Shown piece after piece: positions 1 to 36,295 of a stretch of 36,295 bases of DNA (positions are counted from its first letter, which is position 1; every line of letters begins with the position of its first letter). Both the position numbers and the translations under genes were made by a program. A model generated the notes under the pieces. The model made no database searches. It worked only from the letters and a program-made list of their open reading frames with translations, and had not been told where the DNA came from. This DNA is from Candidatus Nitrosopumilus sp. (GTDB lineage Archaea > Thermoproteota > Nitrososphaeria > Nitrososphaerales > Nitrosopumilaceae), in NCBI GenBank assembly GCA_018263505.1, contig JAANXA010000035.1:1-36295 (forward strand), given 5' to 3'.

Positions 1-45
1 TTAATTGAAATCGTGCGTAAATACAACTAGTGTGTACAATGATGC

Positions 46-117
46 CATTTGATGATACATTTGACACATTTGATGATACATTTGACACATTTGATGATAC
101 ATTTGACACATTTGATG
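46..117. repeat. 21-bp tandem repeat, about 3.4 copies
   Basis: Three exact copies of a 21-bp unit start at 46, 67 and 88, and a 9-base partial copy follows at 109. Inside the unit the octamer ACATTTGA recurs with alternating 12- and 9-base steps, an average of 10.5 bases, or one helical turn. The minus strand is open across the array and would encode a 7-residue repeat, but there is no convincing gene around it. It lies about 130 bases upstream of the first gene. It could be a multi-site protein-binding array or a neutral minisatellite. Confidence 0.9.
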
Positions 118-216
118 AAAAGTTGAAACATTGTCAAAGAATGAACACTATCTTGAATTATTCCCTGTCAATTTTTTATGTAAAATGATTTTTTAGTTGT
201 GGATGTATCTCTGAAA

Positions 217-225
217 TATTTAAAA
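217..225 (+). promoter_or_regulatory. TATA box of the small zinc protein gene
   Basis: A TATTTAAAA element is centred about 28 bases before the ATG at 249. This is the spacing expected for an archaeal promoter producing a nearly leaderless mRNA. No Shine-Dalgarno sequence precedes the ATG. Confidence 0.55.
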
Positions 226-248
226 TCTGCAAATTTCTAAAACAATTT

Positions 249-434
249 ATGACTAGTGAAACTGAATTAAAAATTCAAAAATCACAACTATCTACTCTTG
301 AATTAATTCATCATTTTAGAGAAAAATGTAAAATCTGTGGTCATCACAGAATTATGCATGATGGTTTGGGAAAATGCGAAGGTGTGATGAACAAACCCTG
401 TAATTCTGGTTGTGATTTATTTGAATCTGAATGA
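249..434 (+). CDS. Small Cys/His-rich (zinc-binding) protein
   Basis: A 61-residue protein with Cys27-x2-Cys30, His32/His33, His37, Cys43, Cys51 and Cys55, enough ligands for one or two structural zinc sites. The N-terminal 25 residues are polar and helical and there is no membrane segment. The ATG sits at the right distance from a TATA box, which supports the start. I do not recognise a named family. A small zinc-ribbon adaptor or nucleic-acid-binding protein is the most that can be inferred. Confidence 0.75.
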   Translation: MTSETELKIQKSQLSTLELIHHFREKCKICGHHRIMHDGLGKCEGVMNKPCNSGCDLFESE

Positions 435-495
435 TTGTGTATTTTATTTTCTAAAAAATATAATTCTTTAATAACAATCATGTTGGTAATATTTT

Positions 496-1146
496 GTGAG
501 AGATTTTGAACCTGATGAGGAATCTATTTCCCCTACTTATTATGAACCGTTAGATTCTCCAAAAGATTTTGAACCTGAATTACCCAACCAATTACTTGAT
601 TATGTCCTAAGAAATGTCACTTCTGAAACCATTGATCCTAACTTATTTGTCGTAATGGCAAAAAGACGCTCAACTAGAAAATTTTCTGACAAACCTGTTG
701 AAACCGTGAAAATTGATAAAATAATTGCTGCCGCTGATACTGCCCCTACTGCAGGTAATTATCAGGGATTTGAAATTTTTTATGTAAAAAGCCCTGAAAA
801 GAAAAAACTTCTAGTTGATGCATGCAATAAACAACCTTATGTTGACTCTCCTGTGGTTTTAGTATTTTGCAAAAATCCCTCTAGAGTAAAATTAGATTTT
901 CCTGAATACATATTGAAGAAATTTGCAATTCAAGATGCTACACTTGCTGCAGGATATTCTCAACTTGCAGCACAAGCATTGGGACTGAGTTCTATATGGA
1001 TTGGAATGTTTGATGAGCAAAAAGTAATGGATGTGATTGGAACTGACCTTATTCCCTCTTCAGTTTTATGTATAGGATATCCAAAACAGACAAAATTCCC
1101 TAAACCTAGGAGAAACCTGAAAGACTTGGTACATGTAGTCTGGTAA
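496..1146 (+). CDS. Nitroreductase-family protein
   Basis: A 216-residue protein with a nitroreductase fold signature. After a roughly 50-residue acidic N-terminal extension comes the KRRSTRKF segment (about 55-63), which in this family contacts the FMN phosphate. TAPTAGNYQ (about 80-88) and the Gly-rich IWIGMF region near the C-terminus also fit. Members are FMN-dependent, NAD(P)H-using oxidoreductases of nitro-compounds, quinones or flavins; the substrate cannot be told here. The start is GTG, since no ATG lies before the family core. It stands alone, 61 bases after the zinc protein gene and 51 bases before the next. The N-terminal extension is unusual. Confidence 0.88.
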   Translation: MRDFEPDEESISPTYYEPLDSPKDFEPELPNQLLDYVLRNVTSETIDPNLFVVMAKRRSTRKFSDKPVETVKIDKIIAAADTAPTAGNYQGFEIFYVKSPEKKKLLVDACNKQPYVDSPVVLVFCKNPSRVKLDFPEYILKKFAIQDATLAAGYSQLAAQALGLSSIWIGMFDEQKVMDVIGTDLIPSSVLCIGYPKQTKFPKPRRNLKDLVHVVW

Positions 1147-1197
1147 CTCTATCAAACATTCTTCTGATTTAAATAATCAAACACATTTCTTATTTGC

Positions 1198-1428
1198 ATG
1201 ACTGATGCATATGTTATGCTTAATTGTGAATTAGGTGCAGAGGAAAAAATTATTGAAGCATTAAAAGAGATCGAACAAGTCACTGATGTTTTTGAAACTA
1301 TTGGAACTCATGATATGATGGTAAAACTTCAAGCAGAAAATTTTGAAAAAATTCGAGAAATAGTTTCTTGGAATGTGCAAAAATTACCTAAAGTACGTTC
1401 TACTTCAACTCTGATCAAAAAAGAGTAA
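1198..1428 (+). CDS. Stand-alone Lrp/AsnC ligand-binding (RAM) domain
   Basis: 76 residues that correspond to the C-terminal effector domain of Lrp/AsnC regulators, with no helix-turn-helix. The protein starts directly at the first beta strand (DAYVMLNCELGAE) and has the typical GTHDMMVKL strand near residue 37. Single-domain RAM proteins form oligomers and may bind amino acids or pair with full-length Lrp proteins. A full-length Lrp-type regulator is at 16672-17109. The ATG is the only sensible start. Confidence 0.88.
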   Translation: MTDAYVMLNCELGAEEKIIEALKEIEQVTDVFETIGTHDMMVKLQAENFEKIREIVSWNVQKLPKVRSTSTLIKKE

Positions 1429-1575
1429 CTTCTTTTTAATCTGAAATTCATTACACTGTTAATTTTGAATTTATTTTTTCCTTATTCAAAAAATTCTCAT
1501 ATTGATGAATTCTTGTAATTTTAATCAAATAACCTATTTTTAAAATATAATTATGATGTTGTATGTGTCTATAAT

Positions 1576-1752
1576 ATGGTTGAAGAAAAAAACGAAATTG
1601 AGAAACTTATTGATACTATGATTTCTAATGGTGATAACTTACTTGATGATCTTAAGCATGTGCTACCTGATTCATTTGCAGAAACCATGGAGATATTTCA
1701 TGAGTCTAATGTTACAAATCTTAAAAAAATTAAAGAATTCCTTAACAAATAA
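1576..1752 (+). CDS. Small acidic helical protein (58 aa)
   Basis: An ATG-to-TAA reading frame of 58 codons. The product begins MVEEKNEIEKL, is acidic and fully helical-looking, has no Cys and no membrane segment, and ends KKIKEFLNK. A TATA-like TTTTTAAAATATA lies about 35 bases upstream. It sits alone between a plus-strand and a minus-strand gene with normal codon usage. No family recognised. Support comes from codon pattern and promoter only. Confidence 0.6.
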   Translation: MVEEKNEIEKLIDTMISNGDNLLDDLKHVLPDSFAETMEIFHESNVTNLKKIKEFLNK

Positions 1753-1773
1753 AACATAAAATTTTTTATCAGG

Positions 1774-2115
1774 TTATTTTTTTGACTCTTCTGAGTCATC
1801 ATCTTGGTTTCTACTTGGACCTACCATGTCTTCTGGATTAACTTTATTGTCCCAATCTCCTTTTAATCCTTTGATAAGTGCAATTACTCCAATACCAATA
1901 ACACTAATTATAATTCCAAAAAATATCGTTTGATCAAATACCTTAAATGAACAATTAATCTCTTGTGGAGGTTTATCTTCAAAGTATTCATAACATGTTC
2001 CAAATTGATCTGATTCTAAGGTAGCTGCTTGATAATTTCCTCCAAAAATTCCTAAAATTAAAAACCCTGCAAAAACAAACCCTATACCAATCATGATAAA
2101 ACGCATATCGCTCAT
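1774..2115 (-). CDS. Two-TM small membrane protein
   Basis: 113 residues. A first hydrophobic helix lies at about 5-25 and a second at about 63-85, with a roughly 35-residue polar loop between them holding two Cys (CYEYFEDKPPQEINC), possibly a disulfide if the loop is outside. The charged C-terminal tail (about 90-113) ends in an acidic DDDSEESKK. No family recognised. The start ATG lies 46 bases downstream of the start of the next minus-strand gene unit, so it may share that transcript. Confidence 0.75.
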   Translation of the reverse strand: MSDMRFIMIGIGFVFAGFLILGIFGGNYQAATLESDQFGTCYEYFEDKPPQEINCSFKVFDQTIFFGIIISVIGIGVIALIKGLKGDWDNKVNPEDMVGPSRNQDDDSEESKK

Positions 2116-2161
2116 GATGTTTTTTGCAAATTCACTGTATTTACTGTTTTATCCTATGACA

Positions 2162-2623
2162 TTACCTTTCAAGTATTTCTTTTAGGTTTTCTAATGATGT
2201 CTCATAAAAAATTCCCATGAATGCTAGAAATTCTAAAAATTGTGTTTCTGTCATTTTCTCACTGTTTAGATAAGACTTCCAAGTAAGTTCTACCAATTTT
2301 TTTGATTTTGATTTAATTGATATCGTTGCAACATATGCCCGTAATGGCAATCCCTCAGTTGCAATATATGTAAAATATTCTTTGTTTTTCCATGCAACAA
2401 TATGCTCTTCTATTTTGTTTCCGTCTGAAAATGTAATTAACCTAATTGCTCCTACATCTCTCTTTTTTTTAGATAAAAATTTAGTAGATTTGACGTCTAC
2501 TGCCCATTCTGGTAATCCTGCAATATTGCTGATTTTTCTCCATACTTTGTCTTTGGATGCTTTAATTTTGATTATTTTTTTTACTGTTCCTGTTTGAAAT
2601 GTCTTTTTTGAGCTTTTTACCAT
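2162..2623 (-). CDS. SRPBCC/START-like ligand-binding protein
   Basis: 153 residues with the helix-grip layout: a first strand (VKKIIKIKASKDKVWRKISN, about 14-33), the Trp/Pro loop LPEWAVDVKS, central strands with GAIRLITF and EHIVAWKNKEYFTYIATEGLP, and a long C-terminal helix ending LKEILER. This matches polyketide cyclase/dehydrase-type SRPBCC proteins, which bind hydrophobic ligands in a deep cavity. The ligand is unknown. The N-terminus (MVKSSKKTFQ) is basic and disordered. The start is the ATG 78 bases from the divergent coiled-coil gene. Confidence 0.8.
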   Translation of the reverse strand: MVKSSKKTFQTGTVKKIIKIKASKDKVWRKISNIAGLPEWAVDVKSTKFLSKKKRDVGAIRLITFSDGNKIEEHIVAWKNKEYFTYIATEGLPLRAYVATISIKSKSKKLVELTWKSYLNSEKMTETQFLEFLAFMGIFYETSLENLKEILER

Positions 2624-2700
2624 GTTCTAACCTGTTTTTACATTAATTTTAAATTTTATTTGAATAACTGTTTTTAATCCCTTTAAAACAATAATAAGAA

Positions 2701-3987
2701 ATGGTATTTGGTTGGGGGAAAAAGAAGCAAGAAAAAGAAACAATCCCCGTAAATGAAATTTCCAAAGATAAGGAAATCTTACTTTCAGATGTACCTGCTA
2801 TTGTCAATGAACTTTATGAACTACGAACCTCTCAAACTCTTTCTGAGATTAAACATCTGAGAAATAATACTGAACCTCTAATCACAGATTTGATAAAAAT
2901 TGGAAATGTACTTGAAAAAGATAATTTGAAAGTTGATGATATTGATAAACACCTTGCAATAATTGTAGTACGTGGGAAACAACAAGTAATCGATGTGATT
3001 AAAAGAGGAGTTTCACATTTGCCAGAAGTTCAAAATATTGATGATGCTCAAAAATTAAATTCTTCATTGAACTCTATTCTCAAAAAAGTTGGAGATGTCT
3101 TGGGAAGACAAACTAGAGTTATTCACATATTTGCTAAAAAATATGCAAATCAACTAAAAGAAAATTTAGAAGTAATGAACAAGAATCATTCAGAAATCAA
3201 TTCAATTTTAAATAATTTTAAATCTATGAAACTTAGCGCTACTGATATTTCTGATATTTTAAAACAAATAAAAAATTTACAAACAAATAGAATTGAAAAA
3301 ACTCAAAAAATCTCTGATTATGCAAACCAATTAACAGAATTACAAGAAAAAATAACCTCTATTTCAAATTCTATTGAAGAAATAAAATCTTCTGATGATT
3401 ATAAAAAATACCTTGATCTGGAAGCAAAATTAACTTCTTTTGATTTACAGAAATCTGAAATAAAAAACAAAATAACAACACAATTCACAAAAATTTCTAG
3501 ACCTCTTGGAAGATATGAATATGCTTCTTCATTAGATAAAGATCAAAAAAATATCCTTTCTAAATTAATTAATGATCCTTTTGACGTACTTGTTGCAGAA
3601 AACAAAGAATCTATAATTACGATTTTAGAGAATGTTCGAAAAGCTATATCGTCTGGTTCTATTTCTGTTAAGGATGTAGATAAGACAATGTCTCAAATTA
3701 CCGAAATCGAAGAAAAACTTGATGAATTAATAACAAATGTCTCAGAATATTTTGAAAAAATCCATGTCATTCAAAACGATATGAATTCCCTTAAATCTGA
3801 TCAACTGGAATCTCTGGAATCTGAATTAAATAAAAATAATATGTTCAAAAAAGATTCTGAATCAAAGTCTGAATCTTTTAAAAAAGAAATTATTGAAAAC
3901 GATCTTAAAATTCCTCAATTAATTTCTAAAATTGAAGTTAAATTAAGAATTTTTTCAAATACTAAATACACTATCAATCTTTCTTAA
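2701..3987 (+). CDS. Long coiled-coil protein, SMC-hinge-arm-like
   Basis: 428 residues, almost entirely helical, rich in Lys, Glu, Ser and Asn, with no Walker motif. A short N-terminal segment (MVFGWGKKKQEKE) could be an amphipathic membrane-contact motif. Residues about 30-150 look like a compact helical domain including a LAIIVVRGKQQVIDVI segment, about 155-265 a coiled coil, and about 275-310 a short globular stretch (RPLGRYEYASSLDKDQKN). More coiled coil runs to the end. No family recognised. It is 31 bases upstream of a JAMM protease gene, likely co-transcribed. ESCRT-III/CdvB identity was considered but length and layout do not fit. Confidence 0.8.
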   Translation: MVFGWGKKKQEKETIPVNEISKDKEILLSDVPAIVNELYELRTSQTLSEIKHLRNNTEPLITDLIKIGNVLEKDNLKVDDIDKHLAIIVVRGKQQVIDVIKRGVSHLPEVQNIDDAQKLNSSLNSILKKVGDVLGRQTRVIHIFAKKYANQLKENLEVMNKNHSEINSILNNFKSMKLSATDISDILKQIKNLQTNRIEKTQKISDYANQLTELQEKITSISNSIEEIKSSDDYKKYLDLEAKLTSFDLQKSEIKNKITTQFTKISRPLGRYEYASSLDKDQKNILSKLINDPFDVLVAENKESIITILENVRKAISSGSISVKDVDKTMSQITEIEEKLDELITNVSEYFEKIHVIQNDMNSLKSDQLESLESELNKNNMFKKDSESKSESFKKEIIENDLKIPQLISKIEVKLRIFSNTKYTINLS

Positions 3988-4018
3988 AATTAAATTAGTT
4001 CGATTTTGAAGTATTTTT

Positions 4019-4417
4019 GTGCTTTTCAAGAAAAAAAATGTTGAGCGTAAAGTAATCCTTCAAAAAGATGTACTTGATAGCATTTTATCCTATTGTCAAA
4101 TGAAACATCCGAATGAAGGTATTTTGATTCTAAAGGGGAAATCAAAAAACGGTGAGATTAAAATTGATGGATTGGTAATACCACCTTTTAATTATACTGG
4201 ACCCACATTTGCTGGATTTCCTCATTCTTTTTTACCTTTTGATATGAGCTATATAGGAATGGTTCACTCTCATCCTAGTGGTTCTGCAGAACCGTCTGTA
4301 ACTGATCTTCATAATTTTTTTGGATTGGTTTCTTTAATTGTTAAATCACCTTATGCTGATGATTCCATTTTTGCGTGGGATAGTAGTGGTAATACAATTC
4401 CTCTTTCAATAGTGTAA
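4019..4417 (+). CDS. JAMM/MPN-domain metalloprotease
   Basis: A 132-residue single-domain protein with the complete zinc-protease motif: Glu33, His83-Ser-His85, then Ser93-x2-Asp96, exactly the HxH-x7-S-x2-D spacing of active JAB1/MPN/Mov34 enzymes. Such enzymes cleave isopeptide or peptide bonds after ubiquitin-like proteins, or Cys from sulfur-carrier proteins. No ubiquitin-like gene, E1 or proteasome gene is in the window. The start is GTG (second codon CTT), as no ATG precedes the first strand. It lies 31 bases after the coiled-coil gene and 51 bases before a membrane zinc-ribbon gene. Confidence 0.9.
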   Translation: MLFKKKNVERKVILQKDVLDSILSYCQMKHPNEGILILKGKSKNGEIKIDGLVIPPFNYTGPTFAGFPHSFLPFDMSYIGMVHSHPSGSAEPSVTDLHNFFGLVSLIVKSPYADDSIFAWDSSGNTIPLSIV

Positions 4418-4444
4418 TTCTTTTCGTTTAAAGAATCGCCAAAA

Positions 4445-4452
4445 CTTTATAA
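4445..4452 (+). promoter_or_regulatory. TATA box before the membrane zinc-ribbon gene
   Basis: CTTTATAA lies about 20 bases before the GTG at 4469, inside the short gap after the JAMM gene. It suggests that the membrane zinc-ribbon gene can be transcribed on its own. Confidence 0.4.
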
Positions 4453-4468
4453 CCTTTTCAGAGTTACT

Positions 4469-4801
4469 GTGGTTAAATTGTTTAACTACAAAACTTATTT
4501 ATTATTTTTAGGTGCATCTCTTGCAATTAGTATAGGTCTACAAATGGTTTTGCCATTCCCTTATGGTTTAGGTGCTGCACTTGCAATTTTCATTATATTC
4601 CCATTATTTCTAAGAAAACGATACATGAGTAAAATGGGTGGATATGGTGGAAATTCTGGTTCTCAAGGGGGAGGATTTTTTGGAATGGGTTCCCCAGGTG
4701 GTTCGTCTGGTGTCCGATATGTTTGTCTTGTTTGTAACAACAAACACAAAGGCGGAACTTGTCCACGATGTGGTTCAAAAATGAATCGTGCTGATTTTTA
4801 A
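4469..4801 (+). CDS. Membrane protein with C-terminal zinc ribbon
   Basis: 110 residues. Two closely spaced hydrophobic helices (about 10-27 and 32-48) are followed by a basic RKRY stop-transfer segment, a Gly/Ser-rich linker (about 57-81) and a C-terminal zinc ribbon with Cys86-x2-Cys89 and Cys98-x2-Cys101. The ribbon is predicted to be cytoplasmic. The start is GTG. The membrane anchor plus flexible linker plus ribbon suggests docking of a soluble partner, but the partner is unknown. Confidence 0.78.
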   Translation: MVKLFNYKTYLLFLGASLAISIGLQMVLPFPYGLGAALAIFIIFPLFLRKRYMSKMGGYGGNSGSQGGGFFGMGSPGGSSGVRYVCLVCNNKHKGGTCPRCGSKMNRADF

Positions 4802-4811
4802 TTCAATTCCC

Positions 4812-5123
4812 ATGTCTTTAGAAGAAATTCGTAAAAAAGTAATCTTCCATAATTCTATTGATATTTGGATTGCTGCATGTACTGAAAATAATACTGATTG
4901 GAAAACTCCTGAAGATTATAAAAAATTTATTTCTTATTTATTACAAAATAATTTGAATCTAAAGGCATTTAATCTATGCACTCATGAATCTGGTGCAACT
5001 GAAGAAGACAAAACAAAATTTGCTGAAATTTTATCTGAAACAAAAGAAGATCCAAATTCTTTGACTTATACAATTAGATTAAATGATTCTGCATTGAATA
5101 TTATTAGACAATACTTTACTTGA
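4812..5123 (+). CDS. Small conserved-looking protein, unknown function
   Basis: 103 residues from the ATG at 4812 (MSLEEIRKKVIFHN). An in-frame GTG at 4788 would overlap the upstream gene by 14 bases, and the ATG is preferred. The protein is mixed alpha/beta with WKTPEDYKKFISYLL in the middle and a NSLTYTIRLND strand near the end. No family recognised. Its stop codon directly abuts the stop of the convergent permease gene, with no base between them. Confidence 0.7.
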   Translation: MSLEEIRKKVIFHNSIDIWIAACTENNTDWKTPEDYKKFISYLLQNNLNLKAFNLCTHESGATEEDKTKFAEILSETKEDPNSLTYTIRLNDSALNIIRQYFT

Positions 5124-6491
5124 TCATCTTTTGAGTTTTGGATTTATGATTGAGTCCAATGCATTCCCAATAAATACAAAAGCTAACCCTGTCACTGCAA
5201 TCATTATTCCAGGTGGCATTATCCACCACCATAATCCTCGTGAAGATGCTCCAAATGTATTTGCATCATGAAGTATTTGTCCCCACGTGGGAAACGATGG
5301 ATCTCCTAAACCTAAAAAGCTTAATCCTGCTTCAGTTGTAATTGCTGCTGGAACTGAAATTGCAATACTAGCAAATGCATATGGTAGTAATTGTGGCAAA
5401 ATATGTTTTAAAACAATTTTTGATTCTTTTTGACCCATCATATTTGCAGCATCTACATATCCTCTTGTTTTAATTTGAAGTGACATACTTCTTGCAACTT
5501 TTGCAATCCCTACCCATCCGAAAACCATCAAAAATCCCACTAACACAAATATACTATTACTTATTGTCACTGAAAGAATTATGAGAAATGGCAGTGCTGG
5601 CAATGCATAGATCACATCATTGAATCTCATCATGACTTCATCTGTTTTTTTACCTTTGAATCCTGCATACACTCCATAAAGCAATCCTGCCACTACTGAT
5701 GCAATGGATACTACTAATCCAATAAATAATGCAAGTGGTGTGCCCCACAATAACCCAATTGCTAAATCTCGTCTTAATTCATCAGTCCCCATCACTCCAA
5801 AAACTTTACCGCCTATGATTAATTTAGATTCTAGAATTTTTGGTTGGTTATCAATTGAAAATGTATCTATTGAAAAAATATAATTTCCTTTTAATGGTTC
5901 ATTTTTTTCTAATTGTGAAAAAATAATATCTTCTGATGCTAATCTGTCAAAACTAAATGAAAATTTTTCTGATTGTAGTGATAAATTTTTCCTTATTGAT
6001 TTATCTGTTGAAAAAATTCTTTCATTGTGTTTGATTTCTGAATTTGAATGTGGTAAAGACATTGATATTAAATCTAATTTTATTCCATCAGGCCTAGTTA
6101 CTGACATTTCTATTAGTGGAGAATTTTCATATTTTGATGAAAAAATGTAAATGAAATCATTTGGAAATTCATCATATTCAAAATTCACTCCAAATTGATG
6201 TGATGTGAGAATCAATTCTTTATTGGAACTTATTTGTACATTTGGGTTTTCATAAATTCTATGCTCTGGAATTTTATCAAACATGAAATAATTTACCCAT
6301 ATGGGTACTGCTACTTTTGGATATAGTATCCAATTTTCTGGATTATTCCATTCTTGAAATGTTTCAATGGGTATTGTGATGATGGCAATAATTGAAATTG
6401 CAATAAGTGTGGATAATATGATGATCCCAGTAATTCCCATTTTACTTTTAAAAAATTCCTGTTTAATTTCTTGAGGACTGATACTGCTCAA
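5124..6491 (-). CDS. OppC/DppC-type ABC transporter permease
   Basis: 455 residues. An N-terminal helix (about 17-38) is followed by a large extracytoplasmic insert (about 45-215), then the binding-protein-dependent permease domain with five helices (about 240-450). The ATPase-docking loop is visible as YVDAANMMGQKESKIVLKHI, with the expected distal Gly and the AGLSFLGLGDPSFPTWG segment of DppC/OppC proteins. It would form a heterodimeric channel with the OppB-like protein encoded 2 bases upstream. DppC proteins are usually near 300 residues, and the insert accounts for the extra length. Substrate (peptide, nickel or other) cannot be told. Confidence 0.92.
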   Translation of the reverse strand: MSSISPQEIKQEFFKSKMGITGIIILSTLIAISIIAIITIPIETFQEWNNPENWILYPKVAVPIWVNYFMFDKIPEHRIYENPNVQISSNKELILTSHQFGVNFEYDEFPNDFIYIFSSKYENSPLIEMSVTRPDGIKLDLISMSLPHSNSEIKHNERIFSTDKSIRKNLSLQSEKFSFSFDRLASEDIIFSQLEKNEPLKGNYIFSIDTFSIDNQPKILESKLIIGGKVFGVMGTDELRRDLAIGLLWGTPLALFIGLVVSIASVVAGLLYGVYAGFKGKKTDEVMMRFNDVIYALPALPFLIILSVTISNSIFVLVGFLMVFGWVGIAKVARSMSLQIKTRGYVDAANMMGQKESKIVLKHILPQLLPYAFASIAISVPAAITTEAGLSFLGLGDPSFPTWGQILHDANTFGASSRGLWWWIMPPGIMIAVTGLAFVFIGNALDSIINPKLKR

Positions 6492-6493
6492 TT

Positions 6494-7552
6494 TTATGCT
6501 CCTGTTCTTACTCTTGGATCAAAATACCCGTACAATAAATCTGCAATAAATATACTGATGAGAAAAAATACTGTTAGAATGTATGTGGCCCCTATGATTA
6601 CGGGTAAATCCATCACTGTTATTGCCTCAAAATACAATCTTCCCATCCCTGGCCAATCAAAAACAGCTTCAGTAATTATTGCTCCTCCTAAAGAACCTGA
6701 TAAACTAAGAGCCAGAATTGTCACAATTGGTGGGGCTGCATTTTTTAAAGCATGAGAATATATGATTTTTTTCTGTTTAATACCAATTGTTTTTTTTGCC
6801 ATGATGAAATCTTCTTGCATGATTCCTACCATGAAATTTCTTACCAGATATGCCCATGAACCAAAACCTATCATCACAATTGTGATCAGTGGCAATGTCA
6901 TATGATACAATAAAGATCCTATGTATGATGGATCCGACGAAGGTATATCTGGTGTTGCTCTTGCAGGAAATATTTGCCATGTAAATGAAAATAGAAAAAT
7001 CATTAACATTCCAATCCACCATACTGGAAAACTAGAACTAATTACTGCAAAACTTGATGTTGCCCTATCTATGAAAGATCCTATCCTGTTTGCTGATATT
7101 GCGCCTATAAATATTCCAATGATTGAAATTATTATTGTGGCTGTTGTAAATAATAAAATCGTTCTTGGAAGTTTTTCAAAAATAATATCTTTAACATTTG
7201 ATGATCCTTCATCACTAGTTAAAAAAGTGGCATGTCCAAAATCTAATAATAAAATTTTGTACATTGTAACTCCAATTCTTTGTGGAGAAAACCATGGTTC
7301 ATCTAATCCTAAAACCTTGTTCCTTTGATCTATTTGGTCTTGAACAAACATTTCAAATTCTTCAACTGATGAAAAACTTTCTGCAATTGCTGGATTTTCA
7401 GTAATTTCAGATCTTACTTGAAACACCACTCCTTGTTTCAAAATTGTATCCATGTTGGAACCAACAAGTAAAATTGTAATTAACAAAGTTATCATTAAAA
7501 CTAAAAACATTGTGAAAATTCTTGTAAGAATATATTTTTTCATACTCATCAC
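6494..7552 (-). CDS. OppB/DppB-type ABC transporter permease
   Basis: 352 residues with the DppB layout: a KKYILTRIF N-terminus leading into the first helix, an extracytoplasmic loop (about 35-120) and the permease core. The docking loop FIMAKKTIGIKQKKIIYSH is followed by the typical GGAIITEAVFDWPGMGRL segment. It is the first gene of a two-gene operon with the OppC-like protein. No ATP-binding subunit or substrate-binding lipoprotein lies in the window, so partners must be encoded elsewhere. Start among ATG codons at 7552, 7549 and 7543 is uncertain. Confidence 0.92.
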   Translation of the reverse strand: MMSMKKYILTRIFTMFLVLMITLLITILLVGSNMDTILKQGVVFQVRSEITENPAIAESFSSVEEFEMFVQDQIDQRNKVLGLDEPWFSPQRIGVTMYKILLLDFGHATFLTSDEGSSNVKDIIFEKLPRTILLFTTATIIISIIGIFIGAISANRIGSFIDRATSSFAVISSSFPVWWIGMLMIFLFSFTWQIFPARATPDIPSSDPSYIGSLLYHMTLPLITIVMIGFGSWAYLVRNFMVGIMQEDFIMAKKTIGIKQKKIIYSHALKNAAPPIVTILALSLSGSLGGAIITEAVFDWPGMGRLYFEAITVMDLPVIIGATYILTVFFLISIFIADLLYGYFDPRVRTGA

Positions 7553-7681
7553 AGTCTTGTGAAAAAATCACTTTATAACATTAGATATTTTTGAAAACGA
7601 TTTTAAAACATGATGATTCTTTGTTTGTCTCATTATGCAAATAATCATATAATAAAACACAATCAAAAAATTTGTAATATT

Positions 7682-7927
7682 ATGAGTGCAAACACAATTC
7701 GAAAAGCAAAAAAACTTGTTGAAAACGGAGGTGTTTCTCAAATTGAGGATGACTTATTTCAAATAAAATCTTCATCAAACCCTGAAAAATCTTATTTTGT
7801 TACCTCTGATTCATGTGAATGCCCTGGCTTCAAAAATTTTTATAAATTTCATCATGGAAAAGGATTAAAAGCAAATTGTTCACATTTGGAGGCAATTCGA
7901 ATTTTTAAAAATGAACAAAAATCTTAA
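7682..7927 (+). CDS. SWIM zinc-finger protein
   Basis: 81 residues from the ATG at 7682. Ligands Cys45-x-Cys47 and Cys66-x-His68 form the CxCxnCxH SWIM signature, in the context SCECPGFKNF and ANCSHLEAI. SWIM domains bind DNA or proteins and occur with SNF2 ATPases and recombination factors; a SNF2 ATPase is encoded 2 kb downstream. A longer frame from 7610 exists, but a TATA-like element at about 7647-7656 is about 30 bases before 7682, favouring the short form. The stop is 1 base from the convergent gene. Confidence 0.8.
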   Translation: MSANTIRKAKKLVENGGVSQIEDDLFQIKSSSNPEKSYFVTSDSCECPGFKNFYKFHHGKGLKANCSHLEAIRIFKNEQKS

Positions 7928-7928
7928 T

Positions 7929-8264
7929 TCAGTTTAAATTTTTTATATTTACTTTTCCTATCGTTACTTTGTTATCTATAATTATGATTGGTCGTAAAAT
8001 TAATCCTGGATATTTTATCATCAATTTAATTATCTGAGAATCCGTTTTTTTGTTATTTTCCAAATCTAACTCTTTATACATTTTATCTCTTTTTCTAATC
8101 ATTTCTATTGGTTTTTTCCCTGTCATTTCGATTATTTTTTTTAATTCTTTTTCTGAAAATGGTTCTTTGAAAAAATCTCTTTTTTTAATATCCATCTTCA
8201 TTCTTTCAACTTCTGAAATTGTTTTTTTGCATGTAATGCATGATGTCTTATGAAAAATTTCCAA
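7929..8264 (-). CDS. ArsC/Spx-like thioredoxin-fold protein
   Basis: 111 residues. It starts with a short strand and the CxxC pair Cys9-x2-Cys12 (TSCITCKK), continues with KRDFFKEPFSEKELKKII, and has the LILRPIIIID strand that matches the conserved Arg-Pro segment of ArsC/Spx proteins. Arsenate reductases normally use a single Cys here and Spx has CxxC, so redox or regulatory function is as likely as arsenate reduction. The start is TTG. The frame stays open about 30 codons further upstream but offers no ATG, GTG or TTG there. Confidence 0.78.
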   Translation of the reverse strand: MEIFHKTSCITCKKTISEVERMKMDIKKRDFFKEPFSEKELKKIIEMTGKKPIEMIRKRDKMYKELDLENNKKTDSQIIKLMIKYPGLILRPIIIIDNKVTIGKVNIKNLN

Positions 8265-8402
8265 ATCTGTATTTCTATTTTTTTTAAGATTAAAAATTGT
8301 TTGTCCTTTGATTATTTTTTCTTGTTTAGTTTTATTTTTACTGACTCCTTTGAATTTCTAGTTTGCAATTGATTTTTCTTAAATTCTAAAATGTATTTTT
8401 TG

Positions 8403-8410
8403 TATAAATA
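8403..8410 (+). promoter_or_regulatory. TATA box of the Cys-rich miniprotein gene
   Basis: A perfect TATAAATA lies 30-38 bases upstream of the ATG at 8441. This placement predicts a transcript starting a few bases before that ATG, and is independent support for the short gene. Confidence 0.6.
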
Positions 8411-8440
8411 CATGAAAAAATTCAAATTCATCCATTATTC

Positions 8441-8587
8441 ATGATAAATATTATGATTTGTGCAGCATGTGAAACAAGGAAACATTTTAAATGCATTGAT
8501 TGTTTAAACGATCACAAAACCTATTTGTGTTCATGTGATTGTCATGATGAAAATACTACCTCTCACCCTGTTGGCAACTCTCATTAA
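8441..8587 (+). CDS. Cys-rich zinc-binding miniprotein (48 aa)
   Basis: A 48-residue frame with Cys7-x2-Cys10, Cys18-x2-Cys21 and Cys30-x-Cys32-x-Cys34-His35, plus further His at 15, 25, 42 and 48. Seven Cys in 48 residues in paired spacing is not a chance product of AT-rich DNA. Two zinc sites, as in treble-clef or B-box-like fingers, are plausible. A good TATA box lies upstream. An alternative ATG at 8453 would remove four residues without touching the ligands. No named family recognised. Confidence 0.75.
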   Translation: MINIMICAACETRKHFKCIDCLNDHKTYLCSCDCHDENTTSHPVGNSH

Positions 8588-9048
8588 TTTTTGCAAATTC
8601 TATGACTAATTCCTTGAATCATATGATTACTGATTTTTGTGATATAATGTTCATGTTTAGACTTTTCATTTATTCTATTCATTTCATAGATGTTGTTGTT
8701 ACGTATATTTTTGGATTATTCTTAAAAATTCTACTTGTATGGAACTTTTCTACAATGTAGATGATTTTAACTGAATATTTTTTGCAACACTGGTGATCTC
8801 TTGGAATAACTCTTTCAATTCTTCTATACTTTGAAGTTCCCTTTACTTCTTCCAAATATTGGTAATGATTTTTTTTAAACTCTGAATGTTTTATCTTTTA
8901 ATAAATTGTTGCTAAAATTTATTACAACTCTTTCAATATTCTTCATATTTTAGATTTCTACAATCTTTTTTGGTTTTAAAAATTTGGTTCTGAATAGACA
9001 GTGATTTCAATTTAATTATAATACGCTTTAAGATAATCTTCTATTTTT
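8588..9048. other. Gap region, mostly without an intact gene
   Basis: About 460 AT-rich bases between the Cys-rich miniprotein and the membrane winged-helix gene. The plus strand is pyrimidine-rich, like the template side of a minus-strand gene. A possible broken minus-strand gene occupies 8679-8946 (separate entry). A 52-codon plus-strand frame at 8602-8760 is hydrophobic and probably accidental. I see no RNA gene or mobile element. Confidence 0.5.
8679..8946 (-). pseudogene. Possible frameshifted small gene
   Basis: On the minus strand an ATG at 8946 opens 23 codons (MKNIERVVINFSNNLLKDK...) that end at a TAA at 8875-8877, next to an 8-base A run. The adjacent frame is open from about 8890 to a TGA at 8679-8681. 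It reads like a real basic protein (YRRIERVIPRDHQCCKKYSV in its middle, IYVTTTSMK at its end) but has no ATG of its own. A single-base slip in the A-rich stretch would join them into one product of about 88 residues. It could instead be a TTG-started gene or chance. Family unknown. Confidence 0.35.
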
Positions 9049-9519
9049 TTATTTGTTGAATCTTTTGAATCCTTTTTCAGTTGGATGTAATTCAATTTTA
9101 CTTCCCATTACCCCATCCTTTTTTATCACTCTCATCAAACCTTCATCTTCAAATTTTTTTAATATGTTTTCTAATTCTCCATTATCTACATTTGTATTTT
9201 TTTGAATTTGATTGAAATCTTTTATGCCTCTATTTATCTCACCTAGAACTTGCATGTCTTTTTCAATTGGTTTTTCAATTGGTTTTTCAATTGGTTTTTC
9301 AATTGTCTCTGTTTTATCTAACATTTCAAAATCTCTTGAGGATTCTCTCTGATTAAATCCCTCTCTAGGTGACCAGGATACATTTTCTCTTTGTGGTGAA
9401 AATTTATTCTTATTTTGAAACCTTCTAACTAATCGAGGTATAATTCTTGCCAGTGGAATCATGAAAAATATTAGATAAATCCAAAAAAATCCGTCTTCAG
9501 CCATGCCTAATTTATCCAT
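9049..9519 (-). CDS. Membrane-anchored winged-helix protein with IEKP repeats
   Basis: 156 residues in three parts. A hydrophobic helix (about 11-29) is followed by basic residues RLVRRFQNKNK, placing the rest in the cytoplasm. A disordered linker (about 35-90) contains three IEKP units plus IEK at 73-87. A C-terminal winged-helix-like domain (about 90-156) has the pattern NGELENILKKFEDEGLMRVIKKDG and a final ELHPTEKGFKRF wing. Membrane-tethered DNA-binding domains in archaea are usually regulators or chromosome anchors; the role here is inference. The ATG at 9519 is used, and a second ATG 5 codons in is possible. Confidence 0.78.
   Translation of the reverse strand: MDKLGMAEDGFFWIYLIFFMIPLARIIPRLVRRFQNKNKFSPQRENVSWSPREGFNQRESSRDFEMLDKTETIEKPIEKPIEKPIEKDMQVLGEINRGIKDFNQIQKNTNVDNGELENILKKFEDEGLMRVIKKDGVMGSKIELHPTEKGFKRFNK
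9259..9306. repeat. 12-bp tandem repeat inside the IEKP linker
   Basis: Four consecutive copies of TTTTTCAATTGG (the last ends in T) lie within the membrane winged-helix gene, in frame, so each unit adds four residues. Copy-number change would lengthen or shorten the linker without breaking the gene. The inner CAATTG is palindromic. Confidence 0.9.
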
Positions 9520-9711
9520 ATTTTTACTCTATTTCATCATTGTTCTTCTGATTTTGATCTGAATAATAGTCTAATTACAGAATAATCGATATTTTCCCTT
9601 TAACAATTCTATTTTGTTATATTTTAACTCTTGTAGTTTTTTTTGATTCCTTCTAGAGATCGTCTGCCCATGAAAGATTCATAAGGCAAGAAAAATTTCT
9701 ATCGATAAATT

Positions 9712-11436
9712 ATGGAAACATCTCTAGAAAACATTGGTACACTTGAATACGTTTTAGACAAGTATTCCAAAATTTGGAGTTGGAAGATTACTGGTGATCG
9801 TGCTGTTAGCATGATTACACGTTTAGTAACTGAAGCATGGTATGGTGAAAATGTTAATGAGGTAATTATACCTGACACGATTGAAAACATCAAACAAATT
9901 AAATTAATTCTTGACCGATACCCCCTTGAAATTTTATCCAAATCTGTTTGGCAAAGAAAAATTGTTAAAACATATGATCCGAAACCTGTTCTACCTCCTA
10001 TAAAACATAAATTGAAACGAGCAAAAACTGGTGATCAATTTAGAGGAAAACTTTTGAATTTTCAAAAAGAAGGTTTGGATTTCCTTCTCAAATCTTCCGG
10101 TAATGCACTACTAGCTGATGAAATGGGTTTAGGGAAAACTGTACAAACGTTATCTTATGTTGCAACTGAAAAACAAACCTTCCCATTACTTGTTGTAGCA
10201 CCCTTGGTGACATTGCATAATTGGGAAAGAGAAATTGAAAAATTTTTGAAAAAGAAAAGTAGAAATGGACGCATTAATGATTCCTTTTCTCCTAGTGTAA
10301 CTCTAATAAGAACTGGTAAATCAAAAGAACTTCCAAAAACAGATATTTATGTAATTAACTACGAATTATTATTCAAAAGATTTGATGATTTATCTGAAGT
10401 TGGGATCAAAACTCTAGTTTGTGATGAAGTTCATAATTTACGGTCAAAAACTACTCAAAAATACAAATCTGTTAAAAAATTGGCGGCTCTTTCATCTGTT
10501 TTGTATAGAATTGGATTGTCTGGTACTCCTATCTATAACCGTGGTTCTGAAATTTGGCCTATTGTTGATATCTTGAAACCAGGACTGTTGGGTAGTTTTA
10601 AGGAATTCTGTGAGTATTTTTGTTATGTTAATGATAAGGGGAAAGCAATTGTTTTAGAAAATAAACGTGCTTCTCTTAGAAATGAATTACAAAAACATGT
10701 CATGCTTAGGCGAAAAAAATCTGATGTTTTAAAAGAACTCAAAGATAAAGTACGTTACAAAGAAGTTATTGCATCTGATACTGATTACTACCTTGAAGAG
10801 TTAGATAAAATTTGGAAAAAACTTGAAGAAGAACAAAAAACGGCTGAAACTGAATTTTCTAAATCTGCATCTTATCATCGTGCTATTCAAAGTGAAAGAC
10901 AGGTTGCAGGAATTGCAAAATTACCTCATGTGATTAATTTTGTAAAAAATATTATGGAAATTGAAGAAAGTGTTGTTGTATTTTGTCATCATAAAGTAAT
11001 TCATAAATTACTTCATGAAAGCCTTCAAGAATTTTCTCCTGTTTCTATAATTGGTGGTCAATCCGATAATGTTCGACAAGATCAAATTGACAAATTTCAA
11101 AAAGGAGAATCAAAACTAATGATTGCAGGAATTCGAGCAGGAAATGTTGGTATAAACCTTACAAAAGCCAAATATGTTATTTTTGCTGAACTAGATTGGA
11201 GTCCTGCAATTCATCGACAAGCAGAAGATAGATTGCATAGAATTGGTCAAAAAAATACTGTCTTTGCATATTACTTGATTGGAAGTGGAACTTTGGATGA
11301 TCATGTGGCAAATATTTTGGTAGATAAAAGCTATGAAATTGATGAAATTCTTGATGAATCCATTGATAATTATGAAAATAAAGATAAAGCAGAACTGATT
11401 CTAGCCCAAATTCAAGATAAAATCCGTGCAAAATAA
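9712..11436 (+). CDS. Compact SNF2-family ATPase/helicase
   Basis: 574 residues, a minimal SWI2/SNF2 enzyme without chromatin-reader domains. A 110-residue N-terminal region comes first. Then come motif I ADEMGLGKT (135-143), motif Ia LVVAPLVTLHNW, motif II DEVH (237-240), motif III SGTP (269-272), and in the second RecA lobe VVVFCHHK (about 420), GIRAGNVGINL (about 472-482) and motif VI HRQAEDRLHRIGQ (500-512). These are ATP-driven double-stranded DNA translocases that remodel protein-DNA complexes. DEVH in place of DEAH is a mild variation. The gene stands alone with its own upstream region. Confidence 0.95.
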   Translation: METSLENIGTLEYVLDKYSKIWSWKITGDRAVSMITRLVTEAWYGENVNEVIIPDTIENIKQIKLILDRYPLEILSKSVWQRKIVKTYDPKPVLPPIKHKLKRAKTGDQFRGKLLNFQKEGLDFLLKSSGNALLADEMGLGKTVQTLSYVATEKQTFPLLVVAPLVTLHNWEREIEKFLKKKSRNGRINDSFSPSVTLIRTGKSKELPKTDIYVINYELLFKRFDDLSEVGIKTLVCDEVHNLRSKTTQKYKSVKKLAALSSVLYRIGLSGTPIYNRGSEIWPIVDILKPGLLGSFKEFCEYFCYVNDKGKAIVLENKRASLRNELQKHVMLRRKKSDVLKELKDKVRYKEVIASDTDYYLEELDKIWKKLEEEQKTAETEFSKSASYHRAIQSERQVAGIAKLPHVINFVKNIMEIEESVVVFCHHKVIHKLLHESLQEFSPVSIIGGQSDNVRQDQIDKFQKGESKLMIAGIRAGNVGINLTKAKYVIFAELDWSPAIHRQAEDRLHRIGQKNTVFAYYLIGSGTLDDHVANILVDKSYEIDEILDESIDNYENKDKAELILAQIQDKIRAK

Positions 11437-11443
11437 TTTATTT

Positions 11444-11563
11444 TTATACAAAATTTTCAAGTGATGCTCCAAAATATGGTTCATCATCAGATCTTAGCGT
11501 TTTAACCAATTCTTTTTGCAAATTCTTAATTTCTCTATGTGTCTTCAATATTTTTTCAAACAT
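11444..11563 (-). CDS. Small protein (39 aa), unknown
   Basis: A minus-strand ATG-to-TAA frame of 39 codons, product starting MFEKILKTHREIKNLQKEL. It is a basic amphipathic helix followed by SDDEPYFGASLENFV. It is convergent with the SNF2 gene and separated from it by 7 bases. Amino-acid composition looks like the neighbouring genes. No family recognised and no clear TATA box seen, so this is a candidate. Confidence 0.45.
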   Translation of the reverse strand: MFEKILKTHREIKNLQKELVKTLRSDDEPYFGASLENFV

Positions 11564-11676
11564 TTACTTTTTCATAACTTTCTCTTTGTGTTTATTCTAA
11601 AGTAATGGTTTGTTTTCTACTTTTTCTCTTATTATTTACAATACCCTGATAAACTGCAAAAACTTACGTTCTTTCT

Positions 11677-11817
11677 ATGAAATCTGAAAAAGAAATTGAT
11701 GAATACAGAAAGATCATCGAGGAAAGATTGGTTAAAACTGATTCAATGGATGCTATGAAATATTATCAAGGTGTTTTAAGAGCACTTGATTGGACAATTA
11801 CTGGAATTGATGTTTAA
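11677..11817 (+). CDS. Small protein (46 aa), unknown
   Basis: An ATG-to-TAA frame of 46 codons. The product begins MKSEKEIDEYRKIIEERL and contains DSMDAMKYYQGVLRALDW, a helix pair ending TITGIDV. Composition and codon use match real genes here, and the strand is purine-rich. It ends 11 bases before the convergent winged-helix gene. No family recognised. It may be a small helical adaptor. Confidence 0.6.
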   Translation: MKSEKEIDEYRKIIEERLVKTDSMDAMKYYQGVLRALDWTITGIDV

Positions 11818-11828
11818 TCCATCATAAT

Positions 11829-12434
11829 CTAAATTTTTAACTTATTTTTTATTTCAAATAATTTTTCAATGATGTTGAGTTTTTCTGATTTCTCAATCTG
11901 TAAATTATTCACATCTTTTACAATATTGTCAAGTATGTTGGTGATGTCTATTCCTGTTTTTGTTTCTTCTGTGTTGAATCCCCCTTCTTCTGTTTTATCG
12001 ATTTTGTCAATTCCTTCTGGTAAAATCTCATAAATTTTTATGATTTTTCCATCTTGTCTTTGTGGAGACATTAATACAAATTGGTTTTTTCTAAGTTTTT
12101 CTAATTCTTCTTCAGCTTCTTTTTTTACAATTTTTATCGTATCACAAATCTGTTCCATTCCGCATGATTTGATTTGTAATAACCGCAAAATTTTGACCCA
12201 TGTTGGAATACTGTTACTCCAAAGAATTTCTCTTGCAATGTCTGTGATTGAAAATGAACCATCCATGTTTAATGATATGAATTTTCTATCTTTTAACGAT
12301 GCAAGTGAATCTAAAATTTTCCCAACTCCTAATCTTTTTAATTCTGAATTCTCTAAATTGTTTTCATTGAATGTACCATTTTCTTTAATTGCTAACTCTA
12401 AAATTTCTAAATCAATCGTTCCTAATTTTTTCAT
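11829..12434 (-). CDS. Winged-helix transcription regulator-like protein
   Basis: 201 residues. Two winged-helix-like units are visible: residues about 5-70 (LEILELAIKENGTF ... LASLKDRKFISLNMDGSFSITDIAREIL) and about 75-145 (WVKILRLLQIKSCGMEQICDTIKIVKKEAEEELEKLRKNQFVLM). A Glu/Thr-rich linker and a C-terminal coiled-coil helix (about 165-201, probable dimerisation) follow. It is transcribed away from the superoxide dismutase gene across an 82-base shared promoter region. Regulation of that gene is possible but not shown. Confidence 0.75.
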   Translation of the reverse strand: MKKLGTIDLEILELAIKENGTFNENNLENSELKRLGVGKILDSLASLKDRKFISLNMDGSFSITDIAREILWSNSIPTWVKILRLLQIKSCGMEQICDTIKIVKKEAEEELEKLRKNQFVLMSPQRQDGKIIKIYEILPEGIDKIDKTEEGGFNTEETKTGIDITNILDNIVKDVNNLQIEKSEKLNIIEKLFEIKNKLKI

Positions 12435-12486
12435 ATTTTTAGTTTTAATTGGAGATTAATCTACTTTTCAAAATTTCCTCTTGAAG

Positions 12487-12494
12487 AATATATG
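12487..12494 (+). promoter_or_regulatory. TATA box of the superoxide dismutase gene
   Basis: AATATATG is centred about 27 bases before the ATG at 12517. It supports that ATG as the true start and argues against the in-frame TTG at 12481, which lies upstream of the box. Confidence 0.55.
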
Positions 12495-12516
12495 TGGATT
12501 GTGTAATTTTATTTTC

Positions 12517-13140
12517 ATGGTCCAATATGAACTTCCTAGACTACCTTACGAATATGATGAACTAGAACCATTTATTGATAAAGAAACGATGGAAATTCAT
12601 CATCAAAAACATCATCAATCATATGTTGATGGTCTCAATACATCTCTGGAACAAATTGGAGGTTCTTCTCATCCTCAGTATATCTCATCAATTTTATCTG
12701 ATCTTAATTCAATTCCCGAATCTGGTAGAAATGCAATTAACTTCTTTGGAGGAGGATTTGAGAATCATAAACTTTATTGGGAAATTATGACTCCTGATGG
12801 AACCAAATTCCCTTCTGGAAAACTTGAAGATGCAATCAATGTATATTTTGACAGTTTTGAAAATTTCAAAAAAATTTTTTCAACAAAAGCTACCACAATT
12901 CAGGGAAGTGGTTGGTGTTGGTTAGTTTTTAACCAAACTTATAATAAAATTGAAATCATTACAACTTCTAACCAAACTAGTCCCTGGACTACTCAAAAAA
13001 TCCCTTTACTTGGATTAGATGTTTGGGAACATGCATATTATTTGAAATATCAAAACAAAAGACCTGATTATGTTGATGCATGGTGGAATGTGGTAAATTG
13101 GGACTATGTTGAAAATAGGTTTTCAGAACTCACTGTATAG
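12517..13140 (+). CDS. sod: Fe/Mn superoxide dismutase
   Basis: 207 residues from the ATG at 12517, the usual length for the family. It converts superoxide to oxygen and hydrogen peroxide in the cytoplasm. Metal ligands are visible at His28 (MEIHHQKHH), His84 (FENHKLYW), Asp168 and His172 ([10 protein letters not shown]), with the tail motif [12 protein letters not shown] typical of the family. Fe or Mn preference cannot be settled by eye. The FFGGGFENH context resembles Mn or cambialistic enzymes. It is divergent from a winged-helix gene. A TATA box at 12487 marks a leaderless-type promoter. Confidence 0.96.
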
Positions 13141-13327
13141 ATTTTCTAATCATTTTGATTATTTTTTGTAAAATCTTTCCTTGATTTTGTTTTAATCAAT
13201 CATGTGTATAAAAATCTCTAAAAAAACTCTACTTTACTTAACACTTGTTAATTTCAATAGGTTTTTTTTAATAGATTTTCAGAGAATCACCTATCTAATT
13301 TATCTTTGATAGTGAGAATATTTTGTT

Positions 13328-13702
13328 ATGAGTCTCTCTGGAATGTATATGTTAAATTCTGAGCATTATTCTCAGGAAAAAATCCATCAAGCCCTAGACA
13401 TGTTATATTTGGATAGAAAAAATCAGTTTCGTGAATTATCTCAGGTGTTACTGCCTGCAAATGCTCCAAATACCATGTCTGCATGGAAAGAGTTTGTACT
13501 GAATTTCAGCTTAGATGTTGAATGTGCTTTTGAAACATGGTCTGGACAAACACCTTTACCTGTAAATGCTCCCCAAAAGGCTTTGACCATTTTGAGACAA
13601 TTAGGTCGTGATAAAACATCTATGAACCAACTGATACATCTACTCAACATCGCATACAATCTATCAACTGAATTCAAAGAGATTTACAAACGACTAAAAT
13701 AA
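13328..13702 (+). CDS. Conserved-looking helical protein, unknown
   Basis: 124 residues, mostly helical, with no membrane segment and a single Cys. It opens MSLSGMYMLNSEHYSQEK, has LLPANAPNTMSAWKEFV in the middle and a related PVNAPQKALTIL later, so a Pro-Ala-Asn-Ala-Pro-like turn appears twice. No catalytic motif seen and no family recognised. It stands alone with about 190 bases of AT-rich upstream sequence containing a GTATAAAAAT element far upstream (about 13205). Confidence 0.75.
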   Translation: MSLSGMYMLNSEHYSQEKIHQALDMLYLDRKNQFRELSQVLLPANAPNTMSAWKEFVLNFSLDVECAFETWSGQTPLPVNAPQKALTILRQLGRDKTSMNQLIHLLNIAYNLSTEFKEIYKRLK

Positions 13703-13733
13703 TCTCTTTATTTTTTTAATTCAAATTTTTTGT

Positions 13734-13815
13734 GAAATATAAAAAGACCTACTTCCAAAACATTTGTTTTGGAGGAGGTGTTCCTAAAGAATTTGGGGGA
13801 GTTGTAAAACTCTGT
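13734..13815 (+). ncRNA. Possible small RNA: promoter plus hairpins
   Basis: A TATA-like GAAATATAAAAAG (13734-13746) is followed by a hairpin whose arms CCAAAAC (13755-13761) and GTTTTGG (13766-13772) pair perfectly around a 4-base loop and extend outward with one mismatch. A G-rich stretch and a second hairpin GAGTT/AACTC (13799-13812) follow. A Shine-Dalgarno-like GGAGGAGGTG precedes a frame of only nine codons. No gene follows on this strand. It could be a small RNA, or 3'-end structure of the 13328 gene. Confidence 0.3.
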
Positions 13816-13823
13816 TAAGAATT

Positions 13824-13976
13824 TTATCCTCTTCCAATTCTAAAAATAGCTGTACTACAAGTTGGGCATGTGCCTTTGATTGCAGGTTTGCCATTTTTCA
13901 TGGTGTATGGTCCAGCATTACCGATTTCTCGTTTATCTCGACACTTTACACAATATCCTATTGTCATAATTTCCAT
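13824..13976 (-). CDS. DUF5679-type zinc-ribbon protein (50 aa)
   Basis: A minus-strand frame of 50 codons. GYCVKCRDKREI holds a first Cys-x2-Cys pair and KGTCPTCSTAIFRIG the second, joined by a short NAGPYTMKNGKPAIK segment. This matches the small archaeal zinc ribbons that I recall as DUF5679. The start is the ATG at 13976 or, three codons later, at 13967. The frame stays open upstream for 21 more codons (reading RFAKWLKKINKFSLIEPEP) to a TGA, with no usable start there, so a longer ancestral N-terminus may have been lost. The large opposite-strand frame over this gene is a shadow. Confidence 0.85.
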   Translation of the reverse strand: MEIMTIGYCVKCRDKREIGNAGPYTMKNGKPAIKGTCPTCSTAIFRIGRG

Positions 13977-14285
13977 AGGCTCAGGTTCTATTAGCGAGAA
14001 CTTGTTGATTTTTTTTAACCATTTGGCAAATCTCCGATCTCAATTATTATGTTCCACAACAACTTTTTTTGTAATGGGAAAAATTCAGGAACCATTTTCA
14101 GCAGTTTTTAATTAATATCTATTTTAGTTATTCATTTTTTCCAAAATATTCTTAAAATAATGATCTTATAACATTCTCTAATTTTTTAAATCAGTAATTA
14201 AAAATAATATTTATTTGAAATATATTAAAATTTAATCTGTATTTTCTTATAATCTGTTTTTTGAGAAAATTTTGATATTGTGAAT
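13977..14285. other. AT-rich gap between two minus-strand genes
   Basis: About 310 bases from the DUF5679 gene start to the stop of the HD-domain gene. The part next to the DUF5679 gene holds the open but startless upstream frame described there, and a TTAAAAAAAA element that could serve as its TATA region. The remainder is very AT-rich. I see no gene or RNA structure. Confidence 0.5.
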
Positions 14286-15641
14286 TTAAATTTGTATTCT
14301 ATAGTAGTCCCATCTTTCTGGATCAAACTGCATCACAAATTCTGCTCTTTCTTTGTTTATTCTACCTTGAATTACTTCTCGTAATGCAAAACTTGTCATA
14401 TACCTGTATTTCATTGAATGAGCCTGCATTATGAACAAATGTCTCATTTCACTACCTCCTCTCAACCCCCAATACCCCATTTTCACTGCAATCGGTTCAA
14501 GAAAAATTGTGTTTGTCAATCCATAGTTCTCGTCTCTTATCTCCTCTCGTAAATCATATTTTTCAAGTGCTCCACCCTTTGCAAATCCTACAATTTCTCC
14601 ATCTTTTCCATTCAGTCTTAATGTGTTGATGATGGTTTTAGGATCTTTAATTGTTTCATCAAAACTTTCTTTTGAAAATTGAAGTGGTCTTGGTAATTCT
14701 AAAAATATATCATACAGTTCTTTGATGTATTTTGGATCTTGTCTTGTTGTCATTGAATCCATTGTTGGTATTAGTTTTAGATTTTCATATGCAAAATCTG
14801 CTTGAATTGTAATTTCTTGCTGTCTAATTTTCATAAATGATAATACTGTATCAAAAAAATTTTTTCTCATTTCGTTTGAAAGTTCTTTTAGTACTGCTTT
14901 GACCATTTCTGTTTCTTTGTTTAACAACTCTTCAAAATATGCAACTGCACTTCGAACAATTAGAGATGGTCTCCATGCCAGGGCATGTGCATTCATCTTT
15001 GCCATTTCCATTGCTTTAACAAAATCCCCTAATGCATAACCACAAACCCTATCTACTACTGATAGATATTCTCCCATCTTCATAATGTGTTGTTGAAGTT
15101 GAAGATCATTTCTTGTAATGTCTGAACTTAGAAAACATTCTTTGATTTGAGATTCAGCATTATTTTTTAGGTCTCCTATCCACGGATATGTTGTTCTTAA
15201 AATCAAAACTTTGATTATCTCTAAATCAATTTTTGCTGTTTTTAATAATCCTTGTAATTTCTTATCTAATAAAATAAATTTTAAAACACTTTCTTCATGA
15301 GGTTTATCTACATTTTTTTGTGGATCAAAATCATGAAACAACGCAGCTACATAGAGATATTTGATATCTTCCTTACTTAATTTCACTTGTTCTTGTTTTG
15401 CAGCTAAAAGTGAAACGTATGTAACTTCTAATTCATGATTAATATTATGGTATCCATAGTAATCACTTCCAAGTCCTTGATTTTCAAATAAATCAATTGT
15501 ATAATCTAGCATCTCAACAAAACAATCATCTGCCAATTCATTTTCTGACATTAGTTTGAGAATTTGGGCTCTCATCGGATGTTTGTTTGCAAGTTTTTGC
15601 ATTATACCTCGATCATAACTGTTATTTTTAAAGATGACCAA
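14286..15641 (-). CDS. HD-domain protein with extra C-terminal GNAT-like domain
   Basis: 451 residues. The N-terminal half carries an HD phosphohydrolase-like fold: His65/His69 in GYHNINHELEV, the His103-Asp104 doublet in ALFHDFDP, His115, and Asp196 in VVDRVCG. HD proteins hydrolyse phosphomonoester or phosphodiester bonds of nucleotides using a metal pair. The C-terminal part (about 330-451) contains NGKDGEIVGFAKGGALEKYD, IFLEPIAVKMGYWGLRGGSE and a helix rich in Arg, resembling an acyltransferase (GNAT-like) core. That second assignment is inference. Start ATG at 15641, or the ATG at 15602. Confidence 0.75.
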   Translation of the reverse strand: MVIFKNNSYDRGIMQKLANKHPMRAQILKLMSENELADDCFVEMLDYTIDLFENQGLGSDYYGYHNINHELEVTYVSLLAAKQEQVKLSKEDIKYLYVAALFHDFDPQKNVDKPHEESVLKFILLDKKLQGLLKTAKIDLEIIKVLILRTTYPWIGDLKNNAESQIKECFLSSDITRNDLQLQQHIMKMGEYLSVVDRVCGYALGDFVKAMEMAKMNAHALAWRPSLIVRSAVAYFEELLNKETEMVKAVLKELSNEMRKNFFDTVLSFMKIRQQEITIQADFAYENLKLIPTMDSMTTRQDPKYIKELYDIFLELPRPLQFSKESFDETIKDPKTIINTLRLNGKDGEIVGFAKGGALEKYDLREEIRDENYGLTNTIFLEPIAVKMGYWGLRGGSEMRHLFIMQAHSMKYRYMTSFALREVIQGRINKERAEFVMQFDPERWDYYRIQI

Positions 15642-15711
15642 TTTTTGTTTTAAAGAACTTTTGATCTCTCCTTAGAAAGATTCAATAGAATTACAATTTG
15701 GCATTTTTTTC

Positions 15712-16116
15712 ATGTCTGTTGATTCTAAATTACTTGAAACCCTGATAAATTCAGTGAATTCTGACTCTGTTACTTGTACTCTTCATCTAAATGAAAAAAC
15801 CTTTCAAATTTTCAATGTCTCTATTGTAAATTCTCCCACTCCTGTAAATCAACCTACAACTAGAGGTGGTGTATATTTTTCAGACAAATTTGCATACAAA
15901 ATGAAATGTGAAATTAAAGATCTCTCAGTCATTTCATTATTGACTAACAATATGCTTGGTCCTAATACTGAATTTGGTGAATTAAGAATCACTGTTGATA
16001 CAGAAATTGATGGAAAGAAGATCAATGCCGAAATATTTACAAACTTAACGAACAGTGTTCAAACTCCAAATTCAATTGAATTGAGCATGATTATTGTAAA
16101 ATTAAATTCCGTCTAG
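15712..16116 (+). CDS. Beta-rich small protein, unknown
   Basis: 134 residues beginning MSVDSKLLETLINSVNS. Alternating strands dominate (VTCTLHLNEKTFQIFNVSIV, AYKMKCEIKDLSVI, GELRITVDTEIDGKKINAEIF), with a final IELSMIIVKLNSV strand. There is no signal peptide or membrane helix. No family recognised; a cytoplasmic beta-sandwich or barrel is a fair reading. Its stop overlaps the stop of the convergent DnaJ gene by 4 bases. The upstream 70-base gap is shared with the divergent HD-domain gene. Confidence 0.75.
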   Translation: MSVDSKLLETLINSVNSDSVTCTLHLNEKTFQIFNVSIVNSPTPVNQPTTRGGVYFSDKFAYKMKCEIKDLSVISLLTNNMLGPNTEFGELRITVDTEIDGKKINAEIFTNLTNSVQTPNSIELSMIIVKLNSV

Positions 16117-16667
16117 TTGATTTTAAGATATTTGTCATAGGCTTCTCTACGTTCAACATCTGATAAAATCTCATATGCTTTGTTTAACTCTGTCATTTTT
16201 TCTTCAGAATTTTCTTTTGTTTTATCGGGATGTGTTTTTTTTGCTAGTTCTCTAAATTTTGTTTTAATCTCTTCTTGAGTTGCTTCTTTTGTAACTCCTA
16301 ACATATCATAATAATTAGGTAGACTATCATTTGCTGCCTCTTCTCTAAATTCTTGACTCTCCTTCGTATTTTTTCTTTTTCCTAATTCTTCATAATCTTC
16401 TCCCCAATCTGAATGATATTTTTCATATGTTTTGTCTTGTTTGGATCCTAAATCTTTTTTATCATATGATGTTTTTTTACGTAAAATCACATCTCTTGCC
16501 AAAAATAAAAATATTCCAATAACTGCTATGATGAAACCTGAAAATAAAATTATTTTCTCTTCATCTGTTACTTCTAACTCCATGTCTAACTCATCATTCT
16601 GGGCAGAAGCTGTCTGTACTGTCCCTAGAATTAAAATCGATATTACAAAAAATTTAACACTGTTCAT
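16113..16667 (-). CDS. Membrane-bound DnaJ-domain protein
   Basis: 184 residues. A signal-like hydrophobic N-terminus (about 4-22, ending ASAQ) is followed by a short acidic segment and a transmembrane helix (about 38-57) with a basic RKK stop. A charged linker (about 65-115) leads to a C-terminal J domain (about 118-182) with the His146-Pro-Asp148 triad required to stimulate Hsp70. There is no Gly/Phe region or zinc-finger domain, so it is a J-domain co-chaperone that recruits DnaK to the inner membrane face. No dnaK is in the window. It lies 4 bases after the Lrp-type gene, likely one operon. Confidence 0.92.
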   Translation of the reverse strand: MNSVKFFVISILILGTVQTASAQNDELDMELEVTDEEKIILFSGFIIAVIGIFLFLARDVILRKKTSYDKKDLGSKQDKTYEKYHSDWGEDYEELGKRKNTKESQEFREEAANDSLPNYYDMLGVTKEATQEEIKTKFRELAKKTHPDKTKENSEEKMTELNKAYEILSDVERREAYDKYLKIN

Positions 16668-16671
16668 TTTT

Positions 16672-17109
16672 TTACGATAGTCTAAAGTCTTCTTTTGTAG
16701 TATTCAAAACTACATGAGTAATTGTATTTTCCACATTTGGAATGGAAGCTAGGTCTTTTACAAACTTACTTAATTCATTTCTCTCTTTGAATTTTGCTAT
16801 AATTATTGTATCTGTTGAACCTGTAATATCATAAACTCCACAGACATTTTCAAACTTAGATATCTCATTTTCAATATCTACAATTTTATCATTTTTTGCA
16901 ATTATTTCAATTATTGCTGTAAGTGAATAGTCTATTTTTTCATGATCAATTATTGCTGAATAACCTTTGATTATTTTTGATTTTTCCATTTTTTTAATTC
17001 TTGATAAGACTGTAACTGTTGACATTCCTAGTTTTAATGCTAATTGTCGTGCTGATAATCTTGCATCCATCATCAGATTTTTTAATATTCTTTCATCTGT
17101 TTCATCCAT
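16672..17109 (-). CDS. Lrp/AsnC-family transcription regulator
   Basis: 145 residues, full two-domain layout. An N-terminal helix-turn-helix (about 1-60) includes DERILKNLMMDARLSARQLA and STVTVLSRIKKMEKSKII. A hinge KGYSAIID is followed by a C-terminal RAM domain (about 65-145) with GVYDITGSTDTIIIAKF, the strand that lines the effector site. Such proteins form dimers to octamers and respond to amino acids. It precedes the membrane DnaJ gene by 4 bases. Upstream DNA contains a near-palindromic AAATTTATTTAAATTT block that could be its TATA region or operator. Confidence 0.93.
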   Translation of the reverse strand: MDETDERILKNLMMDARLSARQLALKLGMSTVTVLSRIKKMEKSKIIKGYSAIIDHEKIDYSLTAIIEIIAKNDKIVDIENEISKFENVCGVYDITGSTDTIIIAKFKERNELSKFVKDLASIPNVENTITHVVLNTTKEDFRLS

Positions 17110-17235
17110 GACTCATTTAATGAAATTAAAAAATTTATTTAAATTTTGGGTAATTCTTTGAAAATCTGTTTAATTTTTTTCTTTTTTTCATGCATGATTT
17201 GTTATGTTTAATACAAATGCAATCTATCTAAGTTC

Positions 17236-17463
17236 ATGGATGAAATTTCTACACTTGTAGAAAAAGGAAGGACACTTTTAGATGAATCCAAGTTTGAAAA
17301 TGCTTTGGATTTTTTTGAACAGGCATTATTGTTAAACCAAAATAATCCTGATTTATGGAATCTTAAGGGCGTTGCCTTACGTAGTTTGGGCAGATATGAA
17401 GAAGCGCTGTATTGTTTTAACAAATCTCTGGAAATTGAACCTAGAGACAAATATGCTTCATGA
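17236..17463 (+). CDS. Small TPR protein (two repeats)
   Basis: 75 residues made of essentially two tetratricopeptide repeats: ESKFENALDFFEQALLLNQNNPD and LGRYEEALYCFNKSLEIEPRD show the Gly/Ala/Pro pattern, preceded by one helix. TPRs build protein-binding grooves. Three repeats are usually needed for a stable superhelix, so this may dimerise or be a fragment. It is 79 bases before a second TPR gene on the same strand. The frame between them is interrupted, so they are not one simple frameshifted gene. Confidence 0.85.
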   Translation: MDEISTLVEKGRTLLDESKFENALDFFEQALLLNQNNPDLWNLKGVALRSLGRYEEALYCFNKSLEIEPRDKYAS

Positions 17464-17542
17464 AATATTTGTCATCATAATTTTAGGAAAATTTGATTAC
17501 AATATTACCTGGAGGTTAATTTAAGATCGAATAAATCATTTT

Positions 17543-18124
17543 ATGCAAAATTTAATTGTTTTACAAACACAACATAAAATCCAAAAAAATATTACAAATG
17601 ATCACTATATTATTGAGAATATCCCATCTGATGTTGTGGCTGATGTTATTGAAAAAATTCTGGATGAAGCTTTTGAATGTGTCGAAGATGGTAATTATTC
17701 TGAATCTTTACGATTGTATAATTTAGCATTGAAAAAAGATCCATCTCATATTCGTGCATTAATTGACAAAGGTGTAACTCTACAAAATATGGGACGATAT
17801 AAAATGGCTATAAAATCATATGATAAGGCATTATCTATACTTCCTGATAATATTGATGCACTTCTTAACAAAGGTACCACATTACATTCTGAAGAAAAAT
17901 TTTCTGATGCTATACTTTGCTATGATCATGTGTTGAAAATAGATAAAAAATGTCCCATGGCATTAGCTTACAAAGGTCTCTCTTTGGGAGAAATGGGAAA
18001 ACTTTCTGATGCTATCAAACATTTCAAAAAGGCATTATCTATTGACAAACATTATGAATTGGCCAGTGTTTCAAAGAGTCTTGCAGAGGATTTACTAAAA
18101 TCTATTAAAAAAATTAACCACTAA
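17543..18124 (+). CDS. TPR protein (four repeats)
   Basis: 193 residues. A 50-residue N-terminal region (MQNLIVLQTQHKIQ...) precedes about four TPRs: DGNYSESLRLYNLALKKDPS, MGRYKMAIKSYDKALSILPD, EEKFSDAILCYDHVLKIDKK and MGKLSDAIKHFKKALSIDKH. The C-terminal capping helix is SKSLAEDLLKSIKK. It is a protein-protein interaction scaffold with no enzymatic domain. It resembles the preceding small TPR protein and probably arose from the same repeat stock. A GGAGGT lies 24 bases before the ATG, too far to be a normal ribosome site. The stop overlaps a convergent zinc-finger gene by 4 bases. Confidence 0.88.
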   Translation: MQNLIVLQTQHKIQKNITNDHYIIENIPSDVVADVIEKILDEAFECVEDGNYSESLRLYNLALKKDPSHIRALIDKGVTLQNMGRYKMAIKSYDKALSILPDNIDALLNKGTTLHSEEKFSDAILCYDHVLKIDKKCPMALAYKGLSLGEMGKLSDAIKHFKKALSIDKHYELASVSKSLAEDLLKSIKKINH

Positions 18125-18294
18125 AATACTGTAACGTCGCCTGGTGCTGGTTCGCGAATATTTTGTTTTTCATGTGATTCAAAAAATTCTTTATGTGCAG
18201 AATTATGATGCTCTTTGAGTTTTTCTATATTTTCAAATCCTTCATGACATAAGTAACATTTTGGTTTATGCTCATCAACTAAAGGAAGTACCAT
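18121..18294 (-). CDS. C2H2 zinc-finger miniprotein (57 aa)
   Basis: A minus-strand ATG-to-TAG frame of 57 codons. KCYLCHEGFENIEKLKEHHN places Cys13-x2-Cys16, a hydrophobic Phe/Leu core, His29 or His30 and His34, a classic single C2H2 finger (C-x2-C-x12-H-x4-H). The tail NIREPAPGDVTVF is ordered-looking. Single C2H2 fingers occur in archaea as small DNA-, RNA- or protein-binding proteins. The stop codon overlaps the end of the convergent TPR gene by 4 bases, and the divergent mqnE gene starts 75 bases away. Confidence 0.85.
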   Translation of the reverse strand: MVLPLVDEHKPKCYLCHEGFENIEKLKEHHNSAHKEFFESHEKQNIREPAPGDVTVF

Positions 18295-18338
18295 TAATGA
18301 AAATAATGTGTTTGAGTACTTATTTCTTGAGACTTAAG

Positions 18339-18347
18339 GAATATATC
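18339..18347 (+). promoter_or_regulatory. TATA box of mqnE
   Basis: GAATATATC is centred about 27 bases before the GTG at 18370, giving a nearly leaderless transcript and supporting that GTG start. Confidence 0.5.
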
Positions 18348-18369
18348 ATGACAAGAAACGCCCATTTTT

Positions 18370-19467
18370 GTGTTAGAGCAACTAGTTGGGGATTCTAAGG
18401 CACTAGATCGTGCATTGGCTGGAGAAGAATTATCCTATAATGATGGACTGGAATTGATGAATTATGATAATTTGCATTTACTTGGAGCAGTAGCTGATAA
18501 TACTAGAAAAAAACTAGTTGGGGATACTGTTTCTTTTGCGGCATCATATTACATGAATTACACGAATGTTTGTGCTGCTAGTTGTCAAATGTGTGCCTTT
18601 TACCGAAAAGGTGATGAAGATGATGCATATACTCTAACCCCTCAAGAAATTGAACAACGCGTTGGGATTGCAAAACAAATGGGTGCAACTGAAGTTCATA
18701 TTGTAGGTGGGTTTCATCCAAAATTACCTTTAGAATATTATGAAGATATGATGAAGACTATCAAAAAAAGTCATCCTACACTTAACATTAAAGCATTAAC
18801 TGCAGCTGAAATTTTCTTTTTATCTAAACTAACAAAAAATTCTACAAAAGAAATTCTTTCACGTTTAAAAGATGCAGGACTTGATTCGATGCCTGGAGGC
18901 GGAGCTGAACTATTTCATCCGGATATTCGAAATAAAATTGTTAGAGGAAAATGTTCTGGTCAAGAATGGATTAATGTAATTGAAGAGGCACATAATATGG
19001 GAATTAAAAGTAATGTTACAATGCTGTATGGTCATATTGAAAAACCCGAACACATTATTGATCATTTGATAAAAATCCGTGATTTACAAAAGAAAACAAA
19101 TGGTCTTTTAACCTTGATTCCTTTGAAATTTAGTTTAGATAACACTGAACTAGAACAAAATAATTTGGTAACTCATGAATGTTCATCTGTTTATGATTTG
19201 AAAATTATTGCATTATCTAGATTGATGCTTGCAGGTGTTTTGAATAATATTTCTGTTTATTGGGTAGCCCTTGGTAAAAAATTAGCACAAGTTGCATTGT
19301 CTAATGGCGGAAATGATCTAGTAGGAACTGCATTTTCTGAAGAAATTTATCGTGCTGCTGGAAAACATACTGCTTCATCTGTTGATGATCTGGCAACGAT
19401 GGTAAAAGAAATTGGACGAAATCCTGCTCAACGAAATACTCATTTTGATATTTTAAACAAATTCTAG
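18370..19467 (+). CDS. mqnE: Aminofutalosine synthase MqnE (radical SAM)
   Basis: 365 residues. The radical-SAM cluster motif is Cys68-x3-Cys72-x2-Cys75, in the family context NYTNVCAASCQMCAFYR. VHIVGGFHPKLPLEYYEDMM, IKALTAAEIFFLSKL, GLDSMPGGGAELF and TMLYGHIEKPEH follow in the order found in MqnE. The ALTAAEI and PGGGAE segments separate it from MqnC and CofH. MqnE adds a SAM-derived adenosyl radical to 3-(1-carboxyvinyloxy)benzoate, giving aminofutalosine for menaquinone. The start is GTG with a TATA box at 18339. The mqnD gene lies about 1 kb downstream in the opposite orientation. Confidence 0.92.
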   Translation: MLEQLVGDSKALDRALAGEELSYNDGLELMNYDNLHLLGAVADNTRKKLVGDTVSFAASYYMNYTNVCAASCQMCAFYRKGDEDDAYTLTPQEIEQRVGIAKQMGATEVHIVGGFHPKLPLEYYEDMMKTIKKSHPTLNIKALTAAEIFFLSKLTKNSTKEILSRLKDAGLDSMPGGGAELFHPDIRNKIVRGKCSGQEWINVIEEAHNMGIKSNVTMLYGHIEKPEHIIDHLIKIRDLQKKTNGLLTLIPLKFSLDNTELEQNNLVTHECSSVYDLKIIALSRLMLAGVLNNISVYWVALGKKLAQVALSNGGNDLVGTAFSEEIYRAAGKHTASSVDDLATMVKEIGRNPAQRNTHFDILNKF

Positions 19468-19769
19468 TCTAACTGTTTTTTAATTGAATTTATTTTATCT
19501 TCCATTCTTACTTGTTTGTCTCTTCTTGAATCAATTTTGATGATTACTTCTACTCTGTTGATTCCTAAATTGTGTACAGTTTCCATCATTTTTTTTGATG
19601 CTTCATTAATTACATCTATGTTATCTGATTCTAAAACGGTCCCCATGGAATTTATTTCATATCTGAGATTCTCCAAATTTTTGATTGAGTCTATGGCTTT
19701 TGCTATGTAAAAACTAGCACTGGTGGTTTTAGTTGCCATTGGATACACGCTAATTTCTGCCTGAATCAT
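19464..19769 (-). CDS. MTH1187/UPF0045 thiamine-binding-family protein
   Basis: 101 residues. The signature is the first strand IQAEISVYPMATKTTSASFYI, then INSMGTVLESDN and a helix VINEASKKMMETVHNLGINRVEVIIKIDSRRD. This is the ferredoxin-like fold of the MTH1187/YkoF-type group (UPF0045), reported to bind thiamine or its pyrimidine moiety. Usual length is about 100 residues. It is convergent with mqnE, overlapping its end by 4 bases. Upstream on the same strand are a membrane miniprotein and then mqnD. Confidence 0.88.
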   Translation of the reverse strand: MIQAEISVYPMATKTTSASFYIAKAIDSIKNLENLRYEINSMGTVLESDNIDVINEASKKMMETVHNLGINRVEVIIKIDSRRDKQVRMEDKINSIKKQLD

Positions 19770-19805
19770 GTTTTTTAATTATAATTTTAGATTAAAAACT
19801 TTGAA

Positions 19806-20084
19806 TCACTTTATTGGCTTTTTCTCTTGTTTTTTAGGACTGCTTTTCTTTCGTCGTGTACCAAAACTGATTAAAATCAACAAAAATCCCAAACCCATCA
19901 AAATTCCGGAAAGAGTGTTGAGATCCTGATTTTCTTGTTGTGCAATCATTAAATCGATTGTTTCTTCTTCAGACATTCCTGAGTGCCCTGCAGGAGTTGA
20001 TGCATTCACATTAACACTTACTATAACGCCTATTACTAACAATGTAATTCCTAATGATAACATTCTCTTATCTACAAGAACCAT
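19806..20084 (-). CDS. Small two-helix membrane protein
   Basis: 92 residues. An N-terminal hydrophobic helix (about 9-28), either a signal peptide ending near VNAS or a membrane anchor, is followed by an acidic extracytoplasmic segment (SEEETIDLMIAQQENQD). A second helix at about 56-75 leads to a very basic tail (RRKKSSPKKQEKKPIK). The positive-inside rule puts the tail in the cytoplasm. No family recognised. Confidence 0.7.
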   Translation of the reverse strand: MVLVDKRMLSLGITLLVIGVIVSVNVNASTPAGHSGMSEEETIDLMIAQQENQDLNTLSGILMGLGFLLILISFGTRRKKSSPKKQEKKPIK

Positions 20085-20153
20085 TTGAATTATGATCTTG
20101 ATTTTATACTAATAATATTTTCTAAAAATTTTTTAGATTTTGCAGTTGATTTT

Positions 20154-20447
20154 TTATTTGAATTCTTCTGGAGGTTTTTGAACAAACACATTACATACTA
20201 GAGCATCTGTTTTTGTGTCTCTATACTGAACATTACATGTAACGAATTTTCCTTTTAGTGCTCTTTCTAAATCCTCTTGAGTGGTATCTGAATATTGTGG
20301 TTCTTCTGGATTGTCAATTTTTGCAATAATTATTTTTTCAGTTTTACCGTATTCATCTTTGTTATCTTTTCTAAAATGACTAACTAGTAATTCAAAAGCA
20401 TTATTTGTTAAAATTCCCATTACGGGACCCCCTATTCCATCTCCCAT
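20154..20447 (-). CDS. Small soluble protein, unknown
   Basis: 97 residues from the ATG at 20447 (a TTG one codon upstream is less likely). The N-terminus is Gly-rich (MGDGIGGPVMGIL), then comes a helix NNAFELLVSHFRKDNK, strands EKIIIAKI and FVTCNVQYRDTKTDALVCNVFVQ, and a short tail. It is 27 bases downstream of mqnD on the same strand and probably co-transcribed. No family recognised, so a link to quinone synthesis rests on position only. Confidence 0.7.
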   Translation of the reverse strand: MGDGIGGPVMGILTNNAFELLVSHFRKDNKDEYGKTEKIIIAKIDNPEEPQYSDTTQEDLERALKGKFVTCNVQYRDTKTDALVCNVFVQKPPEEFK

Positions 20448-20474
20448 CAATTCTAAATTTTTTTTGTTCTATAA

Positions 20475-21302
20475 TTACTTGGTGGCAATACTAATTTCAA
20501 AGTCTGGCACAAGTTGTTTTTCTTTGGCCATTTCAAAGAGTTTTCTGATTGACTCTTCTCCTGCATTACCCATGTTTACTGTGACTTCATTTACGTACAT
20601 TTTAACAAATTTCTCAATCAATTCTCTTGGTTTTCCTCGTGCATATTGCATTGCATATTCTAATGCATCTTCTAGATGTTCTAATCCAAATTCAATTGAT
20701 GCTTGAAGATATTTGTCAAATTTTACAATGGTATCCATGCCCAAATCAGTTCGCATGACGTTTATTCCTAATGGAACTGGAAGTCCATTTGTTGTTTTAT
20801 GCCACCATTCTCCCACATCTAAAATCTTGACATTCCCTTCTTGTTCATATGATAATTGGGTTTCATGAATTACCAATCCAACGTCAACTTTACCTGATTT
20901 GACAGCTTCTGGAATGTCACTGAAATTCATTTCAACATAATCAAATTTTCCAATCATTAATTGTAGTAACAAAAATGCTGATGTCATTTTACCTGGAATT
21001 GCAATTTTAGATTTTTTTAATTCATCAATTGTCATCTGTTTTCTTGCTGTAACAATTGGACCATATCCTATACCAAAACTTCCCCCACTTCTCAAAATTG
21101 TATATCCTGGAATGTATGCACATGCATGTACTGAAACTGCAGTTACATCTAATTCTGGATCTGTTGCTTTAAGATTTAATTTTTCAATGTCTTCAATAAC
21201 GTGTTTTACTGTAAAATCTGGAGATGGAACTTTGTTAGTAAACATACCATAAAACATGAATGCATCATCAGAATCAGGAGTATGTCCTACAGATATTTCC
21301 AT
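20475..21302 (-). CDS. mqnD: 1,4-dihydroxy-6-naphthoate synthase MqnD
   Basis: 275 residues from the ATG at 21302 (a second ATG two codons upstream is possible). The opening ISVGHTPDSDDAFMFYGMF is the substrate-binding motif of MqnD. Then come VTAVSVHACAYIPGYTIL, SGGSFGIGYGPIV and VDVGLVIHETQLSYEQEG, all in the order of this periplasmic-binding-protein-like fold. MqnD converts cyclic de-hypoxanthine futalosine to 1,4-dihydroxy-6-naphthoate, the step after MqnC, in menaquinone synthesis. MqnE is encoded 1 kb away; MqnA, MqnB and MqnC are not in the window. It heads a minus-strand unit. Confidence 0.92.
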   Translation of the reverse strand: MEISVGHTPDSDDAFMFYGMFTNKVPSPDFTVKHVIEDIEKLNLKATDPELDVTAVSVHACAYIPGYTILRSGGSFGIGYGPIVTARKQMTIDELKKSKIAIPGKMTSAFLLLQLMIGKFDYVEMNFSDIPEAVKSGKVDVGLVIHETQLSYEQEGNVKILDVGEWWHKTTNGLPVPLGINVMRTDLGMDTIVKFDKYLQASIEFGLEHLEDALEYAMQYARGKPRELIEKFVKMYVNEVTVNMGNAGEESIRKLFEMAKEKQLVPDFEISIATK

Positions 21303-21379
21303 GATCATTTCTTTTAATAATCGTAATAAAAATCAAAACCTATTCGAATTATTTTTTAATATTAGTTTTGACTGTTATT

Positions 21380-22288
21380 ATGATGAATTCTCTTGAGGCT
21401 TTTGAAAAAGATATTGAATTACAATTAAGTTTTCTAAAATCATTTTCAAAACAAAAACAATTATCTGAAAAAGAACAAAAATCTGCATTATTTTCTGGCA
21501 GTGGTGATTCTTTAGTTTCTGCAATGCTTGCCCACTCTTTTTCTAATGGTCTTGTTTCTGTTTTTGACCCTCTTGATCTCTTCAAAAATCCAAAACTAAT
21601 CAAATCAAAAAATACCTATTTTGTTTCAATTTCTGGGAACACAATTACTAATATTCATGTTGCAAGAAAAGCAAAAAAATCCATTGCAATCACATCAAAA
21701 TCTGATAGCAAACTTGCCAAAGCATCTGATAAAATCATTTTACTTTCTGCTCCAAATAGTGGTGTATTTACTGCAGGCAGCATATCTTTTTTGGAAAGTG
21801 CGTTAACTTGTATCTCTTTAGTATCTTCTGTAACTATTCCTAAAACTACACAATTGTTGTCCAAGGCAAAGGTTTTTGCCAAAAAATCTCATATCTCAAA
21901 AAGAATCTTTGTTCTTGGTACTTTTTTTACGTACCCTATGGCAATGTATTGTGCTGCAAAATTTTATGAAATATTGGGTTATGATGTCCATTATGCTAGA
22001 TTAGAACAATTTTCACATATGGAATTGTTTTCTTGTAAAAAAGGTGATACTGTAATAATTTTTGAAGAAGAAAACTCTCATAACAAACAACTAGTTTTAC
22101 ATCTCAAAAAAATTGGAATCAACGTCATTCATCCTTCCATCCCTTCAAAAAAATTAGATCAAATATTGTACTGTACATTCTTCTCTCAACTTTTACCTCT
22201 TTTTGAGGCAAAAAAGAAAAAAAGAAAAGATTGTCATTTTGTGTTGGCAGAAAATATTCGAAACGTAAGTAATCAAATGATTTATTGA
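21380..22288 (+). CDS. SIS-domain (phosphosugar-binding) protein
   Basis: About 302 residues with two SIS-type halves. The first has SGSGDSLVSAMLA and YFVSISGNTITNIHVAR, the Ser/Gly loops that bind sugar phosphates. The second has IFVLGTFFTYPMAMYCAAKFYEILG, YARLEQFSHMEL and DTVIIFEEENS. Archaeal two-SIS proteins of this length include bifunctional phosphoglucose/phosphomannose isomerases and glucosamine-phosphate isomerase-like proteins. The exact substrate is not decided here. The ATG at 21380 is chosen over a TTG four codons upstream. It is divergent from mqnD over an 80-base gap and ends 50 bases before the EF-2 gene. Confidence 0.82.
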   Translation: MMNSLEAFEKDIELQLSFLKSFSKQKQLSEKEQKSALFSGSGDSLVSAMLAHSFSNGLVSVFDPLDLFKNPKLIKSKNTYFVSISGNTITNIHVARKAKKSIAITSKSDSKLAKASDKIILLSAPNSGVFTAGSISFLESALTCISLVSSVTIPKTTQLLSKAKVFAKKSHISKRIFVLGTFFTYPMAMYCAAKFYEILGYDVHYARLEQFSHMELFSCKKGDTVIIFEEENSHNKQLVLHLKKIGINVIHPSIPSKKLDQILYCTFFSQLLPLFEAKKKKRKDCHFVLAENIRNVSNQMIY

Positions 22289-22306
22289 TATTTTTTCAAG
22301 GCTAAG

Positions 22307-22314
22307 ATTTAATA
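22307..22314 (+). promoter_or_regulatory. TATA box of the EF-2 gene
   Basis: ATTTAATA lies about 28 bases before the ATG at 22339. The spacing predicts a nearly leaderless mRNA and argues for that ATG over the in-frame TTG at 22330. Confidence 0.5.
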
Positions 22315-22338
22315 GCTGACTCCTAGGTTTTGCAAAAT

Positions 22339-24531
22339 ATGGTAAAATTCAAGTCAACTAGCGAAGTTATGAAGATCATCAAGAACAAGGATCAAATCCG
22401 TAACTTTGGTGTAATTGCTCACGTTGACCATGGAAAAACTACCATGAGTGACAGTCTTTTAGCATATTCTGGAATTATTGCTCCATCTGCTGCAGGTAAA
22501 GCATTGGCAATGGATTTTGATAAAGAAGAACAAGAAAGAGGAATCACAATTTATCAAGCAAATGTAACTTTGATGTTTACACAAAAAGAAAAAGATTATG
22601 TCATTAACATGATTGATACTCCAGGTCACGTCGACTTTAGTGGCAGAGTAATTCGTAGTCTTAGGGCAATTGACGGTGCAGTTGTAGTGTGTGATGCAGT
22701 AGAAGGTATCATGACTCAAACTGAAACTGTAACTAGAATGGCTTTAGAAGAGAGAGTAAAACCTGTATTATTTATCAATAAAGTAGATAGGCTTATCAAA
22801 GAATTAAGATTAACTCCTGAAAAAATGCAAGCACAACTTGCAGAAGTGGTATCAAACTTTAACCAACTAATCGAAACGTATGCTGAACCTGAATACAAAG
22901 AAAAGTGGAAAGTTTCAATTCAAGACGCAAGTGTGACATTTGGTTCTGCAAAGGACCGATGGGCAATTAATGTCGACTTGATGAAAGAGAGAGGTATTAC
23001 ATTCAAAGATGTTATTGATGCTTATAATGATGAAAAAGTTGCAGACCTTGTAGAAAAAGCACCACTTGCTGATGCTGTTCTCGGTATGGTTGTAAAACAC
23101 CACCCTGCACCTCATGAAGCCGTCCCATACAGAATTCCTCAAATTTGGAAAGGTGATTTGGATTCTGATGTCGGAAAAGCATTACTTGCATGTGATGATT
23201 CTGGTCCTACAATTATGATGGTTGTAAATATGGTACTAGATCCTGCAGCTGGTCCTGTTGCTATTGGAAGATTATTTTCTGGAACTATCAAAGATGGGCA
23301 AACAATTAACATTATTGATGAAAAACGAGAAGGAAGAGTTCAATCTGTGAACTTCTTTATGGGTAACCAAAGAGAACAAGTAGGTGAGTTAGGAGCTGGA
23401 AATATTCCTGCATTATTAGGATTAACTGAATGTAGAGCCGGAAATACCCTTTCGTCTGTGAAAGACATTCCAATGTTTGAAGGTGTCAAATATGTTTCAG
23501 AACCTGTTGTTCAAATTGCAATTGAACCAAAACATCCTAAAGATTTACCAAAACTTGTAGAAATTTTAAGACAATTAACAATCGAAGATCCTAATCTAAT
23601 TGTAAAAATTGATGAAGAAAGTGGTGAGACTATTGTTGCAGGAATGGGTGTACTCCATCTAGATGTTGCAACACACAGAATCCAAGATGCAAAATGTGAA
23701 ATAATTACCTCTGAACCTTTGATTAATTATAGAGAAACTGTAAAAGCCGGCTGTGAACCAATCATGGCAAAATCTCCTAATAGACACAATAAAATTTTCA
23801 TGAAAGTTGAACCCCTAGAACCTGAAATTGCACATATGCTTAGAACTGGAGAGATTAGTGATATTAAAGATAAAAAAGTAGTATCTGATTTGTTAAAAGG
23901 CGCTGGATGGGATACTGATACAATTAAGAGAGTTATGAAATTTGATTCTCGTGGAAATGTTTTGATTAATGGAACTAAAGGTGTTCAGTTTGTTCAAGAA
24001 TCTACTGATTCAATCAATTCAGGATTTGATGAAGTTATGAGAGAAGGTCCTTTATGTAAAGAACAGATGAGAGATTGTAAATTCATCTTTACTCACTTTG
24101 TTCCCCACGAAGACACTGCTCACAGAGGTTTGTCTCAATTAGGTCCTGCATCAAGAAGAGCTTGTATGGGTGCATTACTCACTGCAGGTACTGCTGTTTT
24201 AGAACCAACATTGGCAATTGAAGTTCGTGTACCTACTGATCTTGTAGGCAATGTTGCAACTATTCTTTCAGGTAAACGTGGTAAAGTTCTTGACATGTCC
24301 CAAAAAGGTGCATCAAGTATTGTTGTAGGTGAAATTCCAGCTTCTGAAACATTTACTTTGTCTGAAGCAATGAGAGGTCAAACTGCAGGTCGTGCTACTT
24401 GGAATACTTCATTTAAAGAATGGACCGAAGTTCCAAAATCTATGCTTACCACAGCTGTTGCTGATATTAGAAAGAGAAAAGGACTTGCACCAGAACCTCC
24501 TGGTGTCAATGAATTTATTGATAAAGAATAA
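22339..24531 (+). CDS. fusA: Translation elongation factor 2 (aEF-2)
   Basis: 730 residues, full length for archaeal EF-2. The GTPase domain shows G1 AHVDHGKTT, the switch segment RGITI, G3 DTPGHVDF and G4 NKVDR. Domains II-V follow. Domain IV contains HRGLSQ around residue 595, whose His is the diphthamide site modified in archaeal and eukaryotic EF-2 (commonly HRGGGQ or HRGPAQ, so LSQ is a variation). It drives ribosome translocation. The gene is single, with its own TATA box, and its codon use is slightly less AT-biased than its neighbours, as expected for high expression. Confidence 0.98.
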   Translation: MVKFKSTSEVMKIIKNKDQIRNFGVIAHVDHGKTTMSDSLLAYSGIIAPSAAGKALAMDFDKEEQERGITIYQANVTLMFTQKEKDYVINMIDTPGHVDFSGRVIRSLRAIDGAVVVCDAVEGIMTQTETVTRMALEERVKPVLFINKVDRLIKELRLTPEKMQAQLAEVVSNFNQLIETYAEPEYKEKWKVSIQDASVTFGSAKDRWAINVDLMKERGITFKDVIDAYNDEKVADLVEKAPLADAVLGMVVKHHPAPHEAVPYRIPQIWKGDLDSDVGKALLACDDSGPTIMMVVNMVLDPAAGPVAIGRLFSGTIKDGQTINIIDEKREGRVQSVNFFMGNQREQVGELGAGNIPALLGLTECRAGNTLSSVKDIPMFEGVKYVSEPVVQIAIEPKHPKDLPKLVEILRQLTIEDPNLIVKIDEESGETIVAGMGVLHLDVATHRIQDAKCEIITSEPLINYRETVKAGCEPIMAKSPNRHNKIFMKVEPLEPEIAHMLRTGEISDIKDKKVVSDLLKGAGWDTDTIKRVMKFDSRGNVLINGTKGVQFVQESTDSINSGFDEVMREGPLCKEQMRDCKFIFTHFVPHEDTAHRGLSQLGPASRRACMGALLTAGTAVLEPTLAIEVRVPTDLVGNVATILSGKRGKVLDMSQKGASSIVVGEIPASETFTLSEAMRGQTAGRATWNTSFKEWTEVPKSMLTTAVADIRKRKGLAPEPPGVNEFIDKE

Positions 24532-24593
24532 TCTCTTATTTTCATTCTAATCAATTTCATTTCAGTTTGTTTGAATATTTTTTGTCAAAAACC

Positions 24594-24600
24594 ATTAATA
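24594..24600 (+). promoter_or_regulatory. TATA-like element before the regulator gene
   Basis: ATTAATA lies 35-41 bases before the ATG at 24635, immediately upstream of the inverted-repeat operator. Expected transcription start is near 24623, inside the operator. Confidence 0.4.
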
Positions 24601-24603
24601 CAT

Positions 24604-24628
24604 GACCTATCGAATATAGGTCGACCTA
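24604..24628. promoter_or_regulatory. Three-half-site inverted-repeat operator
   Basis: GACCTAT (24604-24610) and ATAGGTC (24616-24622) form a perfect inverted repeat around 5 bases. TAGGTC is then reused in the perfect 12-base palindrome TAGGTCGACCTA (24617-24628). Three GACCTA half-sites thus lie in 25 bases, with the two dyad centres about 9.5 bases apart (one helical turn). The block covers the expected transcription start and ends 6 bases before the ATG of a winged-helix-type gene. It is most simply an autoregulatory repressor site. Confidence 0.7.
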
Positions 24629-24634
24629 GATAAA

Positions 24635-25195
24635 ATGAGACAAAATGAGCCTGACCTTCAGATGTATGAGCGTGAGAGAATTGTATTTGAGATTATAAAA
24701 AATAACTCCGAATTACATCACAATGCTTTGTTGAAATTGATTGTTCCTAAATTTATGGCAAAAACAACTTTTGAAAAAACACGTAATTCCCTAATTGATA
24801 AAGAAATGATTTCAGAATCTCTTAAAGGAAATATGAAATTTTATACTCCTGTAGAAAACTATGAACAAAAATCATTTCAACACATTGAACATTTTACAAA
24901 TACATCATTTCATGATTTAAAATTAGAAATAAAACGACTAGAAATAGACTATTCTAGAAAAGATATTGATGAAAAAATTAGACTAGCAAGTTTTTTGTTG
25001 ACAAGTTTATTGAAAACAGATAACGGATTTACACTTTTAGATTCCATTAAAAACCCAAAAAAAACATTGTACCGCGATGAACATTTAACCCTTCAACAAC
25101 TTGTATTCAAAGTACTAAAAATAGTGAAAACTGATTCTGATTTCAATTTAATTTATCCAACTATAATTGGCCATTTTGGAGTCCTGTTTAGATGA
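24635..25195 (+). CDS. Winged-helix regulator-like protein
   Basis: 186 residues. The first 75 look like a winged helix: ERERIVFEIIKNNSELHHN, LLKLIVPKFMAKTTFEKTRN, LIDKEMISESLKGNMKFYTP. The rest is a helical domain (about 80-186) suited to dimerisation or effector binding, including the 'FHDLKLEIKRLEIDYSRKD' coiled helix. There is no known sensor motif. The three-half-site operator directly before the start implies autoregulation. Targets beyond its own gene are unknown. Confidence 0.75.
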   Translation: MRQNEPDLQMYERERIVFEIIKNNSELHHNALLKLIVPKFMAKTTFEKTRNSLIDKEMISESLKGNMKFYTPVENYEQKSFQHIEHFTNTSFHDLKLEIKRLEIDYSRKDIDEKIRLASFLLTSLLKTDNGFTLLDSIKNPKKTLYRDEHLTLQQLVFKVLKIVKTDSDFNLIYPTIIGHFGVLFR

Positions 25196-25252
25196 ATTCC
25201 CTTGTTTTACAAAACCATCTAGTTATTTATTCGGGCTTGTAGTGAATCTTGT

Positions 25253-25483
25253 ATGGGATTATTGTACACAAAATTTTACATGGATTTTGATGAAACAAGT
25301 TGGAAACAAATTTCAAACAATCCAATTGTTTTTCAAACCACCAAAGATGATGTTGTTTTAGAAATAGATGATGTCGCTCACAAATCATATCAGTTGAATT
25401 TCAAAAAAGGTGGGAAATTAAACATGTTCAGGGTTACTGGGCAATTTCGTCTTACCTGGAATGATGATGATGTCATTGTGTGA
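25253..25483 (+). CDS. Small beta-rich protein, unknown
   Basis: 76 residues from the ATG at 25253; an in-frame ATG at 25280 (MDFDETSWKQI) is an alternative. Strands alternate: IVFQTTKDDVVLEIDDVAHK, SYQLNFKKGGKLNMFRVTG, QFRLTWNDDDVIV. There is no Cys, signal or membrane segment. No family recognised. It lies 57 bases after the regulator gene on the same strand and 37 bases before the next gene, so the three may be one unit. Confidence 0.7.
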   Translation: MGLLYTKFYMDFDETSWKQISNNPIVFQTTKDDVVLEIDDVAHKSYQLNFKKGGKLNMFRVTGQFRLTWNDDDVIV

Positions 25484-25520
25484 CTTTATCAAATAATAAT
25501 GGGTATTTTTGATTGATTTT

Positions 25521-25751
25521 ATGGTCTTAAAAGACGAAATTCAAAAAATCTTAAATGATGTTGAGAGTGCTTCTTCTGATGAAATTCTTGGAGTTATCAA
25601 ACAAATTCAGCCTCAATTTAGAAGTAAATTGACTACAGAATACCTACAAGGAAAAATACAGAAAATTAATGATGTATCAGATGATGCAGAAAAGAAAAAA
25701 CAATGCAAATCCTTGCTACCTTATTTTGATTGGTATTTGCAAGGATTGTAA
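25521..25751 (+). CDS. Small helical protein, unknown
   Basis: 76 residues from the ATG at 25521 (a TTG four codons earlier is less likely). It is all-helical: LKDEIQKILNDVESASSDE, LGVIKQIQPQFRSKLTTEYL and a C-terminal KKKQCKSLLPYFDWYLQGL. No family recognised. Its stop is 5 bases from the convergent gene. The aromatic C-terminus could be a protein-docking peptide. Confidence 0.65.
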   Translation: MVLKDEIQKILNDVESASSDEILGVIKQIQPQFRSKLTTEYLQGKIQKINDVSDDAEKKKQCKSLLPYFDWYLQGL

Positions 25752-25756
25752 ACTTT

Positions 25757-26179
25757 TTATGAAAACTGTTTGATTTTATCTAAGGCAACTTTTATTGTAT
25801 CTAGATCTTTTGATGCTTCTTCTACATTCTCAATTAATTTTAAAAAATATTCGTGACCTGTATCTCTTGCTTTGTTGATATCTGACTCATAACACAATAA
25901 TGCTTTTTCAAACAATGGGATGTCTTCTTTTAAATTATTGACTTTTTGAATATCATCAATACTACTTTCAGTTTTTTGAATCAATTCTATAACTTTTGGA
26001 TGTGTTTTCATTGCTTGTTGAACTAATATTGGTGCAAACATTGCAGCTGCTTCTTTTAATTCTGGACTATTTTCTATGCTTCTTAGTCTCTTCTTATAAT
26101 GAGTAAGTGATTTCAAAATAATCTCATATCCTCCTTCATCTTTAAGATAAATTGAACCAGTCCAGATTTTTTCAGACAT
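25757..26179 (-). CDS. Helical protein, unknown
   Basis: 140 residues. After a short strand (EKIWTGSIYLKDEGGY) it is a set of long helices: YEIILKSLTHYKKRLRSIEN, LKEAAAMFAPILVQQAMKTH, VIELIQKTESSIDDIQKVNN and a final EEASKDLDTIKVALDKIKQF. No catalytic motif, no Cys cluster, no membrane segment. No family recognised. It may be co-transcribed with the small membrane protein gene 84 bases upstream. Confidence 0.7.
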   Translation of the reverse strand: MSEKIWTGSIYLKDEGGYEIILKSLTHYKKRLRSIENSPELKEAAAMFAPILVQQAMKTHPKVIELIQKTESSIDDIQKVNNLKEDIPLFEKALLCYESDINKARDTGHEYFLKLIENVEEASKDLDTIKVALDKIKQFS

Positions 26180-26263
26180 TTCTTCTTAATACTAATTCTT
26201 GTAGTTATAATTTAGTTGCTCTTACCAAAATAAAATTATCACAAATGGTTTTCACAAATTTGA

Positions 26264-26503
26264 TTATTGATCTCTATTCTCTATCTCAAAATCTTCTTGT
26301 ATTGGTTGGGCATTTCTATTGATTAGATATATGATAATTCCTGCCAAAGTTACTCCCATTCCACTAAGACCTACAAATGTACCTGTATTTTTGATGAAAC
26401 GTAGAATAGGGTCTGTTTGACCAATTTGAATTGAATAAAATAAGATTAATCCTAGAACAAACATACTTGAACCTATGATAATTATTGGAATTCCTGTTCT
26501 CAT
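26264..26503 (-). CDS. Two-TM small membrane protein
   Basis: 79 residues with helices at about 5-25 and 42-63, joined by a short QIGQTDPILRFIKNTG loop and ending in an acidic tail (QPIQEDFEIENRDQ). It resembles in layout the small membrane proteins at 1774 and 19806, a type that recurs in this window. No family recognised. Confidence 0.7.
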   Translation of the reverse strand: MRTGIPIIIIGSSMFVLGLILFYSIQIGQTDPILRFIKNTGTFVGLSGMGVTLAGIIIYLINRNAQPIQEDFEIENRDQ

Positions 26504-26660
26504 ATTTGATTTTGTATTATCATTTTAATTATTAAATGTCCTTTACATGATACTATCTCAGTTACGTCAAATTGAATTTTTTGTGGCCATTAAATCAAAA
26601 AAAATGTATTCACGAGTGAATTTTTTAAAAAGTTATTTTTACTATATCTGAATAAAAATC

Positions 26661-28166
26661 ATGAAAGTAATGTCTGAGCTAGAACGTATATCTTTGACTC
26701 AAATGATTGAAAAAATCAATGAATTAATTGATTCTGGAAATGGCGATGCTGGAAGATTATATCATATTCTGGAATTTCTGAAAAATAAAAAACCCTTATA
26801 CCACTCTGATCAGATTTATCTTGAATCCAAATTAAATTCTTCATTTGAAATTAATGAAACTAATGAAGATGAAAATGATTTTCTTCCTCAAATTAAAAAA
26901 CTAATTGAAACTGGGCAAGGTGATCCTGGACGTCTACAGCATATCAGTGATATGATTTCTGATAACAAACCATTGTACAATTCTGATATTCAATATTTGC
27001 AATCAAAACTTTCTCCAAATCTTAATGTTGCAAAAATTGTTGCTTCTCATGTATCTTCAAAACCTGAAAACATTACATCGACTAAAATAAAATTAGAAAC
27101 TAAATCAAAAACTATTTCTGTAGATCCTCCTAAAACAACTGAAAAAATTGTAACTCGTGGTACGATGCCAAAGGGTTGGACCTCTCAAAATGTTTCAAAT
27201 GAAATAAATGAAATTTATGAAAAAATCGAAAATGAAAAAGAAAAAATTCATGAGCAAGAAAAAACTTCAAACGAATTGAATTCTAATAGGTTGAAACTAT
27301 CTGAACTTGTAACTCATAGAAAAGAATATGAACAAAAAGTCACTCAAGAAAAAAATTCTCTAGAATCTCAAATTAAAAATGAACGATTAAACATAGAAAC
27401 ACAAACAAAATTATCTCGTGATATTTTGTTACAGAAAGAAGAACTTGAAAAAGTTAAAAAAGCAAGAACAAATGTCATCAAGAAAATTAATTCTGAAAAA
27501 TCAAAAATATCTACTGATTTGTTACAACAAAAAAAGCAACTTGTATCTGCTCAATTAGAGCAAGAAGAAATTGAAAAGCAAATTGAACGTGAACAAATTT
27601 TGTTGGCAAAAATGACTGAGGAACAAAAATCTCAACTTACAAACCAATCAAAAATTGCTGCTGAGATTAAAGTCAAAAAAGCAGAATTAGAAAAAACAAA
27701 TCATGACTATGAACTAATTGTATCTCACATTAAAGAAGAACAAGAAAAACTTGAAGAATCTAAAAAACTGAAATCTTTGATTAAATCTCAAGAACATGAA
27801 CTAATTAAAGCTAAAGAAGAAAGACTAGAACTAATCAATACCATTTCTGAAGAAAAATTGGCACTCTCTAAGTTGAATAAAGAGGAAAAAGAGAAACTAA
27901 AGCAACAAAATGAACTTATCAAGAAACTCAAAAAAGATGAAAAAGCATATGACTCTCTAAAAAAGAAACGTGAAAAAGTTGATCTTCAAATAAAATCAAA
28001 AAATGCAAAACTCAAAGAAAAACAACAAAAATTAAAAAAACAGATAGATGACAAAAATAAGAAACTGAAATCTATTGGAACTTCCACAAAAAAATCCACA
28101 AAAAAATCCACAAAAAAATCCACAAAAAAATCCACAAAAAAATCCACAAAAAAATCCACAAAATAA
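26661..28166 (+). CDS. Coiled-coil protein with duplicated module and STKK tail
   Basis: 501 residues. Two copies of an about 42-residue module come first (16-58 and 76-117), sharing the pattern LI-x-S/T-G-x-GD-x-GRL-x-HI and KPLY-x-SD-x-x-YL-x-SKL. Then come a Ser/Thr-rich linker, a long Lys/Glu/Gln coiled coil (about 185-470) and a C-terminal tail of seven STKK units (475-501, the last one STK). The tail resembles the Lys-rich arms of histone H1-like DNA-binding proteins. There is no ATPase motif. The module is not one I can name. A role in DNA or membrane tethering is inference. Confidence 0.82.
   Translation: MKVMSELERISLTQMIEKINELIDSGNGDAGRLYHILEFLKNKKPLYHSDQIYLESKLNSSFEINETNEDENDFLPQIKKLIETGQGDPGRLQHISDMISDNKPLYNSDIQYLQSKLSPNLNVAKIVASHVSSKPENITSTKIKLETKSKTISVDPPKTTEKIVTRGTMPKGWTSQNVSNEINEIYEKIENEKEKIHEQEKTSNELNSNRLKLSELVTHRKEYEQKVTQEKNSLESQIKNERLNIETQTKLSRDILLQKEELEKVKKARTNVIKKINSEKSKISTDLLQQKKQLVSAQLEQEEIEKQIEREQILLAKMTEEQKSQLTNQSKIAAEIKVKKAELEKTNHDYELIVSHIKEEQEKLEESKKLKSLIKSQEHELIKAKEERLELINTISEEKLALSKLNKEEKEKLKQQNELIKKLKKDEKAYDSLKKKREKVDLQIKSKNAKLKEKQQKLKKQIDDKNKKLKSIGTSTKKSTKKSTKKSTKKSTKKSTKKSTK
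28083..28166 (+). repeat. Seven 12-bp repeats encoding STKK
   Basis: TCCACAAAAAAA repeats exactly in register six times from 28083, and a seventh copy ends in the stop codon. Each unit is four codons (Ser-Thr-Lys-Lys), so copy-number change keeps the frame. The 7-base A runs also make it prone to frameshift. Confidence 0.95.
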
Positions 28167-28218
28167 AACCTAAAACATGTATATTTTTTAAAAAATCTCA
28201 AAAAATCAAATCAATAGA

Positions 28219-28227
28219 TTATATTTA
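28219..28227 (+). promoter_or_regulatory. TATA box of the 28252 gene
   Basis: TTATATTTA is centred about 29 bases before the ATG at 28252, favouring that ATG over a TTG two codons upstream. A palindromic ATTTTTTAAAAAAT (about 28185-28198) between it and the preceding stop may help end the upstream transcript. Confidence 0.5.
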
Positions 28228-28251
28228 GTAAGAACAAATTCAAAATTGAAT

Positions 28252-28632
28252 ATGGTAGCTTCAAAAAAAGTAAATTTACTTGAAATTGTTCAAAAAATAG
28301 TTGACTCTGATCCCAAAATGAGATTTGGTGCAATTATCGATCCAAAAGGAAACATTCGTGAAGCTATAATGAAGGCTGGTAAGACAAATCTAAAATCACA
28401 AAAACAAGAAGAGCATTTTTGTAAACAGGTTGCACAGCGAAGAGCAATGCGAAAAGAATTTGATAGATCTCTTGGTAAAGTTCGTTATGTTCACGTAGAA
28501 AGAGAAAAAGTATCTCAAATGGTTGTATATTCTAAAAGAAACATCATTTACTTTACTATGGAGCCTGAAATTCCAATCAATGATAAAATTCGCTTAATTA
28601 CTAGAATCAAAAAACTTACTGCAAATATTTAG
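28252..28632 (+). CDS. Roadblock/LC7-like small protein (DUF6659-like)
   Basis: 126 residues from the ATG at 28252. An N-terminal helix NLLEIVQKIVDSDPKM is followed by the strand RFGAIIDPKGNIREAI, a basic helix KQVAQRRAMRKEFDRS, the strands VRYVHVEREKVSQMVVYSK and IIYFTMEP, and the C-terminal helix DKIRLITRIKKL. The layout resembles a profilin/roadblock sensor fold. I recall similar thaumarchaeal proteins as DUF6659, from memory only. Such proteins often assist small GTPases or sense signals; none is adjacent. The TATA box at 28219 supports the start. Confidence 0.72.
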   Translation: MVASKKVNLLEIVQKIVDSDPKMRFGAIIDPKGNIREAIMKAGKTNLKSQKQEEHFCKQVAQRRAMRKEFDRSLGKVRYVHVEREKVSQMVVYSKRNIIYFTMEPEIPINDKIRLITRIKKLTANI

Positions 28633-28699
28633 AATTACTTTAGATACTTCTGTTCTTATCTATAATTAGAAATTGCAAAAATACCTCGGTGATTCAAAA

Positions 28700-29020
28700 A
28701 TGTTTGAATATGATAAACATTACCGTGAGTGTCAACATCTTAACAAACCCTTCATCAAATCACGAATAAACCCTAGCCATGGAAATTTTTTTGTTCAAAT
28801 TGATTTAATGACTTGTAATTATGATTTCTCTTCTCCTGAATTAGATGAGATAAACAAATTAATTTTAAATGAAATTAAATTTGTAAAATCTAACTCTCCT
28901 AATCCCTTCAATGACTTTCATATCGATAAAGAAATTGCTTGGTTTGATGGAGTTTCCTCTGAACACGTTCATACTTTTTGTGAATCTCTTTATGATTTAA
29001 CACAAAAATATCACAACTAA
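28700..29020 (+). CDS. Small protein, unknown
   Basis: 106 residues from the ATG at 28700. An in-frame TTG at 28673 is only about 10 bases after a TATA-like TCTATAATTA, too close, so the ATG is chosen. Features: KHYRECQHLNKPFI, a strand GNFFVQIDLMTCNYDF, helix LDEINKLILNEIKF and a C-terminal HVHTFCESLYDLTQKY. Three Cys and several His occur without a metal-site spacing. No family recognised. It overlaps the convergent gene by 4 bases. Confidence 0.68.
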   Translation: MFEYDKHYRECQHLNKPFIKSRINPSHGNFFVQIDLMTCNYDFSSPELDEINKLILNEIKFVKSNSPNPFNDFHIDKEIAWFDGVSSEHVHTFCESLYDLTQKYHN

Positions 29021-29223
29021 AATCTAATCAAATTTTTAATTATTTTATCAATTACTTGTAGTTCTTGTTTCCTTTCTTTTATTGTGGTTTCATTCCATTT
29101 TTTTGCAAATTCTGAATTTTTATCTAGTTTTTGCAACTCTTCGATATATTTCACTAAGTGTAGTTTGTATTCTTGAAGCAAATCCAAGTGTTTGTTATGG
29201 TTTTTTTCACTAGGTGTTACCAT
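29017..29223 (-). CDS. Small helical protein (68 aa)
   Basis: 68 residues from the ATG at 29223 (MVTPSEKNHNKHLDLLQEYK), helical and basic, ending QVIDKIIKNLIRF. Upstream in-frame starts exist to 29292 but would run deep into the preceding gene. With this start the two genes overlap by 14 bases, so translation coupling is likely. No family recognised. Confidence 0.6.
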   Translation of the reverse strand: MVTPSEKNHNKHLDLLQEYKLHLVKYIEELQKLDKNSEFAKKWNETTIKERKQELQVIDKIIKNLIRF

Positions 29224-29440
29224 TCCATTCCTCATCTGTAATGTCTGGGAACATTTCTTTGATTCTTTTTTTGTCTTCTTCCATCGCTTCAATTCTTTTA
29301 TCTAAATGATTTAAAATCACATTTTCACTTTCTTGTGTTTTTTCATTTTTAATATCGATAATTGTTCTATCTAATGATCTATAATATTTTAAATGATTTT
29401 TCCTTGATTTCTCTGATTTATCTTCATCTTTTTCATCCAT
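29210..29440 (-). CDS. Small charged coiled-coil protein (76 aa)
   Basis: 76 residues, very rich in Lys, Glu and Asp: MDEKDEDKSEKSRKNHLKYY, then DRTIIDIKNEKTQESENVIL and LDKRIEAMEEDKKRIKEMF, and a C-terminal PDITDEEWNGNT. A coiled coil covers most of it. It overlaps the following small helical gene by 14 bases, and the pair may form a heterodimer. No toxin-antitoxin signature is visible. It is divergent from the PIN-like gene. Confidence 0.65.
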   Translation of the reverse strand: MDEKDEDKSEKSRKNHLKYYRSLDRTIIDIKNEKTQESENVILNHLDKRIEAMEEDKKRIKEMFPDITDEEWNGNT

Positions 29441-29516
29441 TAATTGTTCTATAATTATTCAAAATAAGTAGTTGACTCTGGTTTACACTCATATTGTATT
29501 TGAATTATTTCCAATT

Positions 29517-29792
29517 ATGAAAATCTTGATTGATGAAATGGACGATGGTTGGGATGAAAAATTAAAAGAATTGGGTTATGATGCATATAGTGTCAAAAAA
29601 TTACGTGCAGATGGACATAAGCTTAGAACTGATTTTTCTGTAATTAATTATGCAAAAGAAAATGGTATGTTACTAGTTACTCGTGACACTGAAAGTGGTC
29701 AGGCATGTGAAGAAAACAATCTGCCTTTTATTTTACTTGATAATAATGAAATTTTCAATATTGTTGTAAGTAAATTAAAAACTTCTAGTTGA
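29517..29792 (+). CDS. DUF5615-type PIN-like protein
   Basis: 91 residues from the ATG at 29517. MKILIDEMDDGWDEKLKELG gives the first acidic residues (Asp6, Glu7), DFSVINYAKENGMLLVTRD the central helix and the TRD strand, and PFILLDNNEIFNIVV the end. This is the layout of DUF5615/Mut7-C-like PIN-fold proteins, putative RNA-cleaving enzymes often paired with an antitoxin. The usual acidic sites are mostly kept. No obvious antitoxin is beside it; the divergent gene at 29210-29440 is a weak candidate. The end overlaps the convergent regulator gene by 8 bases. Confidence 0.75.
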   Translation: MKILIDEMDDGWDEKLKELGYDAYSVKKLRADGHKLRTDFSVINYAKENGMLLVTRDTESGQACEENNLPFILLDNNEIFNIVVSKLKTSS

Positions 29793-30360
29793 TATTTTTT
29801 ACATCCATTTGTAAGATTCTCAAATTAGCCAAAATATCATTTAAGAACCCTTCTTCTGGTTGATGTGTGATTAATTCCATTATTACTTGCCAACAATCAG
29901 AAATTCGTCTATTAATTTGTGAAAACATTTTGTCTTTTTTAAATGCTGGATAATATGATAACAACTTCATTATTCCATCCGTTGATTGTACAATGTGAAT
30001 TAGATGTATAACTGAACGAGTTCTTTCATGATATGAAAATTTCTCTTCCCTACTTTCAATTTCAAAATTTTTAATTTCATTGAAAATCATTTCCATTTCT
30101 TTGTGTAAATTCTGTAATTGACTATTCACTGATTCATTAAGATTGATTAATTCATATTCAATATGTGATCTGCTATGAATTTTCTTTTCAATTTCCCCTG
30201 ATTCTACAAGTGCACTAATTTCTCTATACACTGTTTTCTCATTACCCATTTTTTGAATCACTCTTTTTGCAAGTTCATTTCCTCGAATTTTCCCATTTTC
30301 ATTGAGTATTCTGATAATTTCTGTTCTGATAATTTCTGAATTTTTGTCCATCTCTTTCAC
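29785..30360 (-). CDS. Winged-helix regulator with helical C-terminal domain
   Basis: 191 residues. The N-terminal 70 form a winged helix (SEIIRTEIIRILNENGKIRG, NELAKRVIQKMGNEKTVYRE, LVESGEIEKKIHSRSHIEYE). A coiled coil LQNLHKEMEMIFNEIKNFEI and a helical domain (about 110-191) including HERTRSVIHLIHIVQSTDG follow. The gene is the last of a three-gene minus-strand operon with 4-base and 1-base overlaps, so it probably controls or serves the membrane protein at its head. Confidence 0.78.
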   Translation of the reverse strand: MKEMDKNSEIIRTEIIRILNENGKIRGNELAKRVIQKMGNEKTVYREISALVESGEIEKKIHSRSHIEYELINLNESVNSQLQNLHKEMEMIFNEIKNFEIESREEKFSYHERTRSVIHLIHIVQSTDGIMKLLSYYPAFKKDKMFSQINRRISDCWQVIMELITHQPEEGFLNDILANLRILQMDVKNIN

Positions 30361-30599
30361 TTTTTTAATATTTGATATTTTTTCAATATCTGTTCTTCTC
30401 CTAATTTGTTAGTTTCATCTACTAATCCTTCTAAAATTACTATTCCTTTTTTGATGGCTATTTTATCCAAATTCTTGTTTTCTAGTTTTTGTTTTAACAC
30501 TAATTTTTCATTATTCAAAAATCTCAATAAACTAACCTCTGTGCCCATATTCAAATTTATGAAAAAATCAATATATTCTGAAGCTGACTGAATTCCCAT
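30357..30599 (-). CDS. Small helical protein of the Cys-motif operon
   Basis: 80 residues: MGIQSASEYIDFFINLNMG, then SLLRFLNNEKLVLKQKLENK and IAIKKGIVILEGLVDETNKL, ending in a Lys-rich tail. Helical and soluble; no family recognised. It overlaps the upstream membrane gene by 1 base and the downstream regulator gene by 4 bases, so it is translationally coupled to both and likely works with one of them. Confidence 0.7.
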   Translation of the reverse strand: MGIQSASEYIDFFINLNMGTEVSLLRFLNNEKLVLKQKLENKNLDKIAIKKGIVILEGLVDETNKLGEEQILKKYQILKK

Positions 30600-31432
30600 T
30601 ATTTTGAACCTTCATTAATTTTACAACTACCATCTTTGTTTCTCAACTTTTTTGCCATTACATATGGTGTGATTAACAATACTGGAATTGAAATTGCGAT
30701 GAATAATGTTTGTAATTCTGTTAATGCAACAGATAACGCAATTCCACTTGCTGTCCCTATAAACACTGACATAAACGAACCTGCACATGTTGGACATGCA
30801 ATGAATAATCCAGTTGCAGCCCCAATTGTACTTGCACCTCTACCTTTTCTTGAAATGGTATAAGCATTAACTGCAATAGATGCATTTAATCCAACAAGAT
30901 ATGACACAATAATTTGTAAAACTAAATTTATTGGAATTACTTGCAATCCTATATTGTCTGTCAAATACACAATCACTTTTGGCATGTATCCAATATCTCC
31001 ACAACATGGTGCAACAAATCCTGATGGTATTGTAGCTCCATAATGATATGAGAAACTAATTTCTGGTTGATACACTAATGTTCCAGAAACTAGTGAGAAG
31101 AATACTCCATATGCAATAAACACAGTAATGAAAATCTTGCGTGATTTTGAATTCCAGGTAACTAATGCAATTATTGTTGATAGATCTTTTCCATTACCTT
31201 GAACTTTACCCTTATGATATCTGTACATCCCAAGTGAAATTATTCCAAATGATGCAATCATTGTAATGTAAAATCCATATGCAATTCGTCCAATTGTGTC
31301 AATTGCATCAGGTGTTAGAAGTTCTGGATCTTGATATCTGCCATACATTAAAAATAAAATTCCTATTGTTACAAATCCTAAAAATACTAATTTTTTCCCT
31401 TTTTTGATATTTCTTTCAGATTGTTCGTCCAT
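30599..31432 (-). CDS. Six-helix membrane protein with Cys-pair motifs
   Basis: 277 residues with about six helices (15-32, 50-70, 100-120, 163-185, 200-235, 239-260). Two Cys features stand out: Cys143-Cys144 (VAPCCGDIGYMP) in the segment between helices 3 and 4, and Cys213-x2-Cys216 (FIACPTCAGSFM) inside a helix. Cys pairs inside membranes suggest metal binding or thiol redox chemistry. No family recognised. It heads an overlapping three-gene operon with a small helical protein and a winged-helix regulator. The C-terminal tail (NKDGSCKINEGSK) is short and cytoplasmic. Confidence 0.78.
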   Translation of the reverse strand: MDEQSERNIKKGKKLVFLGFVTIGILFLMYGRYQDPELLTPDAIDTIGRIAYGFYITMIASFGIISLGMYRYHKGKVQGNGKDLSTIIALVTWNSKSRKIFITVFIAYGVFFSLVSGTLVYQPEISFSYHYGATIPSGFVAPCCGDIGYMPKVIVYLTDNIGLQVIPINLVLQIIVSYLVGLNASIAVNAYTISRKGRGASTIGAATGLFIACPTCAGSFMSVFIGTASGIALSVALTELQTLFIAISIPVLLITPYVMAKKLRNKDGSCKINEGSK

Positions 31433-31466
31433 AATTTGACTTTTTTTCCTTTCAATAAATTTTATT

Positions 31467-33296
31467 TTAACTTAATCTAGGCACAAAAATATAAACAATG
31501 GCAATTATTTCAAGTCGTCCAAAAATCATCAAAAATGCTAAAACTATTTTTGTTGCAGGATCTGTGTCAAAATCTATCACCCCTGCAGATAATCCTCCTG
31601 TTGTAATAATCCCAACTGACTCAAAAAATGCATCTTGAAATGACACATTTTCAATCTCTGCTAGATGTGCACCTGTCACTCCTGCAATTATTGGAAATAA
31701 TGCTAAAATAATTAATGTAGATGTGATCTCTTTTTTTGCTTGATTTGATAGATCTTTTCTTTTTGTTTTTCTAAAAATTGATATTGCATTTTTTAAATGG
31801 AATAATCTGAAAATTTTCAACCCTCCCGCAGTTGAAAATCCACAACCCCCAATAATCATTAAAATTATTAAAATTGTATGTGCTCCTCCATTAAATCCTG
31901 CAAGACTTTGTTGTTGAAGTCCTGCCGTAGTGCTAGCTGATACTGAATAAAATATACTTTCAAGTGTATCTAACCCACTTGTTACTACAAACAACAGTGT
32001 TGCCCCACCTAAAATGCCAAAATATGTCAACACTTCTTTTCCTAATTTTGGTGACAAGAATTTCTTCCTTACAAATGCATAGTGGAATGTAAATGGTAAC
32101 GCACCTAAAATCATAGCCCCAATTAAAATAACATGTTCTTGCCATACTAATCCATCAAGTATTGTAGATGATGGCAAAAAACCTCCCGTGGATATGGTAC
32201 TCATTGCAAGAGAAAAATTATCTAGTATATTTTCTTGTGTCCCAAAGAAATACAATAACATTGCAACAATTACGATGTAAATTGCAAAAATTACAGTAAT
32301 TGTTGAAAAAAGCTCTTTCATGTGTAATGTTCTTCCAGAGATAAAACCTCTCATTGATTGTAATTTTGATTCAGGATAAAATGCTGTAATTACCAGATAA
32401 ATGAAACTCATCCCTCCCACAAGCTGTGTATAACTACGAAAGAACGTGAAACTTTGAGGTAACTCTTCGGGTTCCTCAAATAATGAAATCCCTCCTGTGG
32501 TGAATCCTGCAGCACTTGAAAAGAATGCATTTCCAAACATCTCTACTGAACTCTCTCCACTTGGCATGACGTACATGTATGGAACAGTTCCAAACAATGT
32601 CAGCAAAAACAGACTGGAAAACACTAGTATTGATGCCTGCTGTAAATTAATACTGGATTTTTCACCATAAGAATTTAGGAAAAACCCTGTAACTAGTAAA
32701 AGCACTGTAGTAAGATAAATTCCTGTTGCAGTTGTTGTATCTTCTAAAATTGTTGCTATAATTGCAGGTACCAGCAACAAAACCCCTGCAAATTGTAAAA
32801 CAAACCCTAAATTCCCTAAAACTGCTTTTACTGGTGTACTAAGAATACGTGGTGGTGTACTTGTGGCAGTTCTAATAATATTTGCAATTGATGATTGAAC
32901 AATCATTCCCATGATTTGGTTTTTTCTTGAAATTACTGGTAATTTTCTAATGTTGTTATCTCGCATTTTATGTAATGCGTCTTGTAATGTGGATTTTTCA
33001 TTAATTGTAATTAAAGGAGAACTCATCACATTTTTTAATTTTGTATCTTCTGCGTAAACTGATACATCACTCACTTTACTTAAAATATCTTCATCTGTTA
33101 CAATTCCAACAGGATTTTTTTCATTATCTGTAACTATGATGTCATCTGTTTCATAGTGACGAAGCATTCTTGCAGCTTCTCTAGTTGGTGTTTCTTGATT
33201 TAAAATCAGAACATCCTTGTCCATGTATTGTGTAACTGATTTATTTAGAACATATGATACTGCTCGTTCTGTATTACTCGACAATAAGCTATCCAT
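31467..33296 (-). CDS. trkH: CBS-domain/TrkH-type potassium transporter fusion
   Basis: 609 residues. Two N-terminal CBS domains (about 20-75 and 88-142), with VGIVTDEDILSK and NNIRKLPVISRKNQIMG, are fused to a TrkH/KtrB-type channel (about 155-609). Four selectivity-filter loops can be seen: SSAAGFTTGGIS, AMSTISTGGFL, SASTTAGLQQ and ESVGIITTGGLS. The CBS pair probably senses adenine nucleotides and gates K+ (or Na+) uptake. Most TrkH proteins have no CBS domain and pair with a separate TrkA; no trkA is in the window. Confidence 0.93.
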   Translation of the reverse strand: MDSLLSSNTERAVSYVLNKSVTQYMDKDVLILNQETPTREAARMLRHYETDDIIVTDNEKNPVGIVTDEDILSKVSDVSVYAEDTKLKNVMSSPLITINEKSTLQDALHKMRDNNIRKLPVISRKNQIMGMIVQSSIANIIRTATSTPPRILSTPVKAVLGNLGFVLQFAGVLLLVPAIIATILEDTTTATGIYLTTVLLLVTGFFLNSYGEKSSINLQQASILVFSSLFLLTLFGTVPYMYVMPSGESSVEMFGNAFFSSAAGFTTGGISLFEEPEELPQSFTFFRSYTQLVGGMSFIYLVITAFYPESKLQSMRGFISGRTLHMKELFSTITVIFAIYIVIVAMLLYFFGTQENILDNFSLAMSTISTGGFLPSSTILDGLVWQEHVILIGAMILGALPFTFHYAFVRKKFLSPKLGKEVLTYFGILGGATLLFVVTSGLDTLESIFYSVSASTTAGLQQQSLAGFNGGAHTILIILMIIGGCGFSTAGGLKIFRLFHLKNAISIFRKTKRKDLSNQAKKEITSTLIILALFPIIAGVTGAHLAEIENVSFQDAFFESVGIITTGGLSAGVIDFDTDPATKIVLAFLMIFGRLEIIAIVYIFVPRLS

Positions 33297-33399
33297 AGAT
33301 GGGGATTTTAAATAATTTGGGGTAATGTGTAATTTTTGATCGTATAAACTCGTTTTTATTTTAAATTTTTAATTGATTTGATCTCAAAATTTTGCTATC

Positions 33400-33407
33400 T
33401 TTATAAA
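33400..33407 (+). promoter_or_regulatory. TATA box of the DUF151 gene
   Basis: TTTATAAA is centred about 21 bases before the ATG at 33425 and 33 bases before an in-frame ATG at 33437. The expected transcription start (about 33430) falls between the two, so the shorter form may be the real product. Confidence 0.5.
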
Positions 33408-33424
33408 CACAAATCACCAAGTTC

Positions 33425-33862
33425 ATGCGTAGAGTCATGGAAATTGATCAAGCTCCTGAACCTGACTATGAATCCGTTAAAATTGATTATGTTGGATTTG
33501 TAGATCCCTATGCTGTTGAAGGAATGGTTATTCTAAAAGCTGACAATGGTAAAGAATTTCACATGAGGGCATTTTCAGGTGAAGTTGCAAAACACATCTC
33601 AAGTTTTGGTGAGACTGAAGGTGAATCATCTCCATCAATTTACAAATTGATTGAAGATATTTGTGAAGAAAATGAATTGATACTAGTTAAAGTGAAAATT
33701 TATGACAGTGGTGAAGTATTACGAGCAAATCTGTATTTTACTGGAAAAAAAGATCTTGTTATGAGAAATTACCGTGCATCTGATGCTATGGCTTTGGCTG
33801 CTTATTATAAAATCCCAATTTTAGTTCGAAAAAATCTGTTAAAAGAAAGTGTAGAAGCTTAA
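33425..33862 (+). CDS. DUF151 (bifunctional nuclease-type) protein
   Basis: 145 residues, or 141 from the ATG at 33437 favoured by the TATA box position. The DUF151 core is visible: VKIDYVGFVDPYAVEGMVIL, FHMRAFSGEVAKHISSFG, SIYKLIEDICEENELILVKV, LRANLYFTGKK and the helix YRASDAMALAAYYKIPILV. Plant and bacterial relatives were reported as dual DNase/RNase enzymes, and the archaeal function is unproven. Typical family length is about 130-160. The gene is divergent from trkH. Confidence 0.9.
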   Translation: MRRVMEIDQAPEPDYESVKIDYVGFVDPYAVEGMVILKADNGKEFHMRAFSGEVAKHISSFGETEGESSPSIYKLIEDICEENELILVKVKIYDSGEVLRANLYFTGKKDLVMRNYRASDAMALAAYYKIPILVRKNLLKESVEA

Positions 33863-33911
33863 TTATTCATAAATTAGAATAGTTTTTTTCCCAGTATGTC
33901 TCTGGAATTTC

Positions 33912-34130
33912 ATGAGTGAACAAGAACAATTGATGAACGATTTAATGAATTTAGATCTTGAAATCATTGATACTATTCGTGAACTTCATAAAGAAAACTG
34001 GACCTCTGATTCTTTAAAACAACAAATCGGTGACTCTCTGAAAATTCGTGATGAAAAGGTAGTTAAACTAATGTCTCTCAAAGGCAATGATCATCAATGT
34101 GATTGTGGTCATGATCATTCACATGAGTAA
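33912..34130 (+). CDS. Small protein with His/Cys metal-binding tail
   Basis: 72 residues. A helical body (LMNDLMNLDLEIIDTIRELH, LKQQIGDSLKIRDEKVVKL) ends in a metal-rich tail His61-x-Cys63-x-Cys65-x-His67-x-His69-x-His71. Such a tail could bind Zn, Cu or Ni, and could store or deliver metal. It lies 49 bases after the DUF151 gene, and its stop is 2 bases from the convergent coiled-coil gene. No family recognised. Confidence 0.75.
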   Translation: MSEQEQLMNDLMNLDLEIIDTIRELHKENWTSDSLKQQIGDSLKIRDEKVVKLMSLKGNDHQCDCGHDHSHE

Positions 34131-34132
34131 AA

Positions 34133-34324
34133 CTATTCATCAAAGAAATTTTCTGGAAACTTTTCTTTGATTTTATTTAATTCTATTTCGTAATTGTCAA
34201 TTTTTAATTGAATATCCTTTTTATTTTCTGTTTCAGTTTTGCTTTTTTCTAATTTTTTGATTTGACTCAAAATTGTTTTATACATTAGCGAGTATTCTGC
34301 AAACTGTTTGGGAAGTTCTACCAT
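34133..34324 (-). CDS. Small coiled-coil protein (63 aa)
   Basis: 63 residues, MVELPKQFAEYSLMYKTILS followed by a continuous charged helix (IKKLEKSKTETENKKD, LKIDNYEIELNKIKEKF) and an acidic PENFFDE end. It is divergent from the secreted-protein gene by 36 bases and convergent with the metal-tail gene. No family recognised, but codon pattern and strand bias support it. Confidence 0.6.
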   Translation of the reverse strand: MVELPKQFAEYSLMYKTILSQIKKLEKSKTETENKKDIQLKIDNYEIELNKIKEKFPENFFDE

Positions 34325-34360
34325 TAGATATGTTAAATATTTGTAATATTAATACCAATT

Positions 34361-34753
34361 ATGAGATTCTTATTTTTTTCACTTTTCTTAATTTTAATTG
34401 GAATGAATACTGTGTATGCAGAATCTGTAACTTCTGAGATCTCTTCTGAGAAAAAATATCATGTTGTAGATGAACAAATTATGATTGTAGCTGATATTTC
34501 AAATAGTCAAAATACTCAACAACCTTTTGCATATCTTACACAAGTGACAAATGATGATGATGTTGTAGTATCTTTATCATGGCTAACTGGCTCTTTGTCT
34601 CCAAAACAATCATTATCTCCTGCCCAATCTTGGATGCCTACTGAATCTGGATTGTTTACTATTGAGATTTTTGTTTGGGAAAGTATTGATAACCCTGAGG
34701 CACTATCTCCCCCACTATCTATGACGGTAAATGTTCATCAACGTCAATCCTGA
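34361..34753 (+). CDS. Secreted beta-sandwich protein
   Basis: 130 residues. A clear signal peptide (MRFLFFSLFLILIGMNTVYA) would be cleaved before ESVTSEI. The mature 110 residues are strands in an Ig-like order (KYHVVDEQIMIVADISN, PFAYLTQVTNDDDVVVSLSW, GLFTIEIFVWES, LSMTVNVHQRQS), typical of small exported or surface proteins. No Cys and no metal motif are present. No named family recognised. Confidence 0.78.
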   Translation: MRFLFFSLFLILIGMNTVYAESVTSEISSEKKYHVVDEQIMIVADISNSQNTQQPFAYLTQVTNDDDVVVSLSWLTGSLSPKQSLSPAQSWMPTESGLFTIEIFVWESIDNPEALSPPLSMTVNVHQRQS

Positions 34754-34911
34754 CATAATTCAATGCTTCATAATTCGGCAAACTCATCACCATTCAGTTA
34801 TAGCTTAGTTTTTTTGATTAATCATCAGCAACTCTCATTTAAAATTCTGTGGTATATTATTATCGTAAATTAAATCAGAACCTTTTTGAAATGTGAGTAT
34901 GGAATTTTGTT

Positions 34912-35157
34912 ATGACAAATTTTGAAAAACTCTATTTGCGTGTTGCATTACAAGTAATTGAGAGATGTCATGGAGCAATCAAAATAACAAAACATGGAAA
35001 AATCCTTGAAGTCTATGATACTAAACGACATATGTGGAGTAAAGGTTTAGCAGGATTGATAATCAAAGAAGAATGCAAAGAAGCAAATCTTAGAGATTGG
35101 GAGATTGCAAATGTTCGAAGTATTGTAATAAAAGAACTGCTTGAAAAATCAAACTAA
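34912..35157 (+). CDS. Small protein, unknown (81 aa)
   Basis: 81 residues: MTNFEKLYLRVALQVIERCH, a strand GAIKITKHGKILEVYDTKR, then HMWSKGLAGLIIKEECKEAN and a C-terminal helix IANVRSIVIKELLEKSN. Alpha/beta, soluble, no recognised family. A TGGTATATTATTAT element lies about 60 bases upstream. The structured-RNA candidate begins 59 bases after its stop on the same strand, so it could be its 3' UTR or an independent RNA. Confidence 0.68.
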   Translation: MTNFEKLYLRVALQVIERCHGAIKITKHGKILEVYDTKRHMWSKGLAGLIIKEECKEANLRDWEIANVRSIVIKELLEKSN

Positions 35158-35215
35158 TTATGATTAAAAACTTTGAAAAAATCAACTAGTTTTTACATCC
35201 CTACACTGTTAATTT

Positions 35216-35330
35216 ATTGCGTGATTCCAAAAATCGCGATTACCAAATCGGGTAATCAAAACGCAATTATGAAGAACGGAATCTCTCTATTCTTCATGGA
35301 TTGAAAGGACCTCTTCAGTTCTTTCAATCC
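35216..35330 (+). ncRNA. Candidate structured RNA with abutting helices
   Basis: Four perfect stems pack this gap. Helix 1 pairs 35216-35222 (ATTGCGT) with 35261-35267, and encloses 35238-35244 (GATTACC) paired with 35251-35257. Helix 2 pairs 35269-35276 (ATGAAGAA) with 35290-35297. Helix 3 pairs 35298-35307 (GGATTGAAAG) with 35321-35330 and can add three more pairs inside. The helices abut almost without spacers, as in stacked RNA junctions. A C plus T-rich run follows. Strand is not certain because all pairs are Watson-Crick; plus is assumed. Not recognised as 5S, tRNA, SRP or RNase P RNA. Confidence 0.55.
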
Positions 35331-35366
35331 ACTTTTAATTTGAACAATACTCTTGGTTCTCTCTAC

Positions 35367-35627
35367 TTAATATCCTAATTTTCTGATCAAATGAGGTTCT
35401 TTTAGCATGATCATATCATCTTTAATTGCTGATAATTCTACTTCTTTGAGATTATTATTAGTAATTACAATTAGTGCTTCACAACGATTACACAAAATTG
35501 TCTTCCCACTTGTTCGCTCTTCTCTAATGATGTCTGTTTCTAATCTGTCCTCTTTTTGGCATGTGGGACATAGTCTAGGTTCTTTTTCTGTGGTGATTAT
35601 CTCTTTGATGAAGATTGTTTTTCCCAT
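35367..35627 (-). CDS. Small zinc-ribbon protein
   Basis: 86 residues from the ATG at 35627 (an in-frame TTG eight codons upstream is less likely). Cys20-x2-Cys23 (LCPTCQKED) and Cys46-x2-Cys49 (ILCNRCEAL) make a zinc ribbon with strands between and after them (LETDIIREERTS, IVITNNNLKEVEL). Ribbons of this kind serve in transcription, translation or RNA-binding factors. No specific family is recognised. The upstream strand IFIKEIITTEKEP leads into the ribbon. Confidence 0.75.
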   Translation of the reverse strand: MGKTIFIKEIITTEKEPRLCPTCQKEDRLETDIIREERTSGKTILCNRCEALIVITNNNLKEVELSAIKDDMIMLKEPHLIRKLGY

Positions 35628-35651
35628 GATGATGAATAAGAATCTGGTCAA

Positions 35652-36168
35652 AAAAGAGTTTGTATTAATAGATGAATTTTTTTACTTGTTATTTGTGCTC
35701 GATATGGCTATTTTTTGGTAATTATGTCTCTTGTTTATTTGACATTATTTAGTAAAATTATGCTTTTTCATTGTACTATGAATTAAAACTATTTTTTTCT
35801 AATTGTTATTGTCAATACTTTCAAAACTAAAACCAAATGGTATAACTAACTAATTTATGACAATGAGTTTAATTTTGATTCATATGTTTTTTTATGACAT
35901 CCAAGTTGTTTTTTCAAGTTAAGAATGTCACGATATTTTTCTCGATATCGTTTATTCTGTAATTGTCTTTGCTCTTTGTTTTCTTTTTTCAATTGATTTA
36001 GAAATTACAGTTGAGATGTATTTGATTCGATCTTTAAATTATTTGATTTCAATTTTATAACTTGAAAAATGTCTTGAATATATTTAATAATTATTTTTTT
36101 TCATTATGTTTCGATTAAAAAATTCTATTGTTTAAAATACGGGAAAACATTTTACATTATAGGTTAAA
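35652..36168. other. AT-rich gap with one small candidate ORF
   Basis: About 515 bases between the zinc-ribbon gene and the secreted-protein gene at the window end. It holds one plausible minus-strand ORF at 35855-35992 (own entry). TATA-like stretches such as TATATTTAATAATTATT (about 36078-36094) precede the 36169 gene. The rest is very AT-rich, with no RNA gene seen. Confidence 0.5.
35855..35992 (-). CDS. Candidate small basic protein, TTG start
   Basis: A minus-strand frame of 45 codons from a TTG, with a stop codon in frame five codons upstream. The product is a charged helix with an aromatic patch (NKRYREKYRDILNLKKQLGC, then HKKTYESKLNSLS). Composition is protein-like rather than random. 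No ATG start exists, so it is either a TTG-started gene or the remnant of one. No family recognised. Confidence 0.4.
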   Translation of the reverse strand: MKKENKEQRQLQNKRYREKYRDILNLKKQLGCHKKTYESKLNSLS

Positions 36169-36295
36169 ATGAATAGCAACACATCATTAATGCTACTAGC
36201 TGCATTAGCTGTCGTTGGTACCATGACAATATCTTCAGCTTACGCTGAATCAGATTTACCATTCTCCATAGAATCTGATAGCACAACATATGGTC
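36169..36295 (+). CDS. Secreted protein, N-terminus only (cut by window end)
   Basis: 42 codons are visible. A signal peptide (about 1-26, a hydrophobic core MLLAALAVVGTMTI ending in SSAYA) is followed by ESDLPFSIESDSTTYG, typical of the start of exported beta-domain surface proteins in marine thaumarchaea. The reading frame continues beyond the window, so length and domains are unknown. An AT-rich promoter region lies upstream. Confidence 0.8.
   Translation, partial: MNSNTSLMLLAALAVVGTMTISSAYAESDLPFSIESDSTTYG

Follow-up and report, generated by a model that had tools for sequence, protein, structure and literature searches.

Locus and predicted transcription unit

The window, that is, the whole 36,295-nucleotide stretch of Candidatus Nitrosopumilus DNA that was analysed, carries a structured small RNA gene between two convergent protein genes. 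The RNA begins 58 bp past the stop codon of the same-strand 81-aa gene. The features of the locus, and of a related site elsewhere in the window, are as follows.

34912-35157, + strand: upstream 81-aa gene, outside the RNA gene; in 76/95 genomes, and far from the RNA in relatives
35158-35365, no strand: filled site; ~200 bp that relatives lack between this convergent gene pair (coding ends compared)
35184-35199, + strand: promoter-like block, AT-rich, with TATA-like TTTTTAC (second sequence group: TTTTATAC), ~26 bases ahead of the RNA
35216-35337, + strand: structured small RNA gene with a predicted transcript of ~120 nt, recognised by fold z, covariation and homologues in 38/95 genus genomes
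35217-35266, + strand: domain 1, with closing stem P1 (35217-35221/35262-35266); G-C to A-U double change in 14/39 rows; outer pair weak
35223-35235, + strand: mini-hairpin GAUU/AAUC of 4 pairs inside P1; near-invariant block (UGAUUCCAAAAAUCGCG)
35238-35257, + strand: hairpin 1b, 7 pairs, 5 of them with double changes
35269-35297, + strand: hairpin 2, 8 pairs; conserved inner loop CGGA..UCUCC and compensated arm changes
35298-35330, + strand: hairpin 3, 13 pairs (outer 10 Watson-Crick), loop CUCUUCA; 4 pairs with double changes, many G-U exchanges
35333-35342, + strand: T-rich 3' end (TTTTAATTTG), a T-run in most homologues; probable termination site
35367-35651, - strand: downstream convergent gene, 94 aa, with a weak zinc-finger match, outside the RNA gene
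19770-19805, - strand: empty counterpart of the RNA site of the second sequence group, 36 bp separating a 92-aa gene from a 101-aa gene

The extent of the unit was read from an identity profile of 17 homologues taken from different genomic contexts, a few of which share a neighbourhood. Mean pairwise identity was ~0.3 up to 35170, 0.60 at 35180-35189 and 0.85 at 35190-35199; it then fell to 0.54 across the spacer (35200-35209), was 0.76-1.00 from 35210 to 35339 and was ~0.35 after 35350. Past ~35340 conservation drops to background, and the fall is sharp at both ends of the unit. The two sequence groups differ in the promoter-like block, one having TTTTTACATC and the other TTTTATACATC. A distance of ~26 bases from the TATA-like element to 35216-35220 is the usual archaeal spacing, and the predicted transcript start was placed by this spacing, the predicted end by the T-run. 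Block, variable spacer, RNA and T-run together describe what, judged from the sequence, we infer to be a complete small transcription unit. RNA polymerase would start near 35216 and stop in the T-run at 35333-35342, and hairpin 3, which together with the T-run resembles a terminator, would protect the 3' end of the RNA. A free-standing sRNA gene is expected to bring its own promoter, and the sequence evidence here is a block at 0.85 identity versus flanks at 0.3.

Fold and covariation of the RNA

The minimum free energy of 35216-35330 was -42.6 kcal/mol, versus -21.2 +/- 3.3 kcal/mol in dinucleotide shuffles (z -6.48; 0/200 shuffles), in agreement with the original prediction, which had called chance a poor explanation for the stems. 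Folding of the reverse strand of the same segment was less marked (z -4.1). The RNA consists of three domains, 35216-35267, 35269-35297 and 35298-35330, separated by one base and then by none. The layout of perfect stems in abutting helices that had been described earlier was thus found in the sequence, except that the 5' pairing of domain 1 had to be corrected: the second sequence group does not retain the longer local 5' pairing that energy alone would favour (G35221-C35237, U35222-G35236), and P1 is the conserved closing stem. Conserved unpaired stretches are CCAAA at 35227-35231, the apical loop of hairpin 2 around 35281-35285 (the apical part of the hairpin being CGGA..CUCUCC) and CUCUUCA at 35311-35317.

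A search for compensatory changes, proposed with the original prediction, was run on 39 homologues. Pairing was kept in 97.1% of pair cells, a figure biased in favour of the structure, which was drawn from the window and the consensus. Double-sided changes were found in 14/38 pairs, in a total of 72 cells, among alignment rows that are related, so that a single event may count several times. None of 500 shuffles reached any of five covariation measures, and the covariation counts collapsed when partners were slid by 1-3 columns. Compensatory changes are present in four of the five helices; the fifth, the mini-hairpin at 35223-35235, never varies, and covariation therefore cannot probe its pairing. 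In hairpin 1b, GAUUACC/GGUAAUC is replaced by GUUAACC/GGUUAAC and also by GUUAGU../..ACUAAC. In hairpin 2, UGAAGA/UCUUCA becomes UGUAGA/UCUACA (L072, L080) and UAUAGA/UCUAUA (L079), every change being compensated. Three or more distinct types of pair take part in the double changes of these two hairpins. Where only one side has changed, the outcome is mostly a G-U exchange when read on the + strand (e.g., GU:21/AU:18); on the other strand it would be an A-C mismatch. Because the G-U exchanges fit the + strand only, the + strand is the RNA. In sum, the RNA keeps a four-helix fold under selection, together with an invariant mini-hairpin.

The proposed switch and the small reading frame

One rival reading makes the RNA a cis-acting leader, either a riboswitch or an attenuator, that has a pseudoknot switch and stands orphaned in the window; an attenuator-like leader and a possible switch had been raised in the original prediction. 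The observation behind the switch is sound: TCTTCA, the 3' arm of helix 2 at 35291-35296, is repeated in loop 3 at 35312-35317, and both copies are able to pair with 35270-35275. The alternative pairing, however, showed no double changes, and all six of its pairs cannot form in 17/39 homologues, the blocking variants being TATTCA, TTTCA and TTTA in the loop and TGTAGA and TATAGA in the arm. In the homologue alignment the alternative was 89.7% paired, versus 90.0% after shuffling. When constrained refolding forced 35270-35275 to pair with 35312-35317, the energy was -25.4 instead of -42.2 kcal/mol, a cost of ~17 kcal/mol. Covariation joins the 5' arm of helix 2 to the 3' arm of that helix and not to loop 3. 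Nor is there a constant gene downstream of the RNA for an attenuator-like leader to control. The switch is rejected on these grounds, and we give the cis-acting leader almost no credence.

The tiny frame MKNGISLFFMD* is present in the window, as had been described, but neither its start nor its length is conserved. In relatives its ATG gives way to TTG, CTG, GTG or ATA, and insertions or deletions of 1-2 bases in the loop put the sequence out of frame; the 11-codon frame was rejected as a gene.

Distribution among genomes

A DNA search found the RNA in 32/95 genomes of the genus, and the covariance model found it in 38/95, 37 of them strongly. It is usually single copy, and the source genome holds one copy. 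Among 250 genomes of the family the covariance model gave no convincing match in other genera, and a second model run over 400 genomes of the order added just two weak matches, neither convincing. Of these two, G162 overlaps an apparent coding sequence and was rejected, and G144 is weak. Two weak model matches, G033:C20:74985-75148 (L078) and one on G083:C30 (L077), may be divergent or decayed copies of the RNA. Several closed, single-contig genomes of the genus are without the RNA, and because these closed Nitrosopumilus genomes lack it, the RNA is patchy and dispensable.

A pattern scan of named genomes matched mostly Nitrosopumilus MAGs and SAGs, and the window is for this reason taken to be Nitrosopumilus-like. 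A pattern match in a contig named "bacterium" sits inside bacterial genes and was set aside as chance (follow-up of L104 and L101). In the same follow-up, a contig filed under Phycisphaerae was seen to bear archaeal genes and is probably from a misbinned MAG. Phages, plasmids and viral contigs were searched without an RNA match, and a viral, phage or plasmid origin was rejected for lack of a match in such records.

Genomic contexts and relocation

The window neighbours of the RNA are not its neighbours elsewhere. The comparison covered relatives in which the two flanking genes adjoin each other. In six of these (G035, G056, G053, G030, G072 and G076) only 3-9 bp separate the coding ends of the two genes, versus ~215 bp in the window. 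In G001 ~157 bp lie between them, without the RNA. In the close relative G088 (L034) the gap is ~316 bp, also without the RNA; the gene pair there holds an unrelated insert of ~310 bp, and the site is a possible insertion hotspot. The second sequence group provides the converse case. There the RNA is flanked by genes for 92 aa and 101 aa, ~213 bp apart in L080 and others, and the window counterparts of these genes (19806-20084 and 19464-19769, minus strand) enclose the empty site listed above. Many further contexts were found, in which the upstream genes vary and are often divergent and the downstream genes vary in identity and orientation; at one locus (L094/L095) the same genes accompany the RNA in opposite orientations. 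Some of these contexts come from short MAG contigs, in which single misassemblies are possible; both empty-site comparisons span several genomes each. The unit, made up of promoter-like block, RNA and T-run, occupies many different chromosomal sites.

These contexts bear on the idea that the RNA belongs, as a 3' UTR element or terminator, to the 34912 gene or to any other gene upstream of it. The position of the RNA just past a same-strand stop codon, and its ending in a hairpin and T-run, fit such an element. Against this, the 81-aa gene and the RNA do not adjoin in the carriers compared: they are at 1,424,810 and 1,481,138, respectively, in G036, and are ~16 kb apart in G018, G081 and G085. 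Upstream genes change from one context to the next, and the unit has a conserved promoter-like block of its own. The assignment to the 34912 gene, suggested earlier, therefore fails, and a 3' UTR element of any kind is highly improbable. Since the window neighbours differ elsewhere and the unit brings its own promoter-like block, a free-standing gene is preferred to both a 3' UTR element and an attenuator.

At two different loci (L073 and L089) the RNA and a divergent gene for a 111-aa membrane protein make up a shared unit of ~505 bp at 84% identity, spanning -441..+63 relative to hairpin 2. Linkage to this gene was considered and rejected, as it is lineage-specific only; a distant homologue of the gene is on another contig of the source genome.

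The many sites, the two orientations and the size-matched empty sites would also be expected of a small mobile DNA element, non-autonomous and of MITE-like or palindrome type, whose hairpins would serve transposition as DNA and whose RNA fold would be a by-product. Two copies in different contexts of one assembly (L092/L108) share ~270 bp at 97%, which likewise favours such an element. As a rule, however, there is one copy per genome. When the flanks were compared for terminal inverted or direct repeats, the longest matches equalled the shuffled expectation, and no direct repeat above chance marked a target-site duplication in flanks whose exact junctions are not fixed. The stretches shared between contexts end variably (-98..+172, -145..+74 and -441..+63 relative to 35270), so that the ends of the unit depend on context. 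The promoter-like block, the variable spacer and the one-strand G-U exchanges, moreover, point to selection at the RNA level. We regard a mobile DNA element as unlikely. A further idea, put forward tentatively and doubtful though possible, is that of a relocating gene that is RNA only: a single-copy unit would move between Nitrosopumilus intergenic sites in either orientation, promoter included, with neither terminal repeats nor an encoded mobility protein, perhaps by recombination using its own hairpins or a trans-acting protein.

Other sequences were noticed during this work. A 103-bp single-copy intergenic sequence (TTGTTAATTGGTATCAGC...ACCAATTAACA) lies on another contig of the source genome (G000:C20:369-472) and is also found in L034, L033 and L036, downstream of the 81-aa gene region. 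It is 96-100% identical in all six genomes checked, folds with z -5.25 and has no Rfam match; it is a candidate for a second RNA or for another kind of conserved element. In the window itself, a coiled-coil-like protein of 501 aa has a tandem KKST repeat at its end (28085-28166).

Known RNA families

Rfam 15 gave no match in the window at curated thresholds, and the matches at permissive settings were chance-level and unrelated; nine related loci gave none either. By this check, which the original prediction had proposed, the RNA belongs to no Rfam family. Its description as an unassigned structured RNA is upheld by the compensatory changes and by the lack of an Rfam match, and the suggestion that it could be a small RNA gains further from the conserved promoter-like block.

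An unusual form of guide RNA for RNA modification, of the C/D or H/ACA type, was also considered. Such RNAs are similar in size, and archaeal guide RNAs are often free-standing, which counts in favour. Yet 35216-35337 contains neither box C (UGAUGA) nor box D (CUGA), and it contains no ACA, so that the ACA box that follows the hairpin in H/ACA RNAs is absent; matches to snoRNA models were sub-threshold and unrelated. A guide RNA is thus very unlikely. There is no tRNA in the window. A literature search, covering papers outside subscription, returned no description of this RNA and no Nitrosopumilus small RNA.

Interpretation and comparison with known systems

The locus probably holds a free-standing small RNA gene, present in a subset of Nitrosopumilus, whose RNA acts in trans. 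The trans-acting role is probably the simplest reading, given that the RNA has no constant neighbour and has its own promoter-like block. Contact with targets elsewhere would be made by the conserved unpaired loops of the RNA, by a protein that it binds, or by both. Sites complementary to loop 3 were sought ahead of 24 window genes, a small sample, as Shine-Dalgarno pairing, and none gave support.

Ammonia-oxidising archaea rank with the most abundant microbes of the sea. A well-delimited RNA family whose fold is backed by covariation and whose start is predicted offers a direct way into experiments on expression and targets. The repeated joint relocation of promoter and RNA is relevant to the movement and loss of small RNA genes.

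Among published RNAs, the closest parallel that turned up is Tan1 (Thalassoarchaea ncRNA 1), a 229-nt ncRNA of marine group II Euryarchaeota that came from metatranscriptome expression data (PMC5069720). It is likewise a structured, lineage-restricted marine archaeal ncRNA without known function; the likeness is one of description, and Tan1 differs in its host group, its length and in being known from expression (PMC5069720). The Nitrosopumilus RNA is a real, uncatalogued, lineage-restricted small RNA family; the family is new, its kind is already known, and only the relocation could exceed that. Miniature non-autonomous transposable elements resemble it in being short, non-coding, hairpin-rich and found at different sites in related genomes, but the Nitrosopumilus RNA is single copy, has no detected terminal repeats and bears a one-strand RNA signature. 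With regulatory sRNA genes that stand alone in bacteria and archaea it shares a promoter-like sequence of its own, several hairpins, a T-run after the last of them and conserved unpaired loops; compared with such genes generally, it has no known target or partner and changes position unusually often between species.
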